DNA of 64,000 nucleotides from Flavobacteriales bacterium. Its GTDB lineage: Bacteria; Bacteroidota; Bacteroidia; Flavobacteriales_D; Crocinitomicaceae. The notes below the pieces were generated by a model that was given only the letters and a program-made list of their open reading frames with translations, did no database searches and was not told the DNA's origin. The DNA lies in the NCBI GenBank assembly GCA_947462255.1, contig CANHOA010000005.1, positions 1 through 64,000 of the forward strand, written 5' to 3'. The translations under genes were made by a program, and so were the position numbers. The number at the start of each line of letters is the position of its first letter. Position 1 is the first letter of the stretch. This document shows, piece after piece, positions 1 through 64,000 of this stretch.

Positions 1-156
1 GTGGCAGAGTATAACTTAGAATGTGTGATTAATGGACAAAGTTGTTATATTTTGGTTGATGATGTTTCAAAATTAGAAAAATGGACTCCTGCAATTACAA
101 ACGGAAAAAATTGCAACCAAAAAATGAGAATTAAAACATACATTCACTTTGAATAA
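1..156 (+). CDS. 3' end of a small hypothetical protein, truncated by the window edge (probable cassette gene)
   Basis: Open frame from base 1 (VAEYNLECVINGQSCYILVDDVSKLEKWTPAITNGKNCNQKMRIKTYIHFE*) ending at TAA 154-156, directly before an attC-like site. Confidence 0.5.
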   Translation: MAEYNLECVINGQSCYILVDDVSKLEKWTPAITNGKNCNQKMRIKTYIHFE

Positions 157-165
157 ACAATACCC

Positions 166-243
166 ATAACACGCAGTAAGCAATATGCCGCACAAACATA
201 CTCGAAAGAAAGCGCCACATCACCTACTGCGAAACCGTTATAG
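166..243 (+). repeat. Putative attC-like site A (integron cassette recombination site)
   Basis: ATAAC-A-CGCAGTA ... TACTGCG-AAACC-GTTATAG: perfect 7-bp inner arms (172-178 / 225-231) plus TAAC/GTTA outer arms with unequal spacers, lying between two small ORFs. Confidence 0.6.
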
Positions 244-274
244 CCAATAGACGTACACTATTAAATTGAAGAAA

Positions 275-682
275 ATGAAGAATAATAGATTAAAAAATAT
301 AATAACAACTGTATTATTATCGATTATTATTTTGGGATGTAAGAAAGTTACATTTCCTGATGGAGCATCTAAAGAAATTATCGGATCTTGGGAGTATCAA
401 TGGAATTCTGGCGGGTTTTCTGGTGGTGGCGGAAGTAATTTGTATAATGATAATTATTGGGTAGAATTTACGGATAAAGGTTACTTCATTGTATACAATG
501 GCTCAAAAAAGGAAAGTAAAAAGCGATTTAAAATAGAAATGAAAGAATCGATTTATGACAATGAATTAAGATCTGCAATAGTGTACAGAAATGGTTATGA
601 AACATACGAAATAAACAATGATATTCTTACAATAAGCGATGAACATTATGATGGTTATTCATATGTATTTAAGAAAAAATGA
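275..682 (+). CDS. Small lipoprotein, hypothetical (cassette ORF)
   Basis: ORF with signal peptide and lipobox-like ILGC; starts shortly after the GTTA of attC-like site A (ATG at 266 or 275). Confidence 0.65.
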   Translation: MKNNRLKNIITTVLLSIIILGCKKVTFPDGASKEIIGSWEYQWNSGGFSGGGGSNLYNDNYWVEFTDKGYFIVYNGSKKESKKRFKIEMKESIYDNELRSAIVYRNGYETYEINNDILTISDEHYDGYSYVFKKK

Positions 683-690
683 ACTGGCTA

Positions 691-822
691 TAACAGTGCC
701 TCAAGCGCCAACCTTCAAATCATGCTTCGAAACAAAGATACATTTGAAACAAAATAACTTTAACTTCGGAACAACGATTTATTTAAAGAGTCGGCCGAGC
801 GCCTAGGCGCAAACCGTTAGCA
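691..822 (+). repeat. Putative attC-like site B
   Basis: TAACAGTGCCTCAAGCGCC ... GCGCCTAGGCGCAAACCGTTAGC; partially complementary ends; interior resembles site C. Confidence 0.6.
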
Positions 823-835
823 GCAAACGACAACC

Positions 836-1315
836 ATGCAAAATCTGACACAAATATTAAACAAGGATAAAAACCAAAGAATTATTAATGGAATAATATT
901 TCTATTCCTTCTTATTTGGATAATTGCCAAATTAAGGTATGTCTATTATGCAAGTGGTATTATGATACACTATAAGTATGACCTGCTTAAATTGATTGCG
1001 TTAATATACTTGGCTCAAACAATCTTAAACAAAACTTGGCTTAATTCCATAACAAATGGCATTTATGCTATTTTGATAGGATACGTCCTGTACACTTACA
1101 TTTATTCCTACTTTGACGAGAATGATTTTGTTATACAAAAAGAATATGGTGTTCTAATAAAATCATGGGGGACTTTCGTCAAATTGTCAATACTGTTAAT
1201 AATTCTTTGGTTTACGATAAAACTAAGGCCAATTAAAAACAATACTTCTAACAGCCGTCATGGCGCCAGCCGTCAAATCTCACTTCGAAACAACGATAAT
1301 TTTGAAAGAAAATAA
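836..1315 (+). CDS. Small membrane protein, hypothetical (cassette ORF)
   Basis: ORF with several hydrophobic segments, ATG 14 bp after attC-like site B; C-terminus runs into attC-like site C. Confidence 0.6.
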   Translation: MQNLTQILNKDKNQRIINGIIFLFLLIWIIAKLRYVYYASGIMIHYKYDLLKLIALIYLAQTILNKTWLNSITNGIYAILIGYVLYTYIYSYFDENDFVIQKEYGVLIKSWGTFVKLSILLIILWFTIKLRPIKNNTSNSRHGASRQISLRNNDNFERK

Positions 1316-1379
1316 TTCTATCTTCGAAACAACAATTTATTTAAAAGTTGGGCCAAGCGCCAGGAACAAACCGTTAGCA
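1249..1379 (+). repeat. Putative attC-like site C
   Basis: TAACAGCCGTCATGGCGCCAGCC ... GGGCCAAGCGCCAGGAACAAACCGTTAGC; TGGCGC/GCGCCA and GGCC elements complementary; interior similar to site B. Confidence 0.6.
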
Positions 1380-1396
1380 TTAATTAAAACACGAAC

Positions 1397-1825
1397 TTGA
1401 AAAATCTAATTAAGATCAACACCTATTTAGGTTGGACGTTAGTAGTAGGGATAATTCTAACTCAGATTATTATCACTAAGGTTACTTTTGATATGGGAAG
1501 GATGGCACCTTTTATAGCTTTTTTGTCAGCAATAATATTTCTTCCCTTTACTATAACTGCAATAATGGGTGTTTTAAATAGAGAGCAACATCTCAATAAA
1601 ATAAAGATAGGAATTAATATTGGAATATTTTTTCAAGTCGTACTGCCTATAATTTTACCCCTTTTTTTCGATAAAGAGTTTATTTACTTTAGCTTGGTTG
1701 GTGTTTTTTTGGGTTTAGTTATGTTGTTCTTCAGGAAAAATATTGAAATGCAATTATTAATTCTCAATATAATTGGAGCTATCGTTTGGATTTTTATTTC
1801 CCTCGCAGGATTACTGAGTAATTAA
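1397..1825 (+). CDS. Small multi-pass membrane protein, hypothetical (cassette ORF)
   Basis: Hydrophobic ORF with TTG start about 18 bp after attC-like site C. Confidence 0.6.
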   Translation: MKNLIKINTYLGWTLVVGIILTQIIITKVTFDMGRMAPFIAFLSAIIFLPFTITAIMGVLNREQHLNKIKIGINIGIFFQVVLPIILPLFFDKEFIYFSLVGVFLGLVMLFFRKNIEMQLLILNIIGAIVWIFISLAGLLSN

Positions 1826-1991
1826 AACTAATGCTAATAAACAAATTTGAACAAAAATAATCTTAACTTCATAAAAAAGATTTATTTAAAGAGTTAGACC
1901 AAGATCCAAAGTTTTTATGTTAAACGTTTTTCGTTTTCTTAGATTTCGGCTTTTTTGCTAAGCGTGTGTTATAGAGTGTCAATTTTTATGG

Positions 1992-2255
1992 TCAATATTT
2001 TTTATACATTTTAAACTGTACAATTAAAATTGGAATCGTTAAAAGAACTATCAAATGTGGTAAAATTGTCGGATATGCACCCTGCAACATTGGTATGAAC
2101 ATACTTAATGCAAAACTATTTATTGCGAAATTGATGATAAATAACACTGCATTTAGGAATACTCTTTTACTAACTAAAAGCAAGAAACTACAAACAATAA
2201 TTCCAGCACTTATTAATGACGGTATGAAACCCATAAAGATTAATTCACCATCCAT
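1992..2255 (-). CDS. Small membrane protein, hypothetical (reverse-oriented ORF in cassette array)
   Basis: Hydrophobic 87-aa ORF with ATG start, opposite strand to neighbours. Confidence 0.5.
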   Translation of the reverse strand: MDGELIFMGFIPSLISAGIIVCSFLLLVSKRVFLNAVLFIINFAINSFALSMFIPMLQGAYPTILPHLIVLLTIPILIVQFKMYKKY

Positions 2256-2290
2256 TTATTGTATTTAATTTGTTCTGTACGTTATGCTCT

Positions 2291-2396
2291 TAACGTTTTG
2301 AGGCCTGGCGCTTGGACCACATCGCGGAGAAGCACCGAAAGTAAATAAAACTAACTTTAAAAAGTCTTTACGGTGCCAAGCTCGAAACCGTTATAA
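2291..2396 (+). repeat. Putative attC-like site D
   Basis: TAACGTTTTGAGGCCTGGCGCTTGG ... CCAAGCTCGAAACCGTTATAA; GCTTGG/CCAAGC and TTTGAG/CTCGAAA arms. Confidence 0.55.
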
Positions 2397-2425
2397 TAAT
2401 TAATAGACCATTAGCTGAATAAAGA

Positions 2426-3025
2426 ATGAAGCAAATTAAATTTTTATTGATTTTATTGGGCTTAACCTTATCGGGATGCAGCCTTTTTTTTGGAATAAGT
2501 AATCTAGAGCCCCAAAGTACCGATTCTGTAATCAAGTACGGAAGAAAAGTTGGCTATATCACGAATAAACAATTCTATTTTATTGATTCTTCAAAAATTG
2601 AAGAAATTTGGCGAGGAGCCTTTCCAAAAGCTTTTATTTATAATTCATCAGGAGAATTAGTCCAACACTTAAGTTGTTTTGCAACAGGCCCTTCTGATTT
2701 AGAATGGTTTTTCAGTAAAAATAATCATAGCGCTGTAAATGACACTATTATGCATCTTTTAGGAAGTGATACTATCATAAACATTGCTCCTAAATTTGAT
2801 AAATTAATGAAAAACATATATTCAAACGGAGGAAAGGTTGAATTTCCGGAATCAAAATATTACGTTATGTATTTCTGGTCTAAAAGCTTTGGAAAAATTA
2901 ATAAAAAAATTGCTGTTCCCATGGAGCAATACATAATAAATCACCCCGAATACGCTTCATCTTTTATTAAAATCAATTGTGATTATATGAAATCTTGGGG
3001 AGTGACAAAAAAAGATATTAATTGA
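2426..3025 (+). CDS. Lipoprotein, hypothetical (cassette ORF)
   Basis: ORF with signal peptide and lipobox LSGC; ATG about 30 bp after attC-like site D. Confidence 0.65.
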   Translation: MKQIKFLLILLGLTLSGCSLFFGISNLEPQSTDSVIKYGRKVGYITNKQFYFIDSSKIEEIWRGAFPKAFIYNSSGELVQHLSCFATGPSDLEWFFSKNNHSAVNDTIMHLLGSDTIINIAPKFDKLMKNIYSNGGKVEFPESKYYVMYFWSKSFGKINKKIAVPMEQYIINHPEYASSFIKINCDYMKSWGVTKKDIN

Positions 3026-3118
3026 TCCTTACAAAAAATACACGCTAGCGCAGAAACCTTAGCAACCATATCCATTTCCAAGAGCGGCTGAAAATTATTT
3101 TGTAACCGATGCGTATTT

Positions 3119-3134
3119 GGTGTATATTTACACC
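3119..3134. promoter_or_regulatory. Putative operator/promoter of the parDE-like module (GGTGTA-TATT-TACACC)
   Basis: Perfect 6-bp inverted repeat containing TATATTTA, about 20 bp downstream of a TTTTG (3098-3102), just upstream of the antitoxin ATG (3149). Confidence 0.45.
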
Positions 3135-3148
3135 ACAACTTAATTATC

Positions 3149-3388
3149 ATGAGAAGACAAAGTATTTCATTTACAGAACCAAATGACGAATGGTTAAAGA
3201 ATCAAATTGCTAATAAAGAGTACGCAAGCAAGAGTGAATTAGTTAATGATTTAATTCGTCAAGCGAGAAAACAAACTAATCAAATCGATTTAATTCGATT
3301 AAAATTAGAAAGAGCTGAAAAAGCTGGATTTACAAGCGATTCCAAATCAGAAATTTTGAAGCATTCTAAAAGTTTGCTTAATGGCTAA
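3149..3388 (+). CDS. ParD-like type II antitoxin (ribbon-helix-helix)
   Basis: 79 aa, MRRQSISFTEPNDEWLKNQIANKEYASKSELVNDLIRQAR typical of ParD/CC2985-type antitoxins; overlaps the toxin start ATGGCTAA. Confidence 0.85.
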   Translation: MRRQSISFTEPNDEWLKNQIANKEYASKSELVNDLIRQARKQTNQIDLIRLKLERAEKAGFTSDSKSEILKHSKSLLNG

Positions 3389-3668
3389 ATACAAATTAAG
3401 CAATGTTGCAAAGGAAGATTAAATCCGGATCCATCATTATGGCGTTAAGCAATTTGGAATGAAACAAGCAGATAACTACTTTGAATCTTTCTTTGTACAC
3501 TTTGAACTTATTACGAAAAATCCAAAATCATTCGAATCTGTTGATTTTATCAAGCCTGGATACCAACGATGTGTATGTGGTGTAGATAGTATATTCTACA
3601 AAATGAATGAAGATGTCGTGGAAATTATGACAATCATTGGAAGACAGGATCTTAATCAATTGCTATAA
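3381..3668 (+). pseudogene. ParE-like toxin, interrupted by in-frame TAA at 3420-3422
   Basis: MAKYKLSNVAKED*IRIHHYGVKQFGMKQADNYFESFF...CVCGVDSIFYKMNEDVVEIMTIIGRQDLNQLL; both halves in the same frame. Confidence 0.75.
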
Positions 3669-3800
3669 ACTTTAACAGTTGCTAACACAGGGTAAGCGCA
3701 AAAACGAGAATTTAGTAACGGTAATGGACAAGCTTTCGATTATTGAACCGCAACTAAAACTGATTTTGAAAATCGGCTCCTTCGCTAAAGGTGGGAACAG

Positions 3801-4148
3801 TTACGGCCGGTAGGTCTTGCGGATATATACTTTCATCGCTTCCCTTTTTAGGATGGCATTCGTGAGCAAGACGAAGTAATTTGGACTACCTTCTATTTCC
3901 CTTAGCCATGATTCGGGAAGATCAATTACATATAACAGCGACCTTAAATCAAGGTGCTTATTCTCCTGCAGCTCAGACAATAAAAAAGCCACCAACATTG
4001 AAGGGTCAAGAAATAACTCAGCAGGAAAAGATATACTGCATGCGCTACGTTCAAGATCTTTACGCAGTTGGACTTGAATGTCAGCTAACAACTCGTTTTG
4101 AGAAAGTTGAATGCTAGGGTATTGAGTACTAATTTGAAGCCAGTCCAT
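3801..4148 (-). CDS. Hypothetical protein (115 aa)
   Basis: ORF with plausible protein composition; preferred over the overlapping + strand ORF 3881-4117. Confidence 0.55.
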   Translation of the reverse strand: MDWLQISTQYPSIQLSQNELLADIQVQLRKDLERSACSISFPAELFLDPSMLVAFLLSELQENKHLDLRSLLYVIDLPESWLREIEGSPNYFVLLTNAILKREAMKVYIRKTYRP

Positions 4149-4265
4149 CGTTTGTATTGAAGATATAATTGAGATTAGTTAAGGTAAAATATTAACATTT
4201 TTTTTGTTTTTGCATTCATTCTATTTCGCTAACTTAATAAGAAAAATAAGAATTAAATCAACTTT

Positions 4266-5807
4266 ATGTTAGTAAAAACCTATACAAGCAGTGTTTTTGG
4301 AATTACTGCCACCACCATAACCATCGAAGTGAATTTGGGCATTGGAATCAACTTTTTCATGGTCGGACTTCCCGATAATTCGGTAAAAGAAAGTCAACAA
4401 CGGATTCGCGCCTCCTTCAAAAACAACAACTATAAATTTCCAGGAAAAGAAATTACGGTTAATCTTGCGCCAGCAGATATTAGAAAAGAGGGATCCGTTT
4501 ATGATCTCCCAATTGCTATTGGCATCTTAGCAGTTAGTGAACAAGTTCAGACCGAACGATTAAAAGAATATATATTAATCGGCGAATTATCATTGGACGG
4601 CTCCATTCAAGTAACAAAAGGAATTTTACCAATCGCTTTACAAGCAAAGAAAGAAGGATTCAAGGGAATTATTATTCCCTTAGAAAATTGCAAAGAAGCA
4701 AGCGTTGTCCTTGGACTTGATGTGCTTGGCGCAAAAAACATAGACGAGGTAGTTAATTTTTTAAATGGCACCGGCACACTTAGTCCAAGTCAATTCAATA
4801 TGGCCGATACATTTTATGAACAGCAAAAGATTTCCGATGTTGACTTTAAAGACGTTAAAGGGCAATTTAGTATTAAGCGTGCCTTTGAAATCGCTGCAGC
4901 AGGTGGCCACAATGTAATTTTGATTGGCCCCCCAGGCGCTGGAAAATCCATGCTTGCAAAAAGATTATCCACCATACTACCGCCGATGTCGATGGAAGAA
5001 GCATTAGAAACAACCAAAATTCATAGCGTGGCAGGGAAAGTAAAAATAAACCGGGGATTGCTTACCCAACGGCCCTTCCGAAAACCTCATCACACCATAT
5101 CAGACATCGCCTTAGTTGGAGGAGGAACCTATCCACAACCGGGTGAAATTTCTCTGGCGCACAACGGCGTATTATTTTTAGACGAATTACCCGAATACAA
5201 AAGGGGCGTACTGGAAGTTTTGAGACAGCCATTGGAAGACCGATTCATCACGATTTCCCGTGCGAAATTCACAGTCGATTTTCCGGCAAGTTTTATGCTA
5301 ATTGCCGCCATGAATCCTTGTCCGTGTGGCTACTTCAACCACCCAGAAAAAGAGTGTGTTTGCGGACCAGGCGTGGTGCAGCGCTACCTTAACAAAATAT
5401 CCGGACCCTTATTAGACCGCATCGATTTACACGTGGAAGTGACGCCCGTTAGCTACGATGAATTAACCTCTACCATTCCAAATGAAAATAGCGCATCGAT
5501 ACGAACCAGGGTCATAAAAGCGCGGGGCATTCAAGAAAAACGTTACTTAGAAACGACCGAAACCCATTGCAACGCACAAATGACACAAGCAGAATTTGAA
5601 TTACATTGTAAGGCAGATGAGCAAGGACACCTGATGATTAAGCAAGCGATGCAAAAAATGGGCTTATCAGCGCGAGCCTTTGAACGCATTTTAAAAGTGG
5701 CAAGGACCATTGCCGATCTCGACGAACATGAAAAAATTCAAGTGAATCACATCGCCGAAGCGATCCAGTTTAGAAGTTTGGATAAAGGGAATTGGGGGAG
5801 TAATTAA
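4266..5807 (+). CDS. comM: YifB/ComM family Mg chelatase-like AAA+ ATPase
   Basis: Walker [47 protein letters not shown]; full-length. Confidence 0.95.
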
Positions 5808-5810
5808 TAA

Positions 5811-6068
5811 GACGAACTTGAAATAAAAAAAATTGGCGCAGAAATAAATGGTCTGCGAAAATCAAAAAACTTCACGCAAGCTCAACTGGCCGCTATGTAC
5901 GATGTAGATATTAGAACCCTACAACGCATTGAAAAAGGGGAATTCAATCCCAGTTTGAAAGTTTTAATCCAATTGGCCAAATCATTCGATTATACATTGT
6001 CTGATTTTTTTTTTCAAGGTCGATTAAAAATGATATTTTCAAAGGAAAATTGGTTAATTGGGTTTTAA
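5811..6068 (+). pseudogene. XRE-family HTH domain remnant without start codon
   Basis: DELEIKKIGAEINGLRKSKNFTQAQLAAMYDVDIRTLQRIEKGEFNPSLKVLIQLAKSFDYTLSDFFF...; frame begins right after tandem TAATAA at the end of comM. Confidence 0.65.
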
Positions 6069-6117
6069 TGGATTAATGGGTTGCGGACGGGGTTATGGGT
6101 TGCGGACAGGGTTATGG

Positions 6118-6159
6118 GTTGCATGTAGAGACGTGCAATTGCACGTCTCTACATGCAAC
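6118..6159. repeat. REP-like perfect 42-bp palindrome (GTTGCATGTAGAGACGTGCAATTGCACGTCTCTACATGCAAC)
   Basis: Perfect inverted repeat read directly; flanked by short tandem repeats of GGGTTGCGGAC(G/A)GGGTTAT and AACGAAACCA(T/C)CA(C/T)CAAACGC. Confidence 0.85.
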
Positions 6160-6226
6160 GAAACCATCACCAAACGCAACGAAACCACCATCAAACGCAA
6201 CGAAACCATCACCGCATTACATTGTT

Positions 6227-6807
6227 TCAACGGTTATTCATATTAAATGAATCATTTTTCCATTTCAATGGATTGTTATCAATGTATCGACGAATGGCAT
6301 TTAACGCATTATCGTTTCGAATAATAATATCATGATACCGTGATTGCCATTCAAAATCAATTTTATTTTGGTTGGCATATCTTTTTACCGATGATTTGAA
6401 TGCGCAGGGAACCGTGTCTTTCGACTTCGCTCAATCCACTTTCAAGAGCACATCGAGCGGAGTCGAGAAGGGCTCAAATCAACTGATTGCACACCAAATT
6501 GATTTGGATTCCAATCCTTTTTATCTGGCCTATTGAAAAATAATACCCCATGAATATGATTAGGCATAACAATTAAATGATCGATTTCGACAAAGGGATA
6601 ATGCGCTGGAATTTCTTTCCAGAAATTATTGGCAATTTTGCCGATTTCAGTAAAAACGGATATTTCACCAAAATAATTTATGCGATTTTTGGTACAAATG
6701 GTAACGAAATAATGTCCATGCGATCCATAATCATATCCTTGCAGTCGGGCTGATTCAATACGGTATTTGTTTTGAAATTTTGTGATTGTTATTTTTTTCG
6801 TCAACAA
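6227..6807 (-). pseudogene. REP-associated tyrosine transposase (RAYT; Y1_Tnp/HUH), interrupted
   Basis: N-terminal part GHYFVTICTKNR...VEIDHLIVMPNHIHGVLF (HxH motif); C-terminal part FEWQSRYHDIIIRNDNALNAIRRYIDNNPLKW in another frame. Confidence 0.8.
6418..6470. repeat. 53-bp imperfect hairpin inserted in the RAYT gene
   Basis: CTTTCGACTTCGCTC (6418-6432) complementary with few mismatches to GAGCGGAGTCGAGAAG (6455-6470). Confidence 0.75.
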
Positions 6808-6878
6808 TTAGAAATTGTTTCTTTGAACGCAATAGATCCCGTTATATTTAAGGTCTTGACATGTTTTAATAAAACAAA

Positions 6879-7394
6879 TCAACGTTTTTTATAAATCGGC
6901 ACCGTAGAACAAGGCTCGCCGAACATAATTGCTTTCACAACGGGACGAAGATGTTTCACCAGCAATGAACTAGCAAATTCGGGACAAGAAATTTCGGCGC
7001 AACCTTTAACGATAATCCGTTGATCAATAAATGGTTCTAAAGCTAATGCTTGAATATTTTGTTTGATTAAACTTTTTTCAAGTTCTGATGCAGATCCCAC
7101 CTCATAATAAATAGCAAAAGAAGAAAGTTCGCTGCCGATTAGCATGAATGCCCAAGTGGGAATAATGGCGTCGGTAGAGCAGAAGATAAAAATCGCTTTT
7201 TCCTTGTATTGCGACCAATCATGCTCCTTAATCCATAACCTAAAATCTTTTTCTTTCAATACTAAGCCCTGCCAAAGTTGATTGGAAATATCAATTCCTA
7301 CAATTGGCATTTTTGGCCTAAAATCGGCCATGTCCAACTGAATTAAACCACTTTCTTTTACTTTATTTTTTATGCTCTCCATTTCTATCCACAA
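6879..7394 (-). CDS. DUF2480 family protein
   Basis: Bacteroidota-typical sequence LDMADFRPKMPIVGIDISNQLWQGLVLKEKDFR... Confidence 0.8.
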   Translation of the reverse strand: MWIEMESIKNKVKESGLIQLDMADFRPKMPIVGIDISNQLWQGLVLKEKDFRLWIKEHDWSQYKEKAIFIFCSTDAIIPTWAFMLIGSELSSFAIYYEVGSASELEKSLIKQNIQALALEPFIDQRIIVKGCAEISCPEFASSLLVKHLRPVVKAIMFGEPCSTVPIYKKR

Positions 7395-7527
7395 AGATAC
7401 AATAAAGCAAAAGTAAAGACGGAATAATTCACTGAAAAAGGGAAACTACTAAGCTTTGACACAATGTAACCAATCCTCTTTTTTTCAATATCAACCTTGG
7501 AAATCACCTCGAAATGAAATGAAATAA

Positions 7528-9315
7528 ATGAGTACATTTACCAATATGAGAAAAAACCTAATCATAGCCGCTATTGCTTTAACGAGTACAATTTACAGCC
7601 AGAAAAACACTTGGCAACAAAAAGCAGATTATTCGATAACAGCAAGTTTAGACGACCAAAAAGGCTTGGTCAAGGGAGAAGAAACGATTGAATACAGCAA
7701 TCAATCCAATGACAGTCTTTCCGAAATCTATCTACACCTTTATTGGAATGCCTTTAAAAAAGGTAGTCATGCATTTACTGTTTTCGGAAATGACCAATCG
7801 GAAATGGATGCAAGCGATTTTGGTTCAATTACCCTTTCGGAAATAAAGATTAATGGGCAAAGCTATACTGCAGAGGTATTTGAATCAATTGGAAAGATTA
7901 AATTAAAATCCCCCCTTGCCCCTTTAACAAAAGCGCGAATATCGATAACATTCATTGCTCAAATCCCAGCATGTTTAAATAGAGCAGGGAAAAATAATAC
8001 TGCAGGAACTGATTTTACACTGACACAATGGTACCCTAAAATTTGTCGTTACGATGCGCAAGGGTGGCATACAGACCCTTATCTCGGACGAGAATTTGCC
8101 GGGACATTCGGCAACTTCAATGTTACGATTAACTGCAATAAGCGCTTTGTAATTGCCGGTACTGGCTTACTTTCAAATAAATCATATACCGCCAATGGGT
8201 GGGTTGATAAACAAAAAGAAAGCGCAAATGGCGATGTTGCACAATGGATATTTACAGCCGAAAACGTCCATGATTTTGCTTGGGCAGCGGATGCAGAGTG
8301 GATCCATAAATCGATACGAATTGATTTAATTGATTTTCATTTTTTTTACCACAAAGAATATGAAGAACAATGGACAACCTTAACGGATAAATGGAAAGAA
8401 GCCTATGCCATTTGCAAAGAAGAATTCGGCACCTACCCCTATCCTCAATTTTCATTCATCCAAGCTGGTGAAGGCTACATGGAATATCCTATGTGTACAA
8501 TGCTTGAAGCAAGTCGAATGGATTTTTTTAATACCGCTTGCCACGAATTTATGCACAACTACTTTTATGGCATATATGGTAGCGATGAAAACCTACACCA
8601 CTGGATGGATGAAGGTGTAACGTGTTATGCGGAATCGCGGATATCTTCTGGCGGCGAGAAAAAAAGCCATACAGATGAAGCTATTAGTTCATACGAGTTT
8701 ATGCGTGCAATGTATCCTGAAGAACCTATTGCTACGGCAGCAAATCATTTTGATTATGATTATGCCTATTATAACGCAGCCTATTTTAAAGGCCAATTAT
8801 TTCCAGAATTAATCCGCTATATTATTGGTGATAATAAAATGAAGCAAGGATTTCACCGATATTACACCAATTGGAAATTCAAGCACCCTGAACCAAACGA
8901 TTTTGTAAAAACATTTGAAGACGTTAGTCAAATGGAACTAACATGGTTTCAAAACTATTGGTTAAACACGACTAAAACCATCGATTTTGGTATTGACAGC
9001 ATTAGAAAATCTAAGAATGGATTACTTTTTAACATTACAAATGCTGGAGTCCCAATGCCCATAGAGTTTATGGTAGAATTGAAAGACGGGTCGATAAAAT
9101 ACTACTATATCCCAATAGATTTAACGAACAACGTAAAAACTGATTTCTATCGACCAACCGAAACCTTAGCGAAATGGTCCTTCGTAGAAAAAACCTATTC
9201 TATCTTATTACCTGGTGTTTCTTTAGGAAATGTTGCCAAAATAAGTTTAGATCCAGATGGATTTTTGCCAGATATTGCAAAAGAAAACAACGTTTGGCCT
9301 AGAGAAGAGGAATAA
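7528..9315 (+). CDS. M1 family metallopeptidase
   Basis: Zinc motif HEFMH...E (HEFMHNYFYGIYGSDENLHHWMDEGVT), signal peptide. Confidence 0.9.
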   Translation: MSTFTNMRKNLIIAAIALTSTIYSQKNTWQQKADYSITASLDDQKGLVKGEETIEYSNQSNDSLSEIYLHLYWNAFKKGSHAFTVFGNDQSEMDASDFGSITLSEIKINGQSYTAEVFESIGKIKLKSPLAPLTKARISITFIAQIPACLNRAGKNNTAGTDFTLTQWYPKICRYDAQGWHTDPYLGREFAGTFGNFNVTINCNKRFVIAGTGLLSNKSYTANGWVDKQKESANGDVAQWIFTAENVHDFAWAADAEWIHKSIRIDLIDFHFFYHKEYEEQWTTLTDKWKEAYAICKEEFGTYPYPQFSFIQAGEGYMEYPMCTMLEASRMDFFNTACHEFMHNYFYGIYGSDENLHHWMDEGVTCYAESRISSGGEKKSHTDEAISSYEFMRAMYPEEPIATAANHFDYDYAYYNAAYFKGQLFPELIRYIIGDNKMKQGFHRYYTNWKFKHPEPNDFVKTFEDVSQMELTWFQNYWLNTTKTIDFGIDSIRKSKNGLLFNITNAGVPMPIEFMVELKDGSIKYYYIPIDLTNNVKTDFYRPTETLAKWSFVEKTYSILLPGVSLGNVAKISLDPDGFLPDIAKENNVWPREEE

Positions 9316-9324
9316 AATTGGTGC

Positions 9325-10203
9325 TTAGTACGAGCTTGTTGTACCTCCAATATTTTCAATTGGATGCCAAGTAGTTTTTAATTCTAAACAATCAGAAATA
9401 TAATAAAGACCTTGCGATTTTTCACTCGACCAATCTGCATTATAGGTAAATTTTCGTTTTAGATTGTCCACTGCAGCTTTTGCTGTTTCAATCTCTAGGC
9501 TTCCTAATGACTCAGAGATTAAGGCATTAACATCCATATGAGAAGCCAATACTGGCAATAACTCCTCTGTATTTCCTGTTAAAATATTTACCACTCCACC
9601 TGGGACATCAGATGAATTTAGCACTTCAGCAAACGTGATGGCACATAATGGCAACTTTTCTGAAGCAATTAGAACAGCCGTATTTCCACTACAAATTGCG
9701 GGAATTAACAAGGATACAAGGCCGATAAGCGATGTCGTTTGCGGCGCTAACACACCCACAATACCCATTGATTCGCAGGTGGTAAAATTAAAATGAGAGG
9801 AGCTAACCGGATTTACAGCACTCAAAACTTGATTGTACTTATCGCACCATCCAGCATAATAAACAATTCGATCAATCGCAAGAATTACTTCTTTTTCCGC
9901 TTCTGCTTTTGTGCTGCCTTGTTTCTGAAGCTCCAAAATAAATTGCTCCTTCCTTCCTTCAAGCATTTCTGCGATGCGATAGATAATTTGTCCGCGATTA
10001 AAGGCAGAACGTTCAGACCAAGACCCAAATGCTTTGCGAGCTGCTGTAACAGCATTTCGCACATCTTTTCGAGATGATAAACACATGTTCCCAATGCCCT
10101 CACCTGTTTTATTTACTGGCGTATAATAACGGCCTGATTCAGTTCTAGGAAAAGCTCCGCCGATATAAATCTTATATGTTTTTAAAATTTCCACACGATT
10201 CAT
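9325..10203 (-). CDS. Truncated aldehyde dehydrogenase-family protein (N-terminal domain only)
   Basis: ALDH N-terminal/NAD-binding similarity (IYIGGAFPRTESGRYY, GNTAVLIASEKLPL) but ends without the catalytic Cys region. Confidence 0.75.
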   Translation of the reverse strand: MNRVEILKTYKIYIGGAFPRTESGRYYTPVNKTGEGIGNMCLSSRKDVRNAVTAARKAFGSWSERSAFNRGQIIYRIAEMLEGRKEQFILELQKQGSTKAEAEKEVILAIDRIVYYAGWCDKYNQVLSAVNPVSSSHFNFTTCESMGIVGVLAPQTTSLIGLVSLLIPAICSGNTAVLIASEKLPLCAITFAEVLNSSDVPGGVVNILTGNTEELLPVLASHMDVNALISESLGSLEIETAKAAVDNLKRKFTYNADWSSEKSQGLYYISDCLELKTTWHPIENIGGTTSSY

Positions 10204-10218
10204 TTGAATAACAATTAA

Positions 10219-11697
10219 TTAAACTTTCATTTTTAAATAAGCACCCAATCCGTGTAAACCACCTTCACGACCAAATCCACTTTCTTTATACCCCCCAAAT
10301 GGAGAAGTTGGATCAAATTTATTATAGGTATTTGCCCAAATAACTCCTGCACGTAATTTCGTTGTTAAATTAAATATACGAGAGCCTTTATCTGTCCATA
10401 CGCCAGCAGCTAATCCATAGGGTGAATTATTGGCTTTTTGAATGACCTCATCGACCGTTCGAAAAGTTTGAATACTCAAAACAGGACCGAAAATTTCTTC
10501 TTGAGAAATGGTACTCGACTGTGCCACATTTATAAAAATCGTTGGGCGACAAAAATACCCCTTACTTGGTAATTCACAGGCGCTTTGATATATTTCAGCT
10601 CCTTCAGCGATTCCAATTTTAATGTATTTTTCAATGGTTGTTAGCTGTTCCTTTGAATTTATGGCACCAATATCTGTGTTTTTATCGAGGGGATTTCCCA
10701 AATACAAACTATCCATGCGGTGTTTTAATTTCCGAATGACCAAATCTGCAATGTTTTCTTGTACAAAAAGCCGAGAACCAGCGCAGCAAACGTGTCCTTG
10801 ATTAAAAAATATGCCATTTATAATCCCTTCAACCGCTTGATCGATAGGAGCATCATCAAAAATAATATTAGCGGATTTGCCTCCTAATTCCAAGGTGGCT
10901 TTTTTTCCTGTACCAGCAATCGCCCGTTGGATGATTTTTCCGACGTTGGTTGATCCAGTAAAAGCAATTTTATTTATGTCCGGGTGATTTACAATGGCCG
11001 CACCTGTATCACCGTGACCTGTAACGATATTTACAACACCTGGGGGAAGACCTGAGGCTTTTATTATTTCAGCTAATTTTAATGCTGTCAATGAAGTCGT
11101 TTCTGCTGGTTTAAGAACAACCGTATTGCCCGCTGCTAAAGCAGGAGCAATTTTCCATGCAGCCATCAGAAGTGGGAAATTCCATGGAATAATTTGACCC
11201 GCTACACCAAGTGCCTCCATTGGCTGATTAGGAAAAGCATATTCTAACTTATCTGCCCAACCAGCATAATAAAAAAAGTGATTGCAGGCCAAAGGCACAT
11301 CAATGTCCCTTGCCTCACGAATTGGTTTTCCAGCATCCAAAGTTTCTATTACAGAGAGTTCTCTCGCTTGTTCTTGCATCAGTCGCGCAATGCGATAAAT
11401 GTATTTTGAACGCTCTTTTGGGGTCGTTTTTGACCAAACATCTTGGTATGCTTTTCGAGCAGCCTTAACCGCCAAATCAACATCTTTATCATTCGCCCAA
11501 GCGATTTCGGACAGAACTTCTTCTGTAGCAGGATTCGTTGTTTTGAAATATTTTTTAGAGGTCGGTTTTACCCACTCATTGTTTATAAACAATTCATATC
11601 TCGGTAAAATCGTAATATGGGAAGTGCTTTCTAATGAAGGAGAATAATCCCAACTAGGTGCTTGTTTTTTGGTAGTGCTTTTAGCCATATCAATCAA
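10219..11697 (-). CDS. Aldehyde dehydrogenase family protein
   Basis: IIPWNFPLLMAAWKIAPALAAGNTVVLKPAE, ELGGKSANIIFDDA, FFNQGHVCCAGSR. Confidence 0.93.
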   Translation of the reverse strand: MIDMAKSTTKKQAPSWDYSPSLESTSHITILPRYELFINNEWVKPTSKKYFKTTNPATEEVLSEIAWANDKDVDLAVKAARKAYQDVWSKTTPKERSKYIYRIARLMQEQARELSVIETLDAGKPIREARDIDVPLACNHFFYYAGWADKLEYAFPNQPMEALGVAGQIIPWNFPLLMAAWKIAPALAAGNTVVLKPAETTSLTALKLAEIIKASGLPPGVVNIVTGHGDTGAAIVNHPDINKIAFTGSTNVGKIIQRAIAGTGKKATLELGGKSANIIFDDAPIDQAVEGIINGIFFNQGHVCCAGSRLFVQENIADLVIRKLKHRMDSLYLGNPLDKNTDIGAINSKEQLTTIEKYIKIGIAEGAEIYQSACELPSKGYFCRPTIFINVAQSSTISQEEIFGPVLSIQTFRTVDEVIQKANNSPYGLAAGVWTDKGSRIFNLTTKLRAGVIWANTYNKFDPTSPFGGYKESGFGREGGLHGLGAYLKMKV

Positions 11698-12601
11698 TTG
11701 TAAAATAATCTGAAGATTGATAAACTCCCGTTTCCAACTTCATAATTTGCATTAAAACATCATTTGCCAAACTACTGGCTCCGAATCTAAACCAATCGTT
11801 GTTTAGCCAATTGTTTCCTAAAATTTCCTTCACCATTACTAAATTATGTAAGGCTAATTTTGAGGTGGATATCCCTCCTGCAGGCTTCATTCCTATCATA
11901 ATACCAGTAGAATCATAATAATCTTTGATCGCCATTAACATGGTATAAGTAACCTGCATTGTAGCTGCTGGCTGAATTTTTCCGGTGGATGTCTTTATAA
12001 AATCCGCTCCCGCATATATCGCAATATCACTTGCTTTTCGAACACTATCCAAGGTACACAGCTCACCAGTTTCGAGAATAACCTTTAGTCGTGCTTTACC
12101 GCAAGCTTCTTTTATTGCTGCTATTTCATCAAATACAAAATTATATTCTCCCGCTAAAAACTTTCCGCGAGAAATAACCATGTCAATTTCATCTGCTCCT
12201 TCATCTACTGCAAATTTAGTGTCCGCTAATTTTACAGCCCGAGTAGATTGCCCAGATGGGAAAGCAGTAGAAACAGACGCTACTTTCACTGATGTTCCTA
12301 AAAGTGCTGTCTTGGCCGTTTTAACCATAGAAGGAAAAACACATACTGCCGCTACGGTTGGTAAATTAGGATACGAATCATGCAGGTGATGCGCCTTGTA
12401 ACACATTTGTTTTACTTTGCCAGGAGTATCTTTACCCTCTAGGGTGGTAAGATCAATCATGCTCAGCACTAAATCTAACCCTTGACGTTTTGATTCATTT
12501 TTAATGCTTCGAGATTGAAAACGAGCGACGCGCTCTTCAACACCAACTTTGTCAACTGAAGGTGATATAGGAATATTAGTAAAAGATGTAGGAACTTTCA
12601 T
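11690..12601 (-). CDS. deoC: Deoxyribose-phosphate aldolase
   Basis: DIAIYAGADFIKTSTGKIQPAAT Schiff-base lysine motif, GMKPAGGI. Confidence 0.92.
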   Translation of the reverse strand: MKVPTSFTNIPISPSVDKVGVEERVARFQSRSIKNESKRQGLDLVLSMIDLTTLEGKDTPGKVKQMCYKAHHLHDSYPNLPTVAAVCVFPSMVKTAKTALLGTSVKVASVSTAFPSGQSTRAVKLADTKFAVDEGADEIDMVISRGKFLAGEYNFVFDEIAAIKEACGKARLKVILETGELCTLDSVRKASDIAIYAGADFIKTSTGKIQPAATMQVTYTMLMAIKDYYDSTGIMIGMKPAGGISTSKLALHNLVMVKEILGNNWLNNDWFRFGASSLANDVLMQIMKLETGVYQSSDYFTID

Positions 12602-12676
12602 AATTATCTTAGAGATATTGATTCAAAGATAAAGAAAAGTAATAGAAAAGAAAATTAAGACAAAGAAATCAAGGAC

Positions 12677-13045
12677 TTAATCCTTATCGTCGTCATCGTC
12701 TTTGTCAACATCAGGCTTATCATATTCGTCCTCCTCTTCATCTGAATCATGGTCTTTTTCATCATCCATATCATCATCTTTGATCTCGTCCTCTTTATCT
12801 AAATCATCATCAAAGTCATCATCACTATCTTCTGAAATGATTTTCACCTTTACCTTTGGCTTTACTATTTTAACTAAATAGATAATTTCATCCGTGTCCC
12901 ATATTAATGCATCTAACACTTCACCGGTAGGCGTTTTAATAGTGGTTAGGTGATTAATATATCCGTCCGGAAATTCTTTTAGAATTTGTTTCTTTTGCTC
13001 AATCGAAAGCTTATCATAACTAATTATCGACCTTCTTTTTGTCAT
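12677..13045 (-). CDS. Small protein with highly acidic Asp/Glu-rich C-terminal tail
   Basis: 122 aa; globular N-terminal ~70 aa followed by about 50 residues dominated by D/E/K. Confidence 0.75.
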   Translation of the reverse strand: MTKRRSIISYDKLSIEQKKQILKEFPDGYINHLTTIKTPTGEVLDALIWDTDEIIYLVKIVKPKVKVKIISEDSDDDFDDDLDKEDEIKDDDMDDEKDHDSDEEEDEYDKPDVDKDDDDDKD

Positions 13046-13240
13046 AAAAATTTATTCTTTTATCAATACTTAATTCGACAAAATTAATTTTTTTGATAAT
13101 CTAACATACAAAGTTTTAAAAAAAAATAAAAAAAAATGAACGATTGGGGTGTATTCTTTGTTCTAACAAACTTAAAATGTCGAAATTAATCTTAAATAGA
13201 CGCTTTATCAATAGTTAATTTTATCTTTGAAGCTATAATT

Positions 13241-14596
13241 ATGTCAAAACAGAAGAGTGCTTTTTTTTGTCAAGAATGTGGATTCGAGGCGCCTAAATGG
13301 CTGGGGAAATGCCCCTCTTGTTCCTCATGGAATACTTTTGTAGAAGAGATTATATCCACCTCAAAAAGCGCATTGCCTTTTTCGGTTGATTCAAGAAATT
13401 CAAAGCCAACGCTCATTAATGAAATTCAACACCAAGAGGAGAATAGAATTCCCCTCATTGATTCGGAATTAAACCGGGTACTTGGTGGCGGATTAGTAAA
13501 GGGTGCCCTTGTTTTAATTGGAGGGGAACCCGGAATAGGGAAATCAACCCTAATGCTTCAAATGGCTATTGAAGAGCCCTTGAGTATACTCTACGTCTCC
13601 GGCGAGGAAAGCGAACAGCAAATTAGAATGAGGGCCGAACGAATCGGTATTAAAAATAACAATTGCCAGCTTTTAACGGAAACAAATTTGATTAACATCC
13701 TGAATCACGCAAAATCTATAATGCCTCAAGTACTCATTATTGACTCGATTCAAACTTTATTCTTTTCTTCCATTGATAGCTCTCCAGGAAGTGTTTCACA
13801 AGTACGTGAATGCACTGCACAACTGCTTCGCTTTGCGAAAGAAACAAACGTTCCTGTGTTTTTAATTGGACATATTACTAAAGATGGATCGATTGCAGGC
13901 CCAAAAGTTTTAGAGCATATGGTGGATGCCGTTCTTCAGTTTGAAGGAGATCGAAATCATGTGTATCGTTTATTGCGGACAGTGAAAAATCGCTTTGGAT
14001 CAACGAATGAGTTAGGAATCTATGAAATGCAAGGAACAGGATTGCGCGTTGTAGATAATCCCTCAGAAATTTTAATTACCAATAGTGACGGAACCTTAAG
14101 TGGTATTGCCATTGCTACGACCATTGAAGGCATGCGCCCACTCCAAATTGAAGTGCAAGCGCTTGTGAGTTCTGCAGCATACGGCACTCCACAACGCTCA
14201 TCAACAGGTTATGATGCCAAGCGGCTAAATATGCTTTTGGCGGTGATGGAAAAGCGTTGCGGATTTAAATTAGCAGCAAAGGATGTTTTTTTGAATATCG
14301 CCGGGGGAATAAAAGTGGATGACCCTGCAGTAGATTTGGCGGTAACAATGGCCGTATTATCCTCTAATGCGGATATGCCCATACCACAAGGGATAACTTT
14401 CGCCGCAGAACTAGGTCTTTCTGGTGAGGTAAGGCCCGTCAATCGAGCTGAAATACGAATTCAGGAAGCTCAAAAGTTGGGATATAAATCAATTTTTATT
14501 TCAAAATATACCAAAGGCATTACCATTTCCGACTTCAAGATCAAGGTTATTCTTTGTGAAAAAATTGAAGATGTGGTTAGGAAAGTATTTTCCTAA
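13241..14596 (+). CDS. radA: DNA repair protein RadA
   Basis: CxxC...CxxC zinc finger, Walker A GGEPGIGKSTL, KNRFG motif. Confidence 0.96.
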   Translation: MSKQKSAFFCQECGFEAPKWLGKCPSCSSWNTFVEEIISTSKSALPFSVDSRNSKPTLINEIQHQEENRIPLIDSELNRVLGGGLVKGALVLIGGEPGIGKSTLMLQMAIEEPLSILYVSGEESEQQIRMRAERIGIKNNNCQLLTETNLINILNHAKSIMPQVLIIDSIQTLFFSSIDSSPGSVSQVRECTAQLLRFAKETNVPVFLIGHITKDGSIAGPKVLEHMVDAVLQFEGDRNHVYRLLRTVKNRFGSTNELGIYEMQGTGLRVVDNPSEILITNSDGTLSGIAIATTIEGMRPLQIEVQALVSSAAYGTPQRSSTGYDAKRLNMLLAVMEKRCGFKLAAKDVFLNIAGGIKVDDPAVDLAVTMAVLSSNADMPIPQGITFAAELGLSGEVRPVNRAEIRIQEAQKLGYKSIFISKYTKGITISDFKIKVILCEKIEDVVRKVFS

Positions 14597-14625
14597 GGTA
14601 TACCCTAAAAAACGCAATTTAAAGC

Positions 14626-15303
14626 ATGGCTAAATTAATTCTCATACCAACACCAATAGGAAATTTAGAAGATATTACCTTGCGTGCCATTCGGATATTA
14701 GGAAGTGCACAGGTTATCTTTGCAGAAGATACTCGGGTGACCAAACGCTTATTATCACATCTAAACATATCAAATACTGTTGTTTCTTTTCACAGTCAAA
14801 ATGAACACCGCTTATTGGATCGGGTTATTGACAAGATTCAAGAGGTAGAAACCGCAGTATTAGTCTCAGATGCTGGAACACCTGGTATTTCTGACCCTGG
14901 ATTTTTATTAGTTCGCGCTTGCATTGAAGCGGGAATTCCCGTGGAATGCTTGCCTGGGCCAAGTGCCTTTGTACCAGCGCTTGTCGCGAGTGGATTACCT
15001 TGCGATAAGTTTGTATTTGAAGGTTTCCTCCCTCACAAAAAAGGAAGGCAGACAAGACTTACCATACTAAGCAAAGAAAGTAGAACAATTGTTTTATACG
15101 AATCTCCGCACAGACTTATAAAGTGCCTCGGACAGATTGTAGAATATTTTGGTGCCGAACGAAAAATATGTGTTTGTAGAGAAATAACAAAATTTTATGA
15201 GGAATTTGCACGAGGGACAGCACAGGAAGTCCTATTGCATTTTCAACAAAAAGAAGTGAAAGGAGAAATCGTAATCATCATAGGTGGAAATTTAGAGGAT
15301 TAG
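14626..15303 (+). CDS. rsmI: 16S rRNA (cytidine(1402)-2'-O)-methyltransferase
   Basis: LILIPTPIGNLEDITLRA, VSDAGTPGISDPG, CLPGPSA. Confidence 0.95.
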   Translation: MAKLILIPTPIGNLEDITLRAIRILGSAQVIFAEDTRVTKRLLSHLNISNTVVSFHSQNEHRLLDRVIDKIQEVETAVLVSDAGTPGISDPGFLLVRACIEAGIPVECLPGPSAFVPALVASGLPCDKFVFEGFLPHKKGRQTRLTILSKESRTIVLYESPHRLIKCLGQIVEYFGAERKICVCREITKFYEEFARGTAQEVLLHFQQKEVKGEIVIIIGGNLED

Positions 15304-15405
15304 TGGATCGCTTTCTTTTCGCCAATAAATATAATAATGCCATAAAAGTGAAAAACAAAAGGCAGAAATAGAATCTACATTTTAAAATTGCGCTAATTTT
15401 ACCCT

Positions 15406-16524
15406 ATGCAATTTTCCGCAGTAATTGGACAAGCAGCCTTAAAAGAACGGCTTATCCGAGAAATAAATTCAGAAAAAATTAGCCATGCAAAGTTATTTGC
15501 TGGTAAAAACGGCCATGGGAGTTTGGCAATGGCTTTAGCATATAGTATGTATTTACTATGTGACAATAAGCAAGAAAAAGATAGTTGTGGGTCTTGTCAC
15601 TCATGCAAACAAATGTCTGACTTTGTACATCCAGATGTTCATTTTGTATTTCCGGTAATCTTAGCAAACAAAGTTATTTCAAATGCTCATTTAAAAGAAT
15701 GGCGAGAACAACTTAAAGAAAGCACATACTTCGATTTGCTTCATTGGACCAATATAATTGATACGAAAGAACGAAAGCCTGTAATCGGTACAGAAGAAAG
15801 TATCGACATCCATAAAAAATTAAGTTTGATGTCATACCAAGGCAACTATAAGGTAATGATTATATGGTGTGCAGACGAAATGAACGCTACGTGTTCAAAC
15901 AAAATATTAAAGATTTTAGAGGAGCCGCCTCCCAAAACACTTATTATTTTAGTGACTGAACAGCCTCAAAAATTACTACCAACGATACAATCTCGTACTC
16001 AAGTAGTCATTATCCCCAGAATTTCTCAAGAGGACCTTAGCACGTATCTTTGTAATGAAAATTCGATTGAAGAGAGGATTGCCCAAACAATTGCTGGGTT
16101 TTCTGATGGAAATTTTATCAGAGCATTGGAATTAATTCAGGACGATGAATCAAATATTGCTTATCGAGATCAATTTATGAGCTTGATGCGCTGCACCTTC
16201 AAAAAAGATGTTATTGCCATGTTAGATTGGGCTGAAGATCTTGCAGCGGTTTCTAAAGAACGTCAAAAATTATTTATTTTATATAGCTTACACATGCTAA
16301 GGCAAAGCCTTGTGAAGAATTATATTGGGATGGATACCCTCCAAGTATCAGCAGAGGAAGCTACTTTTATTAATAGATTTTCCCCTTATATTTCAGGAAA
16401 TAATATCAGTGAATTTCTAAGCTGCTTTGATGAAGCCTATTACCGAATTGAAAGGAACGCCTTTGCAAAACTTCTTTTCACGCAACTATGTTTTCAATCC
16501 ATGAGATACATTCACCAAGCTTAA
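15406..16524 (+). CDS. holB: DNA polymerase III subunit delta'
   Basis: AAA+ clamp-loader family: IGQAALKERL, CGSCHSCKQ zinc motif, KILKILEEPPPKTLIILVTEQPQKLLPTIQSR. Confidence 0.88.
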   Translation: MQFSAVIGQAALKERLIREINSEKISHAKLFAGKNGHGSLAMALAYSMYLLCDNKQEKDSCGSCHSCKQMSDFVHPDVHFVFPVILANKVISNAHLKEWREQLKESTYFDLLHWTNIIDTKERKPVIGTEESIDIHKKLSLMSYQGNYKVMIIWCADEMNATCSNKILKILEEPPPKTLIILVTEQPQKLLPTIQSRTQVVIIPRISQEDLSTYLCNENSIEERIAQTIAGFSDGNFIRALELIQDDESNIAYRDQFMSLMRCTFKKDVIAMLDWAEDLAAVSKERQKLFILYSLHMLRQSLVKNYIGMDTLQVSAEEATFINRFSPYISGNNISEFLSCFDEAYYRIERNAFAKLLFTQLCFQSMRYIHQA

Positions 16525-16552
16525 TTTAGTACTTTTACAAAAAAACAATAAT

Positions 16553-17698
16553 ATGGGTTGTAGTTCATGTGGGTCAGATGGTGGAACACCAAGAGGCTGT
16601 AAGAATAATGGTACATGCAGCTCCGGAGGTTGTAATAAATTAGAAGTCTATGATTGGTTAGCCAATATCGCCTTGCCTTCCGGACAAAAAGTATATGATA
16701 TTGTAGAAGTTCGGTTTAAGAATTCTAGAAAAGGATTTTATAGAAATGCGGATCATATCGCATTAAGTGTTGGTGATGTGGTTGTAGTGGAAACTGCGCC
16801 AGGATATGATGTGGGAGTTGTTTCTGTGGTTGGAGAATTGGCGCGTATTCAAGTAAAAAAGAAAGCGCCTGGTTTTAAACCAATGGAAACAAGGAAAATT
16901 TTGAAAATTGCTACTCAAAAAGAAATTGATAGTTGGATAAAGGCTCGTTCTTTTGAACAAGAAACTATGAATCAAACTAGGGTAATGGCCCTAACGCTTG
17001 GTTTGGAAATGAAAATTTCAGATGTAGAATATCAAGCAGATATGTCTAAAGCACTATTTTACTATACCGCTGAAGGAAGAATTGATTTTAGGCAGCTCAT
17101 CAAAGATATGGCTGATAAATTTAAGGTCCGTATTGAAATGCGCCAAATAGGTTCCAGACAAGAAGCCGCTAGATTAGGGGGTATTGGCTCATGCGGCCGA
17201 GAACTTTGCTGCAGTACATGGCTTACGGATTTTAGATCCGTATCTACTTCTGCCGCTCGTTACCAACAATTATCGCTGAATCCTCAAAAACTTGCCGGAC
17301 AATGCGGAAAATTAAAATGTTGCTTGAATTATGAATTAGACATGTACCTCGATGCAATTAAGTCTTTTCCGAAAGCAGAAACGAAACTTAAAACAGAAAG
17401 CGGTGAGGCAATACATATTAAAACCGACGTGTTCAAGAGACTTATGTGGTTTGCAATTCAAGGTGAAAACGGACTAATCGCCTTAACACCCGAACAAGTA
17501 AAAAAAATACAAGAACTGAATGCAGCAGGAACAATTCCAAAAGATTTAAAGGCCTTTACCTATGTGGTAGAAAAAGAAGTGGAAATTGGATATGAAAATG
17601 TGGTGGGACAAGATAGTATTTCTCGTTTCGCAAATACCTCGAAAAATAAAAACAAAAATAAAAAGTGGAACAAACCTAAATTTGAACCAAAAAAATAA
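16553..17698 (+). CDS. ricT: PSP1 domain protein, RicT/YaaT family
   Basis: RQEAARLGGIGSCGRELCCSTWL...GQCGKLKCCLNYEL. Confidence 0.9.
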   Translation: MGCSSCGSDGGTPRGCKNNGTCSSGGCNKLEVYDWLANIALPSGQKVYDIVEVRFKNSRKGFYRNADHIALSVGDVVVVETAPGYDVGVVSVVGELARIQVKKKAPGFKPMETRKILKIATQKEIDSWIKARSFEQETMNQTRVMALTLGLEMKISDVEYQADMSKALFYYTAEGRIDFRQLIKDMADKFKVRIEMRQIGSRQEAARLGGIGSCGRELCCSTWLTDFRSVSTSAARYQQLSLNPQKLAGQCGKLKCCLNYELDMYLDAIKSFPKAETKLKTESGEAIHIKTDVFKRLMWFAIQGENGLIALTPEQVKKIQELNAAGTIPKDLKAFTYVVEKEVEIGYENVVGQDSISRFANTSKNKNKNKKWNKPKFEPKK

Positions 17699-17701
17699 AT
17701 A

Positions 17702-18163
17702 ATGAAAAAATTAGTTGGGCTTGGTCTTATCGCATTAGCTTTATTAGCGTGCAACAAAGTGCCAGTATACAATTCGTCCTATCATTTTAAAAATAATACG
17801 TGGTCAGAAAAGATTCGTCCTACATTTACTGTGTCCATACCTGACACTGTAAACAGCTATGATTTCACCCTAACCATTCGTACCACCACAGATTATAAAT
17901 TCAACAATCTTTGGATTTATTTGACAACAAAAACTCCCTTTAAGCAAATTATTCGGGAGCCTTACGAAATTAAAACATGCTACCCAAATGGAGCTTGGAT
18001 TGGAAATAATACCGGTTCTATCGTTGAACATAAACTTGTTTTCAAACGAAGGAAATTACCTCAAGCCGGTAAATATACCTTCATCGTTGAACAAGGTGTT
18101 GTCCAAAAATCACTCGACGAAGTGATGGATTTAACTTTTGATGTTTCAAAATCAGAGAATTAA
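17702..18163 (+). CDS. gldH: Gliding motility lipoprotein GldH
   Basis: Lipobox ALLAC, GldH-type sequence, directly downstream of the PSP1 gene. Confidence 0.88.
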   Translation: MKKLVGLGLIALALLACNKVPVYNSSYHFKNNTWSEKIRPTFTVSIPDTVNSYDFTLTIRTTTDYKFNNLWIYLTTKTPFKQIIREPYEIKTCYPNGAWIGNNTGSIVEHKLVFKRRKLPQAGKYTFIVEQGVVQKSLDEVMDLTFDVSKSEN

Positions 18164-18164
18164 T

Positions 18165-18641
18165 ATGCGATTTAGGTGCCTGAGTAAGGAAGAATTGCAA
18201 GAACTCGATAACGAATTGATCCAGTTTTTAATTGTAAACCATGTTTATAAAGAAGATTGGGCGCTAATGAATCAAGAAAGTCCCAATAAAGCAAAAGAAT
18301 TAATCGAAATGTTTAGCGATGTCGTTTTGGAGAAAGTGTACAACAAGGTATTCTTTTTAGAACGCCAAGTACCTAAACAACTTTGCGTATGCTCACTTTC
18401 AGATTCAAGTGGCGAAATGATTACCATCGAAGCAATTGAAGAGGGAATTGATTTAACGAAAGAAGATGTCGTTGATGAATGCCTGCTTATCTCTCCATCA
18501 AAAATTTCTATTTATCACGGCAAAAAAGCGTTTAAGAACACAAAAGCAGATGAAGTATTCTTACTTTTGAACCACGGATTTTTAGTTTCAAGCGAAGAAC
18601 GATTTAAAAACGTATCACAGCATATTATTCAATCAACTTAA
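18165..18641 (+). CDS. DUF6495-like hypothetical protein
   Basis: Likely ATG at 18165 (MRFRCLSKEELQELDNELIQFLIVNHV) rather than 18138. Confidence 0.65.
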   Translation: MRFRCLSKEELQELDNELIQFLIVNHVYKEDWALMNQESPNKAKELIEMFSDVVLEKVYNKVFFLERQVPKQLCVCSLSDSSGEMITIEAIEEGIDLTKEDVVDECLLISPSKISIYHGKKAFKNTKADEVFLLLNHGFLVSSEERFKNVSQHIIQST

Positions 18642-18644
18642 AAA

Positions 18645-19499
18645 ATGAAAAAAATGAAAAAAGTACTCCTTAGCATCACACTTGGCTTCTACATTACCGG
18701 CCTACATGCCCAAATTTCTACCCCAAAAGCAAGTCCATTATGTAAAATAGAACAAAAAGTTGGGCTAGCCGATATCAGCATTTCCTTTTCACGACCTAGC
18801 GTTAAAGCAAGAAATGTATTTGGAGAAGTTGTTGAATTTGGGAAAATATGGCGCTTAGGGGCAAATGAAAACACGAAAATTACCTCCTCAGAAAAGTTAA
18901 TCTTTGGAACAGATACGCTAAAAGCGGGTACCTACGCTCTGTATGTAATTCCAGAAAAGAAAAGCTGGCAATTAATTTTCTACACGGAAACAAACAATTG
19001 GGGAGTGCCTGATAATTGGTCAGAAGATAAAATCGCCTATAAAACAACTTTGCCGGTTTATGGCCTTAAAGATCGAGTTGAAAACTTGTCTATTTTTATC
19101 GATAAGATTAACAACAATGGCGCTGAAATTCAAATTACATGGGATGAAACAAAAGTTGTACTTCCCTTTACCCTAAATACGAAAGCAGGTGTATTAGCGA
19201 GTATCCAAAAAACTATGAATGGCCCGCAAGCAAATGATTATCATCAAGCAGCCACCTATTATTTCACAGAAAAGATCGACATGAAGCAAGCCCTGATTTG
19301 GTCGACCCTAGCCGTTGAAATGCGCGGAGAAAAAGCTTATTGGATGACACGCCTTAAAGCGCAACTCCAAGCTGAAAATGGCGATTACAAAAGTGCTATT
19401 GAAACAGCAAAAAAGTCAATGGATGCAGCAGCGCTCGATGGTGACTCGAATTATGTAAATATGAACAAATCTTCGATAGAAGAGTGGTCTAAAAAGTAA
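18645..19499 (+). CDS. DUF2911 domain-containing protein
   Basis: Signal peptide; ISISFSRPSVKARNVFGEVVEFGKIWRLGANENTKI. Confidence 0.88.
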   Translation: MKKMKKVLLSITLGFYITGLHAQISTPKASPLCKIEQKVGLADISISFSRPSVKARNVFGEVVEFGKIWRLGANENTKITSSEKLIFGTDTLKAGTYALYVIPEKKSWQLIFYTETNNWGVPDNWSEDKIAYKTTLPVYGLKDRVENLSIFIDKINNNGAEIQITWDETKVVLPFTLNTKAGVLASIQKTMNGPQANDYHQAATYYFTEKIDMKQALIWSTLAVEMRGEKAYWMTRLKAQLQAENGDYKSAIETAKKSMDAAALDGDSNYVNMNKSSIEEWSKK

Positions 19500-19506
19500 T
19501 TGCAGC

Positions 19507-20406
19507 ATGTGGCAACGGTATAAGTATCATGTATTGATGCACCTCATCATCTTTTTATGGGGGTTTACCGGAATCTTAGGAAAATTAATCCATAAAGATG
19601 CACTCCACATTGTTTGGTATAGGGTTTTAATCGCATTTATTGCTTTAGCTATCTTCTTATTCTTTGCAGGGAAAAGTATTCGTTTGTCTGCAAAAGTGCT
19701 GCCTAAGGTTTTTGGCGTGGGAATTATTGTTGCCTTGCATTGGATTTCTTTTTATTACGCGATTCAACTCTCAACAGCATCATTGGCTATTTTGTGCTTG
19801 TCCACAACTACATTACATGTCGCATGGCTAGAGCCATTGGTCATGAAAAAAAAGATCTCACTCAGGCAAATCATAATGGGTCTTGTCGTTATTAGCGGAA
19901 TTTCATTTGTTTCAGTGGATTTTAATGGCCAAGAACTATTAGCCCTCTTTATCGGACTTTTATCGGCTTTGTGCGCGGCGGTCTTTTCAGTATTTAACGC
20001 GAAACTATCTGAACAAACTCCAGCCGAACAGCTAACATTATACGAAATGCTTGCCGCATTTACACTTGTTTCAATTGTCCTTCTGAGCTTAGGCAAACTG
20101 AATACTTCCGACCTTAGTTTAACACTCAATGACTTCTATTGGTTGCTATTTTTAGGAATTGTTTGCACGTCTTTCGCTTTTTTAGCGACGATCATCATTG
20201 TTCGTAAATTAGGTGCTTTTACCGTTTCATTAAACATCAATCTAGAGCCAATCTACACTATCTTGCTAGCAATCGTGCTATTAAATGAACACAAATCTCT
20301 TTCAATAAATTTCTACTGGGGTGCAGCTATCATAATACTAGTTTTGTTACTTAATGGCTTGTTTAAACATTTCGAATTAAGAAATATAAATCGTGAAATA
20401 GGATAA
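19507..20406 (+). CDS. EamA/DMT family transporter
   Basis: Multi-pass membrane protein with duplicated EamA pattern. Confidence 0.88.
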   Translation: MWQRYKYHVLMHLIIFLWGFTGILGKLIHKDALHIVWYRVLIAFIALAIFLFFAGKSIRLSAKVLPKVFGVGIIVALHWISFYYAIQLSTASLAILCLSTTTLHVAWLEPLVMKKKISLRQIIMGLVVISGISFVSVDFNGQELLALFIGLLSALCAAVFSVFNAKLSEQTPAEQLTLYEMLAAFTLVSIVLLSLGKLNTSDLSLTLNDFYWLLFLGIVCTSFAFLATIIIVRKLGAFTVSLNINLEPIYTILLAIVLLNEHKSLSINFYWGAAIIILVLLLNGLFKHFELRNINREIG

Positions 20407-20433
20407 TATTATGGTTTTATTTAAATTTGTTTT

Positions 20434-20853
20434 GTGCTAAAAACATTTATTCTCTTCTTTACTATAATATTACTTTTCGTCGGGAACATCGGCATCCGTG
20501 TGTTTAGTCATAGCTGTAGCAAAGAAGGGGTATTCACATCCTATATTTTTGAAAATCACGACGCCTGCCCTAGCGAAAAAAAAGAGATGCCTCCTTGCTG
20601 CCAAAAAGAAGACCCGAAAAACGATGGGTGTTGCTCCGATTATTCCGCTTTATATAAAATTGACATTGATTACGACAAAACCGATGATTTTAAAACGGGG
20701 TTTTTAGTAATTGCAGCCATTAATAATTCTTTTGTATTTGACAATACCAGAAGCCTATTCCATGAAGCAACTCCAATTGCTTGTTTTATTCCACCCCCTT
20801 GGAAACCCTCCGGAAAATTATTGCTGATTAAAAAACAAGTATTTCAGATTTAA
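20434..20853 (+). CDS. HYC_CC_PP family protein
   Basis: HSC...CC...CC...FIPPPWKP Cys/Pro motifs; next to TonB receptor and HMA protein. Confidence 0.75.
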   Translation: MLKTFILFFTIILLFVGNIGIRVFSHSCSKEGVFTSYIFENHDACPSEKKEMPPCCQKEDPKNDGCCSDYSALYKIDIDYDKTDDFKTGFLVIAAINNSFVFDNTRSLFHEATPIACFIPPPWKPSGKLLLIKKQVFQI

Positions 20854-20895
20854 AGATAAAGGCGAAATTATTTCTAACCTTAAAATTCTTTATTT

Positions 20896-23091
20896 ATGAA
20901 ACTTATCTTAACAATGTGTTGTTTCTTTTTACTTTCAACACTAAATGCTCAAATCAAGGGCCTCGTTCAAGGGCTAAATACGTCATCAAAGGAGATTCTT
21001 GTTGGTGCAAAAATTACATTACTCCGTGCCAATATGGGTACAAAAACCAATGAAGAAGGCCTGTTTGAACTTGTGCTTCCAAAATCATTGCCCGACACGC
21101 TTGTTTTTTTCTACCCAGGATATTATCCAGATTCTATTATTCTAGATAAAAAAGACCGCTTTATTGCACTAAATATTGTTTTAAAAGCCGAAGTCAACTT
21201 TGGGGAAATTACCGTTGAAGGCAAAAAATATACGCATGGAATTTCAAAAATGAAGACATTGCATGTAGAAGAGTTAACCTCAGGAGAATTACACAAAGCT
21301 GCATGCTGCAATTTGTCAGAATCTTTTGAAACAAATGCTTCGGTGGATGTAAATATTACCGATGCCGTATCTGGCGCAAAGAAAATTCAAATGATGGGAA
21401 TTAATGGCGTCTACACCCAAATCCAAATGGAAAACATTCCTTATTTACGTGGATTAGAAAGTTCTTATGGACTTAATACTATTCCTGGAACATGGGTCGA
21501 ATCTATTCAGATTACGAAAGGAACAGGTAATGTCGTAAATGGATATGAATCAATGGCAGGCCTTATTAATTTAGAATTGAAGAAGCCAAATGAAATGGAG
21601 CGTTTATTTGTGAATGTGTATCAAAATAGGCTTGGTCGTTCTGAGGTAAACTTAAACAGCGGGCAAATTTTATCAAAAAAATGGAGCGTTGGATCCTTTG
21701 CCCATGCCTCAGCGGTTTATGGGAATATTGATGAAAACAAGGACGGATTCCGCGATTTACCAATGGGAAACAACCTGTCTTTTTTGAATCGCTGGGAATA
21801 CCAAGGCGACAAGATGGAAGCGCAAATTGGAATAAACATTTACAGCGATAGAAAAATGGGCGGACAAACCTCGTTTCTTAGAGACAATCCAGTTGGGTAT
21901 GGGGTGCTTATCAACTCGCGACATGCTGATGTTTTTGCAAAAACAGGGTTCTTTATGAAAAAACCAATGCGCTCAATAGGCGTAATTTATAACCTGAAAT
22001 ACCAAGATATTGAAGGTGAATTTGGGAATCGCATTTTTTCAGGCTCCGAAAAACGGGGATACATTAACACGCTTTATGAAGACATTCTTGGGACGAGTGA
22101 CCACAAAATAAAACTGGGAACGAGCCTAGTGATGTTACAAATTTCGCAAGAAGCCGATTCAATCATCGACAAAAGAACCGAAATCGTTCCTGGAGCCTTC
22201 GCCGAATATACCTACTCCGACGCGCGACTTAGTTGCGTCCTTGGAACACGACTTGATTATCACAATTTGTATGGTTGGCAGTTTGTTCCCCGCGTTCATG
22301 CTAAGTATAGCATAACGCCAACAACCGATTTTAGAATTACTGCAGGAAAGGGATGGCGCGTCCCAAATTATATAATTGATAACGTTTCTTTATTGGCAAG
22401 TTCAAAACAATGGGTAGCACCTAGCGAAATAAAGCCTGAAATATCCTGGAACGTTGGAGGATCGATGGTGCAAGAATTCAAACTTTTTAAAAGAAAAGCC
22501 AGCATTACCATGGATGCCTATAGAACATTCTTTGTAAATCAATTAATCATTGACCGAGATGAAGACCCTTCTAAAGTGGTATTTAAAAACCTGGATTCGC
22601 CCTCTATTTCGAATAGCTTGCAAGCTGAAGTAGCGATTAATCCACTTAAAAATCTAGATATTCGAATGGCTGTAAAATACTTGGATGTAAAAACAATACT
22701 CGATGGAAGGTTTCAACAGCAGATTATGCTTCCTAAATATCGAGGATTTATCAATATCGCCTACAAAAGTAAAAACAAACGTTGGGAATATGATCTTACT
22801 TGCACCGCCTTTGGGAAATCTCGTCTTCCTGCAATTGATGTAAATCTACCAACTCGATTCAGTCCTTCTTACCCGATGATTAACACACAATTAACCCATG
22901 TATTTAAAAAATGGGACTTTTACCTTGGCGTTGAAAACTTAACTAATTTTACACAAAAGACACCGGTTGAGGACCCTACCAACCCATTTGGGAACAACTT
23001 TGATGCAACGTGTGTTTGGGGACCGATTATCGGAACAAATGTATATGCAGGTATTCGCTATTCAATATTACGTAAACAATTAAAAAAATAA
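20896..23091 (+). CDS. TonB-dependent receptor with carboxypeptidase-like regulatory domain (probable copper/heavy-metal receptor)
   Basis: N-terminal beta-sandwich domain, plug domain (CCNLSESFETNASVDV...), C-terminal barrel. Confidence 0.9.
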   Translation: MKLILTMCCFFLLSTLNAQIKGLVQGLNTSSKEILVGAKITLLRANMGTKTNEEGLFELVLPKSLPDTLVFFYPGYYPDSIILDKKDRFIALNIVLKAEVNFGEITVEGKKYTHGISKMKTLHVEELTSGELHKAACCNLSESFETNASVDVNITDAVSGAKKIQMMGINGVYTQIQMENIPYLRGLESSYGLNTIPGTWVESIQITKGTGNVVNGYESMAGLINLELKKPNEMERLFVNVYQNRLGRSEVNLNSGQILSKKWSVGSFAHASAVYGNIDENKDGFRDLPMGNNLSFLNRWEYQGDKMEAQIGINIYSDRKMGGQTSFLRDNPVGYGVLINSRHADVFAKTGFFMKKPMRSIGVIYNLKYQDIEGEFGNRIFSGSEKRGYINTLYEDILGTSDHKIKLGTSLVMLQISQEADSIIDKRTEIVPGAFAEYTYSDARLSCVLGTRLDYHNLYGWQFVPRVHAKYSITPTTDFRITAGKGWRVPNYIIDNVSLLASSKQWVAPSEIKPEISWNVGGSMVQEFKLFKRKASITMDAYRTFFVNQLIIDRDEDPSKVVFKNLDSPSISNSLQAEVAINPLKNLDIRMAVKYLDVKTILDGRFQQQIMLPKYRGFINIAYKSKNKRWEYDLTCTAFGKSRLPAIDVNLPTRFSPSYPMINTQLTHVFKKWDFYLGVENLTNFTQKTPVEDPTNPFGNNFDATCVWGPIIGTNVYAGIRYSILRKQLKK

Positions 23092-23096
23092 TAATT

Positions 23097-23429
23097 ATGA
23101 AAACTATCTTATTCATTTTGGCCGTATGCTTCAGCCAAGTATTATTTTCTCAGAATGTAAAAAAACAAACTATTGTCATTCAAACCTCAGCGCAATGTGA
23201 TGATTGCAAAGAACGAATTGAGGGTGCACTGAATTATACCAAAGGTGTGAAATTCGCAGACTTAGACCTCGAAACTAAAAAGGTAAGCGTGCAATATAAA
23301 ACCAAGAAAATAAACGCACAAGAGATTAAAGATATTATCGCTAAAATTGGATACGATGCCGATGAAACGAAAGCAAATGCAGACGCTGTTATAAAATTAC
23401 CCAAATGCTGCCAGCCAAATGGGCATTAG
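23097..23429 (+). CDS. Heavy-metal-associated (HMA) domain protein, exported
   Basis: Signal peptide; IQTSAQCDDCKERIEGAL...VKFADLDLETKKVSVQYKT. Confidence 0.85.
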   Translation: MKTILFILAVCFSQVLFSQNVKKQTIVIQTSAQCDDCKERIEGALNYTKGVKFADLDLETKKVSVQYKTKKINAQEIKDIIAKIGYDADETKANADAVIKLPKCCQPNGH

Positions 23430-23567
23430 AAAAACAACACATTGCTAGTAGAAAATTGTATATTAAACGATGTAATGAATAGTTAATAACAATTAACTGC
23501 TTTTTACTTTTATTTCTATTTGTTCGAATAACAATGGTTATCTTCGCATAAAATTTGTTCAGAAAAC

Positions 23568-25469
23568 ATGAGTGATGCGATCAAACATGAATGCGGAATT
23601 GCCCTTCTAAGGTTAAAAAAACCACTTGAATTTTACCTTGAAAAATATGGTACTGCGTTTTATGGCTTGAATAAAATGCAACTCCTGATGGAAAAGCAGC
23701 ATAATCGAGGTCAAGATGGTGCTGGATTAGCCAATATTAAGTTGGATATGCAACCAGGAGATCGATACATTTCAAGGGTAAGGTCGATTCAAAAAAATTC
23801 TATTCAAGATATTTTTGAGCAAATCAATGCGCGTTTTATTCAGATTCAACGTGAGGATCCTAAACTACTCAAAGACATTGATTTTCTAAAAAGAAATGCC
23901 GGATTTACTGGCGAATTATTTCTTGGACATCTACGCTATGGGACCTTCGGACGAAATTCCATAGAAAGCTGTCACCCCTTCTTGCGCCAAAATAACTGGA
24001 TTTCGAGAAATCTTGTCGTGGCTGGAAATTTTAATCTCACCAATGTAGATGAACTTTTTGAAGCGCTAGTGAAAATTGGACAACACCCAAAAGAAAAGTC
24101 TGATACAGTTACTGTTTTAGAGGAAATTGGACATTTCCTGGATCTTGAGCACGATGCCCTCATTCAAGAATACAAATCTAAAGGATACGAGAAAGCCGAT
24201 AGCTATAAATTGATTGCCGAACAGCTTAGCATTTCCTCTATTTTGCAGAAATCATCTCATAATTGGGATGGTGGATATGCCATGGCAGGTTTGCTAGGAC
24301 ATGGAGATGCGTTTGTATTAAGAGATCCCGCCGGTATCCGACCTACATTTTGGTTTGAGAATGATGAAGTGTGTGTTGTTGCTTCCGAAAGACCTGTAAT
24401 ACAAACCGCTTTTAATTTGCAATTGGAAGACATCCATGAATTGAAACCAGGACATGCCCTAATCATTAAAAAAAATGGAATAGTGAGCGAAGAATTAATT
24501 CATCAACCGCTTCCTATAAGGCAATGCTCTTTCGAAAGAATCTATTTCTCCAGAGGATCAGACGCCGATATTTATAAAGAACGACAAGCCCTTGGCAACT
24601 TGATTGTTAATCAAGTAATGAAGGCTATCAATAACGATCTTTGTGATTCTGTTTTCTCTTTTATTCCAAATACGGCAGAGGTATCATTTCTTGGAATGAT
24701 AAAAGGTATTGAGGATGAATTAAATGAGCGAAAAGTAAAAGAAATTACAGCACTAGGCGCAAATCCATCCGCGGAAGATATTACGAAAATAATACAGCAA
24801 CGGACAAGAATTGAAAAAATAGCGATTAAAGATGCAAAACTTCGAACCTTCATTACACAAGATAATTCACGTGACGACCTTGTAACACACGTGTACGATA
24901 TCACCTACGGAAGTGTGCGCAAGGGAGTTGATAATTTAGTCATCATCGACGATAGCATTGTTCGAGGAACTACCTTGAAACAAAGTATTTTACGAATGCT
25001 TGATCGCTTGAGTCCTAAAAAAATTATTGTTGTTTCCTCCGCTCCACAAATTAGGTATCCTGATTGCTACGGAATTGATATGGCTAAGTTAGGCGATTTC
25101 ATTGCCTTTGAAGCCGCTATTTCCTTGCTAAAAGATCGAAATATGCAGTCAACAATTGATTTTGTTTACCGAAAATGTAAAGAACAACTGCTGCTTCCTA
25201 AAGAACAGGTGAAAAATTACGTGAAAGAAATTTACGCACCTTTTACAGATGAAGAAATTTCAGCCAAAATTGCTGTATTATTAAAACCAAAAACAGTAAA
25301 TGCAGCAGTAGAAATTATTTATCAAAAAGTTGAAAACCTACACCTTGCCTGTCCGAATCATACGGGCGACTGGTATTTTACAGGAAACTATCCCACCCCC
25401 GGTGGAAATAAAGTAGTCAACCGAGCCTTTGTTAATTGGGTTGAAAAGAAAAACGAAAGAGCATATTAA
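23568..25469 (+). CDS. Amidophosphoribosyltransferase-family protein (PurF-like)
   Basis: Class II glutamine amidotransferase (HECGIALL, HNRGQDGAG, GHLRYGTFG) plus PRT domain LVIIDDSIVRGTT. Confidence 0.88.
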   Translation: MSDAIKHECGIALLRLKKPLEFYLEKYGTAFYGLNKMQLLMEKQHNRGQDGAGLANIKLDMQPGDRYISRVRSIQKNSIQDIFEQINARFIQIQREDPKLLKDIDFLKRNAGFTGELFLGHLRYGTFGRNSIESCHPFLRQNNWISRNLVVAGNFNLTNVDELFEALVKIGQHPKEKSDTVTVLEEIGHFLDLEHDALIQEYKSKGYEKADSYKLIAEQLSISSILQKSSHNWDGGYAMAGLLGHGDAFVLRDPAGIRPTFWFENDEVCVVASERPVIQTAFNLQLEDIHELKPGHALIIKKNGIVSEELIHQPLPIRQCSFERIYFSRGSDADIYKERQALGNLIVNQVMKAINNDLCDSVFSFIPNTAEVSFLGMIKGIEDELNERKVKEITALGANPSAEDITKIIQQRTRIEKIAIKDAKLRTFITQDNSRDDLVTHVYDITYGSVRKGVDNLVIIDDSIVRGTTLKQSILRMLDRLSPKKIIVVSSAPQIRYPDCYGIDMAKLGDFIAFEAAISLLKDRNMQSTIDFVYRKCKEQLLLPKEQVKNYVKEIYAPFTDEEISAKIAVLLKPKTVNAAVEIIYQKVENLHLACPNHTGDWYFTGNYPTPGGNKVVNRAFVNWVEKKNERAY

Positions 25470-26707
25470 AAGTTGAAAATTGAATGCGTGCTAATCGAAT
25501 GAGTAGCGCCAGCATTTTGTTCAATATACAAACTAGCGGATAAGCTTAAATCAGCGGTATTTTTTTGAATCGTATTAAGCACCTCTAAAAATTCGCTTGT
25601 ACTAGCTACTTTGAATGCAAAGCCGTCCAAAAGTGGCTGTTCGGTTTCTGGAAACTTACTAACCTTAGGTCCAAAAATAACCGGTAGACCAAAAACCAAG
25701 GGCTCAAGAATGTTATGCAATTTACCGGAAAATCCGCCGCCGATAACTGCAATATCGCCAAACCGATAAGCCAATGATAAATGACCAATCGTGTCTAAAA
25801 TTAAGACCTGTTGTTGCTTGTAATTGCTAAATGCTGTAAAGCGAATGGCTTTATCACCCATGCTAGCCATGAGTCGCGCACTATTTTCTTCTTTAACATC
25901 GTGTGGTGCAACTATGATTTTTCGTGTGCAGCCACTTTCCAATAAAGCAAGTAACAAGCCCTCTTCTTCTCGCCAGCTACTTCCAAAAATGATAGCTTTT
26001 TCACCTTCCAAAAAAGTACTAAAAATCTCATTCTCAAGAGATGAATGGTTTGATTTTTCAATTGTTGCAGCGCGATTTGCCAAAACACGATCAAATCGTG
26101 TATCGCCAACACAAGCTATCTGCTCTATTTGGATAGACTGCAGCAAGACAAATGTTGACTTATTTTGAACGAAGAAAAAATCAAACGATTGAAGTATTTT
26201 TCGGAAGAATCCCCCATAAAACTTAAAATAAACTTGATCTTTTCGAAGTAAAGTAGCTACTGAAAGTAATACAACCCCTTGTTTCTTGGCGGCAAAAACA
26301 ACATTAGCCCAAAACTCATACTTAATAAAGATAGCGTAAGTAGGTTGAAGTTTTTGAATGAAAAGTGCAGCATTTTTGGGTGTGTCGAGCGGTAAATACA
26401 CTGCGTAATCAACACAGTTTTTCCTCTTTTGATAATGGTCCATGCCAGAAGGCGAAAAGAAAGAGACAACGATCAAACAAGACGGATCACGCTCTTTTAA
26501 AGCAAACATAAGGTCTAATCCTTGGTCAAATTCGCCCAATGATGCACAATGAAACCAACAAATTTTATCACTTTTAGGGATGCTATCTAATGTTTCCTTC
26601 CAATTTTTTCGTCCTTCTACCCATCGTTTTGCTTTTCGCGAAAATAAAGACGCTACACGAATAACAAATCCGAGCATTAAAATGGAAATATTATACAAAA
26701 AGCCCAT
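25466..26707 (-). CDS. waaA: 3-deoxy-D-manno-octulosonic acid (Kdo) transferase
   Basis: WFHCASLGEFDQ, YAIFIKYEFWANVVFAAKKQGV, GGGFSGKLHNILEPLVFGLPVIFGP. Confidence 0.93.
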   Translation of the reverse strand: MGFLYNISILMLGFVIRVASLFSRKAKRWVEGRKNWKETLDSIPKSDKICWFHCASLGEFDQGLDLMFALKERDPSCLIVVSFFSPSGMDHYQKRKNCVDYAVYLPLDTPKNAALFIQKLQPTYAIFIKYEFWANVVFAAKKQGVVLLSVATLLRKDQVYFKFYGGFFRKILQSFDFFFVQNKSTFVLLQSIQIEQIACVGDTRFDRVLANRAATIEKSNHSSLENEIFSTFLEGEKAIIFGSSWREEEGLLLALLESGCTRKIIVAPHDVKEENSARLMASMGDKAIRFTAFSNYKQQQVLILDTIGHLSLAYRFGDIAVIGGGFSGKLHNILEPLVFGLPVIFGPKVSKFPETEQPLLDGFAFKVASTSEFLEVLNTIQKNTADLSLSASLYIEQNAGATHSISTHSIFNF

Positions 26708-26708
26708 A

Positions 26709-27488
26709 TTAATTGTAATAATAAGCTTTCGGTTGACGCTTGTAAATCGGAATAAACCAACCTACACGAAAACCAAATTGAAGGTCTAAACGCAAATCAG
26801 TGGAAACAGGAGTTGTGGGTTGATCAAAGAAAATTGTTCTTCGATTTTTTGTGAAGCCCTGCTGTGCATAGAGCCCAGCATAAAAATTATAGAATCCACC
26901 GTCAGCCAAAAAAGAATACCCAACAAATTGATGCGTATTAATACCCGTTGTCATACGGTCATATCCCTTTTTATAGGTGAGTTCCAATTGTGGAATAACC
27001 TGATCTTGGGTTTCAACGCGCATGTGATGCAACAAAAAGCCCATGCCACCATGTACAAAAATACCTGAGTTTTTATTTGAGCCCCAAACAGGAAATAAGC
27101 GTCCGATTGATGCATTTGCATTAAAACCTCGAGGCATGACCAAGACCCTTGCAATTTCGCCATTAATATCCGTGATATTTCCTTGAGCATCAACTAAATG
27201 ATCAAATAAGCCCGTTAAATTTACTTTTTGACCAAAAATAAAATTTGCATCTAAACCAACGTAAAACTGCTTAGCTGTTTTATAACCCGCCATAAAACCA
27301 AGGTGATTCAAGTAGCCATAACGATCGTCCAAATCACCTGACGGGAAATTTCCCCCATAATGTACTCCTACCCAAGGCGTAGCGATTGCCGAATCTTTCA
27401 CTGTTCGCTGAGCAACAAACACTTGAATGGATTGTAGCATGAAGCCTGCAATAATAGATACCCTCAAAAAAATAGAAGTCTTTTTCAT
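26709..27488 (-). CDS. Outer-membrane beta-barrel-like protein, hypothetical
   Basis: Signal peptide, Gly/aromatic alternating pattern; adjacent to waaA. Confidence 0.7.
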   Translation of the reverse strand: MKKTSIFLRVSIIAGFMLQSIQVFVAQRTVKDSAIATPWVGVHYGGNFPSGDLDDRYGYLNHLGFMAGYKTAKQFYVGLDANFIFGQKVNLTGLFDHLVDAQGNITDINGEIARVLVMPRGFNANASIGRLFPVWGSNKNSGIFVHGGMGFLLHHMRVETQDQVIPQLELTYKKGYDRMTTGINTHQFVGYSFLADGGFYNFYAGLYAQQGFTKNRRTIFFDQPTTPVSTDLRLDLQFGFRVGWFIPIYKRQPKAYYYN

Positions 27489-27656
27489 GATCTACAGTTT
27501 TTAAAAATAAAAACTTTCAATAAAATTAGCACATAATTCTGTACTAATTAGTTTGTGCCTTTTTATATCCTTATAATCCATGTAAATTATTGTTTGAACA
27601 CTTATTATCTTGCCTAAAACCCTTACTTTTGACGTAAATTTATTTCAATTATTTGT

Positions 27657-28790
27657 ATGAGAAAAATTCAAATGGTCGATTTGATCAGCCAATATGAAAA
27701 AATTAAGCCTGCTATTGATGAAGCGATTTTTTCGGTCATACAAAATGCCCAATTTATTAATGGACCAGAAGTTACTGGTTTTCAAAGTGAATTTGAAAGC
27801 TATCTAGGAATTAAGCACGTAATTCCTTGTGCTAATGGCACAGATGCTTTACAAATCGCTATGATGAGTTTGGGATTGAAACCTGGAGATGAAATTATCA
27901 CGCCTTCCTTTACCTATATTGCCACCACAGAAGTGATGGCACTGCTTGGACTAACACCGATTTTTGTTGATGTAGATCCACATACATTTTGTTTAGACCC
28001 GAGCAAAATTGAAGCAGCAATCACCAAAAATACCAAGGCAATTGTTCCCGTTCATCTCTATGGACAAGCTGCCGATATGAATAAAATAATGGCTATCGCA
28101 GAAAAGCACAAACTCTTTGTAATAGAGGATAATGCTCAAGCTATTGGCTCTGATTACCACCTAGATAATGGATCAGTCGTAAAAACAGGAACCATTGGTC
28201 ATATTGGTTGCACGTCATTTTTTCCTAGCAAAAACTTAGGCTGCTACGGCGATGGTGGCGCAATGTGTACAAATGATGATGCACTGGCTGAAAAAATTCG
28301 CATGATTGCAAATCATGGACAAAGTAAAAGGTATTACCACGATATGGTTGGCTGCAATTCACGATTAGATAGCATTCAAGCAGCTGTATTGCGTATAAAA
28401 CTTCGTCAATTAGATAATTATATTGATGCTCGAAGAAACGTTGCCGATTACTATGATGGGATACTAGGAAGTATTAAAGGCGTGAGTATTCCCTTTCGTG
28501 CGCATGACTCCAAGCATGTTTTTCATCAATACACTATTAAATTGGAAGGGATTGATCGCAATGGATTAAATGAGTATTTAGCAAGCAAAGAAATTCCTTC
28601 CATGATCTATTATCCGGTTCCGGCTCATCGTCAAAAAATGTTTGCTCATTTTGGAAGTGATGCAACCAACTTACCGGTAACGGACGAACTTACATCCATT
28701 GTTATTTCACTTCCCATTCATACTGAAATGCAAGATGAACAACTTGAATTAATCACATCAGAAATCATTGAATTCATTCAAAAAAAATGA
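27657..28790 (+). CDS. DegT/DnrJ/EryC1/StrS aminotransferase (WbpE-like)
   Basis: FINGPEVTGFQSEF, SFFPSKNLGCYGDGGAM. Confidence 0.92.
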   Translation: MRKIQMVDLISQYEKIKPAIDEAIFSVIQNAQFINGPEVTGFQSEFESYLGIKHVIPCANGTDALQIAMMSLGLKPGDEIITPSFTYIATTEVMALLGLTPIFVDVDPHTFCLDPSKIEAAITKNTKAIVPVHLYGQAADMNKIMAIAEKHKLFVIEDNAQAIGSDYHLDNGSVVKTGTIGHIGCTSFFPSKNLGCYGDGGAMCTNDDALAEKIRMIANHGQSKRYYHDMVGCNSRLDSIQAAVLRIKLRQLDNYIDARRNVADYYDGILGSIKGVSIPFRAHDSKHVFHQYTIKLEGIDRNGLNEYLASKEIPSMIYYPVPAHRQKMFAHFGSDATNLPVTDELTSIVISLPIHTEMQDEQLELITSEIIEFIQKK

Positions 28791-30106
28791 AAATAGCTGT
28801 AATTGGAACCGGATATGTTGGACTAGTAACTGGTACTTGTCTTGCAGAAACGGGGAATATCGTTTCTTGCATTGATATTGATGCTAATAAAATCGATCGT
28901 CTAAATAAGGGAGAAGTGCCCATTTATGAGCCACAATTAGATACTTACTTTGAACGTAACATGAAAGCCCAGCGTTTGTTCTTTACAACCTCATTGGTAG
29001 ATGGGATTAAAGATGCTGAGGTGATCTTTCTAGCACTTCCTACTCCTCCCGGTGAGGATGGATCGGCAGATTTATCCTACATTTTAAAAGTTGCCGAACA
29101 ATTGGGGAGCATGATCGAGAAATACACCATTATTGTTGACAAAAGTACCGTTCCTGTTGGCACGGCAGATAAAGTACATGCCATCATCGCTAAGAAAGCA
29201 AGATGTGCCTTTAGCGTTGTTTCAAACCCTGAATTTTTACGCGAAGGATTTGCGATTAGCGATTTCATGAAACCGGACAGAGTAGTTATTGGAACCGAGG
29301 ATACCACAGCACGAAAAGTGATGGAAAGGCTATATAAACCATTTGTTCGGCAAGGCAACCCCATACTATTTATGGATGCAAAATCAGCCGAACTAACAAA
29401 ATATGCCGCCAATGCTTTTTTGGCGACGAAAATTACTTTCATGAATGAGATTGCTAATTATTGTGAGTTAGTTGGTGCAAATGTCGATCAAGTTAGAATT
29501 GGTATTGGTTCAGACGATCGAATTGGCAAACGCTTTTTATTCCCCGGAATTGGCTATGGTGGTTCTTGTTTTCCCAAAGATGTACAAGCATTAGTTAAAG
29601 CGGGAAAAGACCATCAATTTGAATTTAGCATTTTAAATGCTGTTGAGCAACGAAATAACGAACAAAAAACAGTTCTTTTCCCAAAAATCAGCACCTACTT
29701 TAATTCAAATTTAAAGGGTAAAAATATTGCGGTTTGGGGCTTGGCATTTAAGCCCGATACGGATGATATCCGCGAAGCTCCTGCTTTATATTTAATTAAT
29801 AAATTAGTTGAGTCAGGCGCCGTAATCACAGCCTTTGATCCTGAGGCCATGGAAAATGTTCGAACACAAATAGGCGATAAGATCCAGTATACCGAAAATG
29901 AATACGATGCCTTAAAAGAAGCCGATGCATTGATAATCTGTACCGAATGGAGCATCTTTAGAAATCCAGATTTTAGTAGAATTAAGGCAGAAATGAAGGG
30001 AAATGCACTATTTGACGGCAGAAACTTATTCGACCTAGAAGATATGGAATCAAAAGGATTTTGCTATTTTAGCATTGGTCGAAAAGCCATAATCTCAAAA
30101 CAATGA
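28787..30106 (+). CDS. ugd: UDP-glucose 6-dehydrogenase
   Basis: [36 protein letters not shown]. Confidence 0.95.
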
Positions 30107-31089
30107 AAAGAATACTCATTACAGGAGCGGCAGGTTTCTTAGGCTCACATCTTTGTGATCGGTTTATTAAAGACGGGTATCATGTGATTGGTATGGACAA
30201 CCTCATCACTGGAAATTTAAAAAACATCGAGCACCTTTTTAAACTAGAACACTTTGAGTTTTACCACCACGACATTTCTAAATTTATCCATGTTCCAGGA
30301 AAACTAGACTTTATTCTTCACTTTGCATCGCCTGCTAGCCCGATTGATTACCTAAAAATTCCGATTCAAACCTTAAAAGTAGGCTCTTTAGGTGTTCATA
30401 ATTGCCTTGGTTTAGCAAAAACAAAATCAGCACGCGTGCTGATTGCATCTACTTCTGAAGTATACGGAGACCCAGAGGTGCATCCGCAGCACGAAGATTA
30501 TTGGGGCAATGTAAATCCGGTTGGACCGAGAGGAGTATACGATGAAGCCAAACGATTTCAAGAAGCGATTACCATGGCGTATCATAATTTTCACGGCTTG
30601 GAAACAAGAATTGCTCGGATATTTAATACCTATGGTCCGAGAATGCGGCTAAACGATGGTCGAGTACTCCCAGCATTTATTGGGCAGGCACTACGCGGAG
30701 AAGATTTAACCGTATTTGGAGATGGTTCTCAAACACGTTCCTTTTGCTATGTTGACGATCTTATCGAGGGCATCGTACGTTTATTACACAGTGATTGTTC
30801 TGACCCAGTTAACCTTGGAAACCCAGCGGAAATAACCATTGATCAGTTCGCAAAAGAAATCATTGAGCTAACAAATACAACGCAAAAAGTTGTTTATAAA
30901 TCATTGCCAATCGATGATCCGAAACAACGAAGACCAGATATTACAAAAGCAAATACACTACTGAATTGGAATCCTACCATTGATCGTAAAGAGGGCCTAA
31001 ATAGGACTTACTCCTATTTTTTAAGCTTGTCGAAGGAGGAATTAATGGCAACAGAACATAATAATTTTGATAAATACATCATCTCGTAA
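30103..31089 (+). CDS. NAD-dependent epimerase/dehydratase, UDP-glucuronate decarboxylase-like
   Basis: [48 protein letters not shown]. Confidence 0.9.
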
Positions 31090-31664
31090 TGGAAAGCTAT
31101 TTTTCACATGAATCAGCCATAATTCATCCCGATGCATCAATTGGAGAAGGAACGAAAATTTGGCATTTTTCTCATATTATGGCAAATTGCAAAATTGGCA
31201 AAGGATGTAATATTGGTCAAAATGTGGTGGTCTCGCCTGATGTGGCACTTGGCGATAATGTGAAAGTTCAAAATAACGTGTCTATTTATTCCGGTGTAAT
31301 TTGTGAAGACGATGTTTTTCTTGGTCCTTCAATGGTGTTTACCAATGTGATAAATCCCAGAAGCCATGTTGTACGCAGAGGACAATATGCAAAAACAATT
31401 GTGAGAAAGGGAGCAAGTATTGGTGCAAACGCAACCATTGTTTGCGGACACGAGATTGGTGAATATGCCTTTATCGGAGCAGGTGCTGTTGTTACAAAGG
31501 AAGTACTACCTTATGCCTTAGTGCTTGGGAATCCTGCTCGACAAGTTGGTTGGATGAGTAAATTCGGTCACAAACTAATTTTTAATGCCGAAGGAATGGC
31601 AAGCTGTCCGGAAAGTGGCGAGCACTATCAATTAAATGAAAATAACCTTATAATAATTCCTTAA
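31089..31664 (+). CDS. Acyltransferase, left-handed beta-helix (WbpD-like)
   Basis: Hexapeptide repeats, [31 protein letters not shown]. Confidence 0.9.
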
Positions 31665-32707
31665 TGGAAAACCAAAATAAGATACGATTTGCCGTTGTTG
31701 GAGCAGGACATATAGGTAAAAGACACGCCGAAATGATTTGTCGAGAAGCCGAAGCCGAATTAGTGGCATTGGTTGATTGTAGATCTGCCGAAGATTGTGA
31801 TGCAGAAAAATTTGGTGTTCCTTTCTTTTCCTCTATTGAAGAATTGCTAGCGGCGGATTTAGACATTGATGTGGTTAATATATGTACCCCAAACGGACTG
31901 CATGCAGAACAATCTATGCAAGCCTTAAAAGCAAATAAGCATGTCGTTTGTGAAAAGCCTATGGGCCTCAGTAAAGAAAGTTGCGAAAAAGTATTGTTTC
32001 AAGCCCTGCAAGTATCAAAACATGTTTTTTGTGTGATGCAAAATCGGTATTCTCCACCATCTGAATGGATAAAATCAATAATCGACCAAGGTAAACTTGG
32101 GACTGTTTTTATGGTGCAATTGAATTGTTTTTGGAATAGAGACGAACGCTATTACAAAGCAGGTGGCTGGAAAGGAACTGAAGCGTTGGACGGCGGAACG
32201 TTATTTACCCAATTTTCTCACTTTATTGATATTATGTACTGGCTTTTTGGAGATGTTGAGAATATTCAAGGGAAATTTGCCGATTTTACACACAAGGGCT
32301 TAACCGATTTCGAAGATTCTGGATTCGTTAGTTTCAACTTTACTAGCGGAGGAATGGGCTGTATCAATTATTCAACAGCCGTTGCCAATCAAAACTTAGA
32401 ATCCTCCATGACCATCATTGGTGAAAAAGGAAGCGTGAAAATTGGTGGACAATACATGAATGAGGTAGAGGTTTGTTCAATTGAAGGTTATACCATGCCC
32501 GAATTAAAAGAGTCGAATCCCGCAAATGATTATGGCCCTTATAAAGGTTCTGCAGCCAACCATAACTATGTAATTTCAAATGTTATTGATACGCTAAAAG
32601 GGCGAACTTCAGCCACTACGAATGCCTTAGAAGGAATGAAAGTGGTTGATATTATTGAACGTATTTACAAGGTAAGAAATGAAGCTATTCAATTGAATCG
32701 ATCGTGA
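31664..32707 (+). CDS. Gfo/Idh/MocA family oxidoreductase (WbpB-like)
   Basis: FAVVGAGHIGKRHAEMI, VVCEKPMGLSKE. Confidence 0.9.
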   Translation: MENQNKIRFAVVGAGHIGKRHAEMICREAEAELVALVDCRSAEDCDAEKFGVPFFSSIEELLAADLDIDVVNICTPNGLHAEQSMQALKANKHVVCEKPMGLSKESCEKVLFQALQVSKHVFCVMQNRYSPPSEWIKSIIDQGKLGTVFMVQLNCFWNRDERYYKAGGWKGTEALDGGTLFTQFSHFIDIMYWLFGDVENIQGKFADFTHKGLTDFEDSGFVSFNFTSGGMGCINYSTAVANQNLESSMTIIGEKGSVKIGGQYMNEVEVCSIEGYTMPELKESNPANDYGPYKGSAANHNYVISNVIDTLKGRTSATTNALEGMKVVDIIERIYKVRNEAIQLNRS

Positions 32708-34014
32708 AAATGGAAAAGAAAATCTATCAAAAACTTATAGACCGTGAAACAAGCCTCGCCGTAATAGGATTAGGCTATGTTGGATTACCAATTGCCTTAG
32801 AATTTGCTAAAAAAATAAACGTGATTGGTTTTGATATTAGTCAAGAGCGTATTGATTTAATGAAAAATAAGATTGATCCAAGCAACGAATTAATTAGCAA
32901 TGATTTTGAAAATTGCAGCATTCAATTCACCTCCGATTTAAACGTGTTAAAAGAAGCTTCCTTTTTTATTATTGCGGTACCTACCCCTATAGATGATGCT
33001 AATTTACCGGATCTAAAACCCTTACTAGCCGCTACAAGAACTATTTCAAAGGTCTTAAAAAAGGGCGATTATGTTGTGTATGAATCAACTGTTTATCCGG
33101 GGTGTACTGAAGAAGATTGTATTCCTATTCTAGAAGAAGAAAGCGGATTAAGGTTTAAAGAAGGTTTTAAGGTAGGCTATTCCCCAGAAAGAATTAATCC
33201 CGGAGATAAGGTACACACCCTGCAAAATGTGATTAAAGTGGTTTCGGGTTGTTGTGAGGAATCCTTGCAAGAAATTGCACTTACCTATGAGTTAGTGGTG
33301 AAAGCTGGCGTGCACCGTGCACCGACTATCAAAGTGGCAGAAGCTGCAAAAATCATTGAAAATACCCAGCGCGATGTCAATATTGCTTTGATCAATGAAT
33401 TATCTATCATTTTTAACAAGCTTAAGATTAACACCTTTGATGTACTAGAAGCAGCTGGGACAAAATGGAATTTTTTGAAATTCTCCCCTGGTTTGGTGGG
33501 AGGTCATTGCATTGGAGTTGATCCATACTACCTCACGCACAAAGCGCAACAAGCCGGTTATCACTCACGTGTAATTACCAGTGGACGATATGTCAATGAC
33601 TCCATGGGGTTTTATATCGCAAAACAGACTGTAAAAAAAGTAATTGCACAGGGAAAATACATTCAAGAAGCGAGGGCACTCATCATGGGCGCTACGTTTA
33701 AGGAGGATGTAAGCGATATTCGGAATACGAAGGTTATTGATATCGTAACTGAATTAAAATCCTACCAAATGGCTGTAGATATTGTCGATCCACATGCAAG
33801 CTCTGAGGAAATGGAAAAAGAATATGGTGTGTCTCTTATAAAACAACCCTTAACTAATTATGATGCCATCATCGTAGCAGTTAATCACCAAGAATATTTG
33901 ACCCTCAACGAAGATTATTTCAAAAGCTTATTCAAGGATGGCAAAGGAGTTTTTATCGATGTTAAAGGAATCTATCAATCAAAAATTAAGGACCTAGAAT
34001 ATTGGAGTTTATAA
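32704..34014 (+). CDS. Nucleotide sugar dehydrogenase (WbpA/TviB type)
   Basis: LAVIGLGYVGLPIALEFAKK, GGHCIGVDPYYLTHKAQQ. Confidence 0.93.
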   Translation: MKMEKKIYQKLIDRETSLAVIGLGYVGLPIALEFAKKINVIGFDISQERIDLMKNKIDPSNELISNDFENCSIQFTSDLNVLKEASFFIIAVPTPIDDANLPDLKPLLAATRTISKVLKKGDYVVYESTVYPGCTEEDCIPILEEESGLRFKEGFKVGYSPERINPGDKVHTLQNVIKVVSGCCEESLQEIALTYELVVKAGVHRAPTIKVAEAAKIIENTQRDVNIALINELSIIFNKLKINTFDVLEAAGTKWNFLKFSPGLVGGHCIGVDPYYLTHKAQQAGYHSRVITSGRYVNDSMGFYIAKQTVKKVIAQGKYIQEARALIMGATFKEDVSDIRNTKVIDIVTELKSYQMAVDIVDPHASSEEMEKEYGVSLIKQPLTNYDAIIVAVNHQEYLTLNEDYFKSLFKDGKGVFIDVKGIYQSKIKDLEYWSL

Positions 34015-34017
34015 AAA

Positions 34018-35079
34018 ATGAAACAGTATAAAAAAAATATAATGATTACAGGAGGAGCAGGATTTATTGGCTCCCATGTTGTTCGGCGATTCGTGACGAA
34101 TTATCCCGATTATCGAATCATTAATGTTGATAAACTCACGTATGCTGGAAATTTAGAAAACCTCATTGATATTGAACACAAAGACAACTATGTGTTCGAA
34201 AAAGCAGATATTCTAGATAAAAAAAGCGTAACAGACCTATTTTTAAAATACGCCATCACGGATGTTATACACCTTGCGGCTGAATCACATGTCGATCGTT
34301 CAATTGAAGGTCCGATGGAATTTGTGCTAACAAATGTCGTAGGTACGGTTACCCTTCTCGAAGCCGCTAAAGATGCATGGACTGATAAAAACGACCACGT
34401 ATTTCACCATGTTTCAACAGATGAAGTCTTTGGGAGTTTGGAAAGCGAAGGTTTTTTCACCGAAAATACTCCCTACGATCCACGGAGCCCCTACTCTGCC
34501 TCCAAAGCATCATCTGATCATTTTGTTCGTGCTTATTTTCATACCTTTCAGCTTCCGGTAAAGATGTCAAATTGCTCCAATAATTATGGCAGTCATCATT
34601 TTCCGGAAAAATTAATTCCCCTAATGATTAATAATATTCTTAATGAAAAACCCTTGCCGATTTATGGTAATGGCCTAAATATTAGGGATTGGCTTTGGGT
34701 AGAAGATCACGCAAGTGCTATTGATGCTGTTTTTCATAAAGGTAAAATTGGCGAGTCGTATAATATTGGGGGTTTAAATGAATGGACTAACATCGACTTA
34801 GTGATGTTTTTATGCCAACTGATGGATCAAAAATTGGGAAGAGCAGAAGGCAGTTCTGCCAAATTAATCACGTACATCAAAGACAGAGCAGGCCACGATC
34901 AGCGCTACGCGATTGATGCAAGTAAAGTAAGTAACGAATTAGGTTGGACACCTTCCATAAACTTTGAAGAGGGCTTATCAAAAACCATCGACTGGTATTT
35001 AGCGAATAAAGAATGGATAGAAAAAGTGACCAGTGGAAGCTACCAAAACTATTACGACCAACAATACAATAATCGCTAA
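34018..35079 (+). CDS. rfbB: dTDP-glucose 4,6-dehydratase
   Basis: ITGGAGFIGSHVVRRFV, HVSTDEVFGSL, YSASKASSDHFVRAY. Confidence 0.94.
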   Translation: MKQYKKNIMITGGAGFIGSHVVRRFVTNYPDYRIINVDKLTYAGNLENLIDIEHKDNYVFEKADILDKKSVTDLFLKYAITDVIHLAAESHVDRSIEGPMEFVLTNVVGTVTLLEAAKDAWTDKNDHVFHHVSTDEVFGSLESEGFFTENTPYDPRSPYSASKASSDHFVRAYFHTFQLPVKMSNCSNNYGSHHFPEKLIPLMINNILNEKPLPIYGNGLNIRDWLWVEDHASAIDAVFHKGKIGESYNIGGLNEWTNIDLVMFLCQLMDQKLGRAEGSSAKLITYIKDRAGHDQRYAIDASKVSNELGWTPSINFEEGLSKTIDWYLANKEWIEKVTSGSYQNYYDQQYNNR

Positions 35080-35084
35080 TTGAT

Positions 35085-35828
35085 ATGGGATTATTTGGAT
35101 TTTTCAAACATCAAACAAGTAATAAAAAAGCCCTAGACATATCAAAAATAAAAGTAGATATGCATAGCCATTTGATCCCGGGAATTGATGATGGGGCAAA
35201 AAGCATGGACGAGACAATTGCGCTCCTTACAAAATTTGAATCACTCGGCTATTCGAAAATCATTACCACCCCACACGTTAAAAATCCATCCTATCCAAAT
35301 ACAAGTGCTATTATTTTAAGCGGATTAGATGAGGTGCGAAAAGAAATGGAAGCAGTGGGCATTACTCTAACACTAGAAGCAGCAGCAGAATATTATTTTG
35401 ACGAAACCCTTCTCGAAAAAGTTAAAAACCGCGATGTGCTCACCTTTGGCGATAATTACGTACTATTTGAATTCTCATTTTATCATGCTCCTAGTTTTGA
35501 AGAAGTACTATTTGATGAATTAATAAAAGCAGGCTATAAGCCTGTTATTGCTCATTTTGAGCGCTACTTATACTTTTTAGGATCCATTGAGAAAGCCGTT
35601 GAATGGCGAAAAAGAGGCGTTAACATTCAAATTAATCTACTTTCTCTCACTGGGCATTATGGTTTGGAAATAAAGAAACAGGCTGAAATGCTCATTGATG
35701 CCTGTGAGTTTGATTTTGTTGGTTCTGATTGTCACCGAATGGAGCATCTTACGCTACTTGAAGAATCACTGACCCTTCCTCAACTTGAAAAGCTGAACAA
35801 CTATTTACTAAAAAATAAATTCTTGTGA
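35085..35828 (+). CDS. PHP-domain tyrosine-protein phosphatase (CpsB/YwqE type)
   Basis: DMHSHLIPGIDDGAKSMDET, FVGSDCHRMEH. Confidence 0.9.
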   Translation: MGLFGFFKHQTSNKKALDISKIKVDMHSHLIPGIDDGAKSMDETIALLTKFESLGYSKIITTPHVKNPSYPNTSAIILSGLDEVRKEMEAVGITLTLEAAAEYYFDETLLEKVKNRDVLTFGDNYVLFEFSFYHAPSFEEVLFDELIKAGYKPVIAHFERYLYFLGSIEKAVEWRKRGVNIQINLLSLTGHYGLEIKKQAEMLIDACEFDFVGSDCHRMEHLTLLEESLTLPQLEKLNNYLLKNKFL

Positions 35829-36298
35829 AGCTCCACCTTCTGCGACACGCTAAAACGAAAGTACTATCCATCAGCGGCAAAGACATTGATCGAGAATTAG
35901 CCGAAAAAGGACTTCGTCAAGCGATCGAAATGAAAGCGTTTCTTTCGAAAACCGATTGGAAAAAAACCTTGCTCTTGTGTTCAGACGCAAGCCGCACCAA
36001 ACAAACACTCGAAAATGTAGCGCTTCCAGGGCAATTTAAAGCAATCGAATATTCAAATGAATTATATCTTGCAGAGACAATGCATCTAAAAACTCTCATA
36101 GCGAACCAAGAGAATTATGATTTATTTATTATTGGTCATAACAATGGCTTATCAGAATTAGCAGAAGAACTGTGCAGTAACTACATCAGCCTGAAAACCT
36201 GTGAATACATCGAAATTGAATGTACTGGAAACGATTGGTCGGATATTTTTATCGAAAAAGGAAGGGTTACAGCACAATTTCATCAGAAGGTGGATTAA
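35825..36298 (+). CDS. SixA-type histidine phosphatase
   Basis: LHLLRHAKT motif, IIGHNNGLSELAEEL. Confidence 0.88.
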   Translation: MKLHLLRHAKTKVLSISGKDIDRELAEKGLRQAIEMKAFLSKTDWKKTLLLCSDASRTKQTLENVALPGQFKAIEYSNELYLAETMHLKTLIANQENYDLFIIGHNNGLSELAEELCSNYISLKTCEYIEIECTGNDWSDIFIEKGRVTAQFHQKVD

Positions 36299-37055
36299 TC
36301 ATTGGTTTTTCTTTTACGTCTTTGTTATCTACGTAATGATAGATGATTTGTGGAGTTGATTTAATTGCTGCTTCACGCTCCTCCTCCTCACGCAATTTTT
36401 GCTTATAAATGGCTTCTAAATCGGGGGGCTCAATGCCTAACTCTTTTTCTATTTCATATTGAAACTTTGGGCGTTGTGGTCCCATTGATCGATAGTATAT
36501 TGCCAAAAATATTCCCGCAGATAAACCCATTAGATGGCCTTCCCAAGAGACCCTTAAATTGGTTGGGAAAAGCCCCCAAACCATGCTGCCGTATAAAAAA
36601 ACAATTAGTAAGGATAAGGCTTGAAGCGGAAAATATTTTCGAATTATTCCAGACATAAATAAAAATCCAGCTAAGGAATAAATGACCGCACTCATACCTA
36701 TATGGTAAACCCCTTTATCTTGGGCAAATGACCATAATAGTAGTCCACTCAATATCCACGACAACATGAAAACCTTAAGTGCAATTTTGTGATAAGAATA
36801 AAATAATAAAGTGCTAAGAAAGAAAATAGCTGGCGAATTATTCAAGATGTGCTTACTATCATCACTTGCATGAATGAGCGGCATAAATAGAATGCCCTTG
36901 AGTCCTTTTAATTGTTTTGGTAAAACCCCGAGCTCATGAAAATTAAAGGAAAATAAGGCATCAGCCCAATAGACCAACCACATTGATAAAAGAATAAAGA
37001 AGCCGTATATAGCAGCCCTTTTCAATGAAATTTCTTCCTTTATATTTATTGCCAT
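36267..37055 (-). CDS. Rhomboid family intramembrane serine protease
   Basis: YHIGMSAVIYSLAGFLF (GxS) and EGHLMGLSAGIFLA (His) in multi-pass protein. Confidence 0.8.
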   Translation of the reverse strand: MAINIKEEISLKRAAIYGFFILLSMWLVYWADALFSFNFHELGVLPKQLKGLKGILFMPLIHASDDSKHILNNSPAIFFLSTLLFYSYHKIALKVFMLSWILSGLLLWSFAQDKGVYHIGMSAVIYSLAGFLFMSGIIRKYFPLQALSLLIVFLYGSMVWGLFPTNLRVSWEGHLMGLSAGIFLAIYYRSMGPQRPKFQYEIEKELGIEPPDLEAIYKQKLREEEEREAAIKSTPQIIYHYVDNKDVKEKPMINPPSDEIVL

Positions 37056-37310
37056 ATCGCTTCACCTTCAAATGCTGTACCTAATCAAATTAGCTGACAT
37101 TCTGTCTGAATATTCTAGGGATATTAGTCAAGTAAAATTAGTACAATCACCTCTGGGGCTTAACTATTTTTTAATGCTAGATGAAATCCAGCTAAAAAAT
37201 ATGAACTTGTTCCCTTTTTGTAGTAAGAAAGCGATCAATCAGAAATATAAATATAACCCTACCTTTGCCTCACTTAAATGAAATAAATAATAACAGATTT
37301 TATCAAAACA

Positions 37311-38129
37311 ATGAAGAAAAATTCCTCTTTTAGTAATAAAGTCGCTATTGTCACCGGATCTAGTCAAGGTATTGGAAAAGCCATTGCTATTGCTTTAGCT
37401 AAAGAAGGAGCTTACATTGTATTGAATGGAAGAAATCAGGAACGTTTATCAGAGGCTGAAGCAGAACTAAAAGTCTATACCTCGAATGTTATTTCCATTT
37501 GTGCTGATGTATCAAGCATTTCTGGTAGTCAAGAACTTATTGATAGTACCATCAAGCACTTTAATAAAATTGACTTTTTAATTAATAATGTTGGTGTTTC
37601 GATGCGTGGGTCAATTTCAGAAATAAATCCCGAAGTATTTAAAACTGTTTTCGAAAGCAATGTCTTAGGTTCGGTCAATCCAACAATCCACGCACTGCAA
37701 TATATTCGAAAAACAGAGGGCAGTATTGTCTTTATCTCCAGCCTTGCTGGTATACGAGGACTCCCCTATTTATCCGCATATAGCTCCTCCAAATTAGCCA
37801 TTAGAGCACTCGCTGAATCATTACGCATTGAAGAAGCTGAAAATAATATCCATGTTGGATTAGTACTTGTGGGTAAAGCTGATATCGCTCAAAATAAGCA
37901 AACCATCAATCATGATGGAAAACTCATTACCCTAGCATCTCGCGATAAAAACAAGGTGCTGAGTTTGGATTTTGTAGCTCGATCTGTTTTGAAAAATATC
38001 TCAAAACGAAAGTTTATTACCATACAAACTACTCTTGGGAAAATAAATGCGTTTCTTCATGCTCGTTTCCCATTATTAGTGGAAAAAATAATAATTAGCA
38101 ACCGCGATAAATTTAAAAACGAACACTAA
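37311..38129 (+). CDS. SDR family oxidoreductase
   Basis: VAIVTGSSQGIGKAIA, NNVG, YSSSK. Confidence 0.93.
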   Translation: MKKNSSFSNKVAIVTGSSQGIGKAIAIALAKEGAYIVLNGRNQERLSEAEAELKVYTSNVISICADVSSISGSQELIDSTIKHFNKIDFLINNVGVSMRGSISEINPEVFKTVFESNVLGSVNPTIHALQYIRKTEGSIVFISSLAGIRGLPYLSAYSSSKLAIRALAESLRIEEAENNIHVGLVLVGKADIAQNKQTINHDGKLITLASRDKNKVLSLDFVARSVLKNISKRKFITIQTTLGKINAFLHARFPLLVEKIIISNRDKFKNEH

Positions 38130-38133
38130 GGAA

Positions 38134-38850
38134 ATGCGCATAGGAAGTAATTACGATAAAATAGAATGGAAGGTATTTAACTTAGATTTACTAGAGCCTA
38201 TTACTTTTTTTGGGGACCTTATAATTGCTGGTTTTTGCTTTTATTTTGCGTATAACATTATAAAGATGAATACCAAAGTGCTCTTTTATAATTACTGGCG
38301 TTGGTTTTTAATAATCTTCGGGACTTCAATAATATTGGGAGGTCTCGGGCATCTCTTGTATAATTACACAGGCACTTTTGGGAAATGTTTTGGGTGGCTA
38401 GGCTCACTAATAAGTTCGATCTTTCTGGAAATGGCGTTTATTTCTATTTATCCTAAACCCAAGGTAAAAAAGATCCTCTATGTTATTTCATACCTTAAGC
38501 TAGTGCTCATGTTTATTATTGAACTATTGATTTTATCAATTGGTGACATTGACAAGAATCAAGCGCTTGGTTTAATTGTGCCTTCCATAAATTCATTTAT
38601 TGGAATCGGATTCTATGCAGGATGTTTAGGGTACTATTACCAGAAAACTATTTCTGAAAACTTTAAATACTTTTGGATCGGAGTTTTAGTGTTAGTTCCC
38701 ACAAGTTTATTGCAAATTTTTAAAATTAACCCACATCAGTATTTTGACCGAAATGATTTATCACATATAATACTAATTTTGTCTTTGATATTGTTTTATC
38801 AAGGCATAAAAAAACTACCGAAAATTGATTTTGCTAAAAGCTTGGATTAG
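38134..38850 (+). CDS. Multi-pass membrane protein, hypothetical
   Basis: Hydrophobic 238-aa ORF, overlaps menA start by 26 bp. Confidence 0.7.
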   Translation: MRIGSNYDKIEWKVFNLDLLEPITFFGDLIIAGFCFYFAYNIIKMNTKVLFYNYWRWFLIIFGTSIILGGLGHLLYNYTGTFGKCFGWLGSLISSIFLEMAFISIYPKPKVKKILYVISYLKLVLMFIIELLILSIGDIDKNQALGLIVPSINSFIGIGFYAGCLGYYYQKTISENFKYFWIGVLVLVPTSLLQIFKINPHQYFDRNDLSHIILILSLILFYQGIKKLPKIDFAKSLD

Positions 38851-39742
38851 CGCGTTTAGATTACGAACACTCCCCTTGTCAATTTCAGGTATTTTGCTTG
38901 GCCTAGCATTGGCAAATATCAACGGTAAATGGGACTTTGGTCTTTTTTTGGGAGCCATTTGCACAACACTCTTATTTCAAATCACCTCAAATTTAGCAAA
39001 CGATTTAGGTGATACGCTTAAAGGAACCGATAATAAGGATAGAGTTGGTCCAATGCGCAGCGTTCAGTCTGGTGCTATTTCTAAAAAAATAATGACGTAT
39101 GCGATAATACTTTTTTCTGTTCTTTCCATCATTTCTTCCGGACTCTTAATTTATCACTGCTCGATTAGCCTTTCAAAACAAGTGCTATTCATGTATATGT
39201 TACTCGCTGTGCTTTGTGTCATCGCCGCTATTACGTATACCATTGGCAAAAAAGCATATGGCTACCATGGTTTGGGTGATTTAATGGTCTTTATTTTCTT
39301 TGGGCTAGTAAGCGTAATGGGCTCATATGGATTGTTTGGCCTTAACATAAATATCCTAACTCTTCTGGGGAGCATCAGTATCGGCTCATGGAGTGTAGGG
39401 GTGCTTAACTTGAATAATATGCGCGATCAAGAAAATGATAAACAAAGCAACAAAATTACCTTAGCTGTACGCTTTGGTTTCCTAGGTGCAAAAAATTACC
39501 ACTTTGTCTTAATGTTAACGGGTATTCTTACATGGATTTTACTCATAAGCATGATTAGTTACAGCCAAAATAAGGGATTATACTTGTTTTGCCTTTTACC
39601 CATTCTAATCATTGTTTTTCACCTAAATAAGGTAGCAAAAATGAAACATCCAAAAGAGTTTGACCCTGAATTAAAACGAATTGCCTTAGCGACATTTTTC
39701 GCTTCGCTCCTCTTATTTAGCCTTAGCTATTTACTAAGCTAA
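38825..39742 (+). CDS. menA: 1,4-dihydroxy-2-naphthoate polyprenyltransferase (UbiA family)
   Basis: RLRTLPLSISGILLG, NLANDLGDTLKGTDNKDRVGPMRSVQSG. Confidence 0.92.
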   Translation: MILLKAWISAFRLRTLPLSISGILLGLALANINGKWDFGLFLGAICTTLLFQITSNLANDLGDTLKGTDNKDRVGPMRSVQSGAISKKIMTYAIILFSVLSIISSGLLIYHCSISLSKQVLFMYMLLAVLCVIAAITYTIGKKAYGYHGLGDLMVFIFFGLVSVMGSYGLFGLNINILTLLGSISIGSWSVGVLNLNNMRDQENDKQSNKITLAVRFGFLGAKNYHFVLMLTGILTWILLISMISYSQNKGLYLFCLLPILIIVFHLNKVAKMKHPKEFDPELKRIALATFFASLLLFSLSYLLS

Positions 39743-39819
39743 AAAGGATATTTCTAGGTTTTTTAAGCGCAACAAGTAAAAATATTTAAGTAAATTTGCA
39801 ATAGTTTTAATCCAATCAT

Positions 39820-40560
39820 ATGAAGATATTAGTTTGCATCAGTAAAGCACCTGATACCACCTCAAAAATTGCTTTTTCTCAAGGAAACACAGTGTTTGAT
39901 GAGAATGGCGTACAATATATTGTTAACCCTTATGATGAATGGTATGCTTTAGTTCGTGCCTTAGAAATAAAAGAAACGATTGGTGGAGAAGTAACGATCA
40001 TTACCGTAGGCTCAGCCAACGACGATGCTATTATGCGGAAAGCATTGGCAATTGGCGCTGATGCAGCTGTTAGGGTAGATGCAGATCCAAAAGATGCTTA
40101 CTTTACCGCTAGTCAAATTGCTGATTTTGCAAAAACTGAAGGATTTGATTTGATTTTTACGGGAAAAGAAACCATTAATTTTAATGGTTCTCAAGTAGGC
40201 GGAATGATTGCCGAACTGCTTGATTTACCCTTCGTTTCATTAGCCTCTAAATTAGATCTTAAGGGTGAAACCATTCAACTTGAAAGAGAAATAGCCGGGG
40301 GAGTTGAACTTATTGAAGTAAATATCCCTGTAGTGGTTTCATGTGCAAAAGGAATGGCTGAACAACGAATTCCAAATATGAGAGGCATAATGGCCGCTCG
40401 TACAAAACCTTTAAAGGTTATTTCGCCGACTGCTGTAGAAGAACTTACTTCGTACGTGTCCTTTGTTACACCTGCTGCGAAATCAACGGTAAAAATCATA
40501 GATGCCTCTAATATGGATGAACTAGTAAGGCTTTTACATCAAGAGGCAAAAGTTATTTAA
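39820..40560 (+). CDS. etfB: Electron transfer flavoprotein beta subunit
   Basis: MKILVCISKAPDTTSKI, GVQYIVNPYDEWYALVRALE. Confidence 0.93.
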   Translation: MKILVCISKAPDTTSKIAFSQGNTVFDENGVQYIVNPYDEWYALVRALEIKETIGGEVTIITVGSANDDAIMRKALAIGADAAVRVDADPKDAYFTASQIADFAKTEGFDLIFTGKETINFNGSQVGGMIAELLDLPFVSLASKLDLKGETIQLEREIAGGVELIEVNIPVVVSCAKGMAEQRIPNMRGIMAARTKPLKVISPTAVEELTSYVSFVTPAAKSTVKIIDASNMDELVRLLHQEAKVI

Positions 40561-40568
40561 TTTAAAAT

Positions 40569-41519
40569 TTGACACAAATGGTCTTAGTATACATTTCCTC
40601 CAATAATGGGATTGCAAAATCGGTAGTAGAAACAATAACTTATGCCCGTAAATTATCGAACGACGTAGTCGTTATTACTACTGGTGCAGCTAGCCAAGAT
40701 GATCTGGCCCAACTCGGAAAATATGGTGCTTCCTCGGTTAAGGTAGATCGGGCAATCGTTGGTGGTGATTCACAGCAGCTAAGCCGTTTAATTTCAAGCT
40801 TGGCCCTTTCGCTCTCTGCTGATACGGTTCTATTTTCTCATGATGTAATCGGGAAAGCTGTGGCCCCAAGAGTATCCGTTCAATTAAAAGCCGGGTTAGT
40901 TTCAGGCGCTATTGCGCTTCCTGAGGAAAATGGTTCGATTAAAGTAAACGTGTTTTCAGGGAAAGCCATGGGATTTGTTCATGTAAAATCCGCATTAAAA
41001 ATTATATCCCTTTTACCCAATAGTATTCCTGCAGAACTCAATGGTTCAAATTGCCCAGTGGAAGAAATTAACGGTGATGCAGGTGCCGCGTTAATAAAAG
41101 TTATTTCGGTTAAGCGTCCAGAAGGCGATATTCCTTTGCCTGAAGCAGAATTAGTAGTATCGGCAGGAAGAGGAATGAAGGGGCCAGAAAATTGGGGGAT
41201 GATTGAAAATCTTGCTAGTGCCCTAGGAGCTGCCACCGCATGCTCAAGACCAGTAGCCGATATCGGTTGGAGACCACACCATGAACATGTTGGCCAAACT
41301 GGAGTTGCTATTCGTCCAAATTTATACATCGCCATTGGTATTTCCGGTGCCATTCAACACCTAGCTGGAGTAAATGGCTCTAAAGTTATTGTGGTCGTTA
41401 ATACGGATAGTGAAGCGCCATTTTTTAAGGCAGCAGACTATGGCGTAATTGGCGATGCTTTTGATGTTATTCCGAAACTTACTGAAGCAGTAAAAAAATT
41501 CAAATCCTCAAATAATTAA
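40569..41519 (+). CDS. etfA: Electron transfer flavoprotein alpha subunit
   Basis: VSAGRGMKGPENWGMIENLASALGAATACSRPVAD, GQTGVAIRPNLYIAIGISGAIQHLAG. Confidence 0.95.
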   Translation: MTQMVLVYISSNNGIAKSVVETITYARKLSNDVVVITTGAASQDDLAQLGKYGASSVKVDRAIVGGDSQQLSRLISSLALSLSADTVLFSHDVIGKAVAPRVSVQLKAGLVSGAIALPEENGSIKVNVFSGKAMGFVHVKSALKIISLLPNSIPAELNGSNCPVEEINGDAGAALIKVISVKRPEGDIPLPEAELVVSAGRGMKGPENWGMIENLASALGAATACSRPVADIGWRPHHEHVGQTGVAIRPNLYIAIGISGAIQHLAGVNGSKVIVVVNTDSEAPFFKAADYGVIGDAFDVIPKLTEAVKKFKSSNN

Positions 41520-41560
41520 TCTTTTTTTTGTAATTTTAATCCGTAGGTATAATTGATAGA

Positions 41561-42175
41561 ATGAAAAAGATACGCTTAGAAATTTCAGGCATTACGTATA
41601 GTCAAACGCAATCTGGCTCCTATGTACTTACCTTGTCTGAAGCGTCTGGTAAAAGAAAATTACCCATTGTTATCGGTGGTTTTGAAGCGCAAGCTATTGC
41701 GATCGAACTAGAAAAAATGGCGCCTAATAGGCCATTAACTCACGACCTCTTTAAATCTTTTTGTGAAGCATACAACGTTATGGTTACCGAAGTAATCATT
41801 TACAAATTTCATGAAGGTGTTTTTTATGCTAAGATAATTTGCATTAAAGAAAATGAAGTGACGGAAATCGACTCAAGGACATCCGATGCAATTGCAATAG
41901 GTGTTCGATTCAACTGCCCAATCTATTCCTATAATAGTGTATTAGATGAAGTAGGTAATACAAAAGAATTAGGCGAATTCGATGAGGATGATGACTCCTC
42001 AGACGAAGATAATATTGAACAATTAGAATTAGATGATCCGTTCAATCATGATGTATATAGCGATGATAACGATTCAATTGAGGAATTACAAAATAAACTT
42101 AAAGAGGCCATTGAGCGAGAAGAATATGAAATCGCATCGCGTTTAAGGGATGAGATTGCCAAAAGAACTTTCTAA
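41561..42175 (+). CDS. Bifunctional nuclease family protein (DUF151 + UVR-like C-terminus)
   Basis: LPIVIGGFEAQAIAIELE, SDAIAIGVRFNCPIY, LKEAIEREEYEIASRLRDEI. Confidence 0.9.
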   Translation: MKKIRLEISGITYSQTQSGSYVLTLSEASGKRKLPIVIGGFEAQAIAIELEKMAPNRPLTHDLFKSFCEAYNVMVTEVIIYKFHEGVFYAKIICIKENEVTEIDSRTSDAIAIGVRFNCPIYSYNSVLDEVGNTKELGEFDEDDDSSDEDNIEQLELDDPFNHDVYSDDNDSIEELQNKLKEAIEREEYEIASRLRDEIAKRTF

Positions 42176-43473
42176 TGATGAGTCAAAATTCTCAATTAAT
42201 CGAAACTAATGCTGCGAAAATGATTAAGTTGAGACTTATCATAATGATCTTTTTACAATATTTTGTTTGGGGAGCTTGGTTAATTACCATAGCAAATTAT
42301 TGGTTTTCTACAAAAAAATGGGATGCAACAGAATTCGGTGCGATTTTTACCACGATGGGAATTTCTTCTGTGTTTATGCCCAGTCTAATGGGTATTGTTG
42401 CCGATCGCTACATGAATGCTGAACGCTTATTTTCATTACTACATATCTTAGGAGGTATTAGCTTAATGATGCTACCATTTGTAAATGATTCGTTCACTTT
42501 TTTCTGGGTAATCTTACTTGCAATGCTTTTCTATATGCCAACGATCGCGATTTCTAATTCAATTAGTTATAGCGTATTAACAAAGTATAACTTAGACATT
42601 GTAAAAACATTCCCGCCCATTCGAGTTTGGGGGACCATCGGATTTATTGCAGCCATGTGGCTAACTAATTTAACGGGAAATAAGGCCTCTGCTAATCAAT
42701 TTTACTTTGCTGGAATTGCCGCAGCAATCTTAGCTTGCTATTCATTGAGTTTACCCAAATGTCCGCCTACTCCAAACAAAAGCAGTAACAGAAATTGGGT
42801 TCAAGTGCTTGGTCTAGACGCCTTCAAATTACTAGCATCATATAAAATGCTCATCTTCTTTCTATTTTCTTTGCTATTGGGCGGCGCGCTTCAATTGACG
42901 AACATGTATGGTGATGTATTCCTTGATCACTTTAAGGAAATCCCTATCTATGCTGATTCATTTGCCGTAAAATATTCGACCATAATAATGTCTATTTCAC
43001 AAATTTCGGAAACACTTTTTATACTTGCTATTCCATTTTTCTTATATCGATTTGGAATAAAAAAGGTGATGCTAATTAGTATGATCGCTTGGGTTTTAAG
43101 ATTTGGTTTATTAGCATACGCGAATCCTGCTGATGGTCTTTGGATGATTATCATTTCCTGTATCGTTTATGGAATGGCATTCGACTTTTTTAATATTTCA
43201 GGATCTCTTTTTGTCGATTCAACCGTTGATCCAAGTACCCGATCAAGTGCGCAAGGTTTATTTATGATGATGACCAACGGCTTTGGTGCTATTTTAGGAA
43301 GTCTTGCCAGTGGATTTTTAATCGATAACTATTTCCTCTTTCCTGATGGAAGCAAGGACTGGACAAATATTTGGCTCTGCTTTTCGCTATATGCATTATT
43401 CATAGCGGTGTTTTTTGCGCTCTTATTTCATCATAAGCATGATCCAAAACAACTCGGAGAAATTAAACACTAA
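42175..43473 (+). CDS. Nucleoside permease/MFS transporter (NupG-like)
   Basis: 12-TM pattern; LIIMIFLQYFVWGAWLITIANYW...; FFNISGSLFVDSTVDPSTRSSAQGLFMMMTNGFGA. Confidence 0.88.
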   Translation: MMSQNSQLIETNAAKMIKLRLIIMIFLQYFVWGAWLITIANYWFSTKKWDATEFGAIFTTMGISSVFMPSLMGIVADRYMNAERLFSLLHILGGISLMMLPFVNDSFTFFWVILLAMLFYMPTIAISNSISYSVLTKYNLDIVKTFPPIRVWGTIGFIAAMWLTNLTGNKASANQFYFAGIAAAILACYSLSLPKCPPTPNKSSNRNWVQVLGLDAFKLLASYKMLIFFLFSLLLGGALQLTNMYGDVFLDHFKEIPIYADSFAVKYSTIIMSISQISETLFILAIPFFLYRFGIKKVMLISMIAWVLRFGLLAYANPADGLWMIIISCIVYGMAFDFFNISGSLFVDSTVDPSTRSSAQGLFMMMTNGFGAILGSLASGFLIDNYFLFPDGSKDWTNIWLCFSLYALFIAVFFALLFHHKHDPKQLGEIKH

Positions 43474-43562
43474 AAAAAGTGGTTAAATTATCGAGATTTC
43501 CCAAAAACATCCATACTTACTATTCGTTTTTTCTTTGTCTCGATTGGCAAAGTGAGGATTAA

Positions 43563-43580
43563 GATCCGCCTAGGCGGATC
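43563..43580. repeat. 18-bp perfect GC-rich palindrome GATCCGCCTAGGCGGATC
   Basis: Read directly; intergenic. Confidence 0.8.
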
Positions 43581-43652
43581 GAGTCAAAAATATTTTTTGG
43601 TGAGAAAATGATCAGGCAACTATTATGTATTAATTTTATTAAAAAAACGTCC

Positions 43653-44009
43653 ATGAAAAATCTACTCTCTTTTGCACTGATAATGATGACTTCACTCAGT
43701 TTCTATGCCCAAAAATCAACTTCTTTTGACGGAAAGCTAGACGGACTTGAAATAAAAGCAAGTATTAATTTATTGAGTGGAGAAAGTTCGGGCAGCTTCT
43801 TTTTCATTACTCAGCCAAAAGAAATTTACGAGCTAAATATGGTTAACAAAGCAGATAGTCAGGTAGAAATAAGGATCATACTAAATGGTAATAAATACGC
43901 AAGTGGTATGCTAAATCAAACTAAAATTGATGGGCTCACTCAATTAAAAGGCGAGATCACCAAAGCAGATGGAGCGCATGCGGCAATCACATTAGTTGAA
44001 TCTAACTAG
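43653..44009 (+). CDS. Small secreted protein, hypothetical
   Basis: Signal peptide from MKNLLSFALIMMTSLSFYAQ (ATG 43653 preferred over 43608). Confidence 0.65.
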   Translation: MKNLLSFALIMMTSLSFYAQKSTSFDGKLDGLEIKASINLLSGESSGSFFFITQPKEIYELNMVNKADSQVEIRIILNGNKYASGMLNQTKIDGLTQLKGEITKADGAHAAITLVESN

Positions 44010-44012
44010 TCA

Positions 44013-44657
44013 TTAAATAATATCTAGCTTATACACCTGGCCTAATGATTCATTGTTTCTAATTGTTACCTCTAAATCATTAATTAGACCATCAGCAATA
44101 TCGTATACCCATCCGTGAATATGTAACTCTTTCTTTTTTTTCCAGGTTCCTTGTACGATTGAGGTTTTTGCCAAATCAAATACTTGTTCAACAACATTTA
44201 ATTCAACAAAACGATTGAAACGATCCTTTTCTCCATCAATAGAATTTAATTCAGTTGCATGATGTCTGTAGACATCCTTAATGTGGCGGATCCAATTATC
44301 AATTAATCCAATCTGCTTATTGCCCATTGCAGCTTGAACACCGCCACATCCATAATGGCCACAAACGATGATATGCTTCACGTTTAAAACATTTACTGCA
44401 TAATCTAATACAGATAACATACTAATGTCTGTATGAATAACCATATTAGCAATATTACGGTGCACAAAGACCTCCCCAGGTTGTGCACCAATAATTTCAT
44501 TCGCGGGAACTCGGCTATCCGAACAACCAATCCAAAGCAAAGGCGGTTGCTGACCATTCGCTAATCGGTTAAAAAAATCTGGGTCTTTCTCTAAATTCTT
44601 AGACACCCAAACCTTGTTATTATCTAGCAAGGACTTATAAAAATTTTCCATGTTCAT
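44013..44657 (-). CDS. can: Beta-class carbonic anhydrase
   Basis: LLWIGCSDSRVPANEI, CGHYGCGGVQAAM. Confidence 0.95.
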   Translation of the reverse strand: MNMENFYKSLLDNNKVWVSKNLEKDPDFFNRLANGQQPPLLWIGCSDSRVPANEIIGAQPGEVFVHRNIANMVIHTDISMLSVLDYAVNVLNVKHIIVCGHYGCGGVQAAMGNKQIGLIDNWIRHIKDVYRHHATELNSIDGEKDRFNRFVELNVVEQVFDLAKTSIVQGTWKKKKELHIHGWVYDIADGLINDLEVTIRNNESLGQVYKLDII

Positions 44658-44679
44658 TCGATTAAATTAATACTTTTTA

Positions 44680-46227
44680 TTATATTTTGATATTTATTAA
44701 CTCTACACTAATATTTTTTTGCGGCGCTTTATGCAACATAAACTCTCTCATGAGTTCAAGTACATCAAAATCAATGTGTTTACAAGCTGAACCATCAATT
44801 TTTAATGCATAATTAGACGGAATGTCATTTAATTCCGCTTTAATACTTGCTTTATTCAAGAAGGAAACATCTTCAGAAAGATACAATACAATTATACCAT
44901 CATATATTTCTTTACGATAATCATTTTTTAAGTTTTTTCTTAATAAGAAGAACATTGAAACAACAATACCAATCGCGATTCCGATTAACAAATCAGAAAA
45001 TAACACACCTAAAATGGTGGAAATAAAAGGAATAAATTGATCCAAACCATTTTTATATTGCTCCTTAAACAAATTAATTTTCGTGAGTTTATATCCTACA
45101 AAAACCAATAAAGCAGCTAACACAGAAAGTGGTATCAAATTAAGCCATTTAGCGACAAATAACACAGCTAGCAGAAGCCAAAAACCATGTAATATAGTGG
45201 ATAATTTAGACTTTGCACCACCACTAATATTTGCCGAACTTCTAACTACCACTTGAGTTATTGGCAGTCCGCCTATTAACCCAGATAGAATGTTGCCAAT
45301 TCCTTGCGCTTTTAGCTCTCTATTTGTTGGCGTAATCATTCTTTCATTATCCAACTTATCAGTTGCTTCTGCGCATAACAAAGTTTCTAAACTGCCCACA
45401 ATAGCAAGTGTAAAAGCAATAATATAGCAATTGACATTCCTTAAAAAAGAAAGGTCAGGATGTACAAAATGATTAAAAAGATCAGAAGGTGTATTTAATA
45501 TAGGCAATTTAACCAAATGGGATGCTTGAATAGCAATAGAAGGAGAGAAGGTTAGAAATAATTGATTAATAAAAATTGCAAAAACAACGACCAATAATGA
45601 CCCAGGAATGAGTGAGAAAAAACGAATTTTTTTAACATATGATAAATCAAGCACAATAAATAATGCTAGTGAGATCAAACCTATTATTAAGGCTCCGACA
45701 TTTGAATTTTGGATCGCGTAAAATAATTCAGTTAATGTATTATGGCCATCTTTTTGAATAAATGCCTCATCTCCAATGAAATCAGCATCAAATCCGATTA
45801 AATGTGGCATTTGTTTTAAAATTAAAATAATCCCAATCGACGCCAACATCCCTTTTATTACCGCTGAGGGGAAATAATTAGCAATTAAGCCAAAGCGCAG
45901 AAAGCCCGCTATTAATTGAATAATGCCCGCTAAAACAACCGCTAATAAAAACCCTTGATAACTTCCCAATACAGTAATCCCCCCAATAACGATGGTAATT
46001 AAACCTGCTGCAGGTCCTGAAACACCTTTGCTAGATCCACTTAAGGCACCTACGATAATTCCCCCAATAATCCCTGCCAAGATACCAGAAAATGGACTAG
46101 GTAGCCCAGGAATTCCTGAAACGGAGGTTGAGGCTAAACCAAGGCCTATGCATAATGGTAAGGCCACAAAAAAAACTACGATACTTGCCGGCAAATCTTT
46201 TTGCCATGCTTTAAAAAAATGATTCAT
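44680..46227 (-). CDS. SulP family inorganic anion transporter (STAS domain)
   Basis: SulP-type membrane core with C-terminal STAS-like segment; pairs with carbonic anhydrase. Confidence 0.92.
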   Translation of the reverse strand: MNHFFKAWQKDLPASIVVFFVALPLCIGLGLASTSVSGIPGLPSPFSGILAGIIGGIIVGALSGSSKGVSGPAAGLITIVIGGITVLGSYQGFLLAVVLAGIIQLIAGFLRFGLIANYFPSAVIKGMLASIGIILILKQMPHLIGFDADFIGDEAFIQKDGHNTLTELFYAIQNSNVGALIIGLISLALFIVLDLSYVKKIRFFSLIPGSLLVVVFAIFINQLFLTFSPSIAIQASHLVKLPILNTPSDLFNHFVHPDLSFLRNVNCYIIAFTLAIVGSLETLLCAEATDKLDNERMITPTNRELKAQGIGNILSGLIGGLPITQVVVRSSANISGGAKSKLSTILHGFWLLLAVLFVAKWLNLIPLSVLAALLVFVGYKLTKINLFKEQYKNGLDQFIPFISTILGVLFSDLLIGIAIGIVVSMFFLLRKNLKNDYRKEIYDGIIVLYLSEDVSFLNKASIKAELNDIPSNYALKIDGSACKHIDFDVLELMREFMLHKAPQKNISVELINIKI

Positions 46228-46262
46228 TGATATAAAATTTAAATAACTACTAGGTAATTGAT

Positions 46263-46589
46263 CTAAATTTTATTTTCTGGGGGGGAATAAGGTATTTCTA
46301 AATATACCGGTTTTGGTATTTGATCATTGTGACTCAAATAAATAGTTTGTTGATAAACGTCACTAACAAAATGATTCGAACTTAAATTTTTATTGCCAAT
46401 TAGATAAAATTCTGCATCAACTTCTACCTCACTGTCTTCTGTCGAAAAATCTACGATCCCCTCTTCAGTTGAAACATCACCTAACTTAACATTAGCTGAT
46501 TTACATTCGAATTGATAACAAACCGAAATTAGTTGAAATAAAAACAAGCTTAAAAAAAATAATTTAATTGTTGCATTGCATTTTATCAT
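46263..46589 (-). CDS. Small exported protein, hypothetical
   Basis: N-terminal hydrophobic segment; immediately upstream of sulP. Confidence 0.55.
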   Translation of the reverse strand: MIKCNATIKLFFLSLFLFQLISVCYQFECKSANVKLGDVSTEEGIVDFSTEDSEVEVDAEFYLIGNKNLSSNHFVSDVYQQTIYLSHNDQIPKPVYLEIPYSPPENKI

Positions 46590-46632
46590 GCCACAAAAAT
46601 AAGATTGAAAAGTTAAATAACAAGCGAATTAA

Positions 46633-47820
46633 TCAAATAACATTTAATTTTTTTCCGACCTTAACGAAAGCAGCAATCGCTTTATCCAGGTCTTCTTTAG
46701 AGTGAGCTGCAGAAACTTGCGTCCGAATTCGGGCCTGTCCCTTTGCAACAACTGGATAAAAGAAACCAATAGCATAAACCCCTTCGTTGAGTAGTTCATT
46801 TGCGAAAGTTTGAGATAGCGCTGCATCGTAGAGCATAATAGGAACTATTGGGGAATCACCTGGTTTAATATCGAAGCCTGCTGCTACTATTTTATCTTTA
46901 AAATAAAGCGTGTTTTGTTCCAATTTATCCCTTAGGGATGTGTTTTTTGATAAAATCTCAAATACTTTCAGAGATGCGCCAACTATTGCCGGTGCTAGTG
47001 AATTGGAGAATAAATATGGGCGAGAGCGTTGACGAAGCATTTCAATTATTTCTTTCTTTCCAGTAGTATAACCTCCCATTGCCCCACCAAGCGCTTTGCC
47101 TAGTGTTCCTGTTATGATATCCACACGATCTCTTACGCCACAATGCTCAGGTACACCCCTTCCGGTTTTTCCAATAAATCCTGCAGAATGACATTCATCT
47201 GTCATGACGAGTGCATCATATTTATCCGCTAAGGCACAAATTTGATCCATTAAAGCAATATCGCCATCCATCGAGAATACGCCATCTGTTACAATAATAC
47301 GATGCCTTTGCGATTGAACTTTTTGAAGTTGAAGCTCTAAATCTGCCATATCGGAATGGTTATAGCGATAGCGCTGGGCCTTGCACAACCTAACCCCATC
47401 AATAATAGAAGCGTGGTTTAATGCGTCAGAGATGATGGCGTCTTCCTCGTTAAACAAGGGCTCAAATAAACCTCCATTGGCATCAAAAGCTGCAGCATAA
47501 AGAATGGTGTCTTCCGTACCATAAAATTCAGCAATTTTCCGTTCTAATTCCTTATGGATATCTTGAGTTCCACATATGAACCGTACAGAAGACATGCCAA
47601 AACCATGTGAATCTAAGGCGTCTTTAGAGGCTTGAATCACTTCAGGATGTGAGGATAAACCCAAATAGTTATTCGCACACATAATCACCACCTCTTCTCC
47701 TGTAGAAACTGACACTTGAGGTCCTTGTGGTGTAGTAATGATTCGCTCTCGTTTCATAAGGCCATTTGCTTCTATTTGAGCAAGTTCCTCCGATAAATAA
47801 TGCTTTAATTTTCCGTACAT
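46633..47820 (-). CDS. kbl: Glycine C-acetyltransferase
   Basis: CANNYLGLSSHPEVI, DECHSAGFIGKTGRGVPEH, TLGKALGGAMGGYT. Confidence 0.95.
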   Translation of the reverse strand: MYGKLKHYLSEELAQIEANGLMKRERIITTPQGPQVSVSTGEEVVIMCANNYLGLSSHPEVIQASKDALDSHGFGMSSVRFICGTQDIHKELERKIAEFYGTEDTILYAAAFDANGGLFEPLFNEEDAIISDALNHASIIDGVRLCKAQRYRYNHSDMADLELQLQKVQSQRHRIIVTDGVFSMDGDIALMDQICALADKYDALVMTDECHSAGFIGKTGRGVPEHCGVRDRVDIITGTLGKALGGAMGGYTTGKKEIIEMLRQRSRPYLFSNSLAPAIVGASLKVFEILSKNTSLRDKLEQNTLYFKDKIVAAGFDIKPGDSPIVPIMLYDAALSQTFANELLNEGVYAIGFFYPVVAKGQARIRTQVSAAHSKEDLDKAIAAFVKVGKKLNVI

Positions 47821-47822
47821 AG

Positions 47823-48380
47823 TTACTTTTTTATAAATTGTCGACTTCGCTTAATCAATACATTAAGTAGTATAGTTGCATCCTTTTGATGAATTTTTTT
47901 TCCGAAACGAACTTGTTTCGTTAAATAATCAAAATAAATACGTTCACCACCATTGATCCAAGGAGATGATTCCCAAACACTTTGTATTGAATTTGGTTCA
48001 GGAAAAACAATGTTAATTTGCTTTATATTCTCGTGATAATAAATCGTTGATTTACCATAATTAGATATTGATTTTTTGATGTGGAGACCCACTTCATCAA
48101 TTTTTATTTTTTCTTTTCCATACTGCAACCATAAAAATGCTTTAGTAACCCTTGAGGCATAGTATAACCAAAAAACTAAGGATACTATTACAATTATTTG
48201 CTCTTGTTTTGATAAAGTCAAGGTGTAAAATGCCCAAATCAAGGTAAAACCAACCACATACCACATAGCCAACCAAGCACCCATCATCATATTTACCCAA
48301 AAATTTTTTTCTGGCTCAATAACAACAGTGGTTTTAGTGGGGTGATCAACAAAACTAATTCGAGAACCGATCCATTTCAT
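47823..48380 (-). CDS. Membrane protein, hypothetical
   Basis: Two hydrophobic segments; likely start MKWIGSRI at 48380 rather than 48398. Confidence 0.65.
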   Translation of the reverse strand: MKWIGSRISFVDHPTKTTVVIEPEKNFWVNMMMGAWLAMWYVVGFTLIWAFYTLTLSKQEQIIVIVSLVFWLYYASRVTKAFLWLQYGKEKIKIDEVGLHIKKSISNYGKSTIYYHENIKQINIVFPEPNSIQSVWESSPWINGGERIYFDYLTKQVRFGKKIHQKDATILLNVLIKRSRQFIKK

Positions 48381-48399
48381 GGTACAAAAATAAAACAAA

Positions 48400-48423
48400 A
48401 AACCCCGGCGAAAGCCAGGGTTT
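48400..48423 (-). terminator. Rho-independent terminator downstream of gldN
   Basis: Minus strand AAACCCTGGC-TTTC-GCCGGGGTTT followed by TTTGTTTTATTTTT. Confidence 0.75.
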
Positions 48424-48442
48424 ATATAAACTTTTTAATTGC

Positions 48443-49705
48443 TTAGAAATTCCAAACATCATGTTCCCAATTTCTCATTTTATCTTTAAATTTTTCAGCT
48501 TCGTATAATGCATCTACACCATGACGATAATCTTGAACTTCTTGATCGTAGCGGTTTGAGCTTTTATAAATCTGTCCTGAATAATATCTAAGTAAAAAAA
48601 GATCATCATAAGACATTCTATCAGAATCATTTTTATCGTTGTATACAAAATAATTAACGATAACATTACGGAGCTCTGGAAAATATAACCAAAACATTTC
48701 TCTCTCCTCCCACTGTTCTGTATACTCCTCAAAACCATTATCGAAACGATATGCTTTCCCTAATTTATTATAAACCAATAGATCTCCTCTTTCAGTAGTT
48801 GTAGCTGAAGGATCGTAAGTATACCTACCAACTGGTGCAATACAGATTATTCGCTTTTCAAATACCGATAATTCTTTATCAAAGTACCAATCTTCTTTAA
48901 CATTATAAGCAAATATACTGTTAGATGCAGCATACATCATTTTATAATCTTTTTTAACGATGCTTCCTTCATTGGCAGCTTCCCACCAAGACGCTAATTT
49001 TTCTTGATCAATTGCTTGTATGGATATATAATCAGGATTGGCTATTATTGCAGAATCGATAAAAGCACTAAGAGTTTGGTTGGTTTTGGTTACTATAATT
49101 GTATCTTCAGGATCACTTAACATAGCAAACTTCAAATCTTCTCCTCTACCATTTGCAGAAATAATATTGGATATTGTTTTTTTGTACGCTGAATTTAAAA
49201 AGTAATCATTTCCATTATAATTAGGATTTTTAACAACTGGATACCTAAGATTATAACCATCCTCTACATCAGGATAATTATCACTTGCTACTTGATAGAC
49301 CGTTAAGTCTCCTAAAAGTATGTGACGCAGAATAACCGTCCACAAAGACCAATTACTTTGGTCTCTGCTCCACGATGTATTATCAACATCTTTTGCATTT
49401 GCTGGATTGTAAGAAGATGTTTCACCTTCTTCACCATCGAAAGAATCGAAAGGTAGAAAAATAGATTGGTTAATTTTCTCACGAGCATCAATTCGAGAAT
49501 AAACCCTTTTCGAAAAAACATAATCGGAAGACCTTACAAACTCGTAAGGCTTTGCCACGCCTACCGGCAATTCTTCGTTCAAAACAACACCATCAATCAC
49601 ACCATTAGAAGGCTGATTAAGTGGGCCGCGCATTGGATCTCCTTGAGCATTAACAAAAGAAGACAAGCCAATTAAAACATAAAGAAATACATTTTTTACT
49701 TTCAT
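48443..49705 (-). CDS. gldN: Gliding motility / T9SS protein GldN
   Basis: GldN-type sequence; last gene of gldKLMN order. Confidence 0.9.
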   Translation of the reverse strand: MKVKNVFLYVLIGLSSFVNAQGDPMRGPLNQPSNGVIDGVVLNEELPVGVAKPYEFVRSSDYVFSKRVYSRIDAREKINQSIFLPFDSFDGEEGETSSYNPANAKDVDNTSWSRDQSNWSLWTVILRHILLGDLTVYQVASDNYPDVEDGYNLRYPVVKNPNYNGNDYFLNSAYKKTISNIISANGRGEDLKFAMLSDPEDTIIVTKTNQTLSAFIDSAIIANPDYISIQAIDQEKLASWWEAANEGSIVKKDYKMMYAASNSIFAYNVKEDWYFDKELSVFEKRIICIAPVGRYTYDPSATTTERGDLLVYNKLGKAYRFDNGFEEYTEQWEEREMFWLYFPELRNVIVNYFVYNDKNDSDRMSYDDLFLLRYYSGQIYKSSNRYDQEVQDYRHGVDALYEAEKFKDKMRNWEHDVWNF

Positions 49706-49711
49706 AATTTC

Positions 49712-51490
49712 TTAATTTGAAACTTTTAATATCCCTTGAGCTGGGATTGCAGATTTAACTCCGTTTCTTGTGTAGAAAAGCTCAATAGGAACCTTTTTAC
49801 CAACACGTATTTTAGAAACCAAAGAGCCCGGCACAACTTTTCCGTTAAAAGGGATATCATCGATAGTTCCACCAGTAACATTAAATGTTAAACCTGTAAA
49901 AGGGCTATCGGCACCAAGGCTAACATTTGCAATAAAACCTGTAGACTTAGAAATAGTTGTTCCTGAAACTACAGCATTAGGAAAAGGCTTAACTTTATAT
50001 TTAAATCTACCGAAATTTTTTGACTTTCCATCCTTATCTTTACCTGTCAATGTAATGAAGACGTTTTTCACACCCTGTGTTACAACAACGTAATATCCAT
50101 CATACTTTGCGCCATCCATAGTCCACGAGGTTTTAGTTGCTTTACCACCTTCAACATTAATCGAAGAGTTTACAGATCCTGCAACAACAGGAACAATCTT
50201 ATTATTCCATCCAGAAGAATATAAAACACTCATCTCAGGTAAAGAAAGCGATCCTTGAGGGGCCACAATAACGTATTTGTGTTCCCATGTTTTTGTGTAT
50301 GGAATATACGATTTGCTAAGAATAGTAACTGTACCAGAAATTGTTTGTTCACCATTTCCAGTTGCAATTTTCTTAACAACCACAACACCTTTTCCTGTCT
50401 CTTGATTACCGCCACCATTAATAATAACGGTTGGATTTTTATCTGAGTCATAAGCTGCCATGGTCACACTTATTTTTAATTCACCACCATTCGTTACAAC
50501 GGCATCACCAGCAACAAAAGCCTCAATTTGGTTAAACGAAAATTCACCTGTGCTCACTTTACGTTTTAAAAGATCGATTAATTTTTCTCTAGCCTGAAGA
50601 ATGTCATTCTGAAGAGAAGATAATGAGGCTAAAGCACCAACTAAAGGTGCGTGGTCAAAGGTTCTTCCTAACCAGTGAATTATTTTTTTATCTTCACCAT
50701 ATTCATCCATCTCATTTTTAGACATTAATTCATATACCAATTGAAGTGTACTTGTATCCTCAGGATTTACATTATTACCACTAGAAATGATCATTTTACG
50801 CAATTGACTCTGTAAATCTTTACTATCAGCAAATTTGTTAATATCACCGACTTTAAGCTTCCATGATTTAATTTTGCCATCTTGACCAACACCTTCAGAA
50901 TATGTTCCAGCTATTTGAACCATATTTTTTCTTAATGCCTTGAAATCATTCCATAATTTAAGCCCCTCCTTAGATGTGATTTTTGAAATTTCAGATCCTA
51001 CTAAGGCATGCATTGGAACATCAAAGTTATCTTTATTTTGTACTTTGAATAGATTAAAACGAATTGGCTTAACAGGCTCCTTAGCATTAAATTTTGACCA
51101 AATTATAAAGTTTTTATCCTTAAGTTTTGGTGAGTTCTTGTCAAATTCTTCACCCGCCTCTGCTAAAAGTTCATATTTAATGTTATCGATAGACTGAATC
51201 ATTTTCCCTGTTTCCTTATCTAATTTCTCAATAATGGATAGATATGTTTTAATTTTTGCTTTTTTAGCCATATCCTTAGGATCCTTTAGCGTCAAATATT
51301 CTTCAGAAAGGGCTTGTAAATTTTCCTGTCCTTTAATATACAAATTTTCATTTGAACGCTGCGTATTATCTTCAATAGCTGCAAAAGCCTCTAATACTTG
51401 CTTTGAAACGTTTAATGCAAGTAGAGCAGTTAGAACTAAATACATCATTCCAATCATCTTTTGTCTTGGGGTTTCTTTACCACCAGCCAT
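49712..51490 (-). CDS. gldM: Gliding motility / T9SS protein GldM
   Basis: MAGGKETPRQKMIGMMYLVLTALLALNVSKQVLEAF. Confidence 0.96.
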   Translation of the reverse strand: MAGGKETPRQKMIGMMYLVLTALLALNVSKQVLEAFAAIEDNTQRSNENLYIKGQENLQALSEEYLTLKDPKDMAKKAKIKTYLSIIEKLDKETGKMIQSIDNIKYELLAEAGEEFDKNSPKLKDKNFIIWSKFNAKEPVKPIRFNLFKVQNKDNFDVPMHALVGSEISKITSKEGLKLWNDFKALRKNMVQIAGTYSEGVGQDGKIKSWKLKVGDINKFADSKDLQSQLRKMIISSGNNVNPEDTSTLQLVYELMSKNEMDEYGEDKKIIHWLGRTFDHAPLVGALASLSSLQNDILQAREKLIDLLKRKVSTGEFSFNQIEAFVAGDAVVTNGGELKISVTMAAYDSDKNPTVIINGGGNQETGKGVVVVKKIATGNGEQTISGTVTILSKSYIPYTKTWEHKYVIVAPQGSLSLPEMSVLYSSGWNNKIVPVVAGSVNSSINVEGGKATKTSWTMDGAKYDGYYVVVTQGVKNVFITLTGKDKDGKSKNFGRFKYKVKPFPNAVVSGTTISKSTGFIANVSLGADSPFTGLTFNVTGGTIDDIPFNGKVVPGSLVSKIRVGKKVPIELFYTRNGVKSAIPAQGILKVSN

Positions 51491-51536
51491 AATCTATGTT
51501 TTAAAGGTTAATTATTAAGTTATGTTGTTGGTTAAA

Positions 51537-52385
51537 TTAGCTTTTCATTGCTTTAAGCATATTGCCATATACATTGTTCAAATCAGTTAAGTTTTGAGCT
51601 AAAACGGCCATATTTTCACGGTATAATCGAGTATCTTCAGCAGATGCAGACAAATTACCCATCATTTCAACAACTTGTTTCTGGAAACCTTGAGTTGCCT
51701 CTAAGTGCGCAGATGAACCCTGTAATTGAAGCTCATAAACATTATTCAATGCCCCAAGGTTTTTGGATACTTTTTGCATTTGCTCACCAAAAGATTCGCC
51801 CTCAGCAGTCGATGATGTCAAACCAGAAATAGAAACTGATGCTCTTTCGTAAGCTTCAGAAAGTGCTGAAACTTTATTAGAGGCAGCTTCTAAACTAGCT
51901 ACATAAGAATCAGTGGCTGTTGCTGCAGAAGAAACACTTTTTAATTGCTCAGCATTATTACTTAAATCACGCATAGATGAACCCAAGCGATCTAAAAGTG
52001 ATTGGTCAATCTTAGCCTTAGCAAGAAGCTCATCGAATTTTTCTGTAATACCAGTGGAGGAAGATCCTCCTGCTCCACCAGCCAAATCTAAAGGCTTAGG
52101 AAAAGCAGCTAACTCTTCAGCCGACTGTGGTCTCTCATCTTCTGGTAAAAGGTACGGATAATAAACCGCCCAATTAGGTTCAGCATGTAACGGTTCCATG
52201 GCACTTAAACCAAAAATAACTGCCTCAGTAGATAGACCGATAATTAACATCGTATCACAAAATGGCCAGTGCATAATTTTAAACAATGCCCCCAAAATAA
52301 CGATGGATGCACCGTAACCATAAACATACTTCATTAAATTTTTGTACCCTTTTGATGCGAAAAAACCGCCTGACTTACCACTCAT
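51537..52385 (-). CDS. gldL: Gliding motility / T9SS protein GldL
   Basis: GYKNLMKYVYGYGASIVILGALFKIMHWPF. Confidence 0.95.
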   Translation of the reverse strand: MSGKSGGFFASKGYKNLMKYVYGYGASIVILGALFKIMHWPFCDTMLIIGLSTEAVIFGLSAMEPLHAEPNWAVYYPYLLPEDERPQSAEELAAFPKPLDLAGGAGGSSSTGITEKFDELLAKAKIDQSLLDRLGSSMRDLSNNAEQLKSVSSAATATDSYVASLEAASNKVSALSEAYERASVSISGLTSSTAEGESFGEQMQKVSKNLGALNNVYELQLQGSSAHLEATQGFQKQVVEMMGNLSASAEDTRLYRENMAVLAQNLTDLNNVYGNMLKAMKS

Positions 52386-52442
52386 AACTTTAAATTTTTA
52401 GATTTTAGAATATAAACTTTGATTAATTAATTTGTTACAGAT

Positions 52443-54458
52443 TTATTTTAATTGAATATCGCTTTGGATTTCTTCTCCATTTTCAGCCTCAAGGTCTTTA
52501 CCACCTCGACCTAAATGGGTCATGACATTACGAAATCCAATATAACATTTCGCAGTATCCTGGTATTCAAATGTTCTGGAAGAATTCATTAGGTAAAAAC
52601 CTATGTCTTTCCACGAGCCCCCACGGATTACCTTACGCTTTTTAATTGGATGATCACCATCTTTAGCATCGTATTGGTTGTCAGAATTCATGTCATGTGT
52701 GAATTCACTCGCCGATTTTTCATAGGCTGATGAACACCATTCCGCAACATTTCCAGCCATACAGTAAAGACCAAAAGCATTTGGATTATAGGAATATACT
52801 TTAACCGTATGGAATCCACCATCTTCAAAATAACGTCCTCTCATAGGCTTGAAATTTGCCAAGAAACAACCGTTGTAGTTTCTTATGTAAGGTCCACCCC
52901 ATGGATATGGAGATTGATCTAAATCACCACGAGCACCTCGTTCCCATTCAGTTTCAGTTGGTAAACGAAAATCATTGACGAACAAATCACCATTAGATAA
53001 TAACCAACTATGATATAATTGAGTTCTCCAAACAGAAAACGCTTTGGCTTGTGTCCATGTTACACCAACCACTGGATAGTTGTCATAAGCGGTATGCCAA
53101 AAGTAATTTTGCGTCATTGGCTCAGAAAAACTATAGGTAAAGTCTCTAACCCAACACATTGTATCAGGATACACATGAATTCGTTCCTTAATTATAAACC
53201 TACTTCTATCCGTATGGCCACGAATAGCATTATGTTGCCCTTTGGTATTGGTATATCCTAAATCCAAATCTTGGCCTGGATTAATTAAAATACCTCCCTC
53301 AATTTGAGGTAATCCATTTTCATCTTTTGGAACTGAACTGTATGTAGCAGGGTCAAATAAATTTGGATCATTATAAATAGTAGAATCGTACATAACTTGA
53401 GTACCATCAACATTTAAAGTGGAACGGTGTAAGCCATTATTTTTAAAATCTTTCGATAGAGGGTCTCTTCTATGATTAACATCTAATTTTTCATCTAAGT
53501 AATTGTAAGAATTTCGCGCATCTACATCAGCCGTTTGAATTTTTCCGCGTTTTGCAGCTTCTTTGAAATCAATCCAAAAATAATCATAAAATAATAAACG
53601 AGTATCTATTTGATTATTATTAAAAAACTTCTCTTGTTCACCTAAGTACATATCAGATAGCAATAAGGCAGTTTCAGGATCTGTATAGTCAATAGGAACC
53701 TCCCAGTTTAATGTGAAAAACTTTCTGTTTTCAATTCTTCCGCCGTTTACTTCTAGCAATTTCTTGTCAAAATCTTTAGGGGCGTCTGCTTTCATGTCTG
53801 ACGATTTCCCTGCCTTCGAATATGCATAAAAGATATTCGATACTTCCATAGGATTTAATGTCAAATCAATATCCTTTCGGGTTATTTTCTTAGGAGCTTT
53901 CTCTAGGCCTGCTTTTTGCCAATCAAAATTGGTTTTAATCCCATCATAACCTGTTAAATAAAGATATGCTTTATCTAATTCCTCTGCACCATCACCAGTT
54001 AGAAAAGGCTCGAAAGGTGTATTAGCACCTTGAACATCAGATCCTTGAGAAATTAATGAGCGATAAGGTTCTTTAAAGAAATCATCAGGAACATTAACCC
54101 ACTGTTCAGCATCATCAGCGGATTGCCTTCTGTATAATTTTTCCCTTGCAATCGAATCACGCACCCAATCAACAAATTGACGGTATTCGTTATTCGATAT
54201 CTCAGATGCATCCATATAAAATGCTTGTACAGAAACCGTTCGTTTTCTTGTTGAGTGCAAGCCCATGATATCTTCTTCATCATCCCCAGATGCGTAAGAA
54301 CCGGCAGGAACATAAATCATTCCGTATGGAACTTTCCCCGGACCTAAAATGTCTGGGTAAAAAGTGTCACGTCCTTGTACACCTACTAAATTGCCATCAA
54401 TGTCATCACATGCTGACAACATTACAACAACAACTACTAAAGCAAAAATTCTTTTCAT
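52443..54458 (-). CDS. gldK: Gliding motility / T9SS lipoprotein GldK (FGE-sulfatase domain), long form
   Basis: Lipobox LSAC, YVPAGSY...SNNEYRQFVDWVRDS, VVGVTWTQAKAFSVWR, RLPTETEWERGARG. Confidence 0.93.
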   Translation of the reverse strand: MKRIFALVVVVVMLSACDDIDGNLVGVQGRDTFYPDILGPGKVPYGMIYVPAGSYASGDDEEDIMGLHSTRKRTVSVQAFYMDASEISNNEYRQFVDWVRDSIAREKLYRRQSADDAEQWVNVPDDFFKEPYRSLISQGSDVQGANTPFEPFLTGDGAEELDKAYLYLTGYDGIKTNFDWQKAGLEKAPKKITRKDIDLTLNPMEVSNIFYAYSKAGKSSDMKADAPKDFDKKLLEVNGGRIENRKFFTLNWEVPIDYTDPETALLLSDMYLGEQEKFFNNNQIDTRLLFYDYFWIDFKEAAKRGKIQTADVDARNSYNYLDEKLDVNHRRDPLSKDFKNNGLHRSTLNVDGTQVMYDSTIYNDPNLFDPATYSSVPKDENGLPQIEGGILINPGQDLDLGYTNTKGQHNAIRGHTDRSRFIIKERIHVYPDTMCWVRDFTYSFSEPMTQNYFWHTAYDNYPVVGVTWTQAKAFSVWRTQLYHSWLLSNGDLFVNDFRLPTETEWERGARGDLDQSPYPWGGPYIRNYNGCFLANFKPMRGRYFEDGGFHTVKVYSYNPNAFGLYCMAGNVAEWCSSAYEKSASEFTHDMNSDNQYDAKDGDHPIKKRKVIRGGSWKDIGFYLMNSSRTFEYQDTAKCYIGFRNVMTHLGRGGKDLEAENGEEIQSDIQLK

Positions 54459-54570
54459 CTTATTCTTAATTTTAGTTCAATCATTCTACAAACTAACTTT
54501 GCTACAGGTTATCAAGGTTTGCTATAACGTATGAACAATAAAAATGGTTACACCAACTTTCTAATTTAAA

Positions 54571-55515
54571 TTATAACCACCTCGGGTGACGTGCTTTTGT
54601 CTTTGGAGGCGGTGGTAAATAATAACAATATTTCACCATAATCTCATGAGATCCACGGGAAACGCTTGATAGTTTATTTAATGTGATATCGTAAGAATAA
54701 CCTACAGTAAAATTATTAAAAGGATTATAACCCAACATTATGGCTACAGCATCAGATGTTCTATATGTTAATCCTCCGTAGGCTAGTTCCTTATTATTTT
54801 TAACAAAGAAATAGCGTGCATTAATATCCGCGGAGAATTTAACCAAATCAGTTCGAACCAAAAGGTTCGCATCAATATTTCCCCCTGCAACATTTATCAT
54901 TTTATAACCACCCATGGCGTAATAGTGCCTTGCTGATTGATATGATGTGGGAGTAATTAGGGAACCTACGCTTGATAATTCTGATTCGCTTAAATGTGTG
55001 GATGATAATCCTGCATACATATTCTTTCCTTTAAAATACGCCCCGAAATTTAAATCCAAATTAGCCGCTTGAAAACCAGCTGCAGGAAGCGTTGGGTCGA
55101 TAAGTGTTTGAGGCGGTATCCATGCTGGATTCATTCCATAGGTCATAATACCTAAACCTACGCCCAAGCCTAAGCGACCAATGTTGCCAATTTGAATTGG
55201 ATAAGAATAATTTAATAATACATTGTTTTGACGAGAGAAACCAATTGCATCATGATAAAAAGAGACACCAAGGCCACCCGGGAAAAAGCGATTCATATTT
55301 GCTTCTACATTGAGAACTGCTGAATTTGGAGCACCATTAACCTTGTCCCATTGATTTCTGTAGATAGTCGTAGCACAGATACCATCATCTAGACCAGTTT
55401 CTCCTGGGTTAATACTCATCTTATCGAAGAAAAAATGGGTTAGCAATTTATCTTGCTGACCAATTACACTACCTGAAATAAGCAATGCAATTAAGGCTAG
55501 TAGTCTTATTTTCAA
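54571..55515 (-). CDS. PorP/SprF family type IX secretion system membrane protein
   Basis: Beta-barrel; FFDKMSINPGETGLDDG..., adjacent to gldKLMN. Confidence 0.92.
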   Translation of the reverse strand: MKIRLLALIALLISGSVIGQQDKLLTHFFFDKMSINPGETGLDDGICATTIYRNQWDKVNGAPNSAVLNVEANMNRFFPGGLGVSFYHDAIGFSRQNNVLLNYSYPIQIGNIGRLGLGVGLGIMTYGMNPAWIPPQTLIDPTLPAAGFQAANLDLNFGAYFKGKNMYAGLSSTHLSESELSSVGSLITPTSYQSARHYYAMGGYKMINVAGGNIDANLLVRTDLVKFSADINARYFFVKNNKELAYGGLTYRTSDAVAIMLGYNPFNNFTVGYSYDITLNKLSSVSRGSHEIMVKYCYYLPPPPKTKARHPRWL

Positions 55516-55709
55516 TATTTTAAGTTTTATTTAGTAATAAATTTATACTTTAACTACGCAGTTTAAACATAAAATTAGGATGCTAAAATAATTAAAAAAA
55601 CCCAAAAAGAAAAAAAAGTTGATTAAAAATTAAAAACATGGCCAAAAAACAATGTAGAATAATGACCAATTAATGATTTTTAAAATGATTGTAGTAAGTG
55701 AATTTAAAC

Positions 55710-56870
55710 TCAGCCTAATTTTTGATACGTTCTCCACCACAAATCAGGCATTTCATTTTTCATGGCATTATCGTAATCGGTCTTATTACATGGAACTAAA
55801 TGATGCCGTTCGAATTTAGAAAATTCACTTGGCGGATAAGGCACTTCCATCCACCAACGGTCGGATTTATTGCTGCGATAAAAAACTATTTCGTGCTCAC
55901 CAATTTCTAAGAAAACCGTAAATTTTGTGTATTCGATTTTGCTACCAACTGGAAAGTCGCCTTTTCTATCAAAAAAACCGTCCATAAAATACCAACACAT
56001 TTGGGCAATTAATTTCGCTTCAATCAATTTATCGGAAAAGCAATTAAAAATACCAAAGCTAGTTGCCTTATCACTAATGCCGGCATATTTAGCAATTTGG
56101 CAAGCTTGCTCAGCATAAAATCCATTTGGATTTCCCTGCTCATTATTTATTTCGGAAGCTCGAATAGCTTGAAAATCAAAACTAATGATGTCGGAATTCC
56201 TAAGAATCGGTTCGGCTGTTTTAAAATCGGCATTAAATTCTCCTAGGCGACAAACGTCAAAAAACAATTTTTCAAACAAATCCAATTCTTTAGGCTGAGC
56301 AAAGGGAATTTGAAGGCCAATATTAGCATGATTAAACAAATAGCAGGGTCTTCTAATCAACAAACTCCCGATATAATTTTCATGCGTTACGGGATCCTCT
56401 GGCGTTCCTAAATCTAACTTTGAGTCGATTGTACAGGTATTGATTAATTGCTCTAATTCCTCATAACCAATAAACATAGCGGTCGTTAAGTCCTGCCCTC
56501 CTCCAACAACTATTGGAACAATATTATTTTTCACTAATTCAGCGATTACTTGTCCTAGTGCGTAGTAGGTATCTGACAATTCCTTTCCTGGCATGAGATT
56601 ACCCAGGTCATAAATAGTCGTTTTCCAATCTAATCCTTTATATAAGGAGTAAAGTTCATCCCTAAAATTACTTGGACCCACAAGCTGTTTTTCTACGCTT
56701 TCCTGTTCAAGCACAACACCTCGAAATTCTGGAACATAAATAATGGCACAGGTATTCGGCATTAGAACTGGAAATTCGTTTGTATAGGATTCAATTACGC
56801 TCCCTAATTGCTCATCATCAAAGTTAAGAGTTTGACTGACGGGCTGAAAATAAATAGATATGTCTTTCAT
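55710..56870 (-). CDS. Formimidoylglutamase/arginase family protein
   Basis: VPIVVGGGQDLTTAMFIGYEEL, SFDFQAIRASE. Confidence 0.85.
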   Translation of the reverse strand: MKDISIYFQPVSQTLNFDDEQLGSVIESYTNEFPVLMPNTCAIIYVPEFRGVVLEQESVEKQLVGPSNFRDELYSLYKGLDWKTTIYDLGNLMPGKELSDTYYALGQVIAELVKNNIVPIVVGGGQDLTTAMFIGYEELEQLINTCTIDSKLDLGTPEDPVTHENYIGSLLIRRPCYLFNHANIGLQIPFAQPKELDLFEKLFFDVCRLGEFNADFKTAEPILRNSDIISFDFQAIRASEINNEQGNPNGFYAEQACQIAKYAGISDKATSFGIFNCFSDKLIEAKLIAQMCWYFMDGFFDRKGDFPVGSKIEYTKFTVFLEIGEHEIVFYRSNKSDRWWMEVPYPPSEFSKFERHHLVPCNKTDYDNAMKNEMPDLWWRTYQKLG

Positions 56871-56990
56871 TTAAAGAATAGATTAGTCCAAAACTAAAAC
56901 AAAGACCTTTAAGAGAATTGTGATTGGCTAAAAGAAATGAAAGGTAAAAAGTGAATAACTCATCAAAAAGTAATCACCCTCGCTTGCGCA

Positions 56991-57386
56991 TTACGTCTTA
57001 TCAATGATATTTTTAATGTCAGGTCTAAAGTAGAGGCTTGATTTGAGTACTTTTCCATCTTCGCGATAGATGGGTTTTCCATTCTCATCGAGTTTACTCA
57101 TATTTGAACGCTGTATCTCATTAAAAACCTCCTCTATTTTATACTGAAGTCCGTGTCGCAAAATGGTTCCACACAAAATATACAATTGGTCACCCAAGGC
57201 ATCGGCTATCTCAACAATATCATTATTTTTAGCTGCTTCCAAGTATTCTTCATTTTCTTCTTTCATTAAATTGAATCGCAATTCAATATCTTTTGCCGTT
57301 AAATCTGAGGTGGGAACATTATTATTTTCAATTCCAAAAGCATCATGAAAAGTAGCAACAGCGGAGATTATTTCTTGAATTCTCAT
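56991..57386 (-). CDS. MazG-like / phosphoribosyl-ATP pyrophosphohydrolase-like protein
   Basis: LMKEENEEYLEAAKNNDIVEIADALGDQLYILCGT (ExxE...ExxD). Confidence 0.85.
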   Translation of the reverse strand: MRIQEIISAVATFHDAFGIENNNVPTSDLTAKDIELRFNLMKEENEEYLEAAKNNDIVEIADALGDQLYILCGTILRHGLQYKIEEVFNEIQRSNMSKLDENGKPIYREDGKVLKSSLYFRPDIKNIIDKT

Positions 57387-57395
57387 AAGATTATT

Positions 57396-59480
57396 TTAAT
57401 AATTTAAAAGTTTTTCTAAAGCGGACTGAACCTTACCTGCATTAGGAAGTAGAGCCTCTTCCAAGCCAGAATTAAGAGGTATTGCAGGAGTATCAATGGA
57501 GCCAAGCACTTGAATCGGAGCATCAAGAGCATTAAAATTATCGCGCTGAAGCCTTCCTGCCAATCCAAGCGCAAAATTACACTCTATGGATTCTTCCGTT
57601 AGGATTAAAATCTTTCCGTGTTTTTGGCAAAGCACATTCATTGCCTCATGATCTAACGGATTTAGGCTTCTTAAGTCCAAAATTTCCACTCTATTGGGAA
57701 AGCTTTTTGATGCCTCTAATGCCCAATACACTCCTCTACCATAGGTAATAACGCCACAACTTTCACCTTTAGATGCATGTTCGGCAACTACCTCTTGCAC
57801 CAACCTAGCCTTTCCAATGGGAATGCAATACTCTTCATCAGGTTCGGGCGACATTGCACCTTCCGTCCCTGCTATTTTAGACCAATAAAGGCCTTTATGT
57901 TCTAAAATAACAACCGGGTTTGGATCATAGAAAGCGGCCTTCATTAATCCTTTTAAGTCAGCACCAGTAGACGGATAAATTACTTTAATACCTCGAATAT
58001 TTGTTAAAACAGATTCGATACTAGACGAATGGTAAGGGCCACCGGAACCATAAGCACCAATTGGGATACGGATCACACAACTAACCGGCCATTTTCCATT
58101 TGATAAATAATAGGATCGAGATACCTCAGTAAACAATTGATTTAAGCCTGGCCAGATATAATCGGCAAATTGCACTTCTACAATAGGTTTCAATCCTACC
58201 GCCGACATTCCAACCGTAGAACCGATGATGAATGCTTCTTGAATTGGAGTATTAAAGACCCTATCATCGCCAAATGTTTGCGCTAATGTGGCCGCCTCTC
58301 TAAAGACACCACCAAGTCTTCTGCCCACATCTTGCCCATACAACAATGCCTCTGGATGCTTTTGCATCAATTCCCTAACGCCAAAAAGGGCAGAATCGAC
58401 CATAACAGTTTTCTTTTTGCCAGGAGGTTCTCTTAGACCTCTTTCTTCCAAAATAGTAGTTGGAGCAAAAATAAAATCAGTTACTGAATCAAAATCAGGC
58501 TCAGGAGCAGCAAGCGCTAATTCATATTCTTTATCCACTAATTTTTTACAGTTAGCTTCGATATTAATAAGGTCAGCAAGTGAAAATTTATAGTTGCTTA
58601 GCAGTGCTTTTAATTTTGGATAGGGATCATTTTTTTCTGCTTCTACTAAATCATCTCTATACCATTCCTTTCTTACACCCGAGGTGTGATGGCCGAGCAG
58701 TGGCACTTTTGCATGAATAATGAAGGGCCTACGTTCCGTTCGAACCAAATGAAAAACCTCTTGAATTGTTTGGTAGCATAAAAGAAAATCAGTTCCATCG
58801 ATGGTTCGGACATCAATTCCAGAAAACCCTTTAGCAAAGGTGCTAATATCTTGAGCTCTTGTTTCTTCGGCTTTTGCAGAAATATCCCAGCCATTATCTT
58901 GCACTAAGAAAACAATAGGGAACTGTTTTAATGCGGCCATTTGAAAAGCTTCTGAAACTTCACCTTCAGTACACGAAGCATCTCCGAGAGAGCACACAAC
59001 AACAGGAGCAGTCTGCGCGTCTACGACAGATAATCCGGTTTTTTCTTTATATTGAATTCCCATGGCAACACCAGTGGTTGGAATTGCTTGCATACCTGTA
59101 GCGGAAGACTGATGAATAATTTTTGGAAATTCGTCACGATTTAAGGATGGGTGCGCATAATAGGTCCTTCCACCCGAAAAAGGGTCGTCTTTTTTAGCGA
59201 AGATCTGCAGCATCAACTCATATGGCCTAATCCCCATAGCGAGAAGGATACTATCATCACGATAATAAGGTGAGACCCAGTCGAATGATTTTAGTTGAAG
59301 ACCAAGGGCAATTTGAATAGCTTCATGACCCCTTGAGGTTGCGTGTACATATTTCGCTGTTAGCTCTTTATTTTGCTCATATTTTTCCGCTAGCGTTTTC
59401 GCTGTGCACATGAGTTTGAATGCCAATTCGATGGTATCTTTGTCCATTACTTCTATTGAGGAAATATCTTTTTTATCCAA
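57396..59480 (-). CDS. Fused alpha/beta E1 component of branched-chain-type 2-oxoacid dehydrogenase
   Basis: N-terminal TPP domain (CSLGDASCTEGEVSEAFQMAALKQFP) and C-terminal transketolase domain. Confidence 0.92.
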   Translation of the reverse strand: MDKKDISSIEVMDKDTIELAFKLMCTAKTLAEKYEQNKELTAKYVHATSRGHEAIQIALGLQLKSFDWVSPYYRDDSILLAMGIRPYELMLQIFAKKDDPFSGGRTYYAHPSLNRDEFPKIIHQSSATGMQAIPTTGVAMGIQYKEKTGLSVVDAQTAPVVVCSLGDASCTEGEVSEAFQMAALKQFPIVFLVQDNGWDISAKAEETRAQDISTFAKGFSGIDVRTIDGTDFLLCYQTIQEVFHLVRTERRPFIIHAKVPLLGHHTSGVRKEWYRDDLVEAEKNDPYPKLKALLSNYKFSLADLINIEANCKKLVDKEYELALAAPEPDFDSVTDFIFAPTTILEERGLREPPGKKKTVMVDSALFGVRELMQKHPEALLYGQDVGRRLGGVFREAATLAQTFGDDRVFNTPIQEAFIIGSTVGMSAVGLKPIVEVQFADYIWPGLNQLFTEVSRSYYLSNGKWPVSCVIRIPIGAYGSGGPYHSSSIESVLTNIRGIKVIYPSTGADLKGLMKAAFYDPNPVVILEHKGLYWSKIAGTEGAMSPEPDEEYCIPIGKARLVQEVVAEHASKGESCGVITYGRGVYWALEASKSFPNRVEILDLRSLNPLDHEAMNVLCQKHGKILILTEESIECNFALGLAGRLQRDNFNALDAPIQVLGSIDTPAIPLNSGLEEALLPNAGKVQSALEKLLNY

Positions 59481-59565
59481 AATTATATATTAAAACAGGG
59501 GGTAAATATACAAAGAACAAGCTAATTATTCCTTTTTTTTAAGCAGTTCAAGTAAGCAATTCAAA

Positions 59566-60594
59566 TTAAACTAGTACTGAAGGTTCCAATAATTCAAGGC
59601 TTAAATTATCGGCATTGATTTCCGCTAAGGCTCCAATGGGAATTGTCCACTTTTTAGTCGTATGGCCAAAAGGCGCATTAAAAATTACAGGGATATTCAA
59701 AGGCAAAACATGGTGTTTTATGACTTCTAAAAGGGGGAATGATTGGCTTATATTTTCAGTTTCGCAGTTACTAAATACTCCAAAAACAAGCCCTGCTAGT
59801 TTATCAAAAATACCCGACTGTTTAATTTGCATAAGCATGCGATCAATTTTGTATGGTTCTTCATTTAATTCTTCTAAGAATAAAATTTTTCGATCGAAAT
59901 CAGGAAGGTAATTTGTTCCAATTAGACTAACAAAAACGCTTAAATTACCACCTATCAATTCTCCTTGAGCTATACCCGGTGACAAGGCTAATACATTATC
60001 TTCTCTTCTACATGGGAAAATATTTTTATACCCTGACATGGTTGAATTATTGAAACAAGATACCGAAAATGGATCCCAACTTGATAGGCCGACTGGGCCA
60101 TGGAAAGTGATTAAATTAACTTTTGTTTGAATACAGATTAGCAGACTAGTGATATCGCTAAATCCCATAATAAATTTAGGATTCTCAGCAATGGATTTAT
60201 AATCTAATAAGTCGAGAATTCTTGCACAGCCCCAACCACCTCTGGTGCAAAAAATACCTTTAATTGATTTATCGGCAAATGCCTCATTTATATCTGCCGC
60301 ACGTTCTTCATCTGTACCAGCTAAATAACCATAAATTTCCGAAACGGATTTGCCTAAAATGACAACAAATCCTAAATTGACAAGGGTATTTTTAAATTCT
60401 TTTATTTTAGTGTTATCATAAACCGCCCCTGCCGGAGAAATAATAACAACTTTGTCTCCTTTTTTCAGTGCGCGGGGAACTAGTTTATCTTGCTGTATTG
60501 GGTTCGGAGGAATGCTAAAACTCGCTAATGGATGTGCAATAGATGCAGAGGCAATAAGGGCACCATACTTGAGAAATTTTCTTCGGTTTTGCAT
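59566..60594 (-). CDS. LD-carboxypeptidase (S66)
   Basis: IISPAGAVYDN, FCTRGGWGCARILDLLDY, FSDITSLL; likely start MQNRRKFLKYGA. Confidence 0.9.
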   Translation of the reverse strand: MQNRRKFLKYGALIASASIAHPLASFSIPPNPIQQDKLVPRALKKGDKVVIISPAGAVYDNTKIKEFKNTLVNLGFVVILGKSVSEIYGYLAGTDEERAADINEAFADKSIKGIFCTRGGWGCARILDLLDYKSIAENPKFIMGFSDITSLLICIQTKVNLITFHGPVGLSSWDPFSVSCFNNSTMSGYKNIFPCRREDNVLALSPGIAQGELIGGNLSVFVSLIGTNYLPDFDRKILFLEELNEEPYKIDRMLMQIKQSGIFDKLAGLVFGVFSNCETENISQSFPLLEVIKHHVLPLNIPVIFNAPFGHTTKKWTIPIGALAEINADNLSLELLEPSVLV

Positions 60595-60622
60595 TTGCAA
60601 AAAAATAGATGGGGTGTAAAAT

Positions 60623-61048
60623 TTACAATGTATTTTTAATAGAAATAGTTTTATGCTTATCCAATTTAATGGCGCAACTTTCAAAAGATGGAACAGAAAA
60701 AACTGGCCTCATATTGTTTGAGAATCCATAGGGTTCAGTTGGAAAACCAAAGAAATTTCTATCACAAGCATTATTGTTGTTTTCGTCATGATAAACACAA
60801 ACACCATATTTATTTTCTTCTAGTCCGTAGAAAACGACGGTAACTTGATTTTGGGTAATCGTTGTTCGTATTTTCTTATACGTCATGCCTACTTTAGCAA
60901 AATTTTCCCCATTACGATATAATCCAACCTCGACAGATCCATTGGTATTTTTAAGATTTGTAATGATAACCGTTAAGTTGTAGGTTTTTTTTTGAGCGCT
61001 AAGCGAAACCAGCATAAAACAAACAAGAATGGTTAATATAATTTTCAT
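60623..61048 (-). CDS. DUF2141 domain-containing protein
   Basis: Signal peptide; GSVEVGLYRNGENFAKVG, YGVCVYHDENNNNACDRNFFGFPTEPYGFSNN. Confidence 0.88.
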   Translation of the reverse strand: MKIILTILVCFMLVSLSAQKKTYNLTVIITNLKNTNGSVEVGLYRNGENFAKVGMTYKKIRTTITQNQVTVVFYGLEENKYGVCVYHDENNNNACDRNFFGFPTEPYGFSNNMRPVFSVPSFESCAIKLDKHKTISIKNTL

Positions 61049-61055
61049 TAAAGGC

Positions 61056-61742
61056 TTAAAAATTAGTTTTAAATAAGCAATCCATCCAAACGAAAGTAGA
61101 AGAATAATTTCCCGTTAACTTAGCATGATGATCATCGTGATGTTTCGTTTTACTTAACAATGGTATTTTACTTGAAACAGGTAATTCTAGATCAGAATGA
61201 ATGTGTATCTCATGTAAATTTCTTAATCCACCAAAAATCCAAAATGCATAAATATTAACTGGCATAAAGATCAAAAGTATGGCAAATCCTAAAAAGGCGC
61301 CAATCATGCCCAGCATCCATTCAATTGGGTGAGCATACAGGTATTCAAGCGGAAAAGGCTTTGTTGCTCTATGATGAATAGAGTGTACCGTTTTAAGCAT
61401 GTATTTATTTTCATGCAGCCATCTGTGGTAGAAATAGAAAAAAATATCATCAATAACAAAGGCGAAAACAACTTGAAAAATAATAATTCCTATAGAAACT
61501 TCTTGTTTCAAAAAGCCATACCCAAAATAGGCACCTACCCCAGATATTGTTAGTAGCAATGTGATATTAAAGAGGTATAAAGGCATTCTTTTAGCAAAAA
61601 CCCCTTTAACATATGGTTTCTTTTGAATCGAAAACTTTTTAAAAATAGGCGTATACAAGACCAACATCGAATAGATTAGTCCAAATAGATTCGTGCAAAT
61701 CAATAAAACGATGGTATAAATAGCAATAGTTGCAGCATTCAT
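61056..61742 (-). CDS. Sterol desaturase/fatty acid hydroxylase family protein
   Basis: His-box motifs FYHRWLH, HSIHHRA, KHHDDHHAK. Confidence 0.9.
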   Translation of the reverse strand: MNAATIAIYTIVLLICTNLFGLIYSMLVLYTPIFKKFSIQKKPYVKGVFAKRMPLYLFNITLLLTISGVGAYFGYGFLKQEVSIGIIIFQVVFAFVIDDIFFYFYHRWLHENKYMLKTVHSIHHRATKPFPLEYLYAHPIEWMLGMIGAFLGFAILLIFMPVNIYAFWIFGGLRNLHEIHIHSDLELPVSSKIPLLSKTKHHDDHHAKLTGNYSSTFVWMDCLFKTNF

Positions 61743-62536
61743 ACTTTCAAAGCAAAAATATTATACATCGCCGAGTTTTCCAATCCTTTTTCTTGCTCAT
61801 CAATAATACGCGTAAATCCTTTTTGGGCAAACAATTCTTTCACTTTTTGAACTCTATTTTCGGTATCATGAACCTCAATTACAATTGATTTTATTTTGAG
61901 CCAATCCGCCTCCTTTATACCTGTTAAGACATCCCATTCGGCGCCCTCACAGTCAATTTTAAGCAAATCGATTTTTTGAATATTTTCTGATTCGATGATA
62001 GAAGACAATGTTTTTAATTCGCACGAAACCATTTTTTTTCCTTTCACCAATTGCTTAGCAATAATTCCTGAAAACATCAAGGGAATCCATTTCATCCATC
62101 GCATGTTTTCGGGCGGGTTTCGCATCGTACCTTTAACTGCTCGCTGAAAAGCGGTTGGATCAGCCTCCCATTGCTGTGGATGCAAAGTGGATAGCGCTGG
62201 AGTATTTGGAAAGTAGGTAAAGGTAGCATTGGTATTGTCATTAGAAACACCAAAAGGAAGAACATGCATATATCCATTTCCATGAAGTTCGGCATTTTTA
62301 GACAAGACCTCCACAATATCAGGAATCGGCTCAAAGCAATAAACAGTTACATTTTTTGCTTTCTGCATCGCCCTAACCCCAAAAATACCAATATTAGCTC
62401 CTACATCTAAAACAACATCACCATCCTTAATAGAAATTCCATTTTGAAGATAACCTTCTACGTGATGGTCTAACATTTTTGCTTCTGGTTTTCTTAAGCA
62501 ATGCACTTTTGTTCCATCAAAAAGTTTAGCTATCAT
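61739..62536 (-). CDS. FkbM family methyltransferase
   Basis: VVLDVGANIGIFGVRA, FEPIPDIVEVL, IDLLKIDCEGAEWDVL. Confidence 0.92.
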   Translation of the reverse strand: MIAKLFDGTKVHCLRKPEAKMLDHHVEGYLQNGISIKDGDVVLDVGANIGIFGVRAMQKAKNVTVYCFEPIPDIVEVLSKNAELHGNGYMHVLPFGVSNDNTNATFTYFPNTPALSTLHPQQWEADPTAFQRAVKGTMRNPPENMRWMKWIPLMFSGIIAKQLVKGKKMVSCELKTLSSIIESENIQKIDLLKIDCEGAEWDVLTGIKEADWLKIKSIVIEVHDTENRVQKVKELFAQKGFTRIIDEQEKGLENSAMYNIFALKV

Positions 62537-62571
62537 AAAATTTGTTTAATTAGTTGCTAAAATAAAAAAAA

Positions 62572-64000
62572 TTATTGTTCGAGGAATGGATACTGATAAT
62601 TAAGTGGTGGAACAAAAGTTTCTTTTATTGTTCTGGCGGAAACCCATCGTAATAGATTCATGGCAGCACCTGCTTTATCATTTGTTCCAGAACCTCTTGC
62701 GCCACCAAAAGGCTGTTGCCCTACCACAGCGCCTGAGGGTTTATCATTAATATAAAAGTTTCCTGCGGCATTTTCCAATATTCGAGTTGCCGTATTAATT
62801 GCATAACGATCCTGAGCAATAATGGACCCTGTTAAAGCATACTCAGAAGTTTCATCAACAAGCTTCAAGGTTTGTTCATAATCGTTGTCATCATATATAT
62901 AAATCGTAAGAACAGGACCAAATATTTCCTCACACATGGTGCGGAACTTCGGATTAGTAGTAACAAAGGTTGTTGGTTCAATGAAATAACCAGTTGATTT
63001 ATCATAGCCTCCGCCTGTAATTAATTCGGCATCCTCCTGAGCTTTACAATAATCGATAAATGAGCTGATTTTATCAAAAGCTGTTTCATCAATAACGGCA
63101 TTTACGAAATTAGACGTGTCGTATGGTGACCCAATTTTAATTGAATTAACTTGTTCAACATACAGTTTTTTTATTTCAGGCCAGAGCGATTTTGGAAGAT
63201 AAGCCCGGGAAGCAGCAGAACACTTTTGCCCTTGGAATTCAAAAGCTCCGCGTGCAAGTGCCGTTGCAACAACTGCTGGAATAGCTGAGGCATGTGCCAC
63301 TACAAAATCCTTCCCTCCTGTTTCGCCAACAATCCGTGGATAAGTACGATAATAGGAAAGATTCTCTCCTATTTGCTTCCAAAGAGCTCGAAAAACATTT
63401 GTTGAGCCGGTAAAATGCAAGCCTGAAAAATCCTTGTGCTTAAAAATAACATCCCCAGCAACGGGACCATCAACAGTTATCATATTAACTACCCCATCAG
63501 GCAAGCCAGCAGCTTTAAACAATTCCATGATAACTTGAGCAGAATATACCTGAGAATCAGAAGGCTTCCAAACCACAACATTTCCCATCATGGCTGGAGC
63601 AGCGCATAGATTTGCAGCGATTGCTGTAAAATTAAAAGGTGTAATAGCAAAAACAAATCCTTCCAGTGGGCGGTATTGAAGTCGGTTCCATACACCAGGA
63701 GAAGATTCTGGTTGTTCTTTATAAATTTGGGTCATGTATTGAACATTGAAGCGCAAAAAATCAATCAATTCACACGCTGCATCAATTTCGGATTGAAAAA
63801 CATTTTTGGATTGCGCTAGCATCGTGGCGGCGTTCATTTTATTTCTAAAAGGACCCGCCAATAAATCTGCTGCCTTTAAAAATATCGCAGCGCGATCTTC
63901 CCATGGAAGATTTGCCCAAGCACTTCTAGCAGCCATTGCTGCATCAATTGCATCCCTTACATGCGAAGCATCGCCGAAATTAAAATGACCCAAGACCTTT
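62572..64000 (-). CDS. pruA: L-glutamate gamma-semialdehyde dehydrogenase, N-terminus beyond window edge
   Basis: ITPFNFTAIAANLCAAPAMMGNVVVWKPSDSQ, GETGGKDFVVAHASA, FEFQGQKCSAASRAYLP; frame open to base 64000, listed start 63993 is a TTG. Confidence 0.92.
   Translation of the reverse strand, partial: KVLGHFNFGDASHVRDAIDAAMAARSAWANLPWEDRAAIFLKAADLLAGPFRNKMNAATMLAQSKNVFQSEIDAACELIDFLRFNVQYMTQIYKEQPESSPGVWNRLQYRPLEGFVFAITPFNFTAIAANLCAAPAMMGNVVVWKPSDSQVYSAQVIMELFKAAGLPDGVVNMITVDGPVAGDVIFKHKDFSGLHFTGSTNVFRALWKQIGENLSYYRTYPRIVGETGGKDFVVAHASAIPAVVATALARGAFEFQGQKCSAASRAYLPKSLWPEIKKLYVEQVNSIKIGSPYDTSNFVNAVIDETAFDKISSFIDYCKAQEDAELITGGGYDKSTGYFIEPTTFVTTNPKFRTMCEEIFGPVLTIYIYDDNDYEQTLKLVDETSEYALTGSIIAQDRYAINTATRILENAAGNFYINDKPSGAVVGQQPFGGARGSGTNDKAGAAMNLLRWVSARTIKETFVPPLNYQYPFLEQ

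Follow-up and report, generated by a model that had tools for sequence, protein, structure and literature searches.

How a run of short genes separated by repeated segments came to lie at the left end of this contig, and which enzyme put it there, is the question that the locus raises. The window, the whole stretch of 64,000 nucleotides that was analysed, lies on contig C5 in the genome of an uncultured Flavobacteriales bacterium. A sequence-only reading had described positions 1-2400 as a CALIN, an array of integron-type cassettes without an integrase, with attC sites at 166-243, 691-822, 1249-1379 and 2291-2396.

Cassettes and attC sites in the window

The motif AAACCGTTA was found in four exact copies in the 64 kb (at 232, 811, 1368 and 2385), all on the plus strand and all within 2.2 kb, against 0.75 copies expected by chance; at least four copies were reached in none of 100 dinucleotide shuffles. 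The limits given for the four attC sites proved correct to within a few bases. The extent of the array had been drawn too short: its real span is 1-3808, with the right end at about 3808, and an eroded attC (about 1798-1915), a ParD/ParE cassette (about 3059-3686) and a distal attC (3676-3808) had been missed. Co-oriented attC sites, one per short cassette, are present at 161, 686, 1244, 2286 and 3676, and within 1-3808 we also recognized two eroded attC sites, one inverted cassette and one ParD/ParE toxin-antitoxin cassette. Its truncation at base 1 reflects the start of the contig.

Read from the left, and on the plus strand unless stated, the array opens with the 3' part of a cassette open reading frame (ORF) (1-156) cut by the contig end, a complete 128-aa copy of which is present on contig C28 of the same genome (L023:10515-10901). 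A short-type attC (161-245; 25.3 bits with the covariance model R1 described below) precedes an ORF that is lipoprotein-like by eye (275-682), and a long-type attC (686-824; 137.5 bits) precedes a 159-aa ORF that looks like a membrane protein (836-1315); neither ORF had a Pfam match. The latter ORF, which has an 87% DNA match at G112:C47, ends inside the next long-type attC (1244-1381; 134.9 bits). A 142-aa ORF, again a membrane protein by eye (1397-1825), belongs to a cassette also found on contig C8 of genome G079 (399/400), and it is followed by an eroded attC (1798-1915; 32.5 bits) with a fuller equivalent in G079 (L025:12790-12912). The cassette at 1904-2316, with an 87-aa ORF at 1992-2255, lies on the minus strand, opposite to its orientation in G079:C8 and G217:C33; positions 30428-30818 of G079:C8 match window 1925-2315 at 100% in opposite orientation. 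The earlier description of one site per ORF in the same orientation therefore holds in general but fails for this inverted cassette. The breakpoints of the inversion fall within complementary CCAAG/CTTGG arms of attC sites.

To the right of the inversion lie a hybrid attC (2286-2398; 20.9 bits, E 0.075) and a 199-aa ORF, lipoprotein-like by eye (2426-3025), whose cassette is also present in G079 (596/600). The right end of an eroded attC (AACCTTAGCAACC, 3055-3067) starts the toxin-antitoxin cassette, which holds a ParD-like antitoxin (3149-3388; frame open, weak Pfam match slightly below the cut-off) and a ParE-like toxin gene (3381-3668) with an early in-frame stop here that is open in G079 (PF05016). 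Toxin-antitoxin pairs are usual integron cargo. The last attC (3676-3808) is of a third sequence type with homologues in L025, L027 and L029; R1 matched the L027 homologue (42.9 bits) but not the window copy. Beyond it, the right flank begins with a yifB-type chromosomal gene (4266-5807). Farther right, short repeated units with repetitive translations in several frames occupy 6090-6250, and a minus-strand ORF at 6442-6807, with a PNHIHG motif, resembles by eye a REP-associated transposase. An Rfam search of the window gave no match at the gathering threshold. A PADLOC search of the window ORFs also gave no match, and the anti-phage role hinted at earlier is without support for these ORFs.

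In an array the two outer ends of a cassette fall in separate attC sites, and in the circle they would form a single site, which makes them complementary: over 10 nt for cassette 237-694 (GTTATAGCCA at 237, TGGCTATAAC at 685) and over 9 nt for the fifth cassette, 3055-3686 (AACCTTAGCAACC at 3055, GTTGCTAAC at 3678). Folding of the bottom strand was clear for site 1 (161-245; z = -5.4 versus its own shuffles). Whole-site values for sites 2 to 4 were -1.0, -1.5 and -2.3, weak because the terminal loop is long and poorly structured, and whole-site folding energy was dropped as a test of attC. We therefore aligned, in bottom-strand orientation, 15 full-length sites of the long type taken from the window's genome and its relatives; an earlier MAFFT alignment restricted to the window's four sites had left the 3' halves unaligned. 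The consensus stem has 18 pairs in four helices, with standard pairs in 83% of cells across the 15 sites. Its covariation score was 0.289, compared with a shuffled mean of 0.134 (reached in 0/500 shuffles) and with at most 0.085 when slid, and RNAalifold recovered a similar stem unaided. The inner arms vary by site (AGTGCC/GGCGC, AGCTG/CAGC, CCGGG/CCCG, AGCAAG/CTTGC) around a conserved loop, as in VCR-type attC. The consensus contains asymmetric internal loops, whose positions shift with the alignment. This covariation supports an imperfect bottom-strand hairpin as the predicted structure of the attC arms.

A covariance-model search had been proposed as a check on these sites, and the lineage-built model R1 matches them. 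R1 was built only from attC sites of the window's genus, and its E-values are rough. It matched five sites in the window, two of which (686 and 1244) belong to its own training sites, and gave no match at E <= 0.1 in the remaining 60 kb.

The prfA-yifB locus and the XerA-like integrase

Related genomes place the array in a chromosomal context. In G079 a single contig carries it, flanked by prfA and an ABC-transporter/yifB block and lacking an integrase. In the sister genome G309 (contig C57) an open integrase gene sits beside prfA, cut by the contig end to which it points and at which the array would begin. On contig C23 of our genome, prfA is adjoined by an attI (crossover near L138:3779) and a first cassette, and the position of the integrase holds only a frameshifted tail spread over three frames (THVSTK / IQQIKS / PFDNL). 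That first cassette (L138:364-3709) is unusually large and contains several ORFs in one orientation, one of them for an SPFH/Band 7 protein. A second integron of the same genome, on C17, has an intact non-canonical integrase and an attI. Joining C23 to C5 by synteny, we consider that the window array most likely forms the distal part of an integron flanked by prfA and yifB. Of the CALIN description, the integron-type cassettes with attC and the lack of an integrase in the window stand, but the orphan status is unsupported given the attI and integrase tail on C23, the integrase by prfA in G309 and the C17 integron. With the prfA-yifB integrase decayed to a stub in its own genome, the window array would now be a relic, except insofar as the intact C17 integrase may act on it in trans.

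The C17 integrase is an intact, 279-aa XerA-like tyrosine recombinase; relatives elsewhere have 350-415 aa, with an N-terminal extension. It passed the XerA profile NF040815 (223.9 bits, cut-off 220), which a 375-aa protein of G284 missed slightly (213.7), and fell below the integron-integrase profile TIGR02249 (215 bits, cut-off 265). The best matches among solved structures were XerA of Pyrococcus abyssi (4a8e, the top match) and VchIntIA (2a3v); in the alignment to VchIntIA, residues 180-242 are skipped, with about 21 residues in their place. The spacing from GKGxK to RHS is 65-66 residues in 40/40 XerA-like recombinases, drawn from the genus, other families and Chryseobacterium and seen linked to arrays for part of the set, compared with 107-108 in two true IntIs. 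Absent from all 40 are about 41 residues that hold the additional (I2) domain in IntI, the part with W..FPS..RHH, a stretch typical of IntI. Directly upstream of the C17 integrase lie three tandem similar genes (L007:9300-10822; about 170 aa, ORF6N/KilA-N-like by eye), and similar tandem copies lie upstream of a 375-aa integrase in G079 (contig C13; L067:7004-8355). Elsewhere, short XerA-like recombinases form pairs with transposases of the IS91 or another type (L210:10925-11704, L214:2962-3852), a different use of a related enzyme.

By Pfam, this genome has only three tyrosine recombinases, encoded on C17, C2 and C9. The C2 and C9 proteins scored below the C17 protein with the integron profile and are taken for the housekeeping XerC and XerD, leaving the C17 protein as the recombinase candidate in an assembly that is 95% complete. 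Canonical IntI was found in 0/295 genomes of the order (IntI-profile search, 1e-50), in 0/86 genus genomes above the TIGR02249 cut-off, and in 0/26 genomes of the class chosen for attC-model matches.

attI and arrays in the genus and in other Bacteroidia, and exchange at G^TT

The attI is seen as a conserved 90-102 nt 3' of the integrase stop codon, whose end reads TATA, then a short run of bases, then GTT; beyond it sequences diverge. It is present in about 25 genus loci, nearly all of those with enough sequence, where its distance and orientation relative to the XerA-like gene are nearly fixed. Single attIs show inverted repeats; RNAalifold over 22 sequences found no common stem. R1 detected attC at 17 of 38 integrase loci, downstream and co-oriented in 17/17 loci and in 22/22 matches, of which two (L065) lie within the model alignment and four of the weakest exceed an E of 0.1. 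Under random placement and strand at independent loci, the chance of 17/17 would be 0.25^17 = 6e-11. About half of the integrase loci gave no attC match, many because the contig ends; contigs ended less than 500 bp from the integrase downstream at 10/38 loci versus upstream at 1/38 (p = 2e-4), an excess expected if a variable array begins there. It is common for XerA-like recombinases to have no array. Arrays in G413 and G547 lie near differently placed integrases without a matching attI, and the divergent integrase-array arrangement in G366, G413 and G547 was left uncounted for lack of an attI match.

Within the genus, R1 matched in 47/86 genomes, with up to 17 matches per genome. The genome of the window has 12, on C5, C10, C17, C20, C28 and other contigs. 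On C28, small genes in one orientation, accompanied by attC sites, fill about 13 kb and include a parDE pair, an acyltransferase and a kinase-like protein, and C10 encodes a CdiI-like protein. Off the main arrays, on C20, a single attC lies directly 3' of a PADLOC PDC-S54 match (465.6 bits, a candidate defence protein; L132:9398-10772). Beyond the genus, an integrase followed by attI (TATAAGTAAGTTA or a similar sequence) and then by co-oriented attC was found at L190 (G697) and L195 (G492), and co-oriented attC sites lie downstream of the integrase at L200 (G508, four attC) and L208 (G610, three attC). A Chryseobacterium oryzae plasmid carries an integrase (61.9% identical), then a matching attI and then a VOC-family gene. 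Isolated R1 matches near 47-53 bits in distant genomes of the class and phylum were unreliable, may be false, and were left uncounted.

Given this cis linkage and the absence of another candidate, the XerA-like recombinase, whose gene immediately precedes attI and is co-directional with the cassettes, is the most likely enzyme. Comparative sequence evidence thus leaves us confident that the window array is the distal end of the prfA-yifB chromosomal integron, with its cassettes inserted most likely by an I2-less XerA-like recombinase. Were the array an ordinary CALIN instead, its cassettes would have come from the canonical IntI of other bacteria and been stranded without a local enzyme. The window does lack an integrase, other phyla have canonical integrons and CALINs are frequent (PMC9024848). 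However, the local attC family recurs in more than half of the genus genomes, lineage-specific attIs adjoin a lineage-specific integrase, the sister genome has an integrase gene at the same locus, and the sampled order, the genus and the class genomes chosen for attC-model matches contain no IntI-scoring genome. We consider such an origin improbable.

Between genomes, identity stops at GTT. The cassette before site 1 and its C28 copy are identical at 226/231 positions up to GTT and then at 38/69, and a 178-aa cassette shared by G079 and G188 is identical at 399/400 and then at 38/72. Two attIs that themselves align at only 53/101 are followed by the same first cassette (149/150 identical from GTT on), and the cassette at the attI of G008 stands after an attC in G323 (144/150 after GTT, 49/102 before it). 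Boundaries of this kind at GTT recur in several independent genome pairs. Judged from these alignments, the junctions show the pattern that site-specific exchange between attI and attC leaves, with G^TT as the crossover. The comparison of cassettes among related genomes that the sequence-only reading had called for found them in orders and contexts that differ; the junctions, together with the AAACCGTTA enrichment and the covariation, identify its four segments as genuine attC sites. On this reading each unit is a mobile cassette of one gene or toxin-antitoxin pair and a folded attC. As the arrays, covarying stems, exact junctions and conserved attI show at the sequence level, cassettes have entered at an attI some 90 bp 3' of the integrase gene and have been joined to others at attC, with crossover at G^TT; the recombinase would use the folded single strand of attC.

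The same junctions bear on whether housekeeping XerC/XerD move the cassettes, as they do Xer-exploiting mobile elements, with the XerA-like gene as a passenger. XerC and XerD belong, like the XerA-like protein, to the Xer group of tyrosine recombinases, and CTXphi integrates via host XerCD in a manner resembling cassette recombination (PMC4792948). But the cassettes cross over at G^TT, like those of integrons, inspection by eye showed no dif-like site at cassette junctions, and the near-fixed placement of attI is relative to the XerA-like gene; a role for XerC/XerD is thus highly improbable. That the repeats are REP- or MITE-like hairpins between fixed chromosomal genes, rather than recombination sites, has a negligible chance of being right: several sites share 75-90% of their sequence and an ORF resembling a REP transposase is close by, but this reading is contradicted by the junctions at GTT, by genes that change freely between sites, by outer arms that match within a cassette and by inner arms that covary despite differing sequence.

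Relation to known integrons

The XerA-driven integron favored here resembles canonical integrons (class 1 and Vibrio chromosomal) in its single-gene co-oriented cassettes, attI beside the integrase, G^TT crossover, bottom-strand attC fold with a variable terminal loop, and cargo of toxin-antitoxin and unknown genes. It differs in an integrase that has no additional/I2 domain and whose gene is read toward the cassettes, in right ends of GTTA plus variable bases versus strict GTTRRRY, and in predicted asymmetric internal loops versus the classic single extrahelical G and T bases. A co-directional arrangement is also found in Treponema, where the intI product is presumably a canonical IntI, unlike the XerA-like integrase here. 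In the Treponema chromosomal integrons, integrase and cassettes are co-directional and the enzyme was named intI (PMC3607928). Like a CALIN, the window has at least two attC sites and no recognizable intI; unlike one, its array goes with an attI and an integrase remnant on another contig, most likely of the same chromosomal locus. Standard software would probably score the window as a CALIN, since the IntI-profile search of the order found nothing (0/295). From XerA, whose 4a8e structure is closest by sequence and whose profile cut-off the enzyme passes, the integrase differs in being followed by attI and cassettes and in a C-terminal ...RSPFDDL that is IntI-like rather than 4a8e-like by eye.

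The additional domain is regarded as defining for integron integrases and necessary for cassette recombination (PMC9668308, on archaeal integrons); for the latter, Messier and Roy 2001 is the source as cited in PMC2426708. I2 is described as a domain of 20 residues that makes room for attC's extrahelical bases (PMC4792948). Within the searchable literature, which covers only a minority of subscription papers and no preprints, we found no description of an I2-less integron integrase. As judged from sequence comparison, the system works like an integron yet falls outside canonical IntI by profile and by I2. We consider it likely that Bacteroidia have their own integron class, in which an I2-less XerA-like integrase captures and shuffles folded attC cassettes. 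Bacteroidota are among the phyla listed with integrons (PMC9668308), but Bacteroidetes had only In0 elements in a first survey and then one complete integron, in Salinibacter ruber (IntegronFinder 2.0, PMC9024848). A detector that requires I2 would score loci such as these as CALINs, which may explain the near-absence of complete Bacteroidetes integrons in reports.

Whether attC sites or the domain reading them came first has been called a "chicken-egg paradox" (PMC4792948). If our reading is true, the I2-less integrase would be either a survivor of a pre-I2 state or an independent solution, and would bear on the origin of attC recognition. If the enzyme works, that paradox would become testable in a living system, and a large cassette pool in Bacteroidia, mostly of unknown function, would be opened.
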